DNA from: Ruegeria sp. 6PALISEP08
GTDB lineage: Bacteria; Pseudomonadota; Alphaproteobacteria; Rhodobacterales; Rhodobacteraceae
NCBI RefSeq assembly: GCF_001238295.1
Contig: NZ_LGXZ01000010.1
Coordinates: 1 to 64,000 of the forward strand
Length of the DNA: 64,000 nucleotides
Reading direction: 5' to 3'
Below are positions 1-64,000 of this stretch, in pieces. The notes below the pieces were generated by a model. That model searched no databases. It had not been told where the DNA came from and saw only the letters and a list, made by a program, of their open reading frames with translations. Positions within the stretch are counted from its first letter, which is position 1; each line of letters starts with the position of its first letter. Position numbers and translations under genes: made by a program.

Positions 1-72
1 ACCACCTTCGGTTTCGCCACCGCCTTCGGTTTCGCCGCCGCCTTCGGTTTCGCCGCTACCTTCGGCTTCTTG
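1..72 (-). repeat. 18-bp in-frame tandem repeat encoding GETEGG
   Basis: Four consecutive 18-base units at 1-18, 19-36, 37-54 and 55-72, read on the minus strand. They differ mainly at wobble positions, and the last is the most diverged. The array reaches the window edge, so its full copy number is unknown. Because the unit length is a multiple of three, copy-number change would keep the reading frame. Confidence 0.85.
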
Positions 73-180
73 AGCATATGCTGCATCTACTGTCGCTATG
101 GACAGAATGGCTACAGCAGGTACTCCGGCCAGCGCGATCACGCTCGCTGTTGTCGTCATTAATTTGGACAGAACACTCAT
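1..180 (-). CDS. Exported protein with GETEGG tandem repeats (3' part outside window)
   Basis: Only the first 60 codons are visible; the gene continues past the left edge. The start is the ATG at 178-180, with a GGAGA ribosome binding site about 8 bases upstream. Residues 1 to about 37 form a signal peptide: a basic start, a hydrophobic core rich in Ala/Val/Ile, and a likely cleavage site at AYA-Q. The mature part begins EAEGSG and then repeats the acidic, Gly-rich hexapeptide GETEGG. I do not recognise the family. A low-complexity export tail of this sort suggests a flexible periplasmic or surface protein, but that is inference and the functional part is not in view. Confidence 0.6.
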   Translation of the reverse strand, partial: MSVLSKLMTTTASVIALAGVPAVAILSIATVDAAYAQEAEGSGETEGGGETEGGGETEGG

Positions 181-401
181 CTTAATTCTCCGGTAAAATG
201 ACTTATGCAGTGGCTCAAGCGTAGAGCGCGCACCACAAAACAATTTTGAATTAAGAACGCGGCGCTGAGGTCAGCAGAAACTGGCCCAAAATGAGGAAAA
301 AATGTGGCATTAATGTGCCGGATTCAGCTCATGAGTTTGCGCTTCAAAACGCCTCAACCAAAAGTCGAAATCGGAAATGAAGTTTGGTGAGTCGTTTGTT
401 G

Positions 402-737
402 TTATGCCTTGATCGGATAGCGGTCCGGTTCTTCAAATACATCTATGACACGTGTACCGGCCTTTATCTTGCCACCGTGTTCGACGCCTGAGGGGATCGA
501 ATAGCTGTCGCCGGGGCCGAATGTTCTGGTCTCAGTGCCGATGGTCAGTTCAACCTCGCCCTCGATTACTGTACCCCATTGAGCCCTGTGAGAGTGTGCT
601 GGCAACTCAAAGTCTTCGAGAAACGTAAAGAACGCAACCAAACCCGCATCCGACCGGATTACGGCGGTCTGAACCACTTCTTCCGGGAACGGGACGTCGA
701 GGCTGGGAAAGGCTGTGATGAAATCGGGATAGGTCAT
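402..737 (-). CDS. Small cupin-domain protein
   Basis: A 111-residue single-domain cupin. The first cupin motif shows the metal-binding pair HSH at about residues 48-50, but the usual Glu that follows is not obvious (Arg-Ala-Gln-Trp instead). The second motif reads GDSYSIPSGVEH and supplies the later His. Such proteins bind a metal or small ligand in a beta barrel; the substrate cannot be deduced here. I chose the ATG at 735-737, which has AGGA upstream, over a TTG 23 codons earlier. It is transcribed divergently from the small gene at 854 and stands alone otherwise. Confidence 0.75.
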   Translation of the reverse strand: MTYPDFITAFPSLDVPFPEEVVQTAVIRSDAGLVAFFTFLEDFELPAHSHRAQWGTVIEGEVELTIGTETRTFGPGDSYSIPSGVEHGGKIKAGTRVIDVFEEPDRYPIKA

Positions 738-853
738 GAAATGGTCCTGTGTCGTCTTGGATCGGTTTTCTCCCGGCACTATGGCCTCTGGATTACCTGT
801 CTGCAATTCCCGGCTGCTTGACCGTGGGCGGGCGCACGGCTATGGCCCCATGC

Positions 854-1198
854 ATGGAAAAGCAAAAGAAACCCTCGCGTCAGCAAGTTTATACCCTTCT
901 GGTTCAGATCGGTCGCAAGGATGGCGACGGGTTGCCCGAGGGGGCAACGGGTGCAGCGCTTATCTGTTATGCCAGCGGTGTAGATGAGGCCGAGGCCGTG
1001 CGCGAGACGGTGGCTATTTTGAAACAAGCCGATACTGCGCCTCTGGACGTCACCGGGTACGGCACCTTGGCCGAGCGAGAAGCACAGGGGCACGATATCG
1101 AGCCAGACGAACGCGCCCTGATGCAGCGTGCACTGGATGAAAACGCCGTAATTGTCGCGCAGATGACGCCGTTTTTCGGAGACGAGGCGCAAGCCTAG
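854..1198 (+). CDS. Conserved-looking small protein of unknown function
   Basis: A soluble protein of about 114 residues, starting [11 protein letters not shown], with no signal peptide or membrane segment and an acidic C-terminal half. I do not recognise the family. The ATG at 854 is chosen because the sequence becomes protein-like there; an in-frame ATG at 842 would add four residues, and neither has a strong ribosome binding site. Its stop TAG shares the palindrome CTAG with the stop of the convergent channel gene, so the two genes overlap by three bases with no room for a terminator between them. Confidence 0.55.
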
Positions 1199-2253
1199 TT
1201 CCGGGCGCCGAACCACTTGCGGTAAATCTCGTCATAGGTTCCGTCTTCGCGCAGCGAAAGCAGAGCCTGGTTGACATCCTCGACCAGGGGCGAACCGGTC
1301 GGAAATGCGATACCGTAGTTCTCGCGCAGGAAAACACCGCCTGTCATAGACGCAATACGCCGCCCTTCATGGGATGCATAGTAGGACAGGATGGGTGCAT
1401 CGAACACCACCGCGTCCAAATCCTTGGCCTGGAAGGCGTCAAGCATCTGTTCCAGCCCCGTATAGCCAGTGAATTCGATCTCGCGCCGGTTCAGAAAGCT
1501 CGCTGCGGTCGAATTCGAAATGGTGCCGACAGTCTTACCGTACAAGTCGTTCACCGAATTCACGCTGCCAGTGATCGCGTCCACGGTCATGACCGACGTA
1601 ATACGGGCGGTGAAAACCGATACGATGAACAATGATGAAACGACCAGAACCACACCCAGAAGCCGGCCAAAGGGGGTGCGGGGCATCCTTTCTTCAAATC
1701 CGCCATTCACAACAAGGTTCAGCGCCCACCAGAACGAAGGAAACCAGGCCTCGTTCAGCTTGCGGTCGAAATAGGGTTGGGCGCGCCGCTCAAAGCTCCA
1801 CATCAACATGCCGCCACCCAGGAGGATGGCAAAAGCCAGACCAATGGCGATGAACAACTCTCTGGAAAGCAGTGCATGCAGAAGGGACGGCTGGCGGGCG
1901 GCCTCTGATGGTACCATGATCTGTAACCCCGCCTCAAAAATCGGCTGGGTGAAATCCATCTGCGTTTCCCGCTGGGCGGTGATCGAGATATTGGCGATGG
2001 CAAGATCCGCAGACCCATCCTGCACTGCATCAAGCATATCCGGAAAGGATTCGACGCGATTGACCGTGTAATCCCAATTCAATGACTCCGCCAATGCGGA
2101 CAGCAGATCCATCGAAAAGCCGGTTTCAGTGCCGTCCTCGACATAGGAAAACGGCGGGCGGGTCACCGTAGTGACCGTAAGGGACTGTGCCATGCTCTGC
2201 TGTGCTAGAACGGCGAAAGTCAGGCTGATCAGTGCGAAGAATGCGCGCTTCAT
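1195..2253 (-). CDS. Ionotropic-glutamate-receptor-like channel / ligand-binding membrane protein
   Basis: A 352-residue protein with the plan of prokaryotic glutamate-receptor channels: signal peptide (1-23), first lobe of a type-3 periplasmic solute-binding domain (about 25-120), membrane helix (132-152), re-entrant pore loop (about 170-188), second membrane helix (195-217) and second ligand lobe (232-352). The pore region from FWWALN to PFGR aligns without gaps to the KcsA-type pore (WWS/A...TVGYGD...P.T..GR), but the filter position reads NGGFEE. The ligand is probably an amino acid, by family resemblance only. The start is the ATG at 2251-2253, preceded by AGGTGA; an upstream ORF extension lacks a signal peptide at its front. 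It is divergent from dapE. Confidence 0.8.
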
Positions 2254-2463
2254 ATTCAATTCACCTGTTTCGCGGCCCTGTAACGCGATTGTGCTGTGCA
2301 CGGCAAGATGGTCGCCGGGTAAACTGCTTTGATTTATTGGGGTGTCGTTTTGAAATCTTGTCATTCGGATGAAGGGTTTTTTTGCGGATTGGGGTTGGAA
2401 AACCGGCCAATTCGTTGAATCTGTGCGCGAACCCGCGAAAGACACTGTTCCAGAGGCCAATGC

Positions 2464-3603
2464 ATGACCGACCCCGTTCAATTGACAGCCGATCTGATCC
2501 GTTGCCCATCGGTCACACCCGAAGAAGGCGGCGCGCTTGTTTTGCTCGAGTCGGTTCTGTCGGACGCGGGGTTCGACTGCACGCGTGTTGATCGTGGAAG
2601 CATCTGCAACCTGTTCGCCAGATGGGGCCAGAAAGGCCACGCGCGCAGTTTCGGCTTCAACGGTCACACCGATGTTGTTCCGGTCGGGGACGAGGTGGCG
2701 TGGACGATGCCGCCTTTCGGAGCAGAGGTGCGGGACGGCGTGATGTATGGGCGGGGCACCACAGATATGAAGTCCGGGGTCGCGGCTTTTGCGGCTGCGG
2801 CGATGGACTTTGTCCGCGACACGCCGCCGGACGGAGCCATCATCCTGACGATCACAGGTGATGAAGAAGGCGATGCTGTGGATGGCACCACCGCCTTGCT
2901 CGACTACATGTACAGTGCGGATGAACGCATGTCAGTCTGTCTGGTGGGAGAACCCACATGCCCGAACAAGATGGGTGAGATGATCAAGATCGGCCGGCGG
3001 GGCTCGATGACCGCGTGGTTTACAGTCACGGGCGTTCAGGGGCATTCGGCCTATCCGCATCGGGCCAAGAACCCCTTGCCTGCCATTGCGCGGCTGATGG
3101 ACCGTTTGGCTAGCCACGAACTGGATCAAGGAACGGACCATTTCGATGCTTCTACATTGGCGGTGGTCACCATAGACACCGGGAACGCCGCCACCAACGT
3201 GATCCCGGCGCAATGCAGCGGAGCGGTCAACATCCGCTTCAATGACCTGCACTCAGGTGCCAGCTTGAGTGACTGGTTGAAGTCAGAGGCGGATCAGGTT
3301 TCTGCTGAGTATGGCGTTGAAGTTGACGTTAAAATCAAGATTTCAGGGGAAAGCTTTTTGACCCCGCCCGGAGCCTTGTCGGATTTGGTCGCCGATGCGG
3401 TTGAAGCTGAAACCGGAGTCACGCCAGAGCTGTCCACAACCGGTGGTACGTCGGATGCACGGTTCGTCAAGAACCATTGTCCTGTTGTCGAGTTCGGGCT
3501 GGTCGGGCGCACAATGCATCAGGTGGATGAATGCGTTGAGGTGGCGCAGATCGAGCAGCTCAAGGCGGTCTATACACGCATCCTGACGGACTTTTTTGCA
3601 TGA
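2464..3603 (+). CDS. dapE: Succinyl-diaminopimelate desuccinylase
   Basis: A 379-residue zinc aminopeptidase-fold enzyme that hydrolyses N-succinyl-LL-diaminopimelate to LL-diaminopimelate and succinate, in the succinylase route to lysine and peptidoglycan DAP. Visible features are His68 and Asp70 in GHTDVVP, metal-bridging Asp101 in TDMKSG, catalytic Glu134 with Glu135 in GDEEGD, a dimerisation domain starting near residue 178 (RGSMTAWF...GHSAYPH), and the C-terminal [10 protein letters not shown] motif. Length is typical. The ATG at 2464 follows GAGG. It overlaps the next gene by ATGA, so three genes probably form one transcript. A DapC-like aminotransferase lies far away at 60.6 kb. Confidence 0.95.
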
Positions 3604-4025
3604 ATTTTGACATTGAAGTTACGCAAGACTTACCATCTTGTTTTGCTCTGCGGCATCAGGTTTTCGTTCTCGAGCAGGGGGTCCCCGTATCGGAAGAGCA
3701 GGACGCGCTGGACAATGCAGCGATCCATCTTTTGGCGCGGGACGTGCAAGGGCCGTTAGGAACAGCACGCATTGTCTGCGACAGGGGCACGGCCAAGATC
3801 GGTCGAGTCTGTGTTCTGGCTCGGGCTCGGGGGCAGGGATTGGGGGCTGACCTGATACGCAAAGCGGTCGACCTTGCCCGAGCCGATCCAGAGATCAATA
3901 AAGTAAAGCTCGGTGCACAAACACACGCCGTTAGGTTTTATGAAAAACTCGGCTTTACTCCTTTGGGGCCGGTGTATCTGGATGCCGGGATTGAGCATCG
4001 CGACATGGTACGGGACTTGCCGTGA
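3600..4025 (+). CDS. GNAT-family acetyltransferase (ElaA-like)
   Basis: A 141-residue acetyltransferase. The acetyl-CoA pyrophosphate loop is visible as RGQGLG at residues 77-82, preceded by the beta strand GRVCVLA and followed by a helix, and the C-terminal stretch [10 protein letters not shown] is the usual GNAT motif B. The N-terminal part ([12 protein letters not shown]) resembles ElaA-like members. The acceptor substrate is unknown. The start ATG overlaps the dapE stop (ATGA), and its own stop overlaps the next start (GTGA), so translation is probably coupled along this operon. Confidence 0.8.
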
Positions 4026-4597
4026 GGCGTACTTTGGTGATCATGGTGAAGGAACCTCATCCAGGTCGTGTGAAAACCCGTTTGGGTCGCGACATCGGTA
4101 TGGTGGGTGCGGCATGGTGGTTCCGGCACCAGACCCGGTCCTTGATCCGGCGGTTGCGTGATCCGCGTTGGCAGATTGTGCTGGCGGTGTCACCGGATGC
4201 AGAGGGTCTGAACAGCCGGGTCTGGCCTGCTGATTTGCCACGCGCGCCACAGGGGCGCGGTGACTTGGGCGACCGGATGGGACGAATGCTGCGGGGCATG
4301 CCCAAAGGTCCGGTTTGCCTAATCGGCGCCGATATTCCGGGAATTTCACGCGTTCACATTGCCCGGGCTTTTGATGGGCTGGGTCGATCTCAGATGGTGT
4401 TCGGCCCTGCGCCGGATGGTGGCTATTGGCTGGTTGGGGCGCAGCGCTACGCGACTTTGCCCACAGGTCTGTTTCGGGATGTACGCTGGTCGACGGAACA
4501 CGCTTTGGCCGACACGCTGGCCTCGATTCCCGGCTGCCGTGTGTCCTTTCTGGACCACCTGCACGACGTCGATACGATCGCCGATCTGAAACCCTGA
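4022..4597 (+). CDS. DUF2064 / TIGR04282-type glycosyltransferase-like protein
   Basis: A 191-residue protein with a nucleotide-diphospho-sugar transferase fold signature: N-terminal strand LVIMVKEPHPG followed by VKTRLG, a central LIGADIPGI (putative metal-binding Asp), and FGPAPDGGYWLVG. This family is found beside varied metabolic genes, and its true substrate in most genomes is unknown. The GTG at 4022 is used as start because it keeps the first beta strand and overlaps the previous stop as GTGA. The nearest alternative, an internal ATG, would cut into that strand. Confidence 0.75.
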   Translation: MRRTLVIMVKEPHPGRVKTRLGRDIGMVGAAWWFRHQTRSLIRRLRDPRWQIVLAVSPDAEGLNSRVWPADLPRAPQGRGDLGDRMGRMLRGMPKGPVCLIGADIPGISRVHIARAFDGLGRSQMVFGPAPDGGYWLVGAQRYATLPTGLFRDVRWSTEHALADTLASIPGCRVSFLDHLHDVDTIADLKP

Positions 4598-4644
4598 GGT
4601 TTTTTGGTCATGACGCGGTCGCAAACGCGTGATAGGCCGAAAGT

Positions 4645-6903
4645 ATGACTCGCATTCCCACCAAGCAGGAGGTCCTCGACTGGATCTCAGCGAACCCCAC
4701 CCTCACGTCAAAACGCGATATTGCCAAAGCCTTTGGCATCAAGGGCGCGGATCGGATTGATCTGAAGCGCATCCTCAAAGAGCTTGAGGCGGAAGGGCAT
4801 CTGGAAAAGCGCAATCGCAGCTATCGCGATCCGGATCGCTTGCCGCCTGTCAGTGTGTTGCAGGTGAAAGCGCCGAACGCCGATGGCGATTTGTTCGCGC
4901 GTCCGCTGGAATGGCATGGCGAGGGGGTTGAACCCACCGTCCTGATCATAGCCCGCGCCAGTGATCCGGCACTGGGCGAGGGCGACCGTATTCTGGCCCG
5001 CCTGACTGTGGTGCATGAAGAAGACCACAACTACGAGGCCCGCCTGATCCGTCGCATTGGGACCAACCCGCGCAAAATCGTCGGCATCTTTCGCAAAGGA
5101 GCCGAGGGCGGGCGTATTGTGCCCATCGACAAGGCAGGTTCCACCGAGTGGCTGGTCCATGATGGCGCGGTTTTGGGGGCAAAGGACGGTGAACTGGTCG
5201 AGGCTGAACAGGCAGGACCCAAGAACCGTATGGGACTGCCCCGTGCGCGTATTGTTGAACGGTTGGGTGATCCGACTGCGCCCAAGGCGGTGTCATTAAT
5301 CGCGATCCATCAACACGGTATTCCGGATGATTTCCCCGACAAGGTGATTGCAGAGGCGGACAAGGCCAAGCCAGTTGGTTTGAATGGTCGCGAAGACCTT
5401 CGGGATATGCCTTTGTTGACCATCGACCCTTCGGATGCGCGCGATCACGACGACGCCTGCTATGCGCATGCTGATGACGACCCCAAGAACCCCGGCGGTC
5501 ATGTGATCTGGGTCGCCATCGCTGATGTCGCTGCCTACGTGCAGCCAGGCACGGCATTGGATCGCGAGGCGCGCAAGCGTGGCAATTCCAGCTATTTCCC
5601 TGACCGGGTTGTGCCGATGCTGCCGGATCGTCTGTCGGGCGATCTGTGTTCTCTGCACGAAGGCGTGCCGCGCGCCTGTATCGCCGTGCGGATGCAGATC
5701 GACGCGGATGGGAACAAGATTGGCCATCGCTTTGTCCGCGGTCTGATGCGGTCGGCTGCCTCGCTGAATTATACCGAGGTGCAAGAGGCTATCGACGGCA
5801 ATCCGAACGACCGAACCGGGCCGTTGCTAGAGCCGGTTCTGAATCCGCTTTACGCCGCTTATGCCGCGTTGAAGAAGGCGCGTACGGTGCGGCAGCCCCT
5901 GGAGCTGGATCTGCCAGAGCGTAAGATCGTTCTGTCCGACACAGGTGAAGTGACGAGCGTCGCTTTCCGAGACCGGCTGGACGCCCATAAGCTGATCGAG
6001 GAATTTATGATCCTCGCTAATGTTGCCGCAGCTGAGACCCTGATCGCCAAGCGTCGGCCCCTGCTGTTCCGCGTGCACGAAGAACCCGCGCCGGAGAAAC
6101 TGGAAAGTCTTCGGGAAACAGCGCAGGCGGCGGGCTTGAATCTCGCCAAGGGGCAGGTTTTGCAAACCCGTCACCTGAACGCGCTGCTGAACGCGGCTGC
6201 TGGGAACGAGGATGCCGAACTGATCAACCTGACCACCCTACGGTCGATGGCGCAGGCTTATTACAACTCTGAGAATTTCGGTCATTTCGGGTTGGCGCTG
6301 CGGAACTATGCGCATTTCACCTCGCCCATCCGCCGCTATGCCGACCTGATCGTACACCGGGCGCTGATCTCGGCCCATGGCTGGGGCAAGGACGGTCTGA
6401 CCGAAGATGAAATTATGCGACTGGACGAGACAGCCACGCATATCTCGGATACCGAGCGCCGATCCATGATGGCCGAGCGGGACACGACCGATCGTTATCT
6501 GGCCGCCTATCTGAGCGAGCGGGTGGGCAATGAGTTCTCTGGCCGGATCAGCGGCATCGCCCGGTTCGGGGCCTTTGTGAAGATGGACGAAACCGGAGCG
6601 GACGGGTTGGTGCCAGTGCGATCTTTGGGGCGCGAGTTCTTTCATTTCGACCGCGAGGCCGGGACGCTGATGGGATCGGACTCCGGGCTGATCATCGCCA
6701 TAGGCCAGCGCGTCACCGTGCGCCTGACCGAAGCGACGCCTGTTACCGGTGGTTTGGAACTGGAGCTTTTGTCAATCGATGATCAGGCGCTGCCGCGCGG
6801 GCGGGGATCTGCAAAACGGGGGACCCGCCGAAAGGCCGTCAGCACCAAGCGCAAGAAGGACAAGATCAAGCGCAAGGTGGAGCGCAAGCGCCGTCAGAGG
6901 TGA
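4645..6903 (+). CDS. rnr: Ribonuclease R
   Basis: A 752-residue 3'-to-5' exoribonuclease of the RNR/RNase II family, which degrades structured RNA such as mRNA fragments and defective rRNA. In order it has an N-terminal winged-helix-like region (about 1-65, with LTSKRDIAKAFGIKG), cold-shock-like OB folds, and the RNB catalytic domain with the metal-binding DPSDARDHDDA motif near residue 260. A C-terminal S1 domain (about 630-710, FSGRISGIARFGAFV) and a strongly basic Lys/Arg tail follow. Size and order match RNase R rather than RNase II. The end overlaps the convergent DUF1801 gene by 10 bases. Confidence 0.95.
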   Translation: MTRIPTKQEVLDWISANPTLTSKRDIAKAFGIKGADRIDLKRILKELEAEGHLEKRNRSYRDPDRLPPVSVLQVKAPNADGDLFARPLEWHGEGVEPTVLIIARASDPALGEGDRILARLTVVHEEDHNYEARLIRRIGTNPRKIVGIFRKGAEGGRIVPIDKAGSTEWLVHDGAVLGAKDGELVEAEQAGPKNRMGLPRARIVERLGDPTAPKAVSLIAIHQHGIPDDFPDKVIAEADKAKPVGLNGREDLRDMPLLTIDPSDARDHDDACYAHADDDPKNPGGHVIWVAIADVAAYVQPGTALDREARKRGNSSYFPDRVVPMLPDRLSGDLCSLHEGVPRACIAVRMQIDADGNKIGHRFVRGLMRSAASLNYTEVQEAIDGNPNDRTGPLLEPVLNPLYAAYAALKKARTVRQPLELDLPERKIVLSDTGEVTSVAFRDRLDAHKLIEEFMILANVAAAETLIAKRRPLLFRVHEEPAPEKLESLRETAQAAGLNLAKGQVLQTRHLNALLNAAAGNEDAELINLTTLRSMAQAYYNSENFGHFGLALRNYAHFTSPIRRYADLIVHRALISAHGWGKDGLTEDEIMRLDETATHISDTERRSMMAERDTTDRYLAAYLSERVGNEFSGRISGIARFGAFVKMDETGADGLVPVRSLGREFFHFDREAGTLMGSDSGLIIAIGQRVTVRLTEATPVTGGLELELLSIDDQALPRGRGSAKRGTRRKAVSTKRKKDKIKRKVERKRRQR

Positions 6904-7280
6904 TAGGTAAGCGCCCGGGCAATCAGCCAGCCATGGCGGGTTACGTCGATCTGGCTTGGGTCATCGAACAGGATGGCCCGGTTCCCGTCAATCCGATCCT
7001 CACCTGGAAAGGCCGAGGTGAAATCGCCCATCAATCGGCTCTGACAATGCACGAACAGCGCGAAGCGTGCCGACTTGTGAGCCCCAAGCCGGATCGTTGA
7101 TCCTTTGGGCGCAAGGTAGGCGGGCTGGCCCCAACGCAGTTCCTCACGCAGAGGATTGGCGGCGGGCAGAGATGTCGCCGTGTCAAAAACCAGCTCTCGT
7201 AACCCCAAAACCCCCGCACGCGTGAGCGGGGGGAGGGCCTCGAATACCGCGGCGACTTGAGGATCATCAAAGGGTTTCAA
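6894..7280 (-). CDS. DUF1801 domain protein
   Basis: A 128-residue soluble protein of the DUF1801 (YdhG/YjbR-like) type, with the family's conserved LREELRWGQPAYLAPKGSTIRLG and the later alpha-beta elements ending in a helix. Function is unknown in the family. The start is the TTG at 7278-7280, which overlaps the stop of the upstream GST gene (TTGA), so the two are probably translated together; no later Met would leave the domain whole. Its stop lies inside the end of rnr on the other strand. Confidence 0.75.
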   Translation of the reverse strand: MKPFDDPQVAAVFEALPPLTRAGVLGLRELVFDTATSLPAANPLREELRWGQPAYLAPKGSTIRLGAHKSARFALFVHCQSRLMGDFTSAFPGEDRIDGNRAILFDDPSQIDVTRHGWLIARALTYHL

Positions 7281-7972
7281 ACGGGTATCGCCTTTTCCAT
7301 CTGGTCCACGTAGCTGTTCAACAGGTTATCCTGTTTGATGCGGCGGGTCAGCGGGGTATCTGCTGGCGTCGCGCGCATTGCAGCCAGCATTGGGCCGACA
7401 CTCATGTCCGCGGAAGTTGGTCGGTCCCCCAACAGGAACGAAGATTGCCAAAGATAGGCCGAGATCGCCTCGAGATCGCGTTCAACCCGGTCCAGCCGCT
7501 CAGAGAGTGAGAACCGCCCTATCCCTTGTGATGTGATCCCTTTCAGAACAGATTTTCGGATCGCATTGGACGCCGGTTTGCGGATCAGGGCGGGTATCCC
7601 GGTAAAGAAGGTTTCCCGCAAGATCGGCCATACGTCGTCATTGCCCCAGCGATCCAGAACGATATGAAAATACAGATGCTCTTCGGCCATGCGCACCAAA
7701 GCGCGGGATTGCGCCCTTTCCACATCTGTCAGGCCCTGATCGAAATCTGCGCCATTGGTTTCCAGCCAATCTCGGATCAGGTCGCTGTCGGGGATCAGAC
7801 GTTCGGGCGTGCGCAGCACAGGCAGTTTCTGATGCGGCATCTTTCGGGGATCCAGCATGTCAGAGCGCTGCCAATCCTGACCGGAGTGTTGCAGCATCAA
7901 AGCCGTTTTGACGCAGAATGGGCTGGCACTGAACAGGCCGAAGGCAGAAGGATAGGTGAGAAGGGTCAGCAT
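7277..7972 (-). CDS. Glutathione S-transferase family protein
   Basis: A 231-residue protein with an N-terminal thioredoxin-like glutathione-binding domain (about 1-75: LTYPSAFGLFSASPFCVKTALML, then KMPHQKLPVL, then the glutathione-contacting IPDSDLI) and an all-helical C-terminal domain. The Ser/Cys pair in the first helix is where the catalytic residue normally sits. The substrate is unknown. The ATG at 7970-7972 is used; a TTG nine codons upstream is less likely. It is cotranscribed with DUF1801 and divergent from a WYL regulator across an 84-base gap holding a perfect palindrome, so it is probably that regulator's target. Confidence 0.8.
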   Translation of the reverse strand: MLTLLTYPSAFGLFSASPFCVKTALMLQHSGQDWQRSDMLDPRKMPHQKLPVLRTPERLIPDSDLIRDWLETNGADFDQGLTDVERAQSRALVRMAEEHLYFHIVLDRWGNDDVWPILRETFFTGIPALIRKPASNAIRKSVLKGITSQGIGRFSLSERLDRVERDLEAISAYLWQSSFLLGDRPTSADMSVGPMLAAMRATPADTPLTRRIKQDNLLNSYVDQMEKAIPV

Positions 7973-8017
7973 CACTGTGCTCCGTTTTTGGCGATGCAAA
8001 ATGTGTAATCGGGGCTA

Positions 8018-8034
8018 ATGACAGTTTCTGTCAT
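8018..8034. promoter_or_regulatory. Putative operator palindrome for the WYL regulator
   Basis: A perfect inverted repeat ATGACAG-TTT-CTGTCAT in the 84-base gap between the divergent GST and WYL-regulator genes. WYL/YafY-type regulators commonly bind TGACA...TGTCA palindromes beside their own gene, and the location here fits control of both directions. Confidence 0.6.
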
Positions 8035-8056
8035 CAGGTTTAAGCTAGAATGCATC

Positions 8057-8770
8057 ATGTCCCGTACCGCCCGATTGTTCCAACTGATGCAGGCCCTGCG
8101 TTCGGGCCCGTCGCCCAAAACTTCTGCGCAACTGGCGCAGGATCTGGATGTGTCTGCCCGGACCGTCCACCGCGATATCGATGCGCTGCGTGGTCTGGGG
8201 GCTGTTATCGACGGCGAAGCTGGGTTTGGGTTTACACTGATTGAGGATGCGACACTGCCCCCGCTGGGTTTCACCGACGATGAGCTTGAGGCGCTGGTTC
8301 TGGGCCTGCGCGAAGTTCAGGTCATTGGTGATCCGTCTTTGGCGGATGCCGCCGGTGCGGCCCTTCGAAAGCTTCAGGGCCGTTTGCCCCCGCGTCAGTC
8401 GCACCGGCTGAGCCACGCAATCTTGGCGGCTACCCGGTTTGACCGCCCCCCGGCGCCGACGATTGACGCGGCAACGTTGCGGCAGGCGGCTTGGGACGAG
8501 CGCGCGGTGGAGTTTTCGTATACGGATGCAAAGGGTCAGGCTACGCTTCGGCGCGTAAATCCGCTTAGCATCGTCTATATGGACCGTTCGAACGTGTTGC
8601 TAAGCTGGTGTTATCTGAGACAGGATTTCCGTGTTTTTCGCCTGGACCGGATGCAGGATATGCGTGTGACGGATCAAAGCTTTAGACCAAACCGCGTGCC
8701 GATGCTGCGCGACGTTCTGGCCCGCATCCGCGCGGACCGGGAAGCACAAGAGCGCGAAACAGGGGGCTGA
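8057..8770 (+). CDS. WYL-domain (YafY-like) transcriptional regulator
   Basis: A 237-residue regulator with an N-terminal winged helix-turn-helix (about 1-60, ending in the recognition segment VSARTVHRDIDALRGLG) and a C-terminal WYL domain (about 130-210), where ligand-sensing residues sit in the NPLSIVYMDRSNVLLSWCYLRQDFRVFRLDRM region. WYL domains sense nucleic-acid-like or small ligands in other systems; the ligand is unknown here. The ATG at 8057 is preferred over the one at 8018, because 8018 lies in the operator and the family begins with MSRTARLFQL-type sequence. It probably represses itself and the divergent GST-DUF1801 pair. Confidence 0.85.
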   Translation: MSRTARLFQLMQALRSGPSPKTSAQLAQDLDVSARTVHRDIDALRGLGAVIDGEAGFGFTLIEDATLPPLGFTDDELEALVLGLREVQVIGDPSLADAAGAALRKLQGRLPPRQSHRLSHAILAATRFDRPPAPTIDAATLRQAAWDERAVEFSYTDAKGQATLRRVNPLSIVYMDRSNVLLSWCYLRQDFRVFRLDRMQDMRVTDQSFRPNRVPMLRDVLARIRADREAQERETGG

Positions 8771-8833
8771 GTGCTTTGTGATTTGCTGATTTTGCGCTAC
8801 CCTGGGGTTGAGCAGTGATCAGGAAAATTCGGT

Positions 8834-10150
8834 ATGCATAAATGCGTAGGCGGCGTCATGACCGTCGTATTATGGGCATCCATGGTGCAGGCGGACACAA
8901 CAGAAACAGGAAATTGGTCGAGCGGCGATACGCTTGGTAAAACGGTACAACTGGCTTCGGCAGATTTGGCTGTTTCGCTTCGACCCGTTCCACGCCCATC
9001 GATTGAGGCGCTGCACGTGTCGGCAGCAGCGGTCGCGCGGTTTCAGGTCTGGCTGAGCGCGTTTCAGGGTCGTGCGCAACAGCAGGGAATTACGAAAGGA
9101 ACGCTGTCTCAGGTGTTCTCGGACATTACCTTTGACGAAGACATCATAGAGCGAGACCGAAATCAGGCAGAATTCTCGAAACCGATCTGGGAGTATCTTG
9201 AGTCCGCAGTTTCAGATACGCGCTTGTCTAATGGTCGTGCAGCCATGCAACGGCATCGGCAGGTGCTGAACCGGATCGAGGCCGAATATGGCGTCGAAAA
9301 AGAAGTGGTCACGGCCATTTGGGGTTTGGAAACTTCGTTTGGATCGTATCGTGGCAGCAGCCGGACGCTCAGGTCGTTGGCGACACTGGCCTTTGATGCA
9401 AGACGGGCTCAGTTCTTTGAAACGCAGTTGATTGCCGCCCTGCAGATCGTGCAGGCAGGTGATGTAAGCGCCGCAAACATGTTGGGCAGCTGGGCGGGTG
9501 CGATGGGCCACACCCAATTCATGCCGACCTCGTATCTGGATCATGCGGTCGACTTTGATGGGGATGGCCGTCGTGATATCTGGTCAGACGATCCAACGGA
9601 TGCATTGGCCTCGGCGGCGTCGTATCTGGCGCAACATGGCTGGACCAAGGGGCAACCCTGGGGTGTTGAGGTGCGATTGCCCGCAGATTTCGACTACGCT
9701 TCGGCCCGGCGAGACTTTACCCGGATGCCGTCCGAATGGGCCGCGCGCGGTGTGTTAGGGCGCGACGGAACGCCAGTCCCAGATCACGGTCGGGCCGCGA
9801 TCCTGCTTCCTGCTGGAGGGCAGGGCGTTGCGCTGATGATCTTCGACAATTTCAGCGTGATCGAGGCGTATAACGGGGCCGATGCATACGTCATAGGCAT
9901 CGGGCATTTGTCCGACCGGCTTACGGGTGGCGCACCGTTTCTTTCCGACTGGCCACGTGCTGAGCGGGTGTTGAGTTTCAGCGAGCAAAAGGAACTGCAA
10001 TTCCGTTTGACCGAGGCTGGGTTCGACACAAAGGGTATCGATGGGCGCACCGGGCCAAACACGATCAACGCGGTGCGGGCGTATCAATTGGCACAGGGGT
10101 TGCGGCCGGACGGGTATCCGACAGTGAGGCTATTGGATCAGCTGCGATAA
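8834..10150 (+). CDS. Lytic murein transglycosylase (MltB family) with peptidoglycan-binding domain
   Basis: A 438-residue exported enzyme that cleaves the MurNAc-GlcNAc bond to give 1,6-anhydro ends. It has a signal peptide (about 1-20, cleaving near MVQA-D) and an MltB/SLT_2 catalytic domain (about 65-360) with the catalytic Glu in IWGLETSFG and the supporting WAGAMGHTQFMPTSY. A C-terminal peptidoglycan-binding repeat of about 60 residues follows (EKGI-type DTKGIDGRTGPNTINAVRAYQ). No lipobox is present, so it is soluble in the periplasm rather than a lipoprotein like E. coli MltB. The ATG follows AGGA. It appears monocistronic. Confidence 0.9.
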   Translation: MHKCVGGVMTVVLWASMVQADTTETGNWSSGDTLGKTVQLASADLAVSLRPVPRPSIEALHVSAAAVARFQVWLSAFQGRAQQQGITKGTLSQVFSDITFDEDIIERDRNQAEFSKPIWEYLESAVSDTRLSNGRAAMQRHRQVLNRIEAEYGVEKEVVTAIWGLETSFGSYRGSSRTLRSLATLAFDARRAQFFETQLIAALQIVQAGDVSAANMLGSWAGAMGHTQFMPTSYLDHAVDFDGDGRRDIWSDDPTDALASAASYLAQHGWTKGQPWGVEVRLPADFDYASARRDFTRMPSEWAARGVLGRDGTPVPDHGRAAILLPAGGQGVALMIFDNFSVIEAYNGADAYVIGIGHLSDRLTGGAPFLSDWPRAERVLSFSEQKELQFRLTEAGFDTKGIDGRTGPNTINAVRAYQLAQGLRPDGYPTVRLLDQLR

Positions 10151-10226
10151 GAAGGAAGTAAGCTCTGATATCACTTAAATCTACAACGCATCACTCATTC
10201 AGACATTTACAAGCCAGGGCTGCGAA

Positions 10227-10266
10227 GCCTCCTGTCTATCGCCACTCACTTCGATAGACAGGAGGC
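10227..10266. repeat. Perfect 15-bp inverted repeat with 10-base loop
   Basis: The arm GCCTCCTGTCTATCG (10227-10241) is matched exactly by CGATAGACAGGAGGC (10252-10266), with a 10-base loop. It lies 76 bases after the transglycosylase stop. No T-run follows on either strand, so it is not a classic intrinsic terminator. It may be an mRNA-end stabiliser, a Rho-dependent end or a mobile-repeat relic. Confidence 0.85.
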
Positions 10267-10453
10267 AGACCCAGAGTAACAGCGGGCCGCGACACAGGCC
10301 GAGGTAATATGAGACCTGATTCGCATTCGAATACTTGAATCCAAAAAGAGCTAAATCAAGTTATTTGCCGCGCGGAAAATTTTTAATTTATGCGAGAATG
10401 CTTTTACTTGTTCGCATCGGACGAAAGATTTCTCGACAGCGACAATACGTTGA

Positions 10454-10487
10454 TTCTATCTTGTTGTTTTAAAACAGTAAAATAGAA
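10454..10487. repeat. AT-rich nested palindrome
   Basis: The 12-bp perfect palindrome TGTTTTAAAACA (10465-10476) is flanked by an outer inverted pair TTCTAT (10454-10459) and ATAGAA (10482-10487). It lies in the most AT-rich part of the intergenic region. It could be a protein binding site or a cruciform; no role is assignable. Confidence 0.5.
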
Positions 10488-10505
10488 TATCGAAACCAAA
10501 CTGAA

Positions 10506-10532
10506 TAAGGGACGCTTTTATGGCGTCCCTTA
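10506..10532 (-). terminator. Stem-loop terminator of the aminotransferase gene
   Basis: A perfect 10-bp stem (TAAGGGACGC with GCGTCCCTTA) and a 7-base loop, 22 bases beyond the minus-strand stop of the aminotransferase gene. The U-tract is weak (TTATTCAGTTT on the minus strand), so termination may be partial. Confidence 0.6.
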
Positions 10533-10554
10533 CCTGCGTGTTTTCACGAAAGGC

Positions 10555-11952
10555 TTACGATGCAGCTTTCATTAGCCCCTGTGCGATGATCTCCGCCTGG
10601 GCTTCGTCCAATGACTTGTAAATCCGCACGAACATCTCGTCGATTTCCGCAGGGGTCAGGATCAGTGGCGGTGAGATGATCATCCGATCGCCGACATGGC
10701 GCATGATCAGGTTTTTGGCAAAGCATCGGTCGCGGCAGATATAGCCGACGGTGCCAGGCTCAGACGCGAATTTGGCGCGGCTGGCCTTGTCTGGTGTCAG
10801 CGCGATCGAGGCCATCATGCCGACGATCTTGGCCTCACCCACCAGCGGGTGATCGGCCAATGCCTCCCACTTTTCCTTCAGGTAAGGGGCGGCAACGTCG
10901 CGCACATGTTCAACGATCTTCTCTTCTTCAAGGATGCGCAGGTTCTCCAGCGCCACGGCAGCGGCGACCGGATGGCCGGAATAGGTGTAGCCGTGGTTGA
11001 ATTCGGTACCGCCGATCACTTCGGCAATCTCGTCATTCACGATTGATCCGCCGATAGGCGCATAGCCCGAGCTGAGGCCCTTGGCGATGGTCATGATATG
11101 TGGCTTGATCCCAACGGTTTGCGAGCCAAACCAGTTTCCGGTACGGCCAAATCCGCAGATAACCTCGTCTGCGATCAACAGGATGTCGTACTTGTCACAG
11201 ATGCGTTGGACTTCCGGCCAATACGTATCCGGCGCGACGATCACGCCACCTGCGCCCTGCACGGGTTCAGCGATGAAGGCGGCGACGCGGTCTTCGCCCA
11301 GTTCCAGAATGGCCTCTTCCAGTTCACGTGCGCGGGCCAGTCCGAACTCTTCCGGCGACATGTCCCCACCTTCAGCCCACCAATTTGGCTGGTTGATGTG
11401 GTGAATGTTTGGAATCGGGATGCCACCCTGAGCGTGCATGCCTGCCATACCGCCCAGGGACGCCGACCCGACCGATGAACCGTGATACGCGTTGTGGCGG
11501 CTGATGATGATGTTCTTGTCCGGCTGGCCTTTTTCAGCCCAGTAGGTGCGCACCAGACGGATATTGGTATCGTTGGCCTCGGACCCGCCCGCAGCAAAGA
11601 AGACGTGATTCAGATCGCCCGGCGCCAGCTCGGCAATTTTTGCCGCCAGCGCGATGGCCGGAACGTGGGTCGTTTTGAAAAAGGTGTTGTAGTAGGGCAG
11701 TTCACGCATCTGACGCGCGGCCACATCCGCCAGTTCATCCCGGCCGTAACCGATATTGACGCACCACAGACCTGCCATCGCATCCAGGATCTCTTCACCT
11801 TCGCTGTCTGTCAGGTAAACCCCTTTGGCCCGGGTGATCACGCGCGCGCCTTCCTGACCCAGCGCGCCATTGGCGGAAAACGGATGTATGTGATGGGCCG
11901 CATCCAGCGCCTGTAATTCGGCGGTCGGCATATGGTTGGTGATGGTAGACAT
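10555..11952 (-). CDS. Class III aminotransferase, probably polyamine (putrescine):pyruvate transaminase (SpuC-like)
   Basis: A 465-residue PLP enzyme of the omega-amino-acid:pyruvate subgroup. The PLP lysine lies in IMTIAKGLSSGYAP, the cofactor Asp in LLIADEVICGFGRTG, and the substrate/phosphate region in GGSEANDTNIRLVR. Family members transaminate putrescine, cadaverine or omega-amino acids with pyruvate. The neighbouring polyamine importer and GntR regulator favour putrescine, giving 4-aminobutanal; this is inference. The ATG at 11950-11952 follows GGGAGAG; the longer frame to 12012 is rejected. A TGATCAAAT site lies about 40 bases upstream, as at the two other promoters of this module. 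Confidence 0.85.
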   Translation of the reverse strand: MSTITNHMPTAELQALDAAHHIHPFSANGALGQEGARVITRAKGVYLTDSEGEEILDAMAGLWCVNIGYGRDELADVAARQMRELPYYNTFFKTTHVPAIALAAKIAELAPGDLNHVFFAAGGSEANDTNIRLVRTYWAEKGQPDKNIIISRHNAYHGSSVGSASLGGMAGMHAQGGIPIPNIHHINQPNWWAEGGDMSPEEFGLARARELEEAILELGEDRVAAFIAEPVQGAGGVIVAPDTYWPEVQRICDKYDILLIADEVICGFGRTGNWFGSQTVGIKPHIMTIAKGLSSGYAPIGGSIVNDEIAEVIGGTEFNHGYTYSGHPVAAAVALENLRILEEEKIVEHVRDVAAPYLKEKWEALADHPLVGEAKIVGMMASIALTPDKASRAKFASEPGTVGYICRDRCFAKNLIMRHVGDRMIISPPLILTPAEIDEMFVRIYKSLDEAQAEIIAQGLMKAAS

Positions 11953-11990
11953 CTGCGACTCTCCCATAAAAGCAGTTGATGGGTACAATA

Positions 11991-11999
11991 TGATCAAAT
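11991..11999. promoter_or_regulatory. TGATCAAAT site upstream of aminotransferase (putative GntR operator)
   Basis: TGATCAAAT at 11991-11999 matches the core of two longer 13-base copies near the GntR and potF starts. It lies about 40 bases upstream of the aminotransferase start codon. A weaker half-like AATCAAATCGATC follows at about 12011. Confidence 0.45.
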
Positions 12000-12027
12000 T
12001 TTGCACTGTCAATCAAATCGATCTGTT

Positions 12028-12711
12028 TTAGGCCGATGAGATGGCCTCGGATATCAGTTCCATGCCCTGTTCAATATCCTGAGCCGTGGCTTTTGCCACC
12101 TTTTCCGCGTTTCCATTGCGCAATGCGGTGATGATGTCCTTGTGCCGATCAGGAAGGCTTTGCGTCCCAAAACGACCGCACACAACACGTAGAGATGGGC
12201 CAAACCGCAACCACAATCGTTCAGCAAGATCATTGAGAATCGGAGCGTTGGCATAGGAATACAACGTTTCATGGAACGCTTGATTCAAGCGTAAGTAACC
12301 CCCTACGTCTCCATCGGCGATCATGCGGTCCAGATTCTTGTCGATACCTTCGAGATGATCAATATCATCCGCCTGCAAATTTGCAGCCGCCCGCCGAGAA
12401 AGCTCTGATTCAATTGATATTCTTGCGAATATCATCTGCTGAATATCGCCGGAGTTCAAAAGCGGGACACTGACGCGCCGATTGCCTTGGAACACCAAAG
12501 CTCCGTCTGAAATCAGTCGACGGATTGCCTCGCGCACCGGGGTCATTCCGACACCCAGCGAATCAGTCAATCCCTGGATGGTAACGGGCTGTCCTGGGAC
12601 GAGTTCACCGAAAAGGATCTGTGATCTGAGGGTTTGGTAAACCTGCTCGTGCACGGGTTGTTTGCCGCCGTCGGCCAACGACAAAGATGCCTTATTTTTG
12701 ATCAAATCCAA
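12028..12711 (-). CDS. GntR-family (FCD-type) transcriptional regulator of the polyamine module
   Basis: A 227-residue regulator with an N-terminal winged helix (about 15-80, including LTDSLGVGMTPVREAIRRLISDGAL, the hallmark GntR helix-turn-helix) and a C-terminal all-helical FCD ligand domain (about 90-220, with the metal/ligand-type NQAFHETLYSYA). The apparent start is a TTG at 12709-12711 preceded by GGGAAG at good spacing; no in-frame ATG is better. The 13-base motif TTGATCAAATCCA covers its first codons, suggesting self-control. It sits between the aminotransferase and the divergent importer genes, so it probably controls both in response to a polyamine or its catabolite. Confidence 0.85.
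   Translation of the reverse strand: MDLIKNKASLSLADGGKQPVHEQVYQTLRSQILFGELVPGQPVTIQGLTDSLGVGMTPVREAIRRLISDGALVFQGNRRVSVPLLNSGDIQQMIFARISIESELSRRAAANLQADDIDHLEGIDKNLDRMIADGDVGGYLRLNQAFHETLYSYANAPILNDLAERLWLRFGPSLRVVCGRFGTQSLPDRHKDIITALRNGNAEKVAKATAQDIEQGMELISEAISSA
12698..12710. promoter_or_regulatory. TTGATCAAATCCA site at the GntR gene start (putative operator)
   Basis: The 13-mer TTGATCAAATCCA occurs here and again, identical and in the same orientation, exactly 100 bases further on. The core TGATCA is palindromic. It overlaps the start codon of the regulator gene. Confidence 0.55.
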
Positions 12712-12797
12712 TTGGTTCTTCCCATTTCGACTAACCCTGACTTGTCAGGGGACAGACCTCGTGGAACCATACGCTGGATCGAGGTAAAACGCAAAAC

Positions 12798-12810
12798 TTG
12801 ATCAAATCCA
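12798..12810. promoter_or_regulatory. TTGATCAAATCCA site upstream of potF-like gene (putative operator)
   Basis: Second identical copy of the 13-mer, 41 bases before the ATG of the periplasmic polyamine-binding protein gene. It is placed where it could block or assist the promoter of the importer operon. Confidence 0.55.
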
Positions 12811-12851
12811 AAAAAACGGGAAAATAGCCGTACATTTGCAGGGAGAAGAAA

Positions 12852-13937
12852 ATGACAATCAAAACGCTGACCATGACAGCGGTCATCGCATTGGGGACTT
12901 CGGCGGCCTTCGCCGAAGAGGTGCGTGTTTATAATTGGTCTGACTATATCGACGAAGAATTGCTGAGCAAGTTCGAGGAAGAAACCGGTCTGACCTTGAT
13001 CTACGACGTGTTCGACAGCAATGAGGTTCTGGAAACCAAGATGCTGGCCGGCGGTTCGGGATACGACGTGGTGGTGCCATCGGGCACATTCCTTCAGCGT
13101 CAGATTCAGGCTGGCGCTTTTCAGGAGCTGGACTCTTCCAAACTTTCGAATACGGGAAATCTGTGGGACGTCATTCAGGAACGTACTGCGGGATATGATC
13201 CGAATAATGCCTATTCGATCAACTACATGTGGGGCACGACTGGCATCGGTGTGAACGTAGACAAGGTCAAAGAAGCCCTGGGCGATGACGTGGCCCTGAA
13301 CAGCATGGACTTGGTTCTGAAACCAGAGAACATGGAAAAGCTGGCATCCTGTGGCGTTCACTTCCTTGATGCGCCAGCCGAAATGATTCCGATGGCCTTG
13401 CAGTACATCGGTGAGGACCCCGACAGCCATGACCCGGATGTGATCAAGAAGGTCGAAGATGTTCTGACAAGCGTTCGTCCGCACATTCAGAAGTTCCACA
13501 GTTCAGAATATATCAACGCGTTGGCGAACGGTGATATTTGCGTAGCTGTGGGCTGGTCCGGAGATATTCTGCAGGCGCGGGACCGCGCAGCCGAAGCTGA
13601 AAATGGTGTAAACATCGAGTACCATCCGTTCGCGGAAGGCTCGTTGATGTGGTTTGACCAGATGGCGATCCCAGGGGATGCGCCGAATCCGGAAGGCGCG
13701 CATAAGTTCCTGAATTTCATTCTGGATGCCAACAACATGGCTGCTGCTTCCAATTACGTCTATTACGCGAACGGCAACAAAGCCTCGCAAGAGTTCCTTG
13801 AGGAAGACGTGATTGGCGATCCGGCAATTTACCCGGATGATGCCACCATGCAGAACCTGTACATCACGACGCCATATCCCGCGAAAACGCAGCGTGTCGT
13901 GACCCGTCTTTGGACCAAGATCAAGTCAGGTACCTGA
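12852..13937 (+). CDS. potF: Periplasmic putrescine/polyamine-binding protein (PotF/SpuD type)
   Basis: A 361-residue solute-binding protein of the PotD/PotF class (cluster D). It has a signal peptide (about 1-21, AFA-EEV), then VRVYNWSDYIDEELLSKFEEETG, the family's start-of-domain signature, and conserved WGTTGIGVN and VGWSGD polyamine-pocket segments. It captures the substrate and delivers it to the membrane permeases encoded downstream. The ATG follows GGGAGAAG. It heads a five-gene operon and is followed by a strong stem-loop that may raise its level above the other subunits. The exact polyamine is inferred from the family. Confidence 0.9.
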   Translation: MTIKTLTMTAVIALGTSAAFAEEVRVYNWSDYIDEELLSKFEEETGLTLIYDVFDSNEVLETKMLAGGSGYDVVVPSGTFLQRQIQAGAFQELDSSKLSNTGNLWDVIQERTAGYDPNNAYSINYMWGTTGIGVNVDKVKEALGDDVALNSMDLVLKPENMEKLASCGVHFLDAPAEMIPMALQYIGEDPDSHDPDVIKKVEDVLTSVRPHIQKFHSSEYINALANGDICVAVGWSGDILQARDRAAEAENGVNIEYHPFAEGSLMWFDQMAIPGDAPNPEGAHKFLNFILDANNMAAASNYVYYANGNKASQEFLEEDVIGDPAIYPDDATMQNLYITTPYPAKTQRVVTRLWTKIKSGT

Positions 13938-13951
13938 TCATGTTAACGGCG

Positions 13952-13975
13952 CGGGGCGGTCGGATGACCGCCCCG
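13952..13975 (+). terminator. Intercistronic stem-loop after the binding-protein gene
   Basis: A perfect 10-bp GC-rich stem CGGGGCGGTC / GACCGCCCCG with a 4-base loop, 14 bases after the potF stop and without a T-run. Such structures between binding-protein and permease genes commonly protect the upstream mRNA or partly attenuate read-through. Confidence 0.7.
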
Positions 13976-14012
13976 TCGCACTCTTGTCCAAACTGACCAA
14001 GCGGGGGCTGCT

Positions 14013-15140
14013 TTGAATACTGACGTCTTTACGCCGTGGGATGACCCACAGGCGAAACCCTTGATCCAGTTCCAGAACGTGACCAAGCGCTTTGGCGAGT
14101 TCACGGCGATCGACAACCTGTCGCTGGGTATTTTCGAACGTGAGTTCTTTGCTCTGCTTGGCCCGTCAGGATGCGGCAAGACAACGATGATGCGGATGCT
14201 TGCCGGATTCGAGACGCCGACCGAAGGACATATCCTGCTGGGCGGTCAGGATATCGACCCGATCCCGCCGAACAAGCGGGCTGTGAACATGATGTTCCAG
14301 TCCTATGCCCTTTTCCCCCATCTCAGCGTCTGGGAAAACATCGCTTTTGGTCTGCGCCGGGACAACATTCCCAAGCACGATCTGGAAGATCGGGTTGAAG
14401 AGATGCTACGCCTGACCCGTCTGGAACAATTTGCCCGCCGCAAACCACACCAGATTTCGGGCGGTCAAAGGCAGCGTGTGGCACTAGCCCGTTCACTGGC
14501 CAAAGCACCCAAGCTTCTGTTGCTGGATGAACCGCTGGGTGCTTTGGACAAAAAGCTGCGGCAGGACACGCAGTTTGAATTGATGGATATTCAGGAGAAG
14601 ACCGGCACCACCTTCGTCATCGTCACCCACGATCAGGAAGAGGCCATGACCGTCGCCAGCCGTGTAGCGGTGATGGATCAGGGGCAATTGATGCAGGTTG
14701 CCACCCCGGATCGGATCTATGAAAACCCTGCTTCTATTTATGTCGCTGATTTCATTGGAGATGTGAACATCATTGAAGGTCGGGCCACATCATCCGGAGA
14801 GGACGCCTATCAGGTTGACTGGGCCGAAGGTCAGGCCCCTTTGACGGCTTCATCGTCAACCGGATTCGCAAACGGTCAGTCTTGCCACCTTGCGATCCGC
14901 CCCGAGAAAGTGACAATCTCTGCCGAGCGACCCGCCGATGCGGTCAACGTTGTTCAGGGCAAGGTTCATGACATTGCCTATCTGGGCAATCTGTCCACCT
15001 ATCACGTCGAGTTGGCAAACGGCACGATCATCAAGGCACAGACGGCCAACACCCGCCGCATCTCGCGTCGCTCCTTCACCTGGGAAGACTCAGTCTGGCT
15101 GTCTTGGACAGCGACGGCTGCTGTTCTGCTGGCCAACTGA
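14013..15140 (+). CDS. potG: Polyamine ABC transporter ATP-binding protein
   Basis: A 375-residue ATPase. Walker A is GPSGCGKTT near residue 50, the Q-loop is in MMFQSYALFPHLSV, the ABC signature reads SGGQRQRVALARSLAKAP, Walker B is LLLLDEPLGALDKK, and the switch His is in VTHDQEEAM. A C-terminal TOBE regulatory domain follows (about 285-370). It energises uptake through the two permeases. The apparent start is a TTG at 14013, close to the family's usual N-terminus; no nearby ATG preserves the domain. Its stop overlaps the next start (TGATG). Confidence 0.9.
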   Translation: MNTDVFTPWDDPQAKPLIQFQNVTKRFGEFTAIDNLSLGIFEREFFALLGPSGCGKTTMMRMLAGFETPTEGHILLGGQDIDPIPPNKRAVNMMFQSYALFPHLSVWENIAFGLRRDNIPKHDLEDRVEEMLRLTRLEQFARRKPHQISGGQRQRVALARSLAKAPKLLLLDEPLGALDKKLRQDTQFELMDIQEKTGTTFVIVTHDQEEAMTVASRVAVMDQGQLMQVATPDRIYENPASIYVADFIGDVNIIEGRATSSGEDAYQVDWAEGQAPLTASSSTGFANGQSCHLAIRPEKVTISAERPADAVNVVQGKVHDIAYLGNLSTYHVELANGTIIKAQTANTRRISRRSFTWEDSVWLSWTATAAVLLAN

Positions 15141-16030
15141 TGCGCCGCGCCGTCCTGATCGCCATACCTTATGTTTGGCTGCTGGCACTGTTTCTGGTGC
15201 CGTTCTTCATTGTTCTGAAGATTTCGCTGTCGGATACCGCGCTAGCTATTCCGCCCTATACTCCGACTTTGGACCTGTCTGCCGGTTGGGCCGGGATCAA
15301 GGACTTCTTCAGCCAGCTGGATCTTGAGAACTATGTCTGGCTGACCGAAGATGACCTGTATTGGAAAGCCTATCTGTCCAGCGTCAAAATCGCTCTGATC
15401 TCGACCTTCTTTACCCTTCTGGTCGGCTACCCCATTGCTTATGGCATGGCCAGGGCACCCCAGGAATGGCGACCAACACTGATGATGCTGGTGATCCTGC
15501 CGTTCTGGACCTCATTTCTAATCCGGGTTTACGCGTGGATGGGTATTCTGTCGAATGAAGGGTACCTGAACCAGATTTTGCTGTGGACAGGTATCATCTC
15601 GACCCCGCTGACGATCCTGAACACCTCGACCGCTGTCTATATCGGCATCGTTTACACCTATCTGCCCTTCATGATCCTGCCCATCTATTCGGCGTTGGAA
15701 CGCATGGACGGGTCGCTGATCGAGGCGGCCGAAGATTTGGGTTGTTCCCGTTTGCAAGCCTTCTGGCTCGTGACCATCCCGCTTTCCAAACCCGGCATCA
15801 TCGCGGGTTGCTTCCTTGTGATGATCCCCGTGATCGGTGAGTTCGTGATTCCTTCGCTTCTGGGCGGTTCGGGTACGCTGATGATCGGCAAGGTTCTGTG
15901 GGAGGAGTTCTTCTCGAATCGTGACTGGCCGGTGGCCAGTGCTGTGGCCATCGTGTTGCTGTTGATCCTGGTGATTCCGATTGTGCTGTTCCAGCGCAAC
16001 CAGCAGAAACAAGCGGAGGCCGAGGGATGA
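15140..16030 (+). CDS. potH: Polyamine ABC transporter permease (PotH type)
   Basis: A 296-residue inner-membrane subunit with about six hydrophobic helices. The EAA coupling loop near residues 195-215 reads LIEAAEDLGCSRLQAFWLVTIPLSKPGI and contacts the ATPase. The ATG at 15140 overlaps the potG stop (TGATG); a longer frame from 15104 lies in potG and is rejected. It forms the translocation path with the next gene's product. Its end overlaps that gene by ATGA. Confidence 0.9.
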   Translation: MRRAVLIAIPYVWLLALFLVPFFIVLKISLSDTALAIPPYTPTLDLSAGWAGIKDFFSQLDLENYVWLTEDDLYWKAYLSSVKIALISTFFTLLVGYPIAYGMARAPQEWRPTLMMLVILPFWTSFLIRVYAWMGILSNEGYLNQILLWTGIISTPLTILNTSTAVYIGIVYTYLPFMILPIYSALERMDGSLIEAAEDLGCSRLQAFWLVTIPLSKPGIIAGCFLVMIPVIGEFVIPSLLGGSGTLMIGKVLWEEFFSNRDWPVASAVAIVLLLILVIPIVLFQRNQQKQAEAEG

Positions 16031-16845
16031 ACAGACTAAGCTGGTTCAATACGGTTTCGCTGACGCTGGGCTTTGCGTTCCTGTATATCCCGATGATCAT
16101 CCTGATCATTTTCAGCTTTAACGAAAGCAAACTGGTCACGGTCTGGGCCGGGTTTTCTACCAAATGGTACGGAGAGCTGCTGCAGAACGAGGCGTTTCTG
16201 GATGCCGCCTGGGTCACGATTCGGGTCGCGGTCTTTTCGTCGACACTGGCGACCATTTTAGGAACAGCCGCCGCCTATGTGCTGGTCCGCAGCGGGCGGT
16301 TCTTTGGCCGGACGTTGTTTTCAGGCATGATATACGCACCGCTGGTGATGCCCGAAGTGATCACCGGTCTTTCGCTGTTGTTGCTGTTTATCGGCATCGG
16401 TCTGGATCGCGGTATTCTGACCATCGTTCTGGCTCACACGACCTTTTCGATGTGTTTCGTTTCGGTTGTTGTATCCTCGCGCCTCATCACCTTTGACCGG
16501 TCACTGGAAGAAGCGGCTTTGGACCTTGGATGCTCGCCCGCGCAAGCCTTCCGCCTTGTCACCCTGCCGATCATTGCACCCGCAGTGATCTCGGGCTGGT
16601 TGCTGGCCTTCACCTTGTCGTTGGACGATCTGGTGATTGCGTCCTTCACTTCGGGGCCGTCGGCAACGACCTTGCCGATCAAGATCTTCTCGGCGGTGCG
16701 CCTCGGCGTCAGTCCGGAAATCAACGCGTTGTCTACGATCATGATTGCCGTGGTGACGGTTGGGGTCATCGCAGCTTCGCTTGTGACCAAACGTGCGATG
16801 GTGCGTCAGCGGCAGGATGAATTGGCCGCAGCGCGCACCGAATGA
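16027..16845 (+). CDS. potI: Polyamine ABC transporter permease (PotI type)
   Basis: A 272-residue inner-membrane permease with about six membrane helices. The EAA loop reads LEEAALDLGCSPAQAFRLVTLPIIAPAV, followed by the conserved FTLSLDDLVIASFTSGP that is typical of PotC/PotI subunits. It pairs with the PotH-type subunit. Both ends overlap neighbours by 4 bases (ATGA), indicating tight translational coupling through the operon. Confidence 0.9.
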   Translation: MNRLSWFNTVSLTLGFAFLYIPMIILIIFSFNESKLVTVWAGFSTKWYGELLQNEAFLDAAWVTIRVAVFSSTLATILGTAAAYVLVRSGRFFGRTLFSGMIYAPLVMPEVITGLSLLLLFIGIGLDRGILTIVLAHTTFSMCFVSVVVSSRLITFDRSLEEAALDLGCSPAQAFRLVTLPIIAPAVISGWLLAFTLSLDDLVIASFTSGPSATTLPIKIFSAVRLGVSPEINALSTIMIAVVTVGVIAASLVTKRAMVRQRQDELAAARTE

Positions 16846-18146
16846 AGCGGATTTTTCCTGACTACGCTTATAGCGACGCGCCACGCGACAGCTGTTGGTG
16901 GGATGAAACAATTTTCCATCCGACCTGGCCCAAGTTTCAGGGTGACTTGAAGGTTGACGTCGCCATTATTGGCGGCGGATTTACGGGGGTTTCTGCCGCT
17001 TTGCACCTGGCGGAGAACACCACCTCTGTCGCGGTGTTCGAGGCCGGTCCACCGGGATGGGGTGCGTCAGGGCGCAATGGCGGCTTCTGCTGTCTTGGTG
17101 GGTCCAAACTGAGCTCAGCTATGATGGAGCGTCGCCACGGGCGCGCTGCGGCGCGGGCCTATGCCGCAGCGGAAGAAGATGCGGTGAACTTGGTCGCCAA
17201 TCTTCTTGATCAGCATGGGATAGAAGTGGACAGACATTCCAGCGGAGAAACCCGGTTGGCGCATTCGAAACACGCGATGGATGTGTTACGCAGAAATCAA
17301 GATGAGATTGGGGTGCTACATGATGTCACTGACTTACCTGGGCTCGGTATGGGCGGTTCCTTTTTCGGTGGGTACACACATCCCGTTGGTTTTGGCCTGA
17401 ACCCTCGTAAGTACTTGTTTGGAATTGCCAAAGCAGCAGAAGATTCCGGAGCACAACTGTTTCAAAATAGTCCGGTACTGGGTATCGAAAAAACCGAGTC
17501 AGGATTTGTGTTGAGAACCCATACTGGGCGGGTCAACGCACAAGCGGTACTGGTCTGCACCAACGGCTATTCCAGCGAAGACATCCCGGATTGGATGTCG
17601 GGGCGTTACATGCCTGCCCAGTCGACGATTATGGTCACGCGCCCGCTTAGTCATGGCGAGCAATTGGCGCAGGGATGGACTTCGGGCCAGATGTGTTACG
17701 ACGCGCGAAATCTTTTGCATTATTTCCGCTTGATGCCGGATGGGCGGCTTTTGTTTGGAATGCGAGGTGGGCTGCGGTCCTCTGTGCAGTCAGAAGTATC
17801 CATTCGGGCAAAGGTTCAGCGGGATTTCAAAAAGATGTTTCCGGCCTGGTCAGCGGTCGAGGCCACGCATCTCTGGTCCGGTATGGTGTGTATGTCGCGT
17901 GCGTTGACGCCCTTTGTCGGGCCAATACCCGAGCAACCGGGCGTGTTTGCGGGTTTCGCGTATCACGGAAACGGTGTTGCGATGGGAACTTACAGCGGGC
18001 GCGCCCTTGCTAGGCTAGCTCTGGGGCAGGACGCCGAATTGCCTTTGCCAATGACGCAAACACCGAAACGCTTTCCTTTAGGGCGCTGGCGTCGCGCGCT
18101 CATGCCGCCGGCCTACGCCCTGATGGCGCTTGCGGATCTAAGGTGA
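16842..18146 (+). CDS. FAD-dependent amine/amino-acid oxidoreductase (PuuB-like)
   Basis: A 434-residue DAO-family flavoprotein. The Rossmann FAD site reads VDVAIIGGGFTGVSAALHLAE (starting near residue 38), followed by the GASGRNGGF loop typical of gamma-glutamylputrescine oxidase-like enzymes, and a C-terminal FAYHGNGVAMGTYSGRALA that completes FAD binding. PuuB-type enzymes oxidise gamma-glutamylated putrescine; no glutamyl-polyamine synthetase is in the window, so the substrate may be a free or differently modified amine. It is the last gene of the polyamine import operon, joined by ATGA. Confidence 0.8.
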   Translation: MKRIFPDYAYSDAPRDSCWWDETIFHPTWPKFQGDLKVDVAIIGGGFTGVSAALHLAENTTSVAVFEAGPPGWGASGRNGGFCCLGGSKLSSAMMERRHGRAAARAYAAAEEDAVNLVANLLDQHGIEVDRHSSGETRLAHSKHAMDVLRRNQDEIGVLHDVTDLPGLGMGGSFFGGYTHPVGFGLNPRKYLFGIAKAAEDSGAQLFQNSPVLGIEKTESGFVLRTHTGRVNAQAVLVCTNGYSSEDIPDWMSGRYMPAQSTIMVTRPLSHGEQLAQGWTSGQMCYDARNLLHYFRLMPDGRLLFGMRGGLRSSVQSEVSIRAKVQRDFKKMFPAWSAVEATHLWSGMVCMSRALTPFVGPIPEQPGVFAGFAYHGNGVAMGTYSGRALARLALGQDAELPLPMTQTPKRFPLGRWRRALMPPAYALMALADLR

Positions 18147-18155
18147 GGCCAAGGA

Positions 18156-19079
18156 TTACAGAGCCGCAATTTCCAGCCTCAAGCCTTCTGCATAATCCGG
18201 CGCACCGTTTTCCGCGCGCCACAGGCAATAGGCTGCCATTCGCCAGGCGTACCAAGGTTGTAAGTGCCGATAACGGGCCGCGATTTCGGGATCCCCGTAG
18301 GCATTTAAAAACTGCTCTTCCTCGGCTTTTGTCAAAGGCGTCCCGCGGTACAGGCTTTGCATGGCCGGAGATAGAAACAGCGCCAAATCCTCGGTTGGGT
18401 CGCCATGGGCCGGGCACTGCCAGTCGATCAGAGTCAGGTTTTTTCCTGCAACCAGAATGTTCCCGGCTACGGGATCGCCATGAATCAGGCATGTCTGTTC
18501 CGCAGGCGCAACCGTTTGTAAGGGTTGCCGTTCCAACAACCTGTCTCGCGCCTCAGAAGAGCAGCCCTGCAGAATACGAAGCCCGTGGGCTTTTAGATCC
18601 TCACTGCCGTTGCATCCAGCGGGAGCCGGAACGGAAAGCGTGAGGTCATGCAACCTGCGCAACAACGAACCAACCTTGCCGGCTTCTTCCTGCCAGGGTG
18701 TTCCAGGGGCGTGGTCATAAAAGACCCAATGTGCATCCTTGTAGCGCCCTGCGGCGCGCAGTCTCGGCACGAACCCTTCTGGCCCGAGGGCTTTGAGGCA
18801 TTGCGCCTCCAATCCCGCGTCGTTGCGAAACAAAGGATTGCGCAGGGCCGTGCTGTATAGCTTCAGCACTTTGTCGCCGTCGTCTTCCAGAACCTTCCAA
18901 ACCTTATTGGTACGGCCACCATAAAGCGTTTCAAACCGCGGGTGTATGCTGACCAACCCTTCAATGTGGAGTTGGTCAACCAGATCGCGAGGAGGGAAAG
19001 GCTGATCGGACAGGGGTTTCGTCACTTCTTTTGGCGAGTCGATTTGCCAAGCTTTGGACGGTCCTGCGCGGCAGATCAA
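18156..19079 (-). CDS. Aminoglycoside/choline-kinase-like phosphotransferase
   Basis: A protein of up to 307 residues with an APH/choline-kinase fold. It shows an ATP-binding N-lobe (YGGRTNKVWKVL with Lys in KVLKLYS), the catalytic Brenner motif LIHGDPVAGNIL, and the metal-binding LTLIDWQCPAHGDPTEDLA. It probably phosphorylates a small alcohol or sugar; the substrate is unknown. The start is uncertain: a TTG at 19077-19079 overlaps the flgD stop (TTGA), while a GTG 18 codons in (19023-19025) is an alternative that keeps the domain. It follows fliK and flgD, so it is likely cotranscribed with flagellar genes. Confidence 0.7.
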   Translation of the reverse strand: MICRAGPSKAWQIDSPKEVTKPLSDQPFPPRDLVDQLHIEGLVSIHPRFETLYGGRTNKVWKVLEDDGDKVLKLYSTALRNPLFRNDAGLEAQCLKALGPEGFVPRLRAAGRYKDAHWVFYDHAPGTPWQEEAGKVGSLLRRLHDLTLSVPAPAGCNGSEDLKAHGLRILQGCSSEARDRLLERQPLQTVAPAEQTCLIHGDPVAGNILVAGKNLTLIDWQCPAHGDPTEDLALFLSPAMQSLYRGTPLTKAEEEQFLNAYGDPEIAARYRHLQPWYAWRMAAYCLWRAENGAPDYAEGLRLEIAAL

Positions 19080-19738
19080 GCACCAGTTCGGACGGCGCTT
19101 ACATCGCCTGCAGAAATCACCTGGCCGCCGCTTAAGGTCAACATCACAGTGTCGCCCCCAACTTGCGCCTCAACGACGCGGTTATAGGCAGCCGCAGGTG
19201 TTTGAGACAGCAAATCTCCGCCCTTGTAGTTTTCCAGCGTCGCCGTGTAGTTTCCGGCACTCATCGGATCGCCCGACGAGGTTACGCCAGCCCACACAAA
19301 CTCGGATTTTGTCGAGGGCACTGTGATCCGGTCGAGAACAGTGCCGCTTTTGTCCCGGATCACCAGCTTGGTGGTGTCGGCTTGGGGGTCAGGTTGGGCA
19401 AACAGTGTTTTGGGATTGCCGGCAAAATGAAACGCGGATGTTGATCGAACATCCATGCCCACCCAACCTGCAAGCTCGTTCAGGTTGACGCTGCCCAGCG
19501 TGCTGGCCAGATTCGACAAAAGACCGTTGGTCTGAACTTGTTGTTCCACCATCGAGAATTGTGCCAACTGTGATGCATATTGGGTCGAGGCCATAGGCTC
19601 CAACGGATCCTGATTCTGGGCCTGCGCCGTGAGCATCTGCAAAAATGTCTCAAAATCCGATGTGATTGCCGATGTCTGCGAGGCTGCTGTGGATTGCTGC
19701 GCCCCAGAAGTCGGCGTGGTGGTGACGGGAGTAATCAT
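19076..19738 (-). CDS. flgD: Flagellar hook-capping protein FlgD
   Basis: A 220-residue scaffolding protein that caps the growing hook and allows hook-subunit assembly outside the cell. The N-terminal conserved region reads SDFETFLQMLTAQAQNQDPLEPM followed by STQYASQLAQFSMVEQQV, which is diagnostic. The C-terminal part carries the FlgD Ig-like and tudor-like segments (AGNYTATLENYKGG). No signal peptide is present, as expected for type III export. It is cotranscribed after fliK with a 3-base gap. Confidence 0.93.
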   Translation of the reverse strand: MITPVTTTPTSGAQQSTAASQTSAITSDFETFLQMLTAQAQNQDPLEPMASTQYASQLAQFSMVEQQVQTNGLLSNLASTLGSVNLNELAGWVGMDVRSTSAFHFAGNPKTLFAQPDPQADTTKLVIRDKSGTVLDRITVPSTKSEFVWAGVTSSGDPMSAGNYTATLENYKGGDLLSQTPAAAYNRVVEAQVGGDTVMLTLSGGQVISAGDVSAVRTGA

Positions 19739-19741
19739 GTG

Positions 19742-20974
19742 TCAAAACCTCATGTCGATGCCCCGGAGCGAGCCCGGAGTTTGCGGAAGTGAAATGGCTT
19801 GAGGGTCTGGTTCGCCCTGTCGAGGTTCGAAGGCAGGTCCGTCCTCGGTCTTATCGGTGCCGGCCCCGTGCGTGCCGGCATCGGAGGATGTACCCAGATC
19901 AAGGCTCAACTCACCGTAACCCAGATTCTGAAACTCTTCGGTAAGTACGGATAAATGGCGTCGCATAAGGTCCAGAGTTTCCGGGCGTTCCGTCGTAATG
20001 GTCAAATGCACTCCATCATCACGCCCATTCAAAATTATTGAAACACGCCCCAGCTCTTCGGGATTTAAAGCGATTTCCATTGCCCCGGATCCCGGGCGCG
20101 TCTGGACTGACATTGCAAGTTGACTGGCGATTGCACGGGCGATTTCAACACGGGCAGCTGTAGTTGGTGCCGTCGATTGTGGTGTTGGTTCTCGTGTTGC
20201 CTGATGCAATGGTTCGTCCTTGGTGATTGCCACGGCTTCAACGTCCTGACCGAGGGTCCCCTGTTCGTTCTCAACCATGGCTGCCATCAATTGAAGCTGC
20301 GCAACCGGAGGTGCACGATCCGGTACTGTCGGCTTGATCGGTGCAAGTGTGGCTTCTGGCCAAGGTGCTTTCTCGCCGCTGTTTGAGGCTGGTCCGTTTT
20401 CCAGCATGGCCACTTTGCCTTCAGGCAAGGTCATGTCCTTCACCGACAAACCATTTTCAGCAACTTTTGTTGATTGAACCTGTCGGGCGATTACGGCCTG
20501 CAATTGTCCTTCCACCGGTCGCACAACAATGGGCACGTGCGGGTTGGTGTGAGTGTCTGGATCAACAGGTATCGAAGCAAGCGCCTGTTCCGGCGCAGCG
20601 TTGGCGAATAAACTTGGAAGACCGGGTTGCGCGGACGCAGTTGGGTTCGATTCTCCTTCAGGCATTTGCACCACGCCCCCATGCGTGGGGAAATCGGCGG
20701 GATTGCTGGCCAGTTTCGAAAGAGAAAGCGGTTCGGCCATCGGGGCCGCTTCGAGTGAATCAACTTCTACAATCTCGGTTTCAGCACCCGTGTCCTCAAT
20801 CTCGGGGGCTCTGGCGGACAGTTGGGCATCGGGTTGATCCTTGGCGTTCTCCTCCTGTTTCAGGATATCTTCAAAGCTTGTTCCATCGCTTGCCTGCTCC
20901 GCCTCGTGTCGGGATGACGCGGGTTTCGCAGTGGCTGGTGATGGTGTGGTGGCCAGCATAAGTGGGTTGGGCAT
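19742..20974 (-). CDS. fliK: Flagellar hook-length control protein FliK
   Basis: A 410-residue protein. Its first two thirds are low-complexity and rich in Pro, Ala, Glu and Gln, as expected of the molecular ruler. The C-terminal Flg_hook domain (about 285-370) reads GAMEIALNPEELGRVSIIL, then RPETLDLMRRHLSVLTEEFQNLGY. The C-terminal domain switches FlhB export specificity from hook to filament. It is the first gene of a leftward operon with flgD and is divergent from the rod-binding protein gene. Confidence 0.85.
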   Translation of the reverse strand: MPNPLMLATTPSPATAKPASSRHEAEQASDGTSFEDILKQEENAKDQPDAQLSARAPEIEDTGAETEIVEVDSLEAAPMAEPLSLSKLASNPADFPTHGGVVQMPEGESNPTASAQPGLPSLFANAAPEQALASIPVDPDTHTNPHVPIVVRPVEGQLQAVIARQVQSTKVAENGLSVKDMTLPEGKVAMLENGPASNSGEKAPWPEATLAPIKPTVPDRAPPVAQLQLMAAMVENEQGTLGQDVEAVAITKDEPLHQATREPTPQSTAPTTAARVEIARAIASQLAMSVQTRPGSGAMEIALNPEELGRVSIILNGRDDGVHLTITTERPETLDLMRRHLSVLTEEFQNLGYGELSLDLGTSSDAGTHGAGTDKTEDGPAFEPRQGEPDPQAISLPQTPGSLRGIDMRF

Positions 20975-21020
20975 TTTGCTCCGGCTCCGTGTGGTTGTCC
21001 GGAACTCTGCCCGCAGGAAG

Positions 21021-21036
21021 TTACGTTTATTTTAAC
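21021..21036. promoter_or_regulatory. CtrA-like site TTAC-N7-TTAAC between fliK and the rod-binding gene
   Basis: TTAC at 21021-21024, seven bases, then TTAAC at 21032-21036. The CtrA consensus in alphaproteobacteria is TTAA-N7-TTAA(C), so this differs at one position with exact spacing. CtrA controls flagellar genes in the group, and the site lies in the divergent flagellar promoter region. Confidence 0.4.
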
Positions 21037-21085
21037 CGCTTTCGCCTTTGATCAGGAAAGTTCGAAGCAAATTTCGGAGAATTCC

Positions 21086-21361
21086 ATGCAGATTCCCACC
21101 AATCCGCAAGGGGGGCAAATACCCCCGACGCCTACCCGCCTAAAAGATGCCGCTGTTGAATTGGAGGCTGCGTTCTTAAGCGAAATGTTGAAATCTGCCG
21201 GGCTGGGAAAGACCCGCCAAAGCTTCGGGGGTGGTGCAGGCGAAGACCAGTTTTCGTCGTTTCTTATTCAGCATCAGGCGCAACAGTTAGCTCGGTCCGG
21301 GGGGGTGGGGCTGTCTGAAATTCTGCTGAAGTCACTGATGGAGAAAGCCAATGACATCTGA
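21086..21361 (+). CDS. Rod-binding protein (FlgJ N-terminal-like)
   Basis: A 91-residue protein equal to the N-terminal rod-assembly half of FlgJ, without the muramidase half, as is usual in alphaproteobacteria. Diagnostic segments are LKDAAVELEAAFLSEMLKSAGLG and the later GEDQFSSFLIQHQAQQLARSGGVGL. It would act as the rod cap or scaffold in the periplasm. The ATG follows GGAGAATTCC. It overlaps the following FlgN-like gene by 11 bases. Confidence 0.85.
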   Translation: MQIPTNPQGGQIPPTPTRLKDAAVELEAAFLSEMLKSAGLGKTRQSFGGGAGEDQFSSFLIQHQAQQLARSGGVGLSEILLKSLMEKANDI

Positions 21362-21710
21362 GACGAACATAACGCTGATCAAATCCCTGGAAGAGGTTCT
21401 GGATCTTGAGCGTGCGGCGCTTGTACAGGGCGACCTAGATCGTCTGACGCATATGGTTCCGGAAAAAGAGAAACTGATCGGCGCGATCAACGATCTTCAG
21501 GTGATGGACAGCGAGGCGTTGATTCGGGTTCAGCAGAAGGTCGAGCGCAATCAGGCATTGTTAAACAGTGCGGCCGACGGCATCCGCTCCGTGGCCAGCC
21601 GCATGGCAGAACTACGTCGGGTTCGGCAGGAATTCAGTACCTATGGCGCGGACGGACAGCGAAGTGGATTTGCCGTGCGCAGCAATGTGAAGCTGGAAAA
21701 AAGAGCATAG
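21351..21710 (+). CDS. FlgN-like flagellar export chaperone
   Basis: A 119-residue, almost wholly helical cytoplasmic protein with the FlgN pattern: two long amphipathic helices (LIKSLEEVLDLERAALVQGDLDRL and the middle EKEKLIGAIND region) and a basic tail. FlgN chaperones the hook-filament junction proteins FlgK and FlgL before type III export. Identification rests on size, helical pattern and position between rod-binding and flagellin genes rather than on sharp motifs. The start ATG lies inside the previous gene. Confidence 0.65.
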   Translation: MTSETNITLIKSLEEVLDLERAALVQGDLDRLTHMVPEKEKLIGAINDLQVMDSEALIRVQQKVERNQALLNSAADGIRSVASRMAELRRVRQEFSTYGADGQRSGFAVRSNVKLEKRA

Positions 21711-21789
21711 CCAGGAGTTTGATTCAAATCCGAAGTTTCCGGTTCGGGTGTTTTAGCACTCCGTTAGGGGATCTGGTTCAAGAGTGGTG

Positions 21790-21815
21790 GCGCACCTGGA
21801 AACGGCAGGTGGCGC
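21790..21815 (+). promoter_or_regulatory. Stem-loop in the flagellin leader
   Basis: GCGCACCTG (21790-21798), loop of 7, and CAGGTGGCGC (21806-21815) pair with one bulged base. It lies about 105 bases before the flagellin start. In Caulobacter, FlbT acts on the flagellin mRNA leader; flbT is two genes downstream here. Confidence 0.4.
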
Positions 21816-21948
21816 GAACTGCCAAGCGGCGCATCGCACAGGTCAGAAAGACACCAATGCCCGCAGATCGTGTGGGTTGAACATGGGCGAAAACGACCCG
21901 AACGAAAAAGGATGAAACTATGCCAGTATTCTGACAAACAACGGCGCG

Positions 21949-23211
21949 ATGGTTGCGCTGCAAACACTGAAGTCGGTGAACAAGAACCTGGCGATGACGC
22001 AGAACGCGATTTCGACTGGTAAGGATGTTGCGACGGCCAAGGACAACTCGGCGGTTTGGGCGATCTCCAAAGTGATGGAATCGGATGTCAAAGGCTTCAA
22101 TGCCATCAAGGACAGCCTGGCGCTGGGTGAATCGACGGTTGCTGTGGCTCGGAACGCGTCGGAAACCGTGACCGATTTGCTGACCCAGATGAAAGAAAAG
22201 ATCGTTGCGGCGCAGGAAGACAACGTTGACCGCGGCAAAATCAACGACGACGTGACTGCCCTGAAAGGTCAGATCAACTCGGTCGTCAGTGCGGCGCAGT
22301 TCAACGGTCTGAATCTGGTGGACGGGTCCGCAGGTTCTGCCTCGATCCTCGCTTCTCTGGATCGGGACAACCTTGGCAACGTCACGGCATCATCAATCAC
22401 CGTGACCGGACAAGACTTGTCTACCGGTGGTTACACTGCGGCTCAGGTCTTTGACGGTTCGACCGGAGCGTCGACTGGCAACGACCGTGTAGGCGCGACC
22501 ATCGATAACGGTGCGACATCGGCAACGGCGCTGGTTACGGATGAATCCAGCGGGGCCTTCGCAGCGGGAGACAAGGTAGTTGTCGCAATTGACGATCAGG
22601 TTGTGTCGTACACAGTGTCCGCAGCCGATGCAGCAGCGACCACGACGGGCGATCTGGTTGCCGTAGGACTGAAGGCAAAGATCGAGGAGTTGGGGATTAC
22701 CGGCCTGACCGTTGACTACGATTCCGGCACTCAAGGCACCCTGTCTGTCACCAATGCGACCGGCGACGACATCTCGTTCTCGGCTCAGTATGTGAACGCT
22801 GGCTCGGGTGGTCTGGGTGCTTTGACCGGCATTGACGTCTCGACCGGCGCTGGCGCAACCGCCGCTTTGGCAACGATCGAAACGTTGATCGACACCTCGA
22901 TTGACGCATCGGCTGCTTTCGGGTCGTCGCAGGGCCGGATCGAGACCCAGAAAGAGTTCATCTCGAACCTGGCTGACTCGTTCAAATCAGGTATCGGCTC
23001 ACTGGTGGATGCCGACATGGAAGAGACCTCGGCGCGTCTGCAGGCGCTGCAGGTACAGCAGCAGCTGGCAACCCAGTCGCTGTCGATCGCCAATCAGGCA
23101 CCGCAGTCAATCCTGTCGCTGTTCCGCCAAATCACAAAGCTGGTCGGGGCATGGTTTTCGTGCCCCGGCCTTGACCGCCTGACAACGGCCTTTTGGAAGG
23201 ATTTCAAGTGA
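21949..23211 (+). CDS. Flagellin, apparently altered at both ends
   Basis: The open frame of 420 codons is a flagellin: N-terminal D0/D1 (MVALQTLKSVNKNLAMTQNA, then ISTGKDVATAKDNSA), a variable Ser/Thr/Gly-rich centre, and C-terminal D1/D0 ending QQQLATQSLSIANQAPQSIL, then SLFR. Two oddities are seen. A well-placed ATG at 21920 with AAGGATG upstream should open MSSILTNNGAMVAL, but one base is missing right after it, so that frame stops at once. At the other end the usual stop after SLFR reads CAA at 23128, adding 27 unrelated residues through a terminator-like hairpin up to flaF. Either the gene is damaged or the sequence has errors. Confidence 0.85.
   Translation: MVALQTLKSVNKNLAMTQNAISTGKDVATAKDNSAVWAISKVMESDVKGFNAIKDSLALGESTVAVARNASETVTDLLTQMKEKIVAAQEDNVDRGKINDDVTALKGQINSVVSAAQFNGLNLVDGSAGSASILASLDRDNLGNVTASSITVTGQDLSTGGYTAAQVFDGSTGASTGNDRVGATIDNGATSATALVTDESSGAFAAGDKVVVAIDDQVVSYTVSAADAAATTTGDLVAVGLKAKIEELGITGLTVDYDSGTQGTLSVTNATGDDISFSAQYVNAGSGGLGALTGIDVSTGAGATAALATIETLIDTSIDASAAFGSSQGRIETQKEFISNLADSFKSGIGSLVDADMEETSARLQALQVQQQLATQSLSIANQAPQSILSLFRQITKLVGAWFSCPGLDRLTTAFWKDFK
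23142..23170 (+). terminator. Terminator-like hairpin inside the flagellin extension
   Basis: GGTCGGGGCA (23142-23151) pairs with TGCCCCGGCC (23161-23170), 10 bp with one G-T pair and a 9-base loop. It lies just after the canonical flagellin end and before flaF. No T-run follows, so it is more likely an mRNA-stabilising or processing structure. Its position argues that the coding region normally ended before it. Confidence 0.5.
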
Positions 23212-23582
23212 CACCGCAAACGCTAGCCCAGCGCCCCTATGCGCAATCCGCCGCGCCCACCCGAACACCTCGCGATACGGAATATGAAGCGATTTCCAGA
23301 ATCACGCGACGGCTCAAAGCGGCAACGGCCCAAAAAGCAACTGACTTCTCGGGATTCGTTCAGGCTGTGCATGAAAACCGTCGTCTTTGGGGTGTGCTGG
23401 CAACGGGCGTTGCAGATTCCGCCAATGCCCTTCCGAACGACCTGCGGGCACGTATCTTTTATCTTGCCGAGTTTACAGAACAACACAGCAGCCGCATTTT
23501 GGGTGACGGTGCCGCTGTTGAACCGCTGTTGGAAATCAACACTGCAGTGCTGCGCGGCTTGCGTCAGATGGGGGCAAGCTGA
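23208..23582 (+). CDS. flaF: Flagellar biosynthesis regulator FlaF
   Basis: A 124-residue cytoplasmic protein with the FlaF signature: a TEYEAISRITRRL-type helix, then FVQAVHENRRLWGVLATGVADSANALP and LRARIFYLAEFTEQHSSRIL. FlaF is needed for flagellin synthesis or secretion and works opposite FlbT in alphaproteobacteria. The GTG at 23208 is used, with AAGGA 7 bases upstream; it overlaps the stop of the extended flagellin frame as GTGA. A TTG five codons earlier is less likely. It ends on flbT as TGATG. Confidence 0.85.
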   Translation: MTPQTLAQRPYAQSAAPTRTPRDTEYEAISRITRRLKAATAQKATDFSGFVQAVHENRRLWGVLATGVADSANALPNDLRARIFYLAEFTEQHSSRILGDGAAVEPLLEINTAVLRGLRQMGAS

Positions 23583-23983
23583 TGAGTGGTCTGGTCCTGA
23601 AACTTGCCCCAAAAGAAAGGGTTTTGATAAACGGCGTGGTGATCGAAAACGGAGATCGCAGAAGCAGGTTTTCCATAATGACACCGCAAGCCAACGTTCT
23701 GCGGTTGCGGGATGCGATCCATCCTGACGAAGCCAATACACCAGTAAGGCGGGTCTGCTACGCTGCGCAGCTTGTCCTGTCGGGTGACTTGGAACCAGGG
23801 CAGGCACGCCAACAGCTGCTGCGCCGGGTCGAAGAGCTGAGTCAGGTCTTCACCGATACAGACAGCCGCCGAGTTCTGTCTGAGGCCACGGATGCTTTGG
23901 TGGCAGAACATTACTACAAATTCCTTAAATCTCTGCGCTCACTTCTGCCGCGAGAGGAACGGTTGATGGCCTATCAGCAATGA
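23582..23983 (+). CDS. flbT: Flagellin mRNA regulator FlbT
   Basis: A 133-residue protein with the FlbT pattern MSGLVLKLAPKERVLINGVV, then IENGDRRSRFSIMTP and a helical C-terminal half ending in LRSLLPREERLMAYQ. In Caulobacter FlbT binds the flagellin transcript leader and represses translation until the hook is finished. Here it follows flaF with the TGATG overlap and is followed by a DUF1217 gene with an ATGA overlap, so it belongs to the flagellin operon or its immediate downstream unit. Confidence 0.92.
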   Translation: MSGLVLKLAPKERVLINGVVIENGDRRSRFSIMTPQANVLRLRDAIHPDEANTPVRRVCYAAQLVLSGDLEPGQARQQLLRRVEELSQVFTDTDSRRVLSEATDALVAEHYYKFLKSLRSLLPREERLMAYQQ

Positions 23984-24774
23984 TTTTCCAACCTGTCATT
24001 CCAACCGGCGGGATCGTGGGCTGGCGATTTCTGCAGCGAACCTATGAGGGGCAGTTTCAAAGTTATTCATCGTCGGCAGTGAATGAGAGAGAGACGAAGT
24101 ATTTTCTGGAGAACATCGGCAAAGTTCAATCCGCCGAACAACTGGTTTCAGATCGCAGATTGTTGCAGGTCGCTTTGGGCGTATTTGGGTTGGAAGGCGA
24201 TTTGGACAACCGGTTTTTTATCCAGAAGATCCTGGAAGACGGCACGCAGGCCAATGACGCCTTGTCCAATCGTCTGGCGGACAAACGGTATCGCGACTTC
24301 TCTGACGCGTTCGGGTTTGGACCTGGGGCCGTCTGGAAAACAGCGCTGAAAACCAACATGGAAGAGATTGCCCAGGCCAATCTGACCGCGCGTTTTGAAA
24401 TCGCTGTTGGCGACTCGGAAGAAACGATGCGTATCTCGCTTTACGCACAGCGGGAGCTTGCGGAATTGGCGAACAGTGCCTCGAGCGCAGATACCAAGTG
24501 GTTTGATCTGATGGGGCTTCCGCCCCTGCGTAGCATGATGGAAATGGCGCTTGGTTTGCCCTCGTCGTTTGCTCTACTGGATATCGATAAACAACTGATC
24601 GAATACAAAGACAGGATGTTTCAGTTGACCGGGTCGGCGGATCTGGCACAGTTTTCAGATCAGGATGCTATCGAAAAACTAACCGATACATACCTTGCCA
24701 GAAGCCAGATCGCCCAACTGCAGAACACAGTCTCACCGGCGCAAACCGCGTTGATCTTGCTTGGAGCTATTTGA
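23980..24774 (+). CDS. DUF1217 protein of the flagellar cluster
   Basis: A 264-residue soluble, mainly helical protein of the DUF1217 type, recognisable by WRFLQRTYEGQF, then the NERETKYFLENIGKV region and the repeated VALGVFGLEGDL...NRFFIQKILEDGT segment. Members lie in flagellar loci of alphaproteobacteria, but no biochemical role is established to my knowledge. Here it is coupled to flbT by ATGA, the last gene of the rightward flagellar unit. Its stop is 81 bases from the convergent cyclase gene. Confidence 0.75.
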   Translation: MIFQPVIPTGGIVGWRFLQRTYEGQFQSYSSSAVNERETKYFLENIGKVQSAEQLVSDRRLLQVALGVFGLEGDLDNRFFIQKILEDGTQANDALSNRLADKRYRDFSDAFGFGPGAVWKTALKTNMEEIAQANLTARFEIAVGDSEETMRISLYAQRELAELANSASSADTKWFDLMGLPPLRSMMEMALGLPSSFALLDIDKQLIEYKDRMFQLTGSADLAQFSDQDAIEKLTDTYLARSQIAQLQNTVSPAQTALILLGAI

Positions 24775-24855
24775 AACGTAAGCAGCCTGCATGTTGCCGG
24801 TTACGGGCGGCTCTTTACTCTGGATGGATGACGTGCCTTTGGTCAATCAAGGACC

Positions 24856-26433
24856 TCATCTGTCCAATATCTCGTCCGCTTCGGTGCGCAAAGCAAATGA
24901 AACAACGGGTTTAGACACATTGTGCAGCTCGACCGCGCCTAAAGGCAGGGCATTGGAGCAGGCCGGTTCGATGTCTTCAGACACGACAATCCGATGCCCC
25001 TTGGTCTTCCCAAACTCTCCAAGGCGCGCGGCAATATTAGCGGCCTGACCAATGACTGTGAAATCAAGGCGCTCTTGAGAACCCACATTGCCATAGGTCA
25101 CACGCCCATACGCAACCCCGATCGAACAGTCGCAATGCACATCTGTTCCGCCTTTGCGCAGTTCCCCCAGAGTTTCCACGATTTGAATTGCCGAACGTTG
25201 GGCGTTCTTGCGGGCTGTACTGGCATTCTCACCTGACGCGGGGAAAACGGCCAATACAGCGTCGCCAATAAACTTCAAAACTTCCCCATCATTGTCATGA
25301 ACGATGCCCGAGACCGTTTCAAAAAACGCGTTCAGCACCTGGATATAGTCGTGACGCCCCAATTTCTCTTCAAGGCTTGTCGAATTGCGGAGGTCGCAGA
25401 ACATGATCGCAGCATCAATCTCATCCCCATCTCCGCGGCGGATTTCACCCCCAAGCACACGTGCGCCCGTGCGTTTTCCCACGTAAGTTTCCAGTAATAC
25501 TTGCGCGTTTTCACGCTGCATGAACACTTCGTAGTACCGCGCGATAACCGATGAACACTCGAATACAAGCCCCAGGTTTTCGGTGGTGAACCCATCCGGG
25601 TGATCGCAGGTCAGGGTCAGAACATTGGTGCGTCCATCGGAAAAGGGCAGCGGCATTGCGACGTAGTCGGTCGCACCCTTGGCCCGTAAATCCTCGATGA
25701 TCGGGAAGCTGTTTTGCGGGTTGTCTTCGTTCAGCCTTTGCCGCACGCCGCCCAATCCGTTCGAAACGTGCCGCAGCGGGCTGTTGATGAAGGCTGGGTG
25801 ATCGTGGATTTCGTAAGTCGGAGCGTGGGTCAGAATCTCGCCTTCATCCTTTTCCCAGATATAGTGTTTGCCTGCGATCAGAGGGTGCAGGGACCAGACC
25901 AGAATGCTCAGGCGTTGGATAGCGATACCATGCTCCAGCATCTTTTCGGCCAGTGCTTTGGTAAAGGTTTCTGGTGTTGTCGCTGTTGACGCACCACGCA
26001 TAAGCCAGTCGATCAGCGGTCCACTGATATTGCCGTCATCAGGCGCGCGCAGGTGATTGTCGCCCAGATCAATTCGGGTGTAGGCATTCGGCAGAAACCC
26101 GATGCAGCCTTGAATGGCTTTGCTTTCCGGCAGGGCGTCTTCATAGGCCCAGACAGAGCTTGCCAGTGTTTCGCCGGGCAGGCTGATGTCATGATAAGTG
26201 GCGGTGCCCTTGAACGGACAAAAGGTTTGAAGGGCGGTCTCTGAACTCAGATCAACGCAAATATCCTCACGCGGGACATAAATCGTGGGCGGAAGGCGCG
26301 TTTCATACATCACCTTGGCGTCGGTGCTTTCTGCCAAAAGGACGTCATCGCGGTAAATGGCTATTTTGCCGGCGAGTGGCTCAACCGAAATTCCATATCC
26401 ATTCGTTTTTTTTGGTGCGGCGTGGACGTTCAT
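24856..26433 (-). CDS. DUF427-class III nucleotidyl cyclase fusion
   Basis: A 525-residue cytoplasmic protein. Residues about 18-115 match DUF427 (GKIAIYRDDVLLAES, YVPREDI, FCPFKGTATYHDI, AWAYED-type SVWAYEDALPES, IQGCIGFLPNAY). Residues about 190-320 look like a sensor/GAF-like linker. Residues about 345-510 are a class III cyclase with metal-binding Asp in MFCDLRNST and in LKFIGDAVLAVFP, the Lys that reads the base (VLKFIGD), and the transition-state Asn and Arg in QAANIAARL. All catalytic residues appear present, so it is probably an active adenylate or guanylate cyclase. The DUF427 fusion is unusual. There are no membrane helices, and it stands alone on the minus strand. Confidence 0.8.
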   Translation of the reverse strand: MNVHAAPKKTNGYGISVEPLAGKIAIYRDDVLLAESTDAKVMYETRLPPTIYVPREDICVDLSSETALQTFCPFKGTATYHDISLPGETLASSVWAYEDALPESKAIQGCIGFLPNAYTRIDLGDNHLRAPDDGNISGPLIDWLMRGASTATTPETFTKALAEKMLEHGIAIQRLSILVWSLHPLIAGKHYIWEKDEGEILTHAPTYEIHDHPAFINSPLRHVSNGLGGVRQRLNEDNPQNSFPIIEDLRAKGATDYVAMPLPFSDGRTNVLTLTCDHPDGFTTENLGLVFECSSVIARYYEVFMQRENAQVLLETYVGKRTGARVLGGEIRRGDGDEIDAAIMFCDLRNSTSLEEKLGRHDYIQVLNAFFETVSGIVHDNDGEVLKFIGDAVLAVFPASGENASTARKNAQRSAIQIVETLGELRKGGTDVHCDCSIGVAYGRVTYGNVGSQERLDFTVIGQAANIAARLGEFGKTKGHRIVVSEDIEPACSNALPLGAVELHNVSKPVVSFALRTEADEILDR

Positions 26434-26537
26434 AAGCGACCTCCCTTGCCTTCAATGTTTTCAGAATGGGCGTTCGCATCCAACATTCCAAGAGGCTGCA
26501 ACGAGAATTTACCGCACGCGAGCGAGGAGCCGGGTAG

Positions 26538-27239
26538 TTAGATCATCTGAATGACGTCTTTTTCGATCGACAGCATATAGCCTTTTTTCGCGATATTCTT
26601 GACCAATAATTCGCTGACCATTTGATTTCCAAGCGCATCGCGCAACCGTTTGATCCGCGTCGCGCCCGCGGCTTCGTCGCAATCGGCGGCATTGCGACCG
26701 GAAATCATGCCCTCGATCTGGGCACCGGAAAGAACCTCGTCATCAAGCCGGGATTCCGCCAGAACGGACAGGGTTTCCATGGCCGCGGGTGTCAGCTTGA
26801 AATCCATGTTGTTGAGGTAGACTGTGTTTTCCTCGCGGCTGATCAGCAGGGACGTCACCTGAATGCCGGCGCGTTCGATCTGTGCCATGCGGCGGTTCAG
26901 CAGCACCAGCATAACCAGAAACACCAGCGCCGAAATCATCATCGCACTGGCAAAAACCAGCAGCACATAAATGACCATCCGATAGCTGGACAAGGTGTCG
27001 GCAAAGGCTGTGCCGGACTGGGCCAGAATCTCAAGCAACCGGATTTCTGTTTGCGAGGTCAGGTCGGCCTCGACAAACAGCCGCTCGACCCGCGCGTTGA
27101 ACGCGTTGGCGTCCGGCAGGGTCCAGAAAAGGAAAACGGCAGCGGTGATCAGAATAACGACGATGGCGGCTATGCCCAGCACAACCAGCCGGACACCCGA
27201 CCGGCGCGCATCAGAAACGGAGATAGAATTGTCCGGCAT
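26538..27239 (-). CDS. Membrane-anchored winged-helix regulator (C-terminal DNA-binding domain)
   Basis: A 233-residue protein with a short basic N-terminus, membrane helix 17-39, a periplasmic segment of about 48 residues (40-87), membrane helix 88-114, then a cytoplasmic part. Residues about 140-230 resemble an OmpR/ToxR-type winged helix: DFKLTPAAMETLSVLAES, then AGATRIKRLRDALGNQMVSE and VKNIAKKGYML, the classic beta-hairpin wing. The order is the reverse of ToxR, where DNA binding is N-terminal. It may sense something in the envelope and act directly on promoters. The ATG at 27237-27239 follows GAGGAAAGG, and the gene overlaps the upstream small exported protein by 29 bases. Confidence 0.7.
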   Translation of the reverse strand: MPDNSISVSDARRSGVRLVVLGIAAIVVILITAAVFLFWTLPDANAFNARVERLFVEADLTSQTEIRLLEILAQSGTAFADTLSSYRMVIYVLLVFASAMMISALVFLVMLVLLNRRMAQIERAGIQVTSLLISREENTVYLNNMDFKLTPAAMETLSVLAESRLDDEVLSGAQIEGMISGRNAADCDEAAGATRIKRLRDALGNQMVSELLVKNIAKKGYMLSIEKDVIQMI

Positions 27240-27498
27240 TGCCTTTCCTCTGATCCAACCCTTCCGGTCCAAAAATGGACTGAACCTCAAGCAGGGTCCA
27301 GCCTGACGCGCTCAGGCGCTGGGCGATTTCTGTTCGGGCCTTGCCCTTATCGCAGGCCGAGACCTGAATGACCCCATAATGCAGACGCAGCGGGTTGTCT
27401 TTCTTGGCCTTGTAATCCGCATAGCAATCCGCCGCAGACGCGGCAGAGCCAAGCGATATCAGGGCTGCAAAGGTCAGAGAAGATAGGATCTGTTTCAT
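27211..27498 (-). CDS. Small exported protein paired with the membrane winged-helix regulator
   Basis: A 95-residue protein with a signal peptide (about 1-22, cleaving at ASA-ADC) and a mature part of about 73 residues holding two Cys (in AADCYADY and VSACDKG) that could form a disulfide in the periplasm. The C-terminal half reads SASGWTLLEVQSIFGPEGL. I do not recognise the family. The ATG at 27496-27498 follows AGGATG. Its 29-base overlap with the next gene implies linked expression, and a role as periplasmic partner of that regulator, like ToxS for ToxR, is a guess. Confidence 0.6.
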   Translation of the reverse strand: MKQILSSLTFAALISLGSAASAADCYADYKAKKDNPLRLHYGVIQVSACDKGKARTEIAQRLSASGWTLLEVQSIFGPEGLDQRKGNAGQFYLRF

Positions 27499-27674
27499 AG
27501 GCCGCATCCTGCGCATGAGTTGCCGCGATATTCAATAACCCAAGGGGTTTGCGGGTTCTGATATCCGATAACACCGGGCCGTTATTGCTTGTCTGGACCG
27601 CTCGCCCCCAGTGTCAGGGCAATTAGGACGCGGTCTGTCACACGGTCGCCCATACAATCAGAAGGACACGCATC

Positions 27675-28133
27675 ATGCACAAGAAATTCATCGCTCTGAT
27701 CATTGCGACCGCTGTTGCAATAACCGGCGTCTCGGCCTCTCAGGCGAAGGCGGCAGATGCCAAGGACATTCTGGGTGGTCTGGCGGCCATCGCAATTATC
27801 GGCGCCGGAGTTCACTACTATAACAAGGAAAAGAACAAGGATCGGGCAACACGTCATCAGACGTATAATCCGAAACCTTACAAGCCGCAGCCGGTGCGTC
27901 CGTTGCCGCCGCGCGTGGCGCGATACGATCTGCCCCAGCGCTGCCTTCGTACATTCAACGGGTATTCACAGGATCATTTGTTGCTGGGTCCGAATTGCCT
28001 CAAGAAACACTACAAACATGCCAATAGCCTGCCGAAAGAGTGCAAGGTTGGTTTCTGGAACGGCAAAAAGGTCAAGCGGGCGTATGAACCTGCGTGCCTG
28101 CGCCAGAAAGGATACCGCGTCGTTTATCAGTAA
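27675..28133 (+). CDS. Secreted cationic protein of unknown function
   Basis: A 152-residue protein: signal peptide (about 1-26, SQAKA-AD), a hydrophobic Gly/Ala stretch (33-46, GGLAAIAIIGAGVHYY) that may be a membrane anchor, a basic Pro/Lys/Tyr-rich linker (KPYKPQPVRPLPPR), then a C-terminal domain with four Cys (QRCLRTF, PNCLKK, KECKVGF, PACLRQKGY). The Cys spacing suggests two disulfides. I do not recognise the family beyond similar exported proteins with glycine-zipper-like N-termini. It is divergent from the small exported protein/regulator pair and ends at a strong terminator. Confidence 0.65.
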   Translation: MHKKFIALIIATAVAITGVSASQAKAADAKDILGGLAAIAIIGAGVHYYNKEKNKDRATRHQTYNPKPYKPQPVRPLPPRVARYDLPQRCLRTFNGYSQDHLLLGPNCLKKHYKHANSLPKECKVGFWNGKKVKRAYEPACLRQKGYRVVYQ

Positions 28134-28174
28134 CATCGGCTGAGCAGGAGCGGTGCCAAAGAAGCGCCGCGAGA

Positions 28175-28206
28175 GAGAGGGGGGTGTGGGCCGCCCTCTC
28201 TTTTTT
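28175..28206 (+). terminator. Intrinsic terminator after the secreted protein gene
   Basis: GAGAGGGGGG (28175-28184) pairs with CCGCCCTCTC (28191-28200) with one mismatch and a 6-base loop, followed by six T (28201-28206). It lies between the secreted protein gene and rnhB and rules out a 30-codon longer rnhB start at 28153. Confidence 0.8.
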
Positions 28207-28242
28207 CTTGCGGTGTCGCGTGAAAAACGTTTTTCCAGTGCA

Positions 28243-28860
28243 ATGACAATGCCGAATTTCGAACTTGAGCAGGCGCTGCAGCAGCGGGGCCATATCCGTA
28301 TCGCCGGAGTGGATGAGGTCGGGCGCGGTCCGCTGGCAGGGCCGGTTGTGGCCGCTGCCGCGATTCTGAACCCGCATGATATTCCCGAGGGGTTGAATGA
28401 CTCCAAGAAGCTGACTGCCAAACGTCGGGCCGCACTGGACGCAGAGATTCGCAGCAGCGCCGAATTCGCCGTGGCCGAAGCCACGGTTGCCGAGATTGAC
28501 GAGATGAACATCCTGCGGGCCTCGCATCTGGCGATGGTGCGCGCGGTCGAGGCACTGTCACCGGCCCCCGATTTCCTGCTGATCGACGGCAACATGATTC
28601 CGCGTGGTATGAAAATCCCGGCGCAGGCCGTTGTGAAGGGGGATGCCCGTTCGGTGTCGATTGCAGCCGCTTCGATCCTTGCGAAAAACTGGCGCGATCA
28701 GGTGATGGTGGATTTGGCGCAACAGCATCCGGGTTATGGATGGGAAACCAACGCCGGGTATCCGTCTAAAAAACACAAAGAAGCCCTGCAGAATCTTGGC
28801 GTGACCCCACACCATAGACGTTCGTTCAAGCCAGTGCACAATATCTTGTATCAAGAGTAA
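28243..28860 (+). CDS. rnhB: Ribonuclease HII
   Basis: A 205-residue enzyme that nicks RNA in RNA-DNA hybrids and removes misincorporated ribonucleotides. The active-site acids appear in IAGVDEVGRGPLAGPVV (Asp-Glu), in LLIDGN (Asp) and in the later KGDARSVSIAAASILAK region. The C-terminal SKKHKEALQNLGVTPHHRRSF is typical. The start used is the ATG at 28243; a second Met is two codons on. A longer frame from a GTG at 28153 would have to be translated through a terminator. It is followed by ccrM on the same strand. Confidence 0.93.
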   Translation: MTMPNFELEQALQQRGHIRIAGVDEVGRGPLAGPVVAAAAILNPHDIPEGLNDSKKLTAKRRAALDAEIRSSAEFAVAEATVAEIDEMNILRASHLAMVRAVEALSPAPDFLLIDGNMIPRGMKIPAQAVVKGDARSVSIAAASILAKNWRDQVMVDLAQQHPGYGWETNAGYPSKKHKEALQNLGVTPHHRRSFKPVHNILYQE

Positions 28861-28873
28861 ATCGTAAGTCGCT

Positions 28874-28912
28874 GATTCAAAAAAGAAATTGACGGCGAAT
28901 CGTCTTTGACTC
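28874..28912. promoter_or_regulatory. Three GANTC sites in the ccrM promoter/leader
   Basis: GATTC at 28874-28878, GAATC at 28897-28901 and GACTC at 28908-28912 lie within 39 bases, 56-94 bases upstream of ccrM. CcrM methylates GANTC, so these are potential self-regulatory marks, as known for Caulobacter ccrM. A possible -35 TTGACG is at 28889-28894, between the first two sites. Confidence 0.6.
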
Positions 28913-28958
28913 ATCCTTGTCTCAACCAAATGAGCGCAAAAGCGCCGTGGATACTTGA

Positions 28959-30068
<1,110 letters not shown>

Positions 30069-30085
30069 TTTCAAGAACACCGCCG

Positions 30086-30110
30086 GTGCCTGTGGCCTGA
30101 CACAAGGCAC
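30086..30110 (+). other. Imperfect stem-loop just after ccrM
   Basis: GTGCCTGTG (30086-30094) pairs with CACAAGGCAC (30101-30110) with one bulge. It precedes the true terminator and may act with it as a tandem 3' structure of the ccrM mRNA. Confidence 0.4.
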
Positions 30111-30119
30111 TAAGCCTTG

Positions 30120-30151
30120 CCCCGCCGATCCTACGGCGGGGTCTTTTGTTT
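30120..30151 (+). terminator. Intrinsic terminator after ccrM
   Basis: CCCCGCCG (30120-30127) and CGGCGGGG (30134-30141) form a perfect 8-bp stem with a 6-base loop, followed by TCTTTTGTTTT. It separates ccrM from the cyclase gene. Confidence 0.85.
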
Positions 30152-30208
30152 TGGCATCAACAGTGATTGCATGGCGATAACCCTGACACTGCAAGAAAGA
30201 TCACGGCC

Positions 30209-31591
30209 ATGACCGAGACGACCGCGCAGCCCCGCCGCAGCCTGTTTTTCACGCAACCCGACACGTTCGATCTGGACAACAAGTACACCGAGGCCGCGCT
30301 AGAGCGGCACAAGCGGGAAGGGCTGGAACTGGCCGTGCGCGCGCGCTGGGTTGCGATGGCGTTGACCGGGGTGCTGTTGATTTTTCTGAATCCGCAATGG
30401 GACGTGCTCTGGTATCATTTCATCCTGCTGTTGATCTGTGGCAACGGATGGCTGATCCGTCGTGCCGGTCGAGTAGGACAATCCCGAGCCGAGCTGTTTT
30501 TGATTTTTGTCGATTTGCTGATCATGACGCTTGGGATGATCGTGCCTAACCCGTTCAGCGATGATGTTCGTCCGCTGGCGATGCAATATCGGTTCGACAA
30601 CTTCCAGTATTTCTTCATCATTCTGGCAGCCGGGACTCTGGCTTATTCCTGGCGGACGGTCATTGCCATCGGATCCTGGACCGCGATTATGTGGACGGCG
30701 GGTTGGATCATTGCTTGGTGGGTGGCAACCCCCATTCCGGGAATCAGCGAAAGCGTTGCCGAGGCCTTGCAGGGCTATCCGGATGTGGCCGAATTGCTGG
30801 ATCCCAACAGTTTCATGGCCCCTCAACGCATCCAGCAAGTGATCGTGTTCGTCATGGTGGCGGTGACTCTGGGCATTTCGATGCGGCGACTGAACCAACT
30901 GGTGATGAACAATGCGGGATTGGAACGGGAACGGGCCAACCTGTCGCGGTATTTTTCGCCCAATGTGGTGGATGAACTCAGCCAGAACGACGAGCCACTG
31001 AAACAGGTTCGTAAAGAGAACGTGGCGGTCTTGTTCATCGACATCGTGGGTTTCACCAAATACGCCGCCGGGCGTGATCCCTATGAGGTGATCGAGGTGC
31101 TGCGAGGTTTCCACGCCCGTATGGAAACCGAGGTGTTCCGGCACCACGGTACGTTGGACAAGTATCTGGGTGACGGTTTGATGGCGACCTTTGGTACGCC
31201 GGTGCCAACGCCCCTGGATGCAAGCAATGCCTTGGGCTGCGCGCGTGCGATGATAAAGGTGATTGACCGCTGGAATTTGGATCGTCGGCGTGCCGGTGAA
31301 CCTGAAATCCATGTCGGGATCGGGGTGCATTACGGCTCGGTCGTTTTAGGGGACATTGGTGCAAACCGGTTGGAATTTGCTGTGATCGGCGATGCGGTCA
31401 ATGTTGCGGCAAAATTAGAGGCGCTGACGCGCGAGTTTCAGGCGAATATCGTTGTCAGCGATGATGTGCGGGAACGGGTTGCTGAAGAAAACCCTACGGC
31501 GTCGGATGCGATGGACGGTTTCATTGCGCATCGCAACCAACCTGTCCGCGGGGTAGAGGCTCCGATGAATATCTGGGTGATGAAAGGCTGA
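30209..31591 (+). CDS. Membrane-bound class III adenylate/guanylate cyclase
   Basis: A 460-residue protein. The N-terminal half has about five or six membrane helices (roughly residues 45-225), a short linker (GLERERANLSRYFSPNVVDEL, a motif often seen before cyclase domains), then a class III cyclase domain (about 270-440). Metal-binding Asp are in VLFIDIVGFT and LDKYLGDGLMATFG, the base-reading Lys is in DKYLGD, and Asp is in VIGDAVNVAAKL, consistent with ATP. The usual transition-state Arg after Asn is Lys here (NVAAKLE). The ATG at 30209 is used rather than one 14 codons earlier. It sits alone between ccrM and alkB. Confidence 0.85.
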   Translation: MTETTAQPRRSLFFTQPDTFDLDNKYTEAALERHKREGLELAVRARWVAMALTGVLLIFLNPQWDVLWYHFILLLICGNGWLIRRAGRVGQSRAELFLIFVDLLIMTLGMIVPNPFSDDVRPLAMQYRFDNFQYFFIILAAGTLAYSWRTVIAIGSWTAIMWTAGWIIAWWVATPIPGISESVAEALQGYPDVAELLDPNSFMAPQRIQQVIVFVMVAVTLGISMRRLNQLVMNNAGLERERANLSRYFSPNVVDELSQNDEPLKQVRKENVAVLFIDIVGFTKYAAGRDPYEVIEVLRGFHARMETEVFRHHGTLDKYLGDGLMATFGTPVPTPLDASNALGCARAMIKVIDRWNLDRRRAGEPEIHVGIGVHYGSVVLGDIGANRLEFAVIGDAVNVAAKLEALTREFQANIVVSDDVRERVAEENPTASDAMDGFIAHRNQPVRGVEAPMNIWVMKG

Positions 31592-31646
31592 GGGCCTCCC
31601 GCCCATCAGATCAACATCGAAGATGCCGTCCTGACAGTTGGGCCAG

Positions 31647-31668
31647 GCAGCGCGCTGGTGCGCGCTGC
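31647..31668. terminator. GC-rich stem-loop between convergent cyclase and alkB genes
   Basis: GCAGCGCG (31647-31654) pairs perfectly with CGCGCTGC (31661-31668), loop of 6, two bases from the alkB stop. There is no T-run on either side; it probably serves as a weak bidirectional transcript end. Confidence 0.5.
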
Positions 31669-31670
31669 GG

Positions 31671-32807
31671 TCACGCTTTGGGCATCGGGTTCAAAGCCTT
31701 GTTGTAGGGATGCCAGTCAGTGACCTCAGGGTAGTAGTGGCGTCGCCATTCCCGGACACGTGGGTTCATCACCCGCCGCCACAGCGGAGGGATCATCGCC
31801 GCAACGGTCATCACCGGATAGCCGTACGGCAATTGCGGGGCCGAGTCCGGGGTATGATGTTGCAGCAGCGGAAATCGACGGTTAGGTTTGTAGTGATGGT
31901 CGGAATGGCGCTGAAGATTGATCAGCAACCAGTTTGATGCCTTATGTGCCGCATTCCAGGAATGACGCGGCAAGACATGTTCATACCGCCCGTCGCCCTG
32001 GTGTTTTCGGGTCAGGCCGTAATGTTCGACGTAGTTGACCAGTTCTAGCTGCCAGATCGCGACACCGGCTTGCAGAAGAAACAGGGCCAGACCAGACCAG
32101 CCTCCGATCAGTACTGCCAGCGCCAGCATCGCGCCTTGTAGGGCCCAGTATCGCCAAAACGGGTTGGCACGATCCGTCCAGAGACAGTCTTTGCGCGCCA
32201 GTTTATCGCGCTCGGCGTTGAAGGCCGAGACCAGGCATTGCCATAATACGCGGGGATAAAAGCGGTGGAACCCTTCGTTGTACCGGGCCGTCACTGGATC
32301 GCGCGGGGTGCCCACGTAACGGTGATGGACCAGCAGATGTTCGGACCTGAAATGAGAATACAGAACCATGGCGAGAAGGATATCGCCCAGCCAGCGCTCG
32401 CCCCGGCTTTTCTGATGCATAAGCTCATGGCTGTAGTTGATTCCGATTGTGCCTGACAGGACGCCCATACCGAAGAACAGGCCAATCTTTGCGGGCATCG
32501 ACAGGTGGTTGGTGTGGGTTGCATACCAGATCAGGCCAAAGAGTGTCAGGAATTGAAGCGGCACCCAGAGTTTGGTCAGCAGGATGTACCACTGAAGCAT
32601 ATCGTCGGTTGTATCCGGATTCGCATTCTGCTCGTTCAGGCCGGTGATCCGGTCCAGAACCGCAAACGCCCACCAGGTCGAAAGGGGGATCAACAGGACC
32701 CACCATCCCCCGGCAAATGCTGTGAACCAGATCAACGGGATCAACAACAGAGACACCCAGAAAGGGGATGCGGATTGCCAGCGGGACAATGTGCCTGTTG
32801 CGATCAT
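31671..32807 (-). CDS. alkB: Alkane 1-monooxygenase (AlkB-type membrane di-iron hydroxylase)
   Basis: A 378-residue inner-membrane protein with about six hydrophobic helices in the first two thirds and the His boxes of the AlkB/fatty-acid desaturase superfamily: HELMH, HLLVHH (in RSEHLLVHHRYVGTPRDP), and LQRHSDHH, plus the AlkB-specific NYVEHYGL with another His. It hydroxylates the terminal carbon of n-alkanes using rubredoxin electrons; no rubredoxin gene is nearby, so electron donors must be elsewhere. The ATG at 32805-32807 follows GGAGC; a GTG 18 codons earlier is rejected. It is 61 bases downstream of mutY on the same strand. Confidence 0.9.
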   Translation of the reverse strand: MIATGTLSRWQSASPFWVSLLLIPLIWFTAFAGGWWVLLIPLSTWWAFAVLDRITGLNEQNANPDTTDDMLQWYILLTKLWVPLQFLTLFGLIWYATHTNHLSMPAKIGLFFGMGVLSGTIGINYSHELMHQKSRGERWLGDILLAMVLYSHFRSEHLLVHHRYVGTPRDPVTARYNEGFHRFYPRVLWQCLVSAFNAERDKLARKDCLWTDRANPFWRYWALQGAMLALAVLIGGWSGLALFLLQAGVAIWQLELVNYVEHYGLTRKHQGDGRYEHVLPRHSWNAAHKASNWLLINLQRHSDHHYKPNRRFPLLQHHTPDSAPQLPYGYPVMTVAAMIPPLWRRVMNPRVREWRRHYYPEVTDWHPYNKALNPMPKA

Positions 32808-32868
32808 CTTCTTTGCTCCGAATTTTCGGGCATAGCCTAGCCGCGACCCGAAAGAATGCACAGCGATC

Positions 32869-33924
32869 TCATTGTTCTCTCCACAGATCGTAGGCTTTGC
32901 GCATCACCGTCGGCAGGTCGCTGGGCTTGAAACTGTGCTTGTCCAGCACTGTCAGGTGTTGGGGGATGCTTTGATCTTCGATATCGGCGGCCCAAACTCT
33001 GAGGATCAAATGGAAATGCGTAAAGGTGTGGCGCACCTCGGCGGGCAGGATCGTCCACTGTGCCGGGAAGGGCGCGCGTTCGGATGGGTCATCGTTCCAC
33101 TGTGATCCGGGCCAGCCCAGCATTCCGCCCAGCAGACCTTTGTCCGGTCTGCGTTCCAGCACCATCGCCCCGTCTGCCCTGCGTGCAATATAGACGTGGC
33201 CAAGGCGGGTGGGTTTGGGCTTTTTCGGTGTCTTTCGGGGAAGGTCGGTCTGGGTTCCTGCGATGCGGGCCTGACAGGGGTCACGCAACGGACATATGCC
33301 GCAGGCCGGAGATTTGGGGCTACAGATCGTGGCCCCCAGATCCATAACCGCCTGAGCATAATCCCCAGGGCGGGTGGACGGCGTCAGAGCCTCGGCCTTT
33401 TCTTTCAGCAGCGGTTTGGACCCGGGCAAAGGGTCGTGAATGTCATAAAAGCGGGCCATAACCCGTTCGACATTGCCATCCAGAACCGTTTCGGGCTGAT
33501 CAAACGCAATGGCCGAAATCGCCGCAGCGGTATAGGGGCCGATGCCGGGCAGTTCCAGCAAGGCGCGATAGGTGTTAGGGAACTGGCCATCGTGGTCTTG
33601 CGCAACTGCGCGGGCGCATTTCAGCAGATTGCGGGCGCGCGCATAGTATCCAAGACCGGCCCATTCCCCCATCACGTGTTCATCCTGCGCGGCGGCCAGC
33701 GTTTGAATTGTTGGCCAGCGTGTTGTGAAGCGCAGGAAATAGTCGCGTACTGCGGCAACAGTGGTTTGCTGCAACATAACCTCGGACAACCAGACCTGAT
33801 AGGGGTCAGGGCATACACCTATGGCCCGATCTGCGGGGCCGACGCGCCATGGCATGTCGCGGGCGTGGCGGTCGTACCACTCCAAAAGCGCGGCGCTGAC
33901 GGTGAATTCAGGGGAATCACGCAA
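32869..33924 (-). CDS. mutY: A/G-specific adenine glycosylase
   Basis: A 351-residue base-excision enzyme that removes A mispaired with 8-oxoG. It shows the catalytic Glu in WLSEVMLQQT, the helix-hairpin-helix LPGIGPYTAAAISAIAFD with catalytic Asp in VLDGNVERV, and the 4Fe-4S loop CSPKSPACGICPLRDPC. A C-terminal MutT-like 8-oxoG recognition domain (about 230-350, with LLGGMLGWPGSQW) completes it. The start is a TTG at 33922-33924 with AAGGAG upstream; an ATG in the same leader is out of frame. It is divergent from dciA across about 80 bases. Confidence 0.93.
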   Translation of the reverse strand: MRDSPEFTVSAALLEWYDRHARDMPWRVGPADRAIGVCPDPYQVWLSEVMLQQTTVAAVRDYFLRFTTRWPTIQTLAAAQDEHVMGEWAGLGYYARARNLLKCARAVAQDHDGQFPNTYRALLELPGIGPYTAAAISAIAFDQPETVLDGNVERVMARFYDIHDPLPGSKPLLKEKAEALTPSTRPGDYAQAVMDLGATICSPKSPACGICPLRDPCQARIAGTQTDLPRKTPKKPKPTRLGHVYIARRADGAMVLERRPDKGLLGGMLGWPGSQWNDDPSERAPFPAQWTILPAEVRHTFTHFHLILRVWAADIEDQSIPQHLTVLDKHSFKPSDLPTVMRKAYDLWREQ

Positions 33925-34005
33925 GTTTTATTCATCTCCTTGTCGGGTTTCGCTGGCACCCGATGGTCTGCCTATTACAATAGCGGTGTAAGAGTGGGAA
34001 ACCAG

Positions 34006-34512
34006 ATGCAACGCAGACGTTCCTCGACCCGCGGGTTCAAACGCACCGCGTCTTTGCTGAACGATCAGATCCGGCGCGCCGGTGAAAGCCGGGGCTTTGC
34101 CGTGTCGCGGTTGTTGACTCATTGGGCCGAGATTGTGGGTCAGGACACCGCTGCCATCGCTCGCCCGGTCAATGTAGGTTATGGCAAGGGCGGCTTTGGC
34201 GCGACCCTGACCGTGTTGACCACTGGTCCGCAGGCCCCGATGCTGGAAATGCAGAAAGAGCAACTGCGCGGCAAGGTAAACGCGGTTTACGGATACAACG
34301 CCATCAGCCGGGTTCGCATCACCCAGACCGCTCCGACCGGATTTGCCGAGGGGCAGGCCAGTTTCGACCACAAACCGAAGCAAGCAAAACCCGAGATTGC
34401 ACCTGACGTTGTTGCCGAGGCTGACAAAGTGTCACGCGACGTGAATGATGAAGATTTGCGCGCGGCCCTTGAACGTCTGGGGCGCAACGTTCTATCCAAA
34501 CAGAAACGCTGA
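34006..34512 (+). CDS. DUF721 / DciA-family protein
   Basis: A 168-residue protein with an N-terminal DUF721 domain (about 1-100: basic start, RLLTHWAEIVGQDTAAIARPVN, then LTVLTTGPQAPMLEMQKEQLRGKVNA, and YNAISRVRITQT) and a flexible charged tail. DciA in other bacteria loads or activates the replicative helicase DnaB, which fits as alphaproteobacteria lack DnaC. The ATG at 34006 is used; a frame extending back over mutY is an artefact. It is followed after 13 bases by a DsbA-like gene, probably in one operon. Confidence 0.8.
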   Translation: MQRRRSSTRGFKRTASLLNDQIRRAGESRGFAVSRLLTHWAEIVGQDTAAIARPVNVGYGKGGFGATLTVLTTGPQAPMLEMQKEQLRGKVNAVYGYNAISRVRITQTAPTGFAEGQASFDHKPKQAKPEIAPDVVAEADKVSRDVNDEDLRAALERLGRNVLSKQKR

Positions 34513-34525
34513 GAAAGGGCTGAGA

Positions 34526-35188
34526 ATGAGCCGTATTGCAACCGTAATCTGTGCGGCCGTCGCCGTAGCCGCAGGCGGCTATTGGCTGTCGCTGTCAAAT
34601 TCCAATTCGTCCAACTTGCTGGTGAGTACTGCCGAGGCGCAAGAGGCGGATATTGATACCTCGACCATCATCGAAATGGTGCAGGGGGCTGAGGACGCGC
34701 CGGTCGAGATCATCGAATATGCCTCGTACACCTGTCCGCATTGCGCGACTTTCCATCAGAGCGCGTATAAGCAGCTCAAGAAAGACTTCATCGATACCGG
34801 AAAGGTCAAGTTCACCTATCGTGAAGTGTATTTTGACCGCTACGGCCTGTGGGCATCGATGGTTGCCCGCTGCGCCGGACCCGAAAAATTCTTTGGCATT
34901 ACCGACGTAATCTATCAGAAACAGTCCGAATGGACACGCGCGGGCGGACCGGCCGAGATCGTTGATGAATTGCGTAAGATTGGTCGTTTGGCCGGTGTCG
35001 ATGGCGACCAGCTTGAAGCATGTCTGCAAGATGGCACCAAGGCACGCACGCTTGCCGCATGGTATCAGGAAAACGCTGAACGTGATGGTATTCAGGCAAC
35101 CCCTTCCTTCATTGTGAACGGCAAGAAGGTCGACAATCAGTCCTACGCGGATTTCAAAAAGCTGATCGAAGCCGAGCTTGGCAGTTAA
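34526..35188 (+). CDS. DsbA-family thiol:disulfide protein
   Basis: A 220-residue thioredoxin-fold protein directed to the periplasm by an N-terminal signal or anchor (about 1-17). The active site is Cys70-Pro-His-Cys73 in YTCPHC, the CPHC typical of DsbA oxidants; a helical insert follows and the cis-Pro lies in QATPSFIVNGK. It probably introduces disulfides into exported proteins, several of which are encoded nearby. The ATG at 34526 follows GAGAAAGGGCTGAGA; longer upstream frames run into dciA. Confidence 0.85.
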   Translation: MSRIATVICAAVAVAAGGYWLSLSNSNSSNLLVSTAEAQEADIDTSTIIEMVQGAEDAPVEIIEYASYTCPHCATFHQSAYKQLKKDFIDTGKVKFTYREVYFDRYGLWASMVARCAGPEKFFGITDVIYQKQSEWTRAGGPAEIVDELRKIGRLAGVDGDQLEACLQDGTKARTLAAWYQENAERDGIQATPSFIVNGKKVDNQSYADFKKLIEAELGS

Positions 35189-35195
35189 TTCTTTA

Positions 35196-35222
35196 CCGGT
35201 CGGCCTTATGTGGGTCGACCGG
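35196..35222. terminator. Stem-loop between the convergent DsbA-like and lpxK genes
   Basis: CCGGTCGGCC (35196-35205) pairs with GGTCGACCGG (35213-35222), 10 bp with one G-T type mismatch and a 7-base loop. On the plus strand it is followed by ACCTATTTT. It probably ends the dciA-dsbA transcript and perhaps that of lpxK from the other side. Confidence 0.6.
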
Positions 35223-35224
35223 AC

Positions 35225-36226
35225 CTATTTTGGCGATGGCGCTGCGTGCAGCAGCATCTCTTTTACCCTATCGCCTTCCGGTATCTGAAGCCGGACCGGT
35301 AAAGTGATCACTTTGTTACGGAAAGCTGCCGGCAGGCGCACGGCGTCTTTCTCGGTCGTGATCATCTGAGCTCCCAGCTGCCGTGCTTCGTTTTCCAGCC
35401 GTGTCATCAGGGCCTGGGTCAGGGGTTGGTGATCGTCCAGTGCTTCGGCTCGCACCAGATCGACGCCCAGACAGCGCAGGGTCTGAAAGAACTTTTCCGG
35501 GTGCCCGATACCCGCAAAGGCCAGCGCCTGCGTTCCCGCCCAGTCCATACCGGTTTGTAATGGTTCGATGGCCCCGGTGACATGAGGAATCGTCAGTTGG
35601 TCTTTATATTGTTCGGCAAAGGCCGTTTGCGCGGTCTCGTCGCCAAGTGACAAAACCAGATCGGCGCGTTGCAGGCCAACGCTTACGGGTTCACGCAAGG
35701 GGCCAGCGGGCAGGCACAGGCCGTTTCCAAACCCGCGCTGCGCATCGACAACGATGACCGAGAAATCCTTGGCGACCGATGGGTTTTGAAACCCGTCATC
35801 CAGAACGATCACCGTCGCGCCCGCTGCTGCAGCCGCACGGGCGCCTGCTGCCCGGTCCTTGGCCACCCAGACTTCGCCGAACATTGCCAACAGCAGCGGC
35901 TCATCTCCAACCTCGGCGGCTGTGTGTTTGGCCGGATCGACCTGCACCGGGCCTTCCAAAGACCCCCCATGTCCGCGTGTGACAACATGCGGTTCGTGCC
36001 ATGCACTCCTGAGCTGTTCGAGGGTCCAGATCACGGTGGGTGTTTTGCCGGTTCCACCGGCATTGAGGTTGCCGATGCAGATCACCGGTACACCCGGCTT
36101 ATCCCCGGTTTCCGAGGCGACCCTGCGGGCTGTCACCGCTGCATAAAGATGCCCAAGTGGTGCCAGCAGACGCGCCCTCAGGTCCGGTTGATCCGGCGAT
36201 GTGTTCCAGAAGTCAGGTTCCCGCAT
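35225..36226 (-). CDS. lpxK: Tetraacyldisaccharide 4'-kinase
   Basis: A 333-residue inner-membrane-associated kinase that phosphorylates the 4' position of the lipid A disaccharide to make lipid IVA. The Walker A is in [16 protein letters not shown] near residue 55, and the family's [17 protein letters not shown] and [10 protein letters not shown] motifs follow. The ATG at 36224-36226 is preferred to a GTG three codons earlier. Its start lies 14 bases inside waaA, and it is the last gene of a leftward operon with pmbA, a phosphatase and waaA. Confidence 0.93.
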
Positions 36227-37451
36227 GTTCCGCACTCCGCTGATCCAGAATATCCTGAACCATTTCGATCAGGGCATCCGCCTGCGGTGCGCCTTCGGAT
36301 ATCATCTGCCATCCTGCCAGTGCCATATCAGCGGCAAGATCCGGCGCGAGGAGCTGTACAAGGGCATCGCCCAGCTCGGTTGCCGTCTTGACCTCTTTGG
36401 CAGCACCCGCCTGCCGTATCTGAGAATACAAGGCGTCATGGCGATGTACAAACGGTCCGTGAATGATGGCAGATCCCAACGCAATCGATTCGGACGGATC
36501 ACGCCCACCCGCTCCGCGCTCCAACGAACTGGCCAAGAAGGTCACGGAGGATACGCGGTACCACAACCCCAGATTTTCGGGGTCGGCGGTCAGAACCACC
36601 TGCGTGGTGTCTTCGATCAGACCGCCGTCGTCCCAATTGGCACATCGCAAGTCCATCGATTCCAGACGCCGTTTCAGTGGCCCAGCTTCCAATTCGTCAG
36701 CCACGTGCAGCACCAGCACCAATCGGTGCAGCATTCGAAGCGCCTGCCGGTGGGCCGTCAGAACCGAGATAAACTCCTTGTCCTGAACCCATGCTGCCAG
36801 CCAGACCGGACGCCCGGCAAGGGTGTGGTTGGTCTCGATCAGCTCATCTTCGGGCCAGGGCCGGGGGTTGGGGCTGATGCGCAAAGGGGGCGAGTCGTGG
36901 ACTTTGGAGGAGTGAATGCCAAGGCGGCGAATCTGGCGGGCTGTTTCTGGCGATGCCGTCATGATTTTGTGGAAACAGTCGAACGTTGCACGGGTGATAT
37001 CCGGCAACCAGCGCGCGCTTCGGGGGAGGGTGACACTGAACTGGGCATCGAACAATACCAGCGGAATGTCTTGTTCTTCGGCTCGGGTCAGGATGTTGGG
37101 AAGCAGATCGCCCCCCACCCATAGCCCCATTGAAGGGCGCCAGTGTTCCAGAAACCCACGTACTGCTCCGCTTTGGTCCTGAGGCAGGTTGATCAAAGGG
37201 AAATCACGGTGCGGCCAGGTGTCCAATTCCGCGTCCGGTGGCGCGGTGAGGACAAAACTCAGTTCGGATCGAACCTGTAACAGCCGGCGACAAAAGTCGC
37301 TCACCGCCCGCAGACGTCCCGGTGTGGCGATATGAATCCAGAGAAGCTCGCCATCAGGACGTGGTTGATCAATGCGCTGACTGGCACTGTTGCGCATTCC
37401 CCAGGACAAAACCCTGTAGGCCGCCAAACTCAGGGATCGCGGCTTGCTCAT
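36213..37451 (-). CDS. waaA: 3-deoxy-D-manno-octulosonic acid (Kdo) transferase
   Basis: A 412-residue glycosyltransferase (KdtA/WaaA) that adds Kdo from CMP-Kdo to lipid IVA. The N-terminal domain includes [15 protein letters not shown] and [18 protein letters not shown]; the linker has [14 protein letters not shown]; the C-terminal domain has [28 protein letters not shown], the nucleotide-sugar site. It is coupled to the preceding phosphatase gene (ATGA) and to lpxK, which makes its acceptor precursor, so consecutive lipid A steps are encoded side by side. Confidence 0.88.
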
Positions 37452-38248
37452 GCCCCGATCCCGGGCCCGGTCGGATTCAGCCGTTTTGACAGTTCTTCAT
37501 GCAGCCACGCGTTCGCCGCGATGACGCCGTTCAGCCTTGGGCGGGCGTTGTTGAACACCAAGGGTTGCCCCGCCCGGTCGGAACACACGCCGCCTGCCTC
37601 TCGGATAATCAGGTCACCGGCGGCGATATCCCATTCCCAGCTGGGGCGCAGAGTCAGCATCGCGTCGAACCGCCCCTGCGCGACCAGAGCCATGCGATAG
37701 GCCAGAGACGGGCGATAAGCGCGTTCGAAATCGGGTACATGCCCGTCCCGCCAGTGCTGCGTGTCGAGATTTGGTTTGGCAGCCAGAACTTCCGACCGTT
37801 GCAAGTCTGCAATGGTCGAGGTCGTGATTGTCTCGCCGTTCAGCGTAGCGCCCTCTCCCTGGGCGGCGGCATAGAGCAGATCCCGCATCGGGAGATAAAC
37901 CACAGCGGCCGTCACGCGACCTTCATCGGCGACGGCGATGGAATGCGCCCAAGTGCGTGCGCCCTCGGCGAAACTGCGGGTGCCGTCAATCGGATCGATG
38001 ATGAAGGCATTGCGGCACTCCAGCCGCTCGGACGTGTCCTCTGACTCCTCGCTCAGCCAGCCATATCCCGGTCGTGCGGCGCGCAGCCGGTCCTCGAGCA
38101 TTGCGTTCACGGCCAGATCGGCCTCGGTCACTGGACCGGCACCATCGGGTTTGTCCCAGCGCTGGGCCTGTGTCCCGGAATACTGCGTGGCGATCTTGCC
38201 GGCCTCCAGCGCCGCGTCAATCAGCAGGGACAGGTCAGTTGCCGGCAA
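37448..38248 (-). CDS. Inositol-monophosphatase-family phosphatase (CysQ-like)
   Basis: A 266-residue Mg-dependent, Li-sensitive-type phosphatase. The metal motifs are SEESED near residue 68, IIDPIDGTRSFAEG near 84, and WEWDIAAGDLIIREAGG near 205. 3'(2'),5'-bisphosphate nucleotidase (CysQ) and inositol-phosphatase members look alike at this level, and the substrate is not resolvable here. It lies between pmbA (14-base overlap) and waaA (ATGA). Confidence 0.85.
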   Translation of the reverse strand: MPATDLSLLIDAALEAGKIATQYSGTQAQRWDKPDGAGPVTEADLAVNAMLEDRLRAARPGYGWLSEESEDTSERLECRNAFIIDPIDGTRSFAEGARTWAHSIAVADEGRVTAAVVYLPMRDLLYAAAQGEGATLNGETITTSTIADLQRSEVLAAKPNLDTQHWRDGHVPDFERAYRPSLAYRMALVAQGRFDAMLTLRPSWEWDIAAGDLIIREAGGVCSDRAGQPLVFNNARPRLNGVIAANAWLHEELSKRLNPTGPGIGA

Positions 38249-39581
38249 GTGTCATTCCTTCGATCAGCAACGATGGAACCACGCGCGACAGATATGGGCG
38301 GGCGTCATTTGCGGGAATGATCCGGCGCAACATGTCCCGCAAATTACCTGCGATGGTGCATTCATTGACCGGATGTGTGATCTCGCCATTTTCCACCCAG
38401 AATCCAGAAGCCCCACGAGAATAGTCACCGGTGTTGGGGTTGATCGTCGACCCGATCATGGATGTGACCAACAATCCGGTGCCCATGTCACGCAAAAGAT
38501 CAGCGCGGCTTTTGTCGCCCTGCGTCAGGCTGAGGTTCCAGTTGCTGGGAGACGGCGGGCCGGACACGCCACGCGCAGCATTGCCTGTCGACACCATGTC
38601 CAGTTTGCGCGCGCTGGACAGATCCAGCGTCCACCCGGTGAGGATACCATTTTCCACAATTGACCTGCGTTGCGTCGGCAAGCCCTCGGCATCAAAAGGG
38701 CGCGAACCCGAGATGCGCGGGCGGTGGGGGTCTTCGATCAGGGACAGATGCGCGGGCAGAACCTCTTGTCCCAGACAATCCTTGAGCCAGGACGCACCCC
38801 GTGCAATTGCCGCACCATTGCTGGCGGCCAGCAGATGACCGATCAGTGAAGACGAGATGCGCTCATCAAACAACACAGGGAAACTGCCGGTCTCAGGTTT
38901 GCACGCGCCGACCTGCTGCACCGCACGTTCGCCCGCTGTGCGCCCAATCTCTTCCGCGCTGCGCAGGTCGGACTGAAACGTCCGGCTGTCACCGTCGTAG
39001 TCCCGTTCCATCCCGGTGCCTTCGCCCGAGATCGCAACGCAAGAAACAGACCGGCTGCTGCGCTCATATCCGCCGGTAAACCCGTTTGTGGCGGCCAGAT
39101 GCACGCGGTGGGTTCCGTAGCTTGCAGCCGCATCTGATACCTGAGTGACACCCGGCACAGCCAATGCTGCGGCTTCGGCCGCCAGAGCATCCTGCATCAG
39201 GGCTTCGGCGGATGGAGCAGGGGCAGGGTCCAGCAACTCCAGCGATTGCGCATCCCAGTTGCTCACCAATTGGTCGCGTTCAGCCAGCCCGGAAAACGGA
39301 TCTTCCGGGGCTTCTTTGGCCATGGCCACAGCGCGCTCGGCCATTGCATGCAAGGTTTCCGGGCGACTGTCGGAACTGGATACGATTGCGGACCGTTTCC
39401 CCAGAAAGACCCGCAACCCCAGATCCGCACCTTCCGAGCGTTCCGCATGTTCCAGCGCTCCGCCCCGCACCTCGACCGCAACCGAGGAGCCATCAAGCAC
39501 GATGGCATCCGCAGCTTCTGCGCCTGCTTTGCGGGCCACATCAAGCAATTGCTGGCTGATTTCTTCTGGTGTGCGGGTCAT
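38235..39581 (-). CDS. pmbA: TldD/PmbA-family metalloprotease subunit
   Basis: A 448-residue PmbA (TldE)-type protein. The N-terminal part (EISQQLLDVARKAGAEAADA, then the VRGGALEHAERSEG region) and C-terminal RGVSGPPSPSNWNLSL plus INPNTGDYSRGASGFWVENGEITHPV are typical. PmbA normally pairs with TldD to degrade unfolded peptides and mature microcin-type peptides; tldD is not in this window. It starts a leftward operon leading into lipid A genes, preceded by a strong terminator from the DUF2125 gene. Confidence 0.9.
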   Translation of the reverse strand: MTRTPEEISQQLLDVARKAGAEAADAIVLDGSSVAVEVRGGALEHAERSEGADLGLRVFLGKRSAIVSSSDSRPETLHAMAERAVAMAKEAPEDPFSGLAERDQLVSNWDAQSLELLDPAPAPSAEALMQDALAAEAAALAVPGVTQVSDAAASYGTHRVHLAATNGFTGGYERSSRSVSCVAISGEGTGMERDYDGDSRTFQSDLRSAEEIGRTAGERAVQQVGACKPETGSFPVLFDERISSSLIGHLLAASNGAAIARGASWLKDCLGQEVLPAHLSLIEDPHRPRISGSRPFDAEGLPTQRRSIVENGILTGWTLDLSSARKLDMVSTGNAARGVSGPPSPSNWNLSLTQGDKSRADLLRDMGTGLLVTSMIGSTINPNTGDYSRGASGFWVENGEITHPVNECTIAGNLRDMLRRIIPANDARPYLSRVVPSLLIEGMTLAGN

Positions 39582-39709
39582 GAGGCCTCCGGGTTTATTT
39601 CCAAGGACCTAGCCTTGGACTGCCCGTCTCGCAAGACCCGTGGCCGGATTGTGTGATGAGGATCGTGATGAACCCGCCCTGGTTCAGAGATTTGGGCCGG
39701 GAACGGTGG

Positions 39710-39740
39710 AAAAAGGGCCGTAAGATACACGGCCCTTTTT
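39710..39740 (-). terminator. Intrinsic terminator after the DUF2125 gene
   Basis: AAAAAGGGCCGT (39710-39721) and ACGGCCCTTTTT (39729-39740) form a perfect 12-bp stem with a 7-base loop. Read leftward it ends in five U directly after the stem and lies 7 bases beyond the DUF2125 stop. Confidence 0.9.
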
Positions 39741-39746
39741 CAAACT

Positions 39747-41261
39747 TTACTTGATGCGCTGGCCATTTGCCAGAATCTGACCATCTTCGGTGAATTCGAT
39801 GGTTGAATTCAATGTGTCCGGTTCTTCGCCCGGAACCGCCATCAGACCCATCATCATCCGGGCACCCAAGGCGTCATTGTCCGAAATGATGCCCATGCTG
39901 ATCAGGGTGTCGATCAACTGGTTGGCACCGACAAGTTTCAGGTTCGCAACGCCGCTTGGGCTGGGCAAGCCATCAAATTCTTCGGTGTTCGAGTTGTCGA
40001 ACGCAAAATCGCCGTCACCTGTCAGTTTTGCACCGACCAGAGACACCAGCAGTTCATTGATTTTCAGAGAATGCAGCTCACCCGGAGCTTCTTCTGTCTC
40101 AAGGTCGATTTCAGGGTCGAAAATATTCATCAGAACTTTCGCCGTGCCGGTCGCATCCAGCGCGATTGTCGCGGGATCACGCGGCAGCGCGCCTGCAGGA
40201 TCGAAAATGCCCCACAGCACGTCTGACATCGTGAAATCGGTCAGATTGAACCCCAGACCAAACGGCTGAACCTCGTCTGACTGTTGAACCGGGAACTCAA
40301 AGTTGAGCCCGGCATTGGCCATTGAGATCTCAATCGGGAAGGGCAGGTCTGCAGTCGTTACCGCCAGCGTCGTGCTGTTTTGGTCGATATCATAGACCAG
40401 CTTTTCGGCGTCGATGGCTGCAGCAAAGCGTCCACCTTCCGAGGTGCTGTTCATCGAGAACGCCTGACCTTCGCTGGTGCCGCTCAGATCAGTGCTGCCC
40501 GAAGCATAGGTAAAGATCCCGTCGAACGCAAAACCGGCTTCGTAAAACGCTTGCGGGTCAGAAAGATCAAATTCCGTCGGAAATACGTTTTCGCCCTCGA
40601 ACGCCAGTTGGTCCAGTTGACCGTTAATCAGGCCAGTTTCGCCGCTTTCGGGATCCTGAAAGCTCATGTTGTAGGTCAGGCTGGCTGCGTTGAATGTCTG
40701 GGTGAGATCACGGTTTTCACCGATCTGCATCCGCGAGCTACCGGTCAGATCATCGGCCTCAACCGCCAGGTCAATGACGTCATCCGGAACTGTCTCGCCG
40801 TCAACCTCGACCGAGTCCAGTGACACACCGAGCGTATCGGCGGTGTAGTCATAGGTCATGTCTTCGGGCGTGCCCGAGGCGACCATGTTCAATTGGCTGT
40901 GAGAGTAAGTCACGGTAGCCGCAAAGTCGCCTTCTTCGGCTTTACCGGTGACTCTCATGGGAAAGTTCTCGGGCACTCCAATCGTCACGGTTCCGTCACC
41001 GTTTTCGGTCAGCGTCATCTCGGGCACGACCATCTGGAATTGCCCATCTTCTTCGGGCAGAGCCATTGAAAGCGTCATGTTTGAAATCGTGGTCACACCG
41101 CCCGCCGAGCTTTCGTCGCCAGTGATGGTGTAGCCCATCGAGGTGAAATAGCCTTGCCAGTTGGACCAGACATCATCAGCCGTCAGGTCGGCAAACGCAC
41201 CCTGAGTGGCAACGGCATAGGCCAAAGCTGCACCACAGCTGCGGCGGAGGAAAACGGACAT
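39747..41261 (-). CDS. DUF2125 exported protein
   Basis: A 504-residue exported protein. It has a signal peptide (about 1-23, AFA-DLT), then a long, beta-rich, acidic body of repeated patterns of hydrophobic strands separated by Asp/Gly/Thr turns, of the DUF2125 type seen in alphaproteobacteria. Function is unknown; the beta-rich, repeating shape resembles periplasmic lipid-transfer or AsmA-like proteins, which is only a suggestion. The ATG at 41259-41261 follows GAAGGG; the 75-codon upstream extension has no export signal and crosses the divergent SDR leader. Confidence 0.75.
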   Translation of the reverse strand: MSVFLRRSCGAALAYAVATQGAFADLTADDVWSNWQGYFTSMGYTITGDESSAGGVTTISNMTLSMALPEEDGQFQMVVPEMTLTENGDGTVTIGVPENFPMRVTGKAEEGDFAATVTYSHSQLNMVASGTPEDMTYDYTADTLGVSLDSVEVDGETVPDDVIDLAVEADDLTGSSRMQIGENRDLTQTFNAASLTYNMSFQDPESGETGLINGQLDQLAFEGENVFPTEFDLSDPQAFYEAGFAFDGIFTYASGSTDLSGTSEGQAFSMNSTSEGGRFAAAIDAEKLVYDIDQNSTTLAVTTADLPFPIEISMANAGLNFEFPVQQSDEVQPFGLGFNLTDFTMSDVLWGIFDPAGALPRDPATIALDATGTAKVLMNIFDPEIDLETEEAPGELHSLKINELLVSLVGAKLTGDGDFAFDNSNTEEFDGLPSPSGVANLKLVGANQLIDTLISMGIISDNDALGARMMMGLMAVPGEEPDTLNSTIEFTEDGQILANGQRIK

Positions 41262-41400
41262 AAGGTAACCCTTCTTGATCAATTTGTGGCGCATGGTCGG
41301 GTTTGTGGCGGGTATCGTCAAGGGGCAAGGGCTGGACCCTTTCCCCGTTTCCGCGCTACGGCTGTTGCCGACAGCAATTGCAGCGCGTGAGGAGGGGCAG

Positions 41401-42144
41401 ATGCAGGGTAAAACGGTTCTTATTACAGGGGCCAGCCGGGGAATCGGGGCCGAGGCAGGGCGCGTTTTTGCCGCAGCCGGAGCCAATGTGGCTCTGGTGG
41501 CGCGCAGCCACGATCAGATCGATGCTCTGGCAGCGGCCTTGGGCGATCGGGCTATCGCTTTGGCGTGTGATGTCAGCGACTTCGCACAGGTCGAACAGGC
41601 CGTGGCCACCTGTGTGGACCACTTCGGTGGGTTGGACGTTCTGATTGGCAATGCCGGTGTGATCGACCCGATCTTTCATCTCGCGAATGCTGATACAGAG
41701 GCATGGAGCAAGGCCATCGACATCAACCTCAAAGGTATCTTTTACGGGATGCGCGCTGCCTTGCCGATCATGCGGGCCGCTGGCGGAGGGAGCGTTCTCA
41801 CCATTTCGTCCGGGGCAGCGTCGAACCCGGTTGAGGCGTGGAGCCACTATTGCACGTCCAAGGCCGGGGCCAAAATGCTTACGGAATGCTTGCATCTGGA
41901 AGAGGCCCATAATGGCATTCGCGCCATGGGTCTGTCACCGGGAACCGTGGCCACGGATATGCAGCGGTCAATCAAGGCCAGCGGCATCAACCCGGTCAGC
42001 CAGCTGGATTGGGATGTTCACATCCCCGCAGACTGGCCTGCACGAACGCTGCTCTGGATGTGTTCCGATGATGCGAATGAGTTTTTGGGCACCGAAATCT
42101 CGCTGCGGTTGGAGGATATCCGCAAACGGGTTGGGCTAATATGA
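41401..42144 (+). CDS. Short-chain dehydrogenase/reductase
   Basis: A 247-residue classical SDR. The NAD(P) motif TGASRGIG is at residues 9-16, NAG appears in LIGNAGVIDP, catalytic Ser is in TISSGAAS, and YCTSK gives Tyr and Lys. The ATG follows GAGGAGGGG, a near-perfect ribosome site. The substrate is unknown. It is the first of three genes overlapping by ATGA (SDR, enoyl-CoA hydratase-like, VOC protein), suggesting one small catabolic pathway acting on a CoA thioester or related compound. Confidence 0.85.
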   Translation: MQGKTVLITGASRGIGAEAGRVFAAAGANVALVARSHDQIDALAAALGDRAIALACDVSDFAQVEQAVATCVDHFGGLDVLIGNAGVIDPIFHLANADTEAWSKAIDINLKGIFYGMRAALPIMRAAGGGSVLTISSGAASNPVEAWSHYCTSKAGAKMLTECLHLEEAHNGIRAMGLSPGTVATDMQRSIKASGINPVSQLDWDVHIPADWPARTLLWMCSDDANEFLGTEISLRLEDIRKRVGLI

Positions 42145-42749
42145 TCAATCTGACCAAAGAGGATGGCCTGTGGACCGTCACGATCAACAACCCGGACAAG
42201 GCCAACGCTTTGACAGGGGCCATGCTGACAGAGCTGGCCGAGATCGCCGAAGCCGCGACTGAAGCGAAGGCGTTGATCCTGACAGGTGCGGGCAAGGTGT
42301 TCAGTGCCGGTGCCGATCTTGACGAGGCGCGTGCCGGTCTGGCCACGTCGGATGTCTGGGAGCGCCTGTCTGGCGCCATCGCGGCGCTGCCCTGCCTGAC
42401 CGTTGCGGCGTTGAACGGCACTTTGGCTGGCGGGGCCAACGGAATGGCTCTGGCCTGTGACCTGCGCATCGCGGTGCCCTCGGCCAAGTTTTTCTATCCG
42501 GTGATGAAACTGGGATTTCTGCCGCAACCCTCCGATCCAAAGCGGTTGGCGGCTTTGGTCGGACCGGCCCGTACCAAGCTGATTCTGATGGCGGGTCAGA
42601 AAATCACCGCACAAGAGGCGTATGAGTTTGGTTTGGTGGACCGGATTGTCGAGGCTGACCACCTGATGCAAACCGCACGCGATCTGGTGACGGATAGCGT
42701 CAACGCCGACCCGAAGATTGCCGCCGGAATTGCAAGGTTGTGTTCATGA
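42141..42749 (+). CDS. Short enoyl-CoA hydratase/isomerase-family protein
   Basis: A 202-residue crotonase-fold protein. Oxyanion-hole segments are present: VFSAGADLDEA and LNGTLAGGANGMALACDLRIA. The segment that normally carries a catalytic Glu (PE..LG..P) reads YPVMKLGFLP, so that Glu appears lost. At 202 residues it is about 55 shorter than usual and lacks most of the C-terminal helices used for trimerisation. It may catalyse a different crotonase-fold reaction rather than hydration. Both ends overlap neighbours by ATGA. Confidence 0.8.
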   Translation: MINLTKEDGLWTVTINNPDKANALTGAMLTELAEIAEAATEAKALILTGAGKVFSAGADLDEARAGLATSDVWERLSGAIAALPCLTVAALNGTLAGGANGMALACDLRIAVPSAKFFYPVMKLGFLPQPSDPKRLAALVGPARTKLILMAGQKITAQEAYEFGLVDRIVEADHLMQTARDLVTDSVNADPKIAAGIARLCS

Positions 42750-43483
42750 GGATGTCAGCCTTGCGCCTTCGGGTCGGTGATCCGGACCGGCTGGCCGCGT
42801 TCTACCGTGACATGCTGGGGATGTCGGTCCGCAGTGAAGGTCTGAGCCATCGCGTAGGTTATGAAGGCCAGGATGCGGATCTGCTGCTGTTGCCGGGCGG
42901 CGGCGGGTACACCCACGACCGAGGTCAACGCTATTGGAAGATCGGCATCACCGTGCCGGATGTTGACCTTGCTGTCGCCCATCTGCGCGCGTGCGATGTT
43001 CCGGTGAGTGCGCCAAACCAGTTTCTGGATATCGGGTATATGTGCCATCTGGCCGACCCCGAAGGGTTCGTTATCGAGCTGCTGCAACAGGATTTCGAAG
43101 GCAACCGCCCTCCGCAAGCCGCTGATCCCGATGCGCCGTTTGCGCAGGCCCGGATCGGTCAGATCACCCTACGAACCGGGGATATCGCCTCCGAAGACTC
43201 GTTTTGGCGCGCGCAAGGTATGTCGTTGTTGTCGATGCAAGAGGTTGCTCCAAACGGCTTTGACCTGCATTTCTATGCCTTTACGCCGGAAACGCCTCCG
43301 AACCCCGATCTGTGGGCGGTTGAAAACCGCGAATGGCTTTGGAAACGACCCTATACAACGCTGGAATTTCAGCACGTTGCGGGGGCTCAATTCGCGCCTG
43401 TGCCTGATTATCAGGGCATTGAAATCGAAGGCATGTCTAAATCTCTGACCGATGCCTTTGGCGACCCGATCCTTCCGGGCTGA
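42746..43483 (+). CDS. Two-domain VOC (glyoxalase/dioxygenase-fold) protein
   Basis: A 245-residue protein of two vicinal-oxygen-chelate modules (about 3-115 and 130-240). The first starts LRLRVGDPDRLAAFYRDMLG and ends in CHLADPEGFVIELLQQ, whose Glu is a metal-ligand position; the second starts IGQITLRTGDIASEDSFW. Members include ring-cleaving dioxygenases and glyoxalases; the substrate is unknown. The ATG at 42746 overlaps the previous stop (ATGA) and follows AAGG. Its stop directly abuts that of the convergent HNH gene. Confidence 0.8.
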   Translation: MRMSALRLRVGDPDRLAAFYRDMLGMSVRSEGLSHRVGYEGQDADLLLLPGGGGYTHDRGQRYWKIGITVPDVDLAVAHLRACDVPVSAPNQFLDIGYMCHLADPEGFVIELLQQDFEGNRPPQAADPDAPFAQARIGQITLRTGDIASEDSFWRAQGMSLLSMQEVAPNGFDLHFYAFTPETPPNPDLWAVENREWLWKRPYTTLEFQHVAGAQFAPVPDYQGIEIEGMSKSLTDAFGDPILPG

Positions 43484-43780
43484 TCACCGTACGCGCCGTT
43501 TTCCCGGAACTTTCGAACGAAAGCTGGGCGGGCGTTTTCGGACCCAGTTCAGGAACTTTTCAAGCCTTGGATGCGCGCGCAGGGCCTCGACCGTGTTGTA
43601 GTTGCGCGCCAGTTCGGCCTCGGTCAGGGTGGCATGGACTTCTTTGTGGCAGATCTGATGCAACAGAACCGTTGGTCCGCCCTTGCCTCCTTTGAGTTTT
43701 GGGGTCAGATGATGCAGGCTGCCGCCTCCGTCGGGGATTGGGCGGTCGCAAAGCGGGCAGATCGGATCGCTGTTCGTCAT
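43484..43780 (-). CDS. Small HNH-type zinc-finger protein
   Basis: A 98-residue protein with Zn-type Cys pair CPLCDRP near the N-terminus and HHLTPKLKGGKGG followed by LLHQICHKEVHA, the His/Asn/His-like HNH fold with further Cys and His ligands, and a strongly basic C-terminus (RKRPPSFRSKVPGKRR). It is probably a nucleic-acid-binding or nicking protein of unknown role; such stand-alone HNH proteins are common on Rhodobacteraceae chromosomes. The ATG at 43778-43780 is used. It is convergent with the VOC gene and divergent from the flavoprotein gene. Confidence 0.7.
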   Translation of the reverse strand: MTNSDPICPLCDRPIPDGGGSLHHLTPKLKGGKGGPTVLLHQICHKEVHATLTEAELARNYNTVEALRAHPRLEKFLNWVRKRPPSFRSKVPGKRRVR

Positions 43781-43828
43781 GATGGTTTGAAACTTGCGCC
43801 TAAGAACGGCGAAGGCAAGAGGATGTGA

Positions 43829-45010
43829 ATGGCGCAGGCAGTGGTGATCGGAGCAGGCCCCGCCGGGTTGATGGCCGCCGAGCAACTGGCTGCCGCAGGG
43901 CATTCTGTGCTGGTCGCCGAGGCCAAGCCGTCAGTCGCGCGCAAGTTTTTGATGGCTGGAAAATCTGGGCTGAACCTAACCAAAGACGAGCCATTCGACA
44001 CCCTGATCCAATCTTATGGCGAGGCTGCGGATTGGTTGCAGCCGATGATTTCCGCTTTCGATGCCGAAGCGGTGCAGCATTGGGCGCGTGATCTGGGCCA
44101 GCCCTTGTTCACTGGCTCAACCGGTCGGGTTTTTCCCGAGGCTATGAAAGCCTCACCCCTATTGCGGGCCTGGCTGGCCCGGTTGGGCGTTGCAAGGGTC
44201 GATGTCAAAACCCGCTGGCGCTGGACAGGCTGGGAAGGTGAGGCGCTGATGTTCGACACCCCGGACGGGAAGCAAGGCGTTTCGGCAGATGTCACCGTGC
44301 TGGCGTTGGGCGGGTCAAGCTGGGCGCGCCTTGGTTCGGACGGTCAATGGGCCCATGTTCTTGCCAGCAGAGGTGTAGCTCTGGCTCCTTTCGAGCCTGC
44401 AAATTCAGCTTTATCCGTTGAATGGAGCTCCCACATGCAGCCGCATTTGGGGGCAGCGTTGAAATCTGTTTGGTGGATGGCAGGCGATTTTGAAAGCCGC
44501 GGGGAAGCCGCGATTTCTGCAAAAGGGCTGGAGGGCGGCGGGCTGTATACACTCACCCCGGCCTTGCGCGCAGGGCTGCCGTTGTTTGTGGATTTGGTGC
44601 CCGATTTGGATCAGCAGATTCTACAAGCGCGCTATGCCGCGAAACGGTCGAAAGCCACCCTGTCGCAGTGGTTGAGGAAGTCGCTGAACCTATCCCCTCA
44701 GAAAGTCGCGTTGTTTCACGAGATGGCGAAACGCAGTGGCGTAACTCAGTCCGATCAGGTTGCCGCGTTGAAGAACCTTCCCATCCTGCACTCCGGTCTG
44801 CGTCCGATGGACGAAGCAATCTCGACGGCAGGGGGCGTGAAGAGGGCGTCGTTGGATGATGGGTTAATGCTGACCGCGTTGCCGGGTGTGTTCTGCGCCG
44901 GAGAAATGCTGGATTGGGAGGCCCCCACAGGGGGCTATTTGCTGACGGCCTGTCTGGCCACCGGACGATGGGCCGGTCTTGCAGCCGCAGATTGGCTGGA
45001 TAAGAAGTAG
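43829..45010 (+). CDS. TIGR03862-type flavoprotein (HI0933-like NAD(P)/FAD oxidoreductase)
   Basis: A 393-residue flavoprotein. FAD-binding GAGPAGLMAAEQLA starts at residue 8, then KFLMAGKSGLNLT (the family's conserved Gly/Asn loop), VLALGGSSWARLGSDG in the middle, and a C-terminal GVFCAGEMLDWEAPTGGYLL that contacts FAD again. The reaction is unknown for this family. It ends one base before the convergent holA stop. Confidence 0.85.
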   Translation: MAQAVVIGAGPAGLMAAEQLAAAGHSVLVAEAKPSVARKFLMAGKSGLNLTKDEPFDTLIQSYGEAADWLQPMISAFDAEAVQHWARDLGQPLFTGSTGRVFPEAMKASPLLRAWLARLGVARVDVKTRWRWTGWEGEALMFDTPDGKQGVSADVTVLALGGSSWARLGSDGQWAHVLASRGVALAPFEPANSALSVEWSSHMQPHLGAALKSVWWMAGDFESRGEAAISAKGLEGGGLYTLTPALRAGLPLFVDLVPDLDQQILQARYAAKRSKATLSQWLRKSLNLSPQKVALFHEMAKRSGVTQSDQVAALKNLPILHSGLRPMDEAISTAGGVKRASLDDGLMLTALPGVFCAGEMLDWEAPTGGYLLTACLATGRWAGLAAADWLDKK

Positions 45011-45011
45011 T

Positions 45012-46040
45012 TCAACGTGATCGGGCCAGCATCGCAAGGCGGATCATGGCGCGTTCCACCAGGGCCATGGCGGGTGCAGTTTGCCCTGCGGACCGAAGCG
45101 ACAAATCCGTGTCTGTCAGAACTGTCAGCGCAGTTTGCAGTTTAGGTGCACCCCACCCCTGCGCCTGCCGCAGAATACGGTCCCGTCGCTTGCCATAAAC
45201 CGGTGGGCGCAGTTTTCCGATGCCCTGTGCCGCACCGCCCGGATCAGAGGCGCAGGCATAAAGCGTGCGAAAGTGTCGGGTCGCGCCAATGCACAGTGTC
45301 ACGCCGTTGGTCCCCTGTGCCTGCAAGCGCCGGATCAACGGTCCGATCTCGCCCGCGCGACCATCGGCCACCACGTTTAGAACATCGTCCAACGCGGCCT
45401 CGGTCGAGCGCGGGGCGCAGGCTTCGATGTCTTCTATAGTCAAATCTGAACTGTCCCCACGTTTGTAAAGCGACAGTTTCTCAACGGTTTGGGTGAAATC
45501 ACCGGGGCTAAGGCTGACGGCCAGCTCGCTTATGACAGACATGACTTCGTGGGGTATGTTCTTCAGCCCCGCCGTGGCCAGAACCCGTTCCACCTCGGCG
45601 CGGGAGGGCGGGTCGTCATAGATGCCCACCGCATAAGCTGCGGGGTGTCCTTCAAACGCTTTGCGAATTTTCGAGCTGGGTTTCAGCTGTCCGGCCGTCA
45701 CGATGATCTGTGCGTCTCCGGGTGCCCAATCCTCAAGCGCGGTCAGAATCGAAGGTGCTGCGGTTTCGGTGGCGTCTTCGACAAATACCGCGCGGGGGCC
45801 TGGGAAGAAACCAACGGCTTTGACCGCGTCCAACAGCAACGCGGGGTCACCGCGCAATTCGCCACCCGGCAGGCGAGTCAGGCGCATTTCCTCTTCGGCA
45901 CCGGGACCAAGCAATGCAGCCAGAACCTGCTGGCGTTTGAGTGCGACCCGCATCGCATCCGCGCCATAAATCAGCAACCCGGTCTTGTCCGCGTCCGGTT
46001 TGGTAAAATACCCATCAGCCTCGCGCGGGCTCAGCTTCAT
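45012..46040 (-). CDS. holA: DNA polymerase III delta subunit
   Basis: A 342-residue clamp-loader subunit that opens the beta sliding clamp. The N-terminal segment GLLIYGADAMRVALKRQQVLAALLG, the middle VEDATETAAPSILTALEDWAPGDAQII and the C-terminal helical LSLYKRGDSSDLTIEDIEACAP plus RRLQAQGTNGVTLC are typical of HolA. It shares ATGA with the preceding lptE gene, the usual leuS-lptE-holA order in proteobacteria. Confidence 0.9.
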   Translation of the reverse strand: MKLSPREADGYFTKPDADKTGLLIYGADAMRVALKRQQVLAALLGPGAEEEMRLTRLPGGELRGDPALLLDAVKAVGFFPGPRAVFVEDATETAAPSILTALEDWAPGDAQIIVTAGQLKPSSKIRKAFEGHPAAYAVGIYDDPPSRAEVERVLATAGLKNIPHEVMSVISELAVSLSPGDFTQTVEKLSLYKRGDSSDLTIEDIEACAPRSTEAALDDVLNVVADGRAGEIGPLIRRLQAQGTNGVTLCIGATRHFRTLYACASDPGGAAQGIGKLRPPVYGKRRDRILRQAQGWGAPKLQTALTVLTDTDLSLRSAGQTAPAMALVERAMIRLAMLARSR

Positions 46041-46526
46041 GTGGCCAGATCCGGCGTTGAATTCAGACGGTTCACGATCTGGCTCGACAGAATCACCATC
46101 AGGCGTTCTTTGGCGTCACGCTCGTCAGCCAAGGTAGAAACGGTTGAACCTGCAGCGGAATAGGCCACAAAGTCGGTCGCAGTGCCCGAAGCCACGATCT
46201 GTCCGGTTGCGTTGGACCGCAGCGTATACTGGGCCCGCCCGTCAATCGTGTACCGTTGTGTTTCATTCGTCGTGGTGATCGCAGCCCCACGCGTCACGGT
46301 CGAGACCCGCACGTCCAGTTTGTACGCGCTGACCGCGTCGGCGCTGCGGCCCAGTTGCTGTTCCAGATTCTGCACCAGAAGGTAGCTGTCGACCGTGTTC
46401 GGCTCGGACACAGCAACTTTGCCGTACAACTGCGAACCCGTTCCCCCGGGCGCATAGACCGGTTGAAAGCCACAGGCTGCGCCAAGAAAACAGGCGGCCA
46501 GCGGCATCAGCATAAGGGTTCTGCGG

Positions 46527-46540
<14 letters not shown>
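46037..46540 (-). CDS. lptE: LPS-assembly lipoprotein LptE
   Basis: A 167-residue lipoprotein. The signal peptide ends in the lipobox LGAAC near residue 24, then [10 protein letters not shown], the family's hallmark after the lipid-linked Cys. LptE plugs the LptD barrel and helps place LPS in the outer leaflet. Its start lies 14 bases inside leuS, and its stop overlaps holA. Lipid A genes are located elsewhere in the window, at 35-38 kb. Confidence 0.88.
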
Positions 46541-49082
<2,542 letters not shown>

Positions 49083-49102
49083 TGTGCGGTCCTTCGTGAA
49101 TG

Positions 49103-49126
49103 AAAACGCCGGGTGTGAACCCGGCG
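49103..49126 (-). terminator. Intrinsic terminator after the DUF3576 gene
   Basis: CGCCGGGT (49107-49114) and ACCCGGCG (49119-49126) pair perfectly with a 4-base loop. Read leftward the stem is followed by TTTTC (complement of 49102-49106). It sits in the gap between the DUF3576 gene and leuS. Confidence 0.8.
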
Positions 49127-49154
49127 TGGTAATATTGTGATTTTCGGCGGGTTG

Positions 49155-49640
49155 CTAGAACTTGTTGTCCGCGATGCGCAACTGGCGCGCGCGAGAGAGG
49201 ATCGCATCCTCGACCGCACGGGTGGTTGACGCGCTTACGGGAGCTCCGCCGCTGGATTGCAGCGCAACGGACAAGGATCTTGCAGCCAACGCCGGGTCGC
49301 TGATGTGGACAGTGGCGCGATACGAGCGCCCGCCGCCCGGAGGGGTGCCGTAACCCGTTACAATGACACCGGTAAACGGATCGACCTCTTGTACGGGCAG
49401 GAAGCTCAGCACATCCAGAGAGGCCGCCCATATATAGCGGTTCACATTTGTAACCTGCTCGGCTGTGCTGCGGTCGAAAATGTCCCAAATGGTCGAACGG
49501 TTGGGGTCGTTCAGTTCACGCTCGTCAGAGTTGCCGCCAGCAAGATTGGGGGTGTAGGTCGTCGAGGCGCTTTGATTCTGTCCACATGCCGAAATAGCGG
49601 CGGTCAACATGATCAATCCCAAAATCGTCGGCAGGCGCAT
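49155..49640 (-). CDS. DUF3576 lipoprotein
   Basis: A 161-residue predicted outer-membrane-associated lipoprotein. The signal peptide ends in the lipobox ISAC near residue 19, followed by a Ser/Asn-rich spacer and a domain with RSTIWDIFDRSTAEQVTNVNRYIWAASLDVLSFLP, recognisable as DUF3576, common upstream of leuS in alphaproteobacteria. Function is unknown. The ATG at 49638-49640 is used rather than a TTG 13 codons earlier. Confidence 0.82.
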   Translation of the reverse strand: MRLPTILGLIMLTAAISACGQNQSASTTYTPNLAGGNSDERELNDPNRSTIWDIFDRSTAEQVTNVNRYIWAASLDVLSFLPVQEVDPFTGVIVTGYGTPPGGGRSYRATVHISDPALAARSLSVALQSSGGAPVSASTTRAVEDAILSRARQLRIADNKF

Positions 49641-49863
49641 TGTAAACAGGTCCTGTTTCACTTGTTGTGCAGTATTCAAGGGATACTCCTAGCCAAGGAC
49701 CCCCGCTGCAACAACCCTATTCTTCTGAATTCCCGGTGTACTGCTGGTTTGGCGAGAAAACCGACTGTGGCATCCTTGCACCAATCTGACCTCAATGAGG
49801 CGGCAGCGTTTATGCCAAGCTTGCGCTTTGGGGGCAAAAAGAGCGAAACGGTGTCCGTGCTGA

Positions 49864-49885
49864 GACATATGCTGAGGCATGTGTC
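49864..49885 (+). promoter_or_regulatory. Stem-loop upstream of the porin gene
   Basis: GACATATGC (49864-49872) and GCATGTGTC (49877-49885) form a 9-bp stem with one G-T pair and a 4-base loop, 36 bases before the porin ATG. It may lie in the mRNA leader and affect stability or translation, or be an operator. Confidence 0.4.
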
Positions 49886-49921
49886 GAGTAGATAACTCTT
49901 TTTGAAACCGAGGGAAACAAG

Positions 49922-50944
49922 ATGAAAAAAGTTCTCTTCGCATCGACGGCGCTGATCGCGACCGCAGGCGTTGCAGCAGCTGAAGTTAACTTCAGCGGTT
50001 ACGGCCGTTTTGGTATTGGCTACGTAGAAAACCGTAGCGGTACCATTCCGAACATCTCCACTTCGGGTGGCGTGATCACCACCGTCAACTCCGCATTAGT
50101 TCAAACTGACGACGCGATCCTGGTCTCGCGTTTCCGTCTGAACATCGACGGCATCGTTGAAACCGACGGCGGCGTCCGCTTCGAAGGCCGTGTTCGTCTG
50201 CAAGCTGACGAAGACAGCAGCACAGGTGAAGCAAATGCTGCTGGCCTGAACGGCGCGCGCTTCTCGGTCATCTACGGTGGTCTGCGTGTTGACGCGGGCA
50301 ACGTTGCAGGTTCGTTCGACAACCTTGCAAACTACTACGGCAACGAAGTAGGTCTGGAACTGTTCGCAGGTCAGTATTCGGGTGTTAACTATAACTTCCT
50401 GGCTTACTCGTCGACCGGTTCGGGTGCGAACGCTGTGTTCTTCCAGTACGCCGTTGGTGACTTCGCCTTTGGCGCATCTTACGATCAAGCGACCGTAGGT
50501 ATTAACGGTGCACCTGTTGACGCTGACCGCTGGGATATCAGCGCGACGTATACCTTCAACAACATCACCGCTGCTATCGCGTACGGTCAGACCGACGCTG
50601 GCATTGCTGGTGTTAGCGATCCGAGCCTGACCGTTCTGACCCTGGGTGGTGAATGGGGTGACTTCGGTGGTACTCTGTTCGTTGCAGACGACGCAACTCA
50701 GGTTGCAGCAACTGACGGCACCGCATGGGGTCTGTCGGCAACCTACAACGTTGGCGCCGCAACAACCCTGATCTTCGCCTACGGCGACGGTAACGCATCT
50801 GCTGACCTGCAGCAGGTTGCTCTTGGCGCCATCTACGACCTGGGTGGCGGTGCATCGCTGCGCGGTGGTATCGGTGTAAACGACTGTGACAGCTGCGTCG
50901 ACTCGACCGTCGTCGCTGACTTCGGTGCTCAGTTCAACTTCTAA
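49922..50944 (+). CDS. Outer-membrane porin (Rhodobacter type)
   Basis: A 340-residue porin with a signal peptide (about 1-20, VAAA-EVN) followed by NFSGYGRFGIGYVENR, the first strand typical of Rhodobacter-type porins, many alternating beta strands, and the C-terminal aromatic FGAQFNF that targets BAM. Two Cys occur late (CDSCV). It forms a trimeric diffusion channel for small solutes. Codons are strongly biased to the preferred set, as expected for a very abundant protein. The ATG follows GAGGGAAAC. A strong terminator follows, so it is monocistronic. Confidence 0.92.
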   Translation: MKKVLFASTALIATAGVAAAEVNFSGYGRFGIGYVENRSGTIPNISTSGGVITTVNSALVQTDDAILVSRFRLNIDGIVETDGGVRFEGRVRLQADEDSSTGEANAAGLNGARFSVIYGGLRVDAGNVAGSFDNLANYYGNEVGLELFAGQYSGVNYNFLAYSSTGSGANAVFFQYAVGDFAFGASYDQATVGINGAPVDADRWDISATYTFNNITAAIAYGQTDAGIAGVSDPSLTVLTLGGEWGDFGGTLFVADDATQVAATDGTAWGLSATYNVGAATTLIFAYGDGNASADLQQVALGAIYDLGGGASLRGGIGVNDCDSCVDSTVVADFGAQFNF

Positions 50945-50966
50945 GCTGATCTGAACCGCAAGGTTT

Positions 50967-50999
50967 AAGGGCGGGTCTTCGGACTCGCCCTTTTCTTTT
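50967..50999 (+). terminator. Intrinsic terminator after the porin gene
   Basis: GGGCGGGTC and GACTCGCCC pair (one G-T) around the loop TTCG (50978-50981), followed by TTTTCTTTT at 50991-50999. It lies 22 bases after the porin stop. Confidence 0.9.
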
Positions 51000-51045
51000 G
51001 CGCCGACTTGGTGTTTTGCTGCGCCAAAGACAGATTGAGGATCCC

Positions 51046-51705
51046 ATGTCGCTGCAAGACATCACCGCACGTATCGCCAAAGCAGAAGCGAAATCAAAGC
51101 GCCCATCGGGCTCTGTCAAACTGATCGCCGTGTCCAAAGTGCAGCCCAATGAACGGGTGCAGGCAGTTTTGGAACAGGGGCACAGGTGTTTCGGTGAGAA
51201 TCGAGTGCAAGAGGCCGCTGGCAAATGGCCAGCCTTCAAGGAACGGTTCGAAGGAATTGATCTGCACCTTATTGGCCCATTGCAGACCAACAAAGCCCGG
51301 CAGGCGATGGAGTTGTGCAACGCGATTCATTCAGTGGATCGGCCCAAACTGGCCCAAACTCTGGCACGTTTGGCACAAGAGATGGGAACCTGCCCGGACC
51401 TGTTCATTCAGGTCAACACAGGTGAGGAAGAGCAGAAGGCTGGTATCCTTCCGGCCGAAGCGGATAGCTTTTTTGCTGAATGCACGGCTTTGGACCTGCC
51501 GGTGCGCGGTCTGATGTGTATCCCTCCTCTCGACGAAGAACCCACGTTGCACTTTGCGCTTCTGGCGAAGATCGCGGCGCGCAACGGGCTGGAAGGATTG
51601 TCGATGGGCATGAGCGGCGATTTCGAGCAGGCCATAGCCTTGGGTGCGACCCACGTACGCGTGGGTTCGGCCATCTTTGGAGAACGGGTCAAACCTCAGG
51701 AATAA
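51046..51705 (+). CDS. PLP homeostasis protein (YggS family)
   Basis: A 219-residue TIM-barrel PLP-binding protein of the YggS/PROSC family, which buffers pyridoxal phosphate and affects amino-acid pools. The PLP Lys lies in KLIAVSKVQPNE near residue 29; GENRVQEAAGKW, HLIGPLQTNK and the C-terminal LSMGMSGDFEQAIALGATHVRVGSAIFG are diagnostic. The ATG at 51046 follows GAGG. It overlaps the convergent L,D-transpeptidase gene by 17 bases. Confidence 0.9.
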   Translation: MSLQDITARIAKAEAKSKRPSGSVKLIAVSKVQPNERVQAVLEQGHRCFGENRVQEAAGKWPAFKERFEGIDLHLIGPLQTNKARQAMELCNAIHSVDRPKLAQTLARLAQEMGTCPDLFIQVNTGEEEQKAGILPAEADSFFAECTALDLPVRGLMCIPPLDEEPTLHFALLAKIAARNGLEGLSMGMSGDFEQAIALGATHVRVGSAIFGERVKPQE

Positions 51706-52189
51706 TCAGACGCGTTCCAAGGGCAATGCGCCCCGCGATCCAGTATAAATGGTTCCGGCGAAAGGCAATGCAGCCTTCGGTCGGATATCCGGGCCTGCGC
51801 CATTGGTGCAGAAAGATCGCTGATCCCCTGCCAGGAACGGCGTTCGGCCAGTTCCAATCTGTCAACAGGACCAAATCGTAAAGCGGATCAGCCCGGCGCA
51901 GTCTTTCGTGACTGAAGGCATGCGGGACGGACACCATTTGATTGTAGTGGCTGTCCGAAACGTCGTCTGACCACAAGTCCTGAGGTCCAATCGGACGCGC
52001 CCAGGAACTGGGCGTCACAATCCTGTCAGCACGGTAGAGCATCCCAACAATTCGATGGCATCCGGTGGGAGTCGCCCCATCACCTTCACGCTTTGAATTG
52101 CTCAATCCCCCTTTGCCAATGGAGCAGGGGAAGGTCCTGCCCAGAAACCGAACGCCGCGCGGGGTCAGCACCAGATCGCCTGGTGTCAC
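51689..52189 (-). CDS. L,D-transpeptidase (YkuD-type) domain protein
   Basis: A 166-residue protein with the YkuD-like catalytic pattern: His in FLHQWRRPGYPTEGCIAF, the Cys nucleophile in TEGC. These enzymes make 3-3 crosslinks in peptidoglycan or attach proteins to it. No signal peptide is visible from the GTG start at 52187-52189, which is odd for a periplasmic enzyme; it may be exported another way or start differently. The GTG overlaps the ribA stop (GTGA), so it is coupled to ribA. Confidence 0.8.
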   Translation of the reverse strand: MTPGDLVLTPRGVRFLGRTFPCSIGKGGLSNSKREGDGATPTGCHRIVGMLYRADRIVTPSSWARPIGPQDLWSDDVSDSHYNQMVSVPHAFSHERLRRADPLYDLVLLTDWNWPNAVPGRGSAIFLHQWRRPGYPTEGCIAFRRNHLYWIAGRIALGTRLIIPEV

Positions 52190-53277
52190 AGCAGATGCCC
52201 TGATTTCGCTGCTTTTGTGGCCAGATACTCCCGATTGTGGGCAGTTTCGCCCACTTTCAAAGGCACACGTTCGGTCACAGCAATCCCCGTCCGCTCCATC
52301 ATTGCGATCTTGGCGGGGTTGTTGGTCAACAGGCGTACCGAATTGAAACCCAGGGACGTCAAAATGTCGGAGCCCAATCTGAAATCCCGTTCGTCATCCT
52401 CAAAACCCAACCTGTGGTTCGCCTCGACCGTGTCAAAGCCCTGATCTTGCAGGAAATAGGCTCGCATCTTGTTGGCAAGCCCAATGCCGCGGCCTTCCTG
52501 ATTGAGATACAGAAGAACGCCAGCACCCTCAGCGCCCATCTGCGCCAGAGCTCCGCGCAATTGCGGACCGCAATCGCATTTCAGGCTGCCCATCAGATCG
52601 CCCGTGAAACAGGCCGAATGCAGTCGGGCCAGCACCGGCTTGTCGCGATCCGGGCGACCGATTTCGACCGCGTAGTGTTCCTCGCCGCCATCTTCGGGGC
52701 GGAATATGTGCAAGCGACCCGCCTCGGACACTTCCATTGGAAGGCGCGCGGCCACCACCTCGTGCAGAGCACTTCGGTCTGCCAGATGAGGTACGGCGCG
52801 TGTATGATCGATGCATGTCAGGCCATGTGAGGCGGCAAATGCCCGCCCGTCCTCGACCGGTACGACGACTGCCGCAGGAAGAATGCGCGCGGATTTTGCC
52901 AGCGCAATCGCAATGCGATGCAGGTTGGCGTTGCCTTGCCGCTCGGTCATTAACGGGCCTTTCATCGGCGCGTTCAGATCGTCCGAGGGATCGGCCACCG
53001 CCTGAACCCAATTGATATCTGCATCCGCCGGAAGCGAAACCCGCGCCAAATCTCCGTCATAGGCCCGTGCCTTGAGGGTTTCGGCTCTCCGTCCTGTAAT
53101 GGCCACTACCGGAGCCCCGAGGTTTTTCAGATCAGCCAGGCGCTGCGGGGTGAGAGTTTCCGCTGAAACAGCAAGAACACTAAAGCCGCTATCATCGGTC
53201 AGCGCTACTGGTACACCCATGCGCAGATCAGCCCGGGCGCGGGCCAGCAATTCAGTGATATCGGGGATGAGACTCAT
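52186..53277 (-). CDS. ribA: GTP cyclohydrolase II with degenerate N-terminal RibB-like domain
   Basis: A 363-residue protein. Residues about 160-363 are GTP cyclohydrolase II, which opens GTP to start riboflavin synthesis: zinc Cys in CFTGDLMGSLKCDCG, then LLYLNQEGRGIGLANKMRAY and the later FNSVRLLTNNP. Residues 1-150 resemble DHBP synthase (RibB) in shape (ARADLRMGVPVALTDD), but the acidic active-site run (DDEDREN type) reads DDSGFSV, so that activity is probably lost. The ATG at 53275-53277 is used. It is cotranscribed with the L,D-transpeptidase gene. Confidence 0.9.
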   Translation of the reverse strand: MSLIPDITELLARARADLRMGVPVALTDDSGFSVLAVSAETLTPQRLADLKNLGAPVVAITGRRAETLKARAYDGDLARVSLPADADINWVQAVADPSDDLNAPMKGPLMTERQGNANLHRIAIALAKSARILPAAVVVPVEDGRAFAASHGLTCIDHTRAVPHLADRSALHEVVAARLPMEVSEAGRLHIFRPEDGGEEHYAVEIGRPDRDKPVLARLHSACFTGDLMGSLKCDCGPQLRGALAQMGAEGAGVLLYLNQEGRGIGLANKMRAYFLQDQGFDTVEANHRLGFEDDERDFRLGSDILTSLGFNSVRLLTNNPAKIAMMERTGIAVTERVPLKVGETAHNREYLATKAAKSGHLL

Positions 53278-53439
53278 CTATGTTACCCTGTAACGTTCAG
53301 CCATTCTCCTAGCTCTTTCGAAAGGAAATGTGAAACATTTCTGTTAACTCTGACACGAACGCGTGAAACCGTTGCAGCAAATCTTGTTGATTGCGTATTC
53401 CACGCGCAAGTGATGGAAAAGCGTTTGGAGGACCGGGAA

Positions 53440-54126
53440 ATGGCTCAACTCAAGAAAATCCTGTTGGTGGATGATGACGAGGATCTGCGCGAGGCGCTCA
53501 GCGAGCAACTTGTCATGACCGAGGATTTCGATGTGTTCGAAGCCTCTGACGGAAGCTCGGCGATGGAACGTGCGCGCGAGGCGATTTATGATCTGGTCAT
53601 TCTGGACGTGGGCCTGCCGGACACCGACGGGCGAGAGCTGTGCCGCCTGATGCGTAAACAAGGCGTAAAAAGCCCTATCCTGATGCTGACCGGTCATGAC
53701 AGCGATGCTGACACAATTCTGGGACTGGATGCAGGCGCGAATGATTATGTCTCGAAACCCTTCAAGTTTCCGGTGCTTTTGGCCCGCATCCGCGCTCAGC
53801 TTCGCCAGCATGAGCAATCGGAAGATGCCGTCTTTGTGCTTGGCCCGTATACGTTCAAACCAGCGATGAAGATGCTGATCACCGAAGAAGATCGCAAAAT
53901 CCGTTTGACCGAGAAGGAAACGAATATTCTCAAATTCCTGTATCGCTCGACCGACGGGGTTGTGGCACGGGATGTGCTCCTGCATGAGGTTTGGGGATAC
54001 AATGCCGGTGTCACCACGCATACGCTGGAAACTCACATCTACCGCCTGCGTCAGAAGATTGAGCCTGATCCATCCAATGCGCGCCTTTTGGTCACAGAAT
54101 CTGGTGGATATCGGCTGGTGTCTTAA
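53440..54126 (+). CDS. cenR: OmpR-family response regulator, CenR-like
   Basis: A 228-residue two-component regulator. The receiver (1-120) has the acidic pocket VDDDED, phospho-acceptor Asp56 in LVILDVGLPDTDG, Thr in MLTGHD and Lys106 in VSKPF. The winged-helix domain (about 130-228) contains LTEKETNILKFLYRS and HEVWGYNAGVTTHTLETHIYRLRQKIEPDP. It closely fits CenR of alphaproteobacteria, an envelope regulator that is essential in Caulobacter and lacks a linked kinase. The ATG at 53440 follows GGAGG at 8 bases; an upstream GTG/ATG is rejected. No histidine kinase gene is adjacent, consistent with an orphan. Confidence 0.85.
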   Translation: MAQLKKILLVDDDEDLREALSEQLVMTEDFDVFEASDGSSAMERAREAIYDLVILDVGLPDTDGRELCRLMRKQGVKSPILMLTGHDSDADTILGLDAGANDYVSKPFKFPVLLARIRAQLRQHEQSEDAVFVLGPYTFKPAMKMLITEEDRKIRLTEKETNILKFLYRSTDGVVARDVLLHEVWGYNAGVTTHTLETHIYRLRQKIEPDPSNARLLVTESGGYRLVS

Positions 54127-54137
54127 CTCGTTGTGGA

Positions 54138-54151
54138 TTGATGTGGATCAA
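54138..54151. promoter_or_regulatory. Perfect FNR-type box TTGAT-N4-ATCAA
   Basis: TTGAT (54138-54142), GTGG, ATCAA (54147-54151): an exact match to the FNR/FnrL consensus. It lies 12 bases after the cenR stop and about 85 bases upstream of a strong terminator, with no protein gene between. Confidence 0.65.
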
Positions 54152-54174
54152 AGTGATACTCTTAAGTCATAATT

Positions 54175-54257
54175 AGGTTACTCCCAACCCGCGCATGTCC
54201 GGGTTATGACATGCACCTCCCTGTTGGACTGCCGGGCCGAATGGCCCGGCTTTTTTT
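54175..54257 (+). ncRNA. Candidate oxygen-responsive small RNA
   Basis: A short segment that could be a transcript of about 75-90 bases. Upstream lie the FNR box and the possible -10 hexamers CATAAT (54168-54173) or GATACT (54155-54160). Inside are a 7-bp stem GCATGTC/GACATGC (54193-54199 with 54208-54214), the single-stranded CACCTCC (54214-54220), identical to the anti-Shine-Dalgarno tail of 16S rRNA, and an intrinsic terminator with seven T. E. coli FnrS is an FNR-driven small RNA with a comparable build. The 5' end is a guess, and the segment could instead be only the 3' end of the cenR mRNA. Confidence 0.4.
54231..54257 (+). terminator. Strong intrinsic terminator downstream of cenR / candidate sRNA
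   Basis: GCCGGGCC (54231-54238) and GGCCCGGC (54243-54250) form a perfect 8-bp stem with loop GAAT, followed by seven T (54251-54257). Confidence 0.93.
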
Positions 54258-54495
54258 GTCAGGGGTGGCGAGTTGAAGTCCGCTTTGAGCCCAATGTTAC
54301 CGATGCTGCGCCTCGAAAGAATGTCTGCAATAGTGATGGGATCATCTGATCCGACAATTCCGGCAGGACACACCATGAAGTTTGTGAACCCGTTTCCCTT
54401 TGTGAAAGACATAGAGAAGTTCGAATGCTTCCAGCCCGCTTTCGCCATATCTGCTAGTTCTTCGATGTCGCATGTCCCGGGATAGGTTTGCCGCG

Positions 54496-54951
54496 ATGAA
54501 GTCGCTCAAAATCCGACAGGCAACTGTTGCCGATGTAGTTCCGCTCAGTGGGCTGATCCGGCGCACAATTCGCGTTTCAAATTCCAAGGACTACGATCAA
54601 AAGTCAATCGATATGCTGTGCGCGATTTTTGAGTCGGAGCCGGTCGCCGGAAGAATTGAAAACGAGCTAATTCTTCTTTGCTTCATGGGCACCGAACTCG
54701 TTGGAACGGTGGGGCTGAGAGATAACTATCTGCGTTCAATGTTCGTGGACCGTGGGTATCAGGGGCGAGGGTTGGGCAAAATGCTGGTTTCAAAAATTGA
54801 AGAGGAGGCGCGACAAAGGGCAATCCCGGAAATGATGCTTCATTCCTCACTGACCGCGCGGGAGTTTTATTTGGCTCTCGGCTATGAATTTGTGGAATTG
54901 CAAACGTACCCGGAAGGACCATTCGTCTTGATGAGAAAGCCGCTCGAATAG
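54496..54951 (+). CDS. GNAT-family acetyltransferase
   Basis: A 151-residue N-acetyltransferase. It shows an N-terminal IRQATVADVVPLSGLI strand-helix, a central SMFVDRGYQGRGLGKMLVSKI with the acetyl-CoA loop GYQGRGLG near residue 95, and the C-terminal AREFYLALGYEFVE motif. The acceptor is unknown. The ATG at 54496 is preferred to one at 54472 because the domain begins there, but the ribosome site is weak in both cases. Its base composition is somewhat more AT-rich than neighbouring core genes, which hints at later arrival; it is monocistronic. Confidence 0.75.
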   Translation: MKSLKIRQATVADVVPLSGLIRRTIRVSNSKDYDQKSIDMLCAIFESEPVAGRIENELILLCFMGTELVGTVGLRDNYLRSMFVDRGYQGRGLGKMLVSKIEEEARQRAIPEMMLHSSLTAREFYLALGYEFVELQTYPEGPFVLMRKPLE

Positions 54952-55242
54952 AAACTTCTGGGAATCAAAAGGAAGGCACGAAGCGCGATGGCCAGACAGC
55001 TCAACGAGCGCCTGAGAAAGACCTTGCAATACGAAACGTTGGCAAAAAAGTTTGCCCGATGTGTTGCGACCACCCGTTGAATCATCAGCATAGAGCAGAC
55101 ATTCGTTTCCGCGATGCCGACGGCTGTTTTGTCCCGCAAAGCTGACAATAAACAATCCGCATCTGTTCTGCGCCCTTTTCTCGTGGCACCCGGTTCCGCA
55201 CCACGCTAACCTGCGCCAATCGCGACAGAGGAATCCCATCCC
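54952..55242. other. Non-coding gap upstream of xth
   Basis: About 290 bases without a convincing gene. A 30-codon open frame at 54988-55080 (MARQLNERLRKTLQYETLAK...) has a distant AAGGAAGG upstream and might be a gene remnant or small peptide; evidence is too thin to call it. Confidence 0.4.
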
Positions 55243-56031
55243 ATGCCCTTTACCCTTGCCACCTGGAACATCAACTCGGTCCGCCTGCGTGAGCCGATCG
55301 TGCTGAAATTGCTGCAGGAAGAGGCACCGGATGTTCTGTGCCTGCAGGAATGCAAATCGCCAGTGGAAAAGATTCCAACCGAGGGGTTTGCCGAACTGGG
55401 CTACACCCACATGGTTGCACGGGGGCAAAAGGGCTATAATGGCGTTGCCATCCTGTCGCGTCTGCCGATGGAAGAAGTCGGTGACAAGGATTTCGCGAAT
55501 CTGGGCCATGCGCGTCACATTGCCGGGCGGTTGGAAAATGGTGTCACGATTCACAACTTTTATGTTCCGGCGGGCGGCGATGTGCCAGACCGCGAAGTGA
55601 ATGAGAAATTTGGCCAGAAGCTGGATTACCTCACCGACATGCGCGATTGGTTCCATGCGGAAAAGCCGGAAAAATCCGTTCTTGTTGGCGATCTGAACAT
55701 CGCCCCGCGCGAGGATGATGTCTGGTCGCATAAACAACTGCTCAAGGTAGTTTCGCACACTCCAATCGAAGTCGAGCACCTAGCCGAGACGCAGGATGCA
55801 GGCGGTTGGGTCGATATCACCCGGCAGGATATTCCCGAAGGCCAACTGTATAGCTGGTGGTCCTATCGCGCGCGCGACTGGGACGCGGCGGATAAGGGGC
55901 GGCGGCTGGATCATGTCTGGGCCACGCCGGATATTTCCAACGCGGGCCATTCCAGCCGTGTTCTGCGGGATGCGCGCGGGTGGGAAAAGCCCAGCGATCA
56001 CGCCCCGGTCTTTGCGACCTTCGACATCTGA
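55243..56031 (+). CDS. xth: Exodeoxyribonuclease III (AP endonuclease)
   Basis: A 262-residue DNA repair nuclease of the ExoIII/EEP family that cleaves at abasic sites and trims 3' ends. Metal and catalytic residues appear in TWNINSVRLR (Asn), VLCLQECK (Glu), GYNGVAILS, LVGDLNIAP (Asp and Asn) and KPSDHAPVFATFDI (Asp-His). Length is typical. A long antisense open frame over this gene is a shadow. The following thioredoxin gene lies 75 bases downstream on the same strand. Confidence 0.93.
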   Translation: MPFTLATWNINSVRLREPIVLKLLQEEAPDVLCLQECKSPVEKIPTEGFAELGYTHMVARGQKGYNGVAILSRLPMEEVGDKDFANLGHARHIAGRLENGVTIHNFYVPAGGDVPDREVNEKFGQKLDYLTDMRDWFHAEKPEKSVLVGDLNIAPREDDVWSHKQLLKVVSHTPIEVEHLAETQDAGGWVDITRQDIPEGQLYSWWSYRARDWDAADKGRRLDHVWATPDISNAGHSSRVLRDARGWEKPSDHAPVFATFDI

Positions 56032-56106
56032 GATGAAACTCTGCCCTTGGTTTCTGCCACAAGCGACTGCATATAGGGCGCGAGTTCGAACGAAAGAGTG
56101 ATTGCC

Positions 56107-57021
56107 ATGGACCTTCTGAACGGCGCAGATGCCCCCGCCACCGATCTGATCAAAGACGGGAGCGAGGCCACTTTCATGGCCGATGTGGTCGAAGCTTCGC
56201 AAGAAATACCAGTTATTGTTGACTTCTGGGCGCCCTGGTGCGGCCCGTGCAAGACTCTTGGCCCGCTGCTAGAAGAGGCCGTCACTGCCGCGAAAGGCGC
56301 GGTGAAGATGGTCAAGATCAACGTGGATGAGGCGCAGATGATCGCGTCGCAATTGCGTATCCAATCGATTCCAACAGTTTATGCCTTTTCCAAGGGCCAG
56401 CCGGTCGATGGGTTTCAGGGTGCTTTGCCGGGGTCCGAAATCAAAGCGTTTGTCGACCGCGTGATCGAAGCTGCAGGTGGTGAAAGCCCGGGCGGCCAGT
56501 TGGATGATGCCGTGCAAGCTGCCGAAGACATGCTAACCGAAGGCGCAGCTGCGGACGCGGCACAGACCTTTGCGGCTATTCTGGGCGAAGACCCAAACCA
56601 CGCAGCGGCCTATGGCGGGTTGGTTCGCGCCCATATCGCCACCGGCGATCTGGAACAGGCCGAGGCGATCCTGAACGGTGCTCCTGCCGAGATTTCGGCA
56701 TCCGCCGAGCTGGAGGCTGCACATGCACAGCTTGAGCTGGCCAAACAGGCCGCGGATGCAGGTCCTGTTGCCGAGTTAACGGCTGCTGTTGAGGCTGATC
56801 CTGACAACCACCAAGCTCGGTTCGATCTGGCTCAGGCCCTGCACGCCAACGGGGATGTGGAAGAGGCCGTAACGCAACTGCTGGAGCTGTTCCGCCGGGA
56901 TCGTGAGTGGAATGATGGCGCGGCCAAAACCCAGCTTTTCACCATTTTTGATGCACTCAAGCCCAATGATCCGATTGTTCTGAACGGACGTCGCAAGCTC
57001 AGCTCGATGATATTTGCCTAA
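56107..57021 (+). CDS. Thioredoxin-TPR protein (CnoX/YbbN-like)
   Basis: A 304-residue cytoplasmic protein: N-terminal thioredoxin domain (about 20-125) with active-site WAPWCGPCKTLGP and cis-Pro in QSIPTVYAF, then a helical repeat region (about 135-304) with tetratricopeptide-like helices (DPNHAAAYGGLVRAHIATGDLEQA, DPDNHQARFDLAQALHANGDVEEA). This is the plan of CnoX, a redox chaperone holding proteins for refolding. Both Cys are present here, so it can also act as a reductase. The ATG at 56107 is chosen over a GTG three codons earlier. Confidence 0.88.
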   Translation: MDLLNGADAPATDLIKDGSEATFMADVVEASQEIPVIVDFWAPWCGPCKTLGPLLEEAVTAAKGAVKMVKINVDEAQMIASQLRIQSIPTVYAFSKGQPVDGFQGALPGSEIKAFVDRVIEAAGGESPGGQLDDAVQAAEDMLTEGAAADAAQTFAAILGEDPNHAAAYGGLVRAHIATGDLEQAEAILNGAPAEISASAELEAAHAQLELAKQAADAGPVAELTAAVEADPDNHQARFDLAQALHANGDVEEAVTQLLELFRRDREWNDGAAKTQLFTIFDALKPNDPIVLNGRRKLSSMIFA

Positions 57022-57048
57022 TCTCTGATCAGAGCTAGAATTGGGTAC

Positions 57049-57690
57049 ATGATGCATCCCGCCGACCTGCCGGATACGGTATCCGTTTTTCCATTGCCCG
57101 GGGCACTGCTGTTGCCCCGTTCGCGCCTGCCACTTCACATCTTTGAACCGCGTTATCTGCAGATGCTGGACGACGCGCTGAAAACCAAGGAAAGGCTGAT
57201 CGCAATGGTTCAGCCGAACCCTTCAGTCAGCGACGAGGACAAGCTGCACCGTATCGGATGTGCCGGGCGGGTGACGCAGTTTTCCGAAACAGAAGATGGT
57301 CGGTACCTGATCACGTTGACCGGTGTGTCGCGGTTCCGCATTGCGTCCGAGCTGGACGCATTCACACCCTATCGCCGGTGCGCTGTCTCGTGGAACGGCT
57401 TCGACCGGGATCTTGGTAGGTCCGAAAAAGATGACGGGTTCAACCGCACCAAGTTTCTGAACTTGCTGGAACGTTTCTTTTCGTCCCGGCAGCTGTCCAC
57501 TGATTGGGATTCATTGAAAGACGCAGACGATGAGTTGCTTGTGAACTCTTTGTCGATGCTTATGGATTTCGACCCTGAAGACAAACAAGCCCTGCTCGAG
57601 GCCCCCTGCCTGCGCACCCGGCGCGAGACATTGGTGACACTGATCGAATTTGCCATGCGCGGCGGATCGAACGAGGAAAAACTGCAATGA
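57049..57690 (+). CDS. LON peptidase substrate-binding-domain protein
   Basis: A 213-residue protein made only of the N-terminal LON (PUA-like) domain: [30 protein letters not shown] at the front, then [10 protein letters not shown] and a [13 protein letters not shown] strand pair, with a helical C-terminal half. It lacks the ATPase and protease domains of Lon; its role may be substrate or ligand recognition. Two adjacent ATG codons (57049, 57052) are possible starts. It is coupled to the Trm112-like gene by ATGA. Confidence 0.85.
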
Positions 57691-57872
57691 CCAACCCCGA
57701 CCATGCATTTGACCGCCACATGCTCGAAGCGCTGATCTGCCCGCAGACACACACGACACTGCACTATGATGTTGAAAAGCAAGAGCTTGTGTCCAAAGCA
57801 GCAGGACTGGCCTTTCCCATCCGCAACGGGATCCCGGTCATGCTGATTGATGAGGCGCGGCAGCTCGACTAG
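57687..57872 (+). CDS. Trm112-family small protein
   Basis: A 61-residue protein of the Trm112/YcaR type: [16 protein letters not shown], then [20 protein letters not shown]. Eukaryotic Trm112 activates methyltransferases; bacterial members usually keep two Cys pairs, but only one Cys is visible here, so zinc binding is doubtful. It overlaps the LON-domain gene by ATGA, and its stop shares the palindrome CTAG with that of the convergent UbiH-family gene. Confidence 0.85.
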
Positions 57873-59095
57873 ATAGGCCGCCCTTGCAACAGCTTGGGCA
57901 GGTCTCCGGTCAACCCGGCTGCTTCCCTGACAAAGCCGCGACGCAACCCGGGCAAAGAGCCGACAACTCCCATGCCAATATCTCGTCCAAGGCGCAGTAG
58001 GGGGTTATCGTTGGAAAACAGCTTGTTGAAGACATCCGTCGCCATCGCAAGCGAGGCAGTGTCAAAGCGACGCCATTCCTGATACCGCTCTAGCACCATG
58101 GTCGATCCGATATCCTCGCCGCGCCGCCCGGCCAGTGTCAGAACCTCGGCCAAGGCCCCGACATCGCGTAGACCGGCATTCAGCCCCTGACCGGCGATGG
58201 GATGCATTCCGTGGGCGGCATCCCCGACCAGCGCCATGCGGATGCCGACAAAGGAATTGGCGATGGTCAGGTTCAACGGGTATGTGAAACGATCACCAGC
58301 AAGGTGGATATCACCCAGAAAATCGCCAAACCGTGGGCGCAGCACCTGCAGATAATCTTCTTCGGGTAGGGCGTTGATCCGGGCCGCGGTCTCGGTGCGT
58401 TCGCTCCAGACGATGGAGCTGCGATTTCCGGTCAACGGCAGAATCGCCAGCGGGCCGGGCGGCATGAAGAACTGATGGGCAATGCCGTTATGCGGCAGAT
58501 CATGATCGATGGCGCAGACCAGCGCCGTTTGGCCATAGTCCCAACCGGTGCGTTTGATACCCGCCCGCGACGCGGTGCCGCTGCGGCGGCCGTCACAGCC
58601 GACCAGCAGGCCGCCTTGCACGGTTGTGCCGTCGTCCAACGTTAAGGTCACTTCGGTGGCGTCGGTCTGTTGGGATACGACGGTCTTACCGCTTACCTGA
58701 GTGATGCGCGGCTCTTCCGCCATCGCGTCCAGAAAAGCCCGGCGCAGATGGCGGTCTTCGACCATAAAGCCCATCGGGCCTTCTTCGATCTCGGCATGGT
58801 CAAAATGCATGAAAAAGGGTGATGGCCCTGTTCCGGCATGGCCGTCTGTAACCTTGATTTCCAGCATCGGCTGAGCGTGTTCCGCAACACGATCCCACAC
58901 GCCGATGGCATCCAGCAGGCGTTGCGACGCCAGGGCCAGCGCATATGCACGTCCGTCAAATGCCGCATTCTTGCGAACTTTCTCAGCCAGCGCATCGATC
59001 ACCGTGACCGAGTGACCGGTTTGTGCCAGTGCTAGCGCCAAAGCGGGGCCGTTCAGCCCGCCGCCCACGATCAGAATATCAGATGCCTGTGTCAT
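57869..59095 (-). CDS. UbiH/UbiF-family FAD hydroxylase (ubiquinone biosynthesis)
   Basis: A 408-residue aromatic-ring flavin monooxygenase. The FAD site [19 protein letters not shown] begins at residue 8, DG appears in [13 protein letters not shown], and the second FAD motif is [24 protein letters not shown], near 285-305. The last motif is diagnostic for UbiH/UbiF/UbiM-type enzymes that add ring hydroxyls during ubiquinone synthesis; which position is modified cannot be read from sequence alone. The ATG at 59093-59095 is used; a 45-codon longer frame runs into the divergent amidase leader. Confidence 0.88.
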
Positions 59096-59183
59096 GCCCT
59101 GCAATATGCGCGCCCTTTCGGGATTGTCCATGTGCAGTCCTGTCGCTACCGTCCCCTTAAGCCGAAAAGCAGGAGGGGGCAGG

Positions 59184-60512
59184 ATGCAGGATTGGTTGAC
59201 CATGACCGCGTGTGATTTGGGCCGTGGCATTGGGATGGGTCAGATTGATCCGGTCGAGCTCACCGAGACCTATCTTGCGGCCATCGACGCCCACCCGCAT
59301 CGGGACCGCATCTATGCCCGCGTCACCCATGATCGCGCCCGGTCTGAAGCTGAAGCAGCAAAGCAGCGCGCCAAATTGGGCCTGCGACGGTCTTTGCTGG
59401 ACGGGGTCCCGATCAGTTGGAAAGACCTGTTCGACACTGCAGGAACCGTAACCGAGGCGGGCTCGGCTCTGTTGAAGGATCGCGTGCCGGATGCGGATGC
59501 GCTGGTGTTACGCAACGCGACGCAGATGGGCACCGTCTGTCTGGGCAAGACGCATATGAGCGAGTTGGCCTTTTCCGGGCTTGGGCTGAACCCGATCACC
59601 GAAACTCCGCCCTGCATACATGACGAGGCAGCCGTGCCGGGTGGGTCGTCTTCGGGGGCCGGCGCTTCGGTTGCCTGGGGTCTGGCGGCTTGCGGAATCG
59701 GATCGGACACCGGCGGGTCGGTCCGAATCCCGGCGGCGTGGAACGATTTGGTGGGGCTGAAAACCACTGCCGGGCGGCTCAGTCTGGAAGGTGTGGTGCC
59801 GCTCTGCTTGCGTTTTGATACGGTTGGGCCTCTGGCGCGGTCGGTCGAGGACGCCGCGCAAATGCTGGCTCTGCTCGAGGGCGGAATGCCTGCCGATCTG
59901 CGTGGTGCTTCGGTCAAAGGTCGCCGCTTTGCCGATTTGCAAAACATTGCCAAGGACGACCTGCGTGATACGCCCCGCAAGGCGTATGAGGATGCCCTTG
60001 CTAAACTTGCGGATGCAGGGGCCGAAATTGTGCCTTTGGAGGTGCCTGCACTGAACGAGGCCATGACCCTGACCAGCATCGTTTACACCACCGAGGCCTA
60101 TGGACTGTGGCGCGATGTGATCGAGGCCAACCCCGAGGCGATGTATCCCGAGATCCTTGAACGTTTCCGCATCGGAATGGAGTTTTCCGGCCCCGACTAT
60201 GTGTCCGCTTGGTCCAAGCTCAAGGCTTGCCGCACCGCGTGGGATGCAGCAACCGCCGGGTTTGATGCCGTTCTGGCCCCCACTGCACCGATTCTGCCGC
60301 CCAATCTGGAGCGGCTGATGAATGACCACGACTATTACGTGACCGAGAATCTGCTGGCCCTGCGCAACACGCGGATCGGCAATCTGATGGGTCTTGCAGC
60401 GCTGAGCCTGCCCACTGGAACCCCCAGTTGCGGTCTGATGATGCTGGGCTATCCCGGCTCGGAAGAGGCGCTTTTGCGGCTGGGTTCAGCGGCGGAATCG
60501 GTACTGGCCTGA
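59184..60512 (+). CDS. Amidase-signature-family hydrolase
   Basis: A 442-residue Ser-cisSer-Lys amidase. Catalytic Lys is in VPISWKDLFD near residue 78, cis-Ser in VPGGSSSGAGAS near 155, and nucleophile Ser in IGSDTGGSVRIPAA near 178. It cleaves a carboxamide or related amide; GatA proper is excluded by lack of gatB/gatC neighbours and by differing C-terminal sequence. The ATG at 59184 follows AGGAGGGGG, which is decisive against the longer frame. It is divergent from the ubiquinone-type gene and precedes a DapC-like aminotransferase. Confidence 0.87.
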   Translation: MQDWLTMTACDLGRGIGMGQIDPVELTETYLAAIDAHPHRDRIYARVTHDRARSEAEAAKQRAKLGLRRSLLDGVPISWKDLFDTAGTVTEAGSALLKDRVPDADALVLRNATQMGTVCLGKTHMSELAFSGLGLNPITETPPCIHDEAAVPGGSSSGAGASVAWGLAACGIGSDTGGSVRIPAAWNDLVGLKTTAGRLSLEGVVPLCLRFDTVGPLARSVEDAAQMLALLEGGMPADLRGASVKGRRFADLQNIAKDDLRDTPRKAYEDALAKLADAGAEIVPLEVPALNEAMTLTSIVYTTEAYGLWRDVIEANPEAMYPEILERFRIGMEFSGPDYVSAWSKLKACRTAWDAATAGFDAVLAPTAPILPPNLERLMNDHDYYVTENLLALRNTRIGNLMGLAALSLPTGTPSCGLMMLGYPGSEEALLRLGSAAESVLA

Positions 60513-60620
60513 ATGCCACAATCCCCTGATTCGGAACCTCTTTGTCTGGACGGGGAGGCGCACGGACTGTAATCTGCTAAAAAAACGGGGCGCAAATGAC
60601 CCCGATATTGAGGCAGTATT

Positions 60621-61802
60621 ATGAATTTCCCCGAGCGGTTTTCGAACCTACCGGCTTATGCATTCCCGCGTCTGCGCGCCCTGTTGGATCATCACCAGCC
60701 GGGCGGTGACGTTGTTCACATGACCATTGGCGCACCCACGCATGATTTTCCGGCCTGGGTGACCGATGTCATCATCGAAAACGCCGCCGGGTTTCAGGGG
60801 TATCCTCCGAACGAAGGCTCGGAAGACCTGCGTGGTGCGATCACAGACTGGATTTATCGACGCTATGGGGTCCAGATGGACCCGGATGCCAATGTGATGG
60901 CACTGAACGGCACCCGTGAGGGGCTGTACAACGCCGCCATGGTGCTGTGTCCTGAACAGAAGAACGGCCAGCAACCGATCATCCTGTGCCCGAATCCGTT
61001 TTATCAGGTTTATATGGTCGCCTCGCTTTCGGTAGGAGCGCAGCCCTTTTTTGTGCCTGCCACCGCCGCGACGGGCCATCTGCCGGACTATGCTGGTCTG
61101 CCTGCGAATGTGCTGAATCGCACCGCCGTGGCCTATATTTGTTCGCCTGCCAACCCGCAGGGGGCTGTTGCCTCTCGCGAATATTGGGTCGAACTGATCC
61201 GTCTCGCCGAGCAATACGATTTCCGCATTTTCGCGGATGAATGCTATTCCGAGATTTACCGGGACAAGGCCCCGACAGGTATTCTGACCGTCGCGCAAGA
61301 ACTGGGCGCTGATCCTGAGCGGATCACGTTGTTCAACTCGCTTTCCAAACGCTCAAACCTGGCCGGGTTGCGGTCGGGCCTGATCGCGGGTGGGCCTGAG
61401 ACGATCAAACAAGTCAAGCAATTGCGTACCTATGCCGGGTCGCCTCTGCCGCTGCCCTTGCAAGCTGCCGCAGCAAAGGTCTGGGCAGATGAGGAGCATG
61501 TTCAGGAAAACCGTGCGCTGTATCAGGAAAAATACGCCATCGCGGATCAGGTCTTCGCGGGGGTACAGGGTTACATGTCGCCAGAGGCCGGGTTCTTTTT
61601 GTGGCTGCCGGTCGAGAATGGCGAAGACACTGCATTGAAGGTCTGGAAGGGCACCGGGGTTCGAGTTCTGCCGGGCGCATATCTTTCACAAGGTGATCCG
61701 GGGAATAACCCGGGCAAAGGCTTTATCCGGGTTGCGTTGGTGGCCCCAAAAACAGAGTTGCAGCGTGGTCTGATCACACTCCGCGACTGCATCTATTCGT
61801 GA
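60621..61802 (+). CDS. Class I/II aminotransferase, succinyldiaminopimelate aminotransferase (DapC)-like
   Basis: A 393-residue PLP enzyme. PLP-binding Lys lies in LFNSLSKRSNLAGLRSGL, the cofactor Asp in FRIFADECYSEIYRD, the Asn in ICSPANPQGAV, and the C-terminal Arg in GFIRVALVAP. Sequence features (MTIGAPTHDFPAWV, QGYPPNEGSEDLRGAI) fit the DapC subgroup, which makes N-succinyl-diaminopimelate for lysine and cell wall; aspartate aminotransferase-like roles cannot be excluded. DapE, the next-but-one step, is at 2.4 kb. The ATG follows TTGAGG; it is 14 bases before ftsK. Confidence 0.85.
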   Translation: MNFPERFSNLPAYAFPRLRALLDHHQPGGDVVHMTIGAPTHDFPAWVTDVIIENAAGFQGYPPNEGSEDLRGAITDWIYRRYGVQMDPDANVMALNGTREGLYNAAMVLCPEQKNGQQPIILCPNPFYQVYMVASLSVGAQPFFVPATAATGHLPDYAGLPANVLNRTAVAYICSPANPQGAVASREYWVELIRLAEQYDFRIFADECYSEIYRDKAPTGILTVAQELGADPERITLFNSLSKRSNLAGLRSGLIAGGPETIKQVKQLRTYAGSPLPLPLQAAAAKVWADEEHVQENRALYQEKYAIADQVFAGVQGYMSPEAGFFLWLPVENGEDTALKVWKGTGVRVLPGAYLSQGDPGNNPGKGFIRVALVAPKTELQRGLITLRDCIYS

Positions 61803-61816
61803 GGTACGAGGGCAAA

Positions 61817-64000
61817 ATGGCATCATATAACGCGCGCAACCGCGATCCATTGTTGGACAGCACCACGCAGGCCGCTTTGGAGCGACGCAGTAAGGAACTG
61901 ATCGGTATCGCCTTGATCCTGCTGGGTTTGGCTGCGGCGGCGATGATCTGGTCCTATACGCCCGATGATCCGAACTGGATGGTGTCGACCGACGCCCCGG
62001 TACAGAACTGGATGGGACGGATTGGCGCGTCGATCGCAGCGCCCTTGTTCATGATCGTGGGGTGGGGCAGCTGGGGCATTGCGCTTGTTCTGATCGGGTG
62101 GGGTTTGCGTTTCGCGGGCCACTTCGGTGAAGACCGGGCCATCGCACGGTTGATTTTTGCCCCGATCTGGATTGCCGTTGTCTCGGTCTACGCCGCGACC
62201 CTTGTTCCCGATGCCGAATGGCGCGCAACCCACAGCTATGGGCTGGGCGGTTTGTTTGGCGACACTGTCATGGGAGCGTTGCTGACACTGTTGCCGATCT
62301 CTTCACATTTTCTGGTCAAGCTAATGTCATTGGCCATGGCGGTCGGCATGATTGCGCTGGGCATTTTTGTTTTGGGCTTCACCAAAACGGACGTGAAACG
62401 TGGTTTCCACGCCTTCCTGCTGGGCCTTGTGATGTCCTATGACATGCTGATGACCCTGATGGGGCGCGGTGCGGCGTCGGCGGCGCAAGCGGCACGGGAT
62501 CGCCGAGCGCAGTGGGAAGAACGCAAACTTGCGCGTACTGAGGCGGAAGAGGCCATTTATGAAGACGATCTGGCCTACGCTGATCCAATCTTTGAAGCCC
62601 CCGAGCTGGAAAGCCCGGAACCTGCGGTGAAAGGCGGACTGCTGTCGCGCATGCCGTCGCTTATCCGCCGCCCTGACCCTATGCCCGAACCTGAACTGGT
62701 CGATCCTGAACCAATCGCGGGCTTTGATGAGATGCCGGGCGAGGATCGCATCCGGTCGAAAATCTCGGCCGCTGTACGCAATCGCAAAGTGGCGGCAGGT
62801 GAGATGACGCCCGAGCCGGACCCGAACCTGCCTTTGACCAAAGGTCGAGGCCGCCGCCCTGGTCCGCTGATCCTGAATACAAGCCAGCCGGATGGTCTGC
62901 CGATGGAGCCACCGGTGACGGCTGCGGGCTTGCCGTCCGAGCCTCCGGTTTCGGCGGATGTCACTGCAGAGTGGCAAGATCCCGCACCGACGGGATATGC
63001 GCCGGAGCCGATGCTGGATCATTATGCGTCTGAGCCGGAAGTAGACGACGCCCCGGTCTTCGAAGATGTTGAAGAGCCCGCACCGCAGCCGCGACCTGCA
63101 ATGAAAATCCCTGTGGCCGAACCGCGAAAACCCGTGGTTGCCCAACCCGTGCGCCGCACGCCGCAGCCATCCCGTCGGGCACAGGCCGAAGCGCAACCGG
63201 CGTTGTCGTTTGAGGACAAACATGCCGATTTCGAACTGCCTCCGCTGGGATTGTTGTCGAATCCGGCCAGCATTCAGCGCCATCATCTGAGTGATGAGGC
63301 GTTGGAAGAAAACGCGCGGATGCTGGAAAATGTTCTGGATGATTACGGCGTCAAAGGTGAGATCGTCAGCGTTCGCCCCGGTCCGGTTGTCACCATGTAC
63401 GAGTTGGAACCGGCTCCGGGTTTGAAAGCCAGCCGCGTGATTGGCCTGGCCGATGACATTGCGCGTTCGATGTCAGCGCTGTCGGCACGTGTTTCAACCC
63501 TGCCGGGACGCTCTGTCATCGGCATCGAGCTGCCCAACGAAAACCGCGAGATGGTGGTTCTGCGCGAAATTCTCGCCAGCCGTGACTTTGGCGATGGCAA
63601 CCATGCACTGCCTCTGGCACTGGGCAAGGATATTGGTGGCGAATCCGTTGTGGCGAACCTGGCCAAGATGCCTCACTTGCTGATCGCAGGGACCACCGGT
63701 TCCGGTAAATCGGTGGCGATCAACACGATGATTTTGTCATTGCTGTACAAGCTGACACCGGATGAATGCCGCCTTATCATGATCGATCCGAAGATGCTGG
63801 AACTTTCGGTTTATGACGGCATCCCGCACCTGCTCTCGCCTGTCGTCACCGACCCGAAAAAGGCGGTCGTCGCGCTGAAATGGGTCGTGGGTGAGATGGA
63901 AGACCGCTATCGCAAGATGTCCAAAATGGGTGTCCGCAATATAGCCGGTTACAACGGTCGCGTGAAAGACGCGCTGGCCAAGGGCGAGCTGTTCAGCCGC
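61817..64000 (+). CDS. ftsK: DNA translocase FtsK (N-terminal 728 codons; runs off window)
   Basis: The first 728 residues of the divisome DNA translocase. Residues about 28-200 hold four membrane helices; about 200-480 is an acidic, Pro-rich linker (many PEP, EPEP and AEP stretches); about 490-728 is the start of the RecA-like motor with Walker A GTTGSGKS near 625 and Walker B LIMIDPKMLELSVYDGIPHLL near 655. FtsK anchors at the septum and pumps chromosome ends to dif for XerCD resolution. The gamma DNA-reading domain would lie beyond 64000. The start is the ATG at 61817. Confidence 0.95.
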   Translation, partial: MASYNARNRDPLLDSTTQAALERRSKELIGIALILLGLAAAAMIWSYTPDDPNWMVSTDAPVQNWMGRIGASIAAPLFMIVGWGSWGIALVLIGWGLRFAGHFGEDRAIARLIFAPIWIAVVSVYAATLVPDAEWRATHSYGLGGLFGDTVMGALLTLLPISSHFLVKLMSLAMAVGMIALGIFVLGFTKTDVKRGFHAFLLGLVMSYDMLMTLMGRGAASAAQAARDRRAQWEERKLARTEAEEAIYEDDLAYADPIFEAPELESPEPAVKGGLLSRMPSLIRRPDPMPEPELVDPEPIAGFDEMPGEDRIRSKISAAVRNRKVAAGEMTPEPDPNLPLTKGRGRRPGPLILNTSQPDGLPMEPPVTAAGLPSEPPVSADVTAEWQDPAPTGYAPEPMLDHYASEPEVDDAPVFEDVEEPAPQPRPAMKIPVAEPRKPVVAQPVRRTPQPSRRAQAEAQPALSFEDKHADFELPPLGLLSNPASIQRHHLSDEALEENARMLENVLDDYGVKGEIVSVRPGPVVTMYELEPAPGLKASRVIGLADDIARSMSALSARVSTLPGRSVIGIELPNENREMVVLREILASRDFGDGNHALPLALGKDIGGESVVANLAKMPHLLIAGTTGSGKSVAINTMILSLLYKLTPDECRLIMIDPKMLELSVYDGIPHLLSPVVTDPKKAVVALKWVVGEMEDRYRKMSKMGVRNIAGYNGRVKDALAKGELFSR

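Follow-up and report, generated by a model that had tools for sequence, protein, structure and literature searches.

A candidate FnrL-dependent promoter for the stress-defence small RNA SorX in the cenR 3' untranslated region of Ruegeria and related genera

SorX of Rhodobacter sphaeroides and its counterpart in Ruegeria

SorX of R. sphaeroides, formerly named RSs2461 (available text of PMC5036791), is a small RNA (sRNA) published as being cut by RNase E from the 3' untranslated region (3'UTR) of cenR/ompR-1, and its mature form was RNase E-dependent under microaerobic growth. Published work also records Hfq binding and induction by singlet oxygen, and in the source text available SorX is described as RpoHI/RpoHII-dependent, with a role in oxidative-stress defence through potA (spermidine uptake). 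A ChIP-seq survey of FnrL in the same species places sites within the presumed promoters of both RSs0019 and RSs2461, for which a regulatory effect could not be established, according to the accessible part of the paper (PMC4263372). The table of an earlier FnrL ChIP-chip study from 2010, in the text available, has no peak at the place of SorX (PMC2908626). SorY, another sRNA of R. sphaeroides, has been published as having its own promoter. In Escherichia coli the sRNA gene fnrS is under FNR control, and RSs2461 is described as having no sequence similarity to FnrS (both from the accessible part of PMC4263372).

The window analysed here is a 64-kb stretch (64,000 nucleotides) of a Ruegeria genome. 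Scanning it against Rfam gave a sole match above the gathering score, that of SorX (RF02784), at 75.9 bits compared with a gathering score of 46.6 (E 7.8e-17) and over the full model length of 1-73. On this covariance-model evidence, positions 54186-54256 are a copy of the known SorX stress-defence sRNA. The initial annotation had proposed an sRNA candidate at this place; an RNA is indeed there, but it is not new, and the idea of a new sRNA family was dropped given a match so far above the gathering score. The match begins 59 nt beyond the cenR stop, on the 3' side of the ompR-1/cenR gene. The product of that upstream gene carries Response_reg and Trans_reg_C domains, which mark an OmpR-type response regulator, and is 86% identical to the SorX-adjacent protein of genome locus L035, taken as RSP_0847, a protein since renamed CenR (available text of PMC9275681). 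L035 carries SorX at 2598225-2598299, which fits the published end of the 75-nt SorX at 2,598,224, and it was therefore taken as R. sphaeroides 2.4.1. The RNA family, the place after ompR-1/cenR, the loop and the terminator are all shared between the window and R. sphaeroides, where an FnrL ChIP-seq site lies at the SorX promoter.

The elements first described downstream of cenR were all confirmed in the sequence, among them the exact TTGAT-N4-ATCAA palindrome, a hairpin of seven base pairs and a perfect GC stem with seven T (Table 1). The CACCTCC sequence reported there as unpaired is present at 54214-54220, but it overlaps the hairpin by one base, so that the initial C is paired and ACCTCC is the unpaired part. 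The fold of 54186-54257 has a predicted energy of -30.9 kcal/mol (z -3.0). There is no credible protein gene in the 127 bases concerned, in agreement with the initial annotation: the open reading frames of at least 60 aa over the stretch are one of 70 aa (plus strand, ending at 54172) and one of 91 aa (minus strand, 54173-54448), and the latter is without an NCBIfam family match. The proposal of a functional counterpart of FnrS did not hold as a matter of kinship, and membership of that family was dropped, since FnrS did not appear when 53700-54700 was compared with Rfam at thresholds up to E 10, nor among the matches above the gathering score in the window; the resemblance lies in control only. 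Downstream of SorX there are genes for a GNAT-family acetyltransferase (54472-54951) and then for exodeoxyribonuclease III (55243-56031).

Table 1. Coordinates of features at the cenR-SorX locus of the window
Feature	Position	Strand	Basis or remark
cenR (ompR-1) response regulator gene	53440..54126	+	start at ATG 53440 assumed; in-frame GTG at 53410
FNR/FnrL box TTGATGTGGATCAA	54138-54151	+	exact in the sequence; conserved upstream of SorX; centre at -41.5 from the predicted start
Predicted -10 hexamer TAGGTT	54174..54179	+	TA conserved at columns 37-38, counted from the start of the box, in family and genus loci
SorX sRNA	54186..54257	+	RF02784 match 54186-54256; 54186 is also the predicted FnrL-dependent start (from spacing)
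SorX 5' hairpin, 7 pairs	54193-54199 / 54208-54214	+	fold; pair conservation
Near-invariant unpaired ACCTCCCTGTTGGA, anti-SD-like putative pairing region	54215..54228	+	conservation in 144 sequences; whole-RNA RF02784 match
Intrinsic terminator, perfect 8-pair GC stem and seven T	54231-54238 / 54243-54250; T at 54251-54257	+	sequence

Conservation of the RNA and of the FNR box

SorX is widespread in the bacterial family to which the strain belongs, RF02784 exceeding its cut-off in 311 of the 394 family genomes and in all 54 genomes of the genus. For a comparison of loci, 146 family loci were used, taken from the best 150 of more than 150 RF02784 matches, with one per genus by database labels; 17 of them, mostly on long contigs, were chosen by hand. 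Two genomes counted with the genus (G000 and G043) and two rows of G028 were left out. SorX follows cenR in 143 of the 146 family loci and in 54 of 54 genus loci. The three family loci with no cenR match (L318, L342 and L372) were dropped, and the remaining 143 together with the window form an alignment of 144 sequences. At each of the seven paired positions of the 5' hairpin, standard pairing is kept in 138-142 of the 144, with many double changes, and the stretch ACCUCCCUGUUGGA is nearly invariant, partly by selection, since a loose CTCC motif was used to find the loci.

The exact TTGAT-N4-ATCAA palindrome occurs at 16 sites in the 4.46 Mb genome, compared with none for the reversed pattern. 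Between cenR and SorX, exact TTGA-N6-TCAA is present in 47 of the 143 family loci, a frequency that applies to well-scoring SorX loci, and one-mismatch forms are present in 17 more; when all 256 four-base palindromes with an equal gap were counted as a control, the runner-up reached 3 family loci. Within the genus the box is exact in 48 of 54 loci and has one mismatch in the other six. A stricter joint pattern of box plus SorX occurred in 49 of 394 family genomes, compared with none for the reversed control, and in at least 117 stretches of named genomes, the 80 listed among them including Ruegeria, Shimia, Roseovarius, Marivita, Leisingera, Phaeobacter, Tropicibacter and Thalassovita. The joint pattern is also carried by L184, L194 and L215, from records titled Idiomarina and Euryarchaeota, whose assemblies are probably mislabelled or contaminated. 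Across the 47 loci the box keeps a steadier distance from the SorX core (sd 8.4) than from the cenR stop (sd 23.7), so the box travels with SorX. The conservation check next to cenR, suggested at the outset as a possible refutation, thus left the finding standing, with box and hairpins both conserved, but no exact box is present in 96 of the 143 family loci.

Promoter geometry and probable control by FnrL

Alignment of the 47 loci on the box revealed T at column 37 (42/47) and A at column 38 (37/47) as the strongest columns outside the box and its flanking AG. TA stood jointly at these two columns in 36 of the 47, compared with 9 for the next column and at most 8 in the reverse orientation. 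If column 37 is placed at -12, the centre of the box falls at -41.5, the class II position, and class II FNR sites in E. coli are centred at -41.5. For hemA3 of Dinoroseobacter shibae, too, a site is described whose distance upstream from the start is 41.5 bp (available text of PMC5398030). The window has the same geometry, its exact box being centred 41.5 from the presumed start with TA at -12/-11, and class II spacing predicts transcription to begin at 54186, exactly where the SorX match begins; the transcript had initially been expected from about 54165. No sigma-70 consensus promoter was found in 54000-54400.

In 28 of the 47 loci a distance of 30-33 nt separates the predicted start from the CCTCC core downstream of it (30 nt in the window); in 17 the distance is greater, and in two the start would lie within SorX. 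R. sphaeroides differs in that its box, TTGCGTGAGATCAA, has one mismatch and its predicted start lies 29 nt further upstream, whereas in the window the box is exact and the start coincides with the first base of SorX. TATAAA stands at the -10 columns of R. sphaeroides; the start is predicted there at 2,598,196, and the pre-SorX end has been published at 2,598,182, 14 nt away. An attempt to learn the spacing from other exact boxes of the Ruegeria genome was uninformative, TA being found at columns 37-38 in 2 of 28 orientations (14 of the 15 other boxes examined).

SorX might, on another reading, be made solely by processing of the cenR 3'UTR, with the FNR box bound without consequence or left as a relic. 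The RNase E maturation published for R. sphaeroides, which was seen in microaerobic cultures, would fit this, as would the family loci that have no exact box, 26 of which have less than 60 nt from the cenR stop to the core. A relic, however, would not be expected to hold box and -10 element at a fixed spacing across 47 genera, and in the genus TA is kept at columns 37-38 in 50 of 54 genomes, as is a spacing of 78 with A at the start (50/54). Processing as the only source of SorX therefore seems unlikely.

Whether the box would activate or repress had been left undecided in the initial annotation; the conserved spacing of box and TA now favours activation, not repression, the start site itself still being a prediction. 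FnrL bound downstream of cenR could conceivably block read-through or a promoter at low oxygen, and SorX would then be lowered when oxidants are scarce, as might suit an oxidative-stress RNA. FnrL does lower some of its targets in R. sphaeroides, namely coxII-X-XI-III, coxI and fnrL (available text of PMC2908626). Yet the conserved TA stands where a class II promoter has its -10 element, and solely on the side facing SorX; this is what activation needs, and a repressing box is quite improbable.

The Ruegeria genome encodes FnrL (NF045989 equivalog, 460 bits compared with a cut-off of 300; contig C10, 130190-130930). The fnrL gene adjoins an exact FNR box, the far side of which faces a gene that we take to be hemN. 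For R. sphaeroides hemN, a TTGCG box is listed as FnrL-bound and activated (available text of PMC2908626). Co-occurrence of box and FnrL was dropped as a proof of control, with an FnrL-like match present in 364 of 394 family genomes. Eight family genomes lacking a good FnrL match were picked by eye (best E above 1e-60, or no match), and one of them, 84% complete, has the box.

The genome also has other HTH_Crp_2 proteins besides FnrL. In D. shibae the sites used by FnrL resemble those of Dnr proteins, and ompR (Dshi_0212) changes in dnrD/dnrF-depleted strains (available text of PMC5398030). These observations would agree with a box that serves another Crp/Fnr regulator, of Dnr/NnrR type, in place of FnrL. 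It is nevertheless the FnrL ChIP-seq of R. sphaeroides that names the RSs2461 promoter (accessible part of PMC4263372), and the box is found in none of the five FnrL-less genomes that are at least 90% complete, yet in one of the three less complete ones, numbers too few to decide the regulator. Service to a Dnr/NnrR-type protein is accordingly rated very improbable. If Dshi_0212 corresponds to cenR, SorX may also play a part there.

Taken together, it is probable that the SorX gene in the cenR 3'UTR of this Ruegeria-group species has its own FnrL-dependent class II promoter, and that a primary SorX made at low oxygen exists beside the RNase E-cut form; the start site, the activation and the working in this organism are the inferred parts of this proposal. 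Points against it are the 96 family loci that have no exact box, the rarity of TA beside the other exact boxes of the genome and, in R. sphaeroides, the short distance between predicted start and pre-SorX end, the RNase E-dependence of mature SorX under microaerobic growth, its RpoHI/RpoHII-dependence and the missing peak in the 2010 ChIP-chip table. At low oxygen, dimeric [4Fe-4S] FnrL would bind the box at -41.5 and help RNA polymerase to start at 54186, giving a SorX of 71-72 nt directly. Under stress, RNase E would also cut SorX from the longer cenR transcript, as published for R. sphaeroides, and the primary and processed forms would share one terminator. SorX would then use ACCUCCCUGUUGGA to pair with target mRNAs in their start regions and lower their translation, as with potA in R. 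sphaeroides. The processing, the target and the binding of FnrL are carried over from published R. sphaeroides work, binding being reported for that one species, and the family identity, the conservation, the geometry of box and -10 element and the presence of an FnrL gene were computed here. It is somewhat likely, further, that in many roseobacter-group genera SorX, described as a 3'UTR-derived sRNA, is at the same time a gene in its own right, activated by FnrL, with a primary transcript that begins where the processed form does; the RNA would then be supplied by two routes, one for oxidative stress and one for low oxygen.

A link between a known oxidative-stress sRNA and the oxygen regulator FnrL would in this way extend over many genera; the literature, in the texts available, offers a single ChIP-seq site from a single species and no result on expression. 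A conserved FNR promoter for SorX is nowhere described in the available passages of the literature searched (SorX, RSs2461, FnrL/sRNA and D. shibae, with subscription journals mostly outside it). The word SorX was not found in the accessible text of papers on sRNAs of Ruegeria pomeroyi and Paracoccus denitrificans; the available part of the latter paper mentions two sRNAs that have both context and sequence in common with an sRNA of R. sphaeroides. The proposal provides an exact and testable start site for SorX, and a 3'UTR sRNA that seemingly has its own promoter is relevant to the gain or loss of independence by such sRNAs. If both routes supply SorX, cells would hold an oxidant-defence RNA ahead of the return of oxygen.

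Pairing region, target search and related RNAs

Action of SorX at ribosome sites through its anti-SD-like loop would follow from the published potA case together with the conservation of the loop. A search of the genome for the complement of the loop returned 33 sites with at most two mismatches, compared with 15 for the reversed pattern, and two of the 33 are SorX and a SorY-like RNA themselves. A potA start was recognised at none of the 28 loop-complementary sites examined (three others lay outside the set, and potA itself was not located). The best match to a ribosome site, L392 (contig C4, 210281-210294, minus strand), is complementary to the SorX loop at 13 of 14 bases and overlaps what is probably the ribosome site of a gene whose product has a metallo-beta-lactamase-type domain (PF13483). 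Its fixed pattern with the following ATG is kept in just 6 of 54 genus genomes, and for this reason no SorX target is claimed.

The ACCUCCCUGUUGGA stretch and the terminator are also shared with SorY (RF02651), but the window RNA scores 25.7 bits with that model compared with a gathering score of 111. The SorY-like RNA mentioned above, at 1485-1565 of L002 (contig C4, about 107053-107133), carries an identical ACCTCCCTGTTGGA and scores below both cut-offs (SorY, 56.3 compared with 111 bits; SorX, 44.5 compared with 46.6). Weaker SorX-like matches were observed elsewhere in the genome at L003 (33.1 bits) and L004 (28.8 bits).
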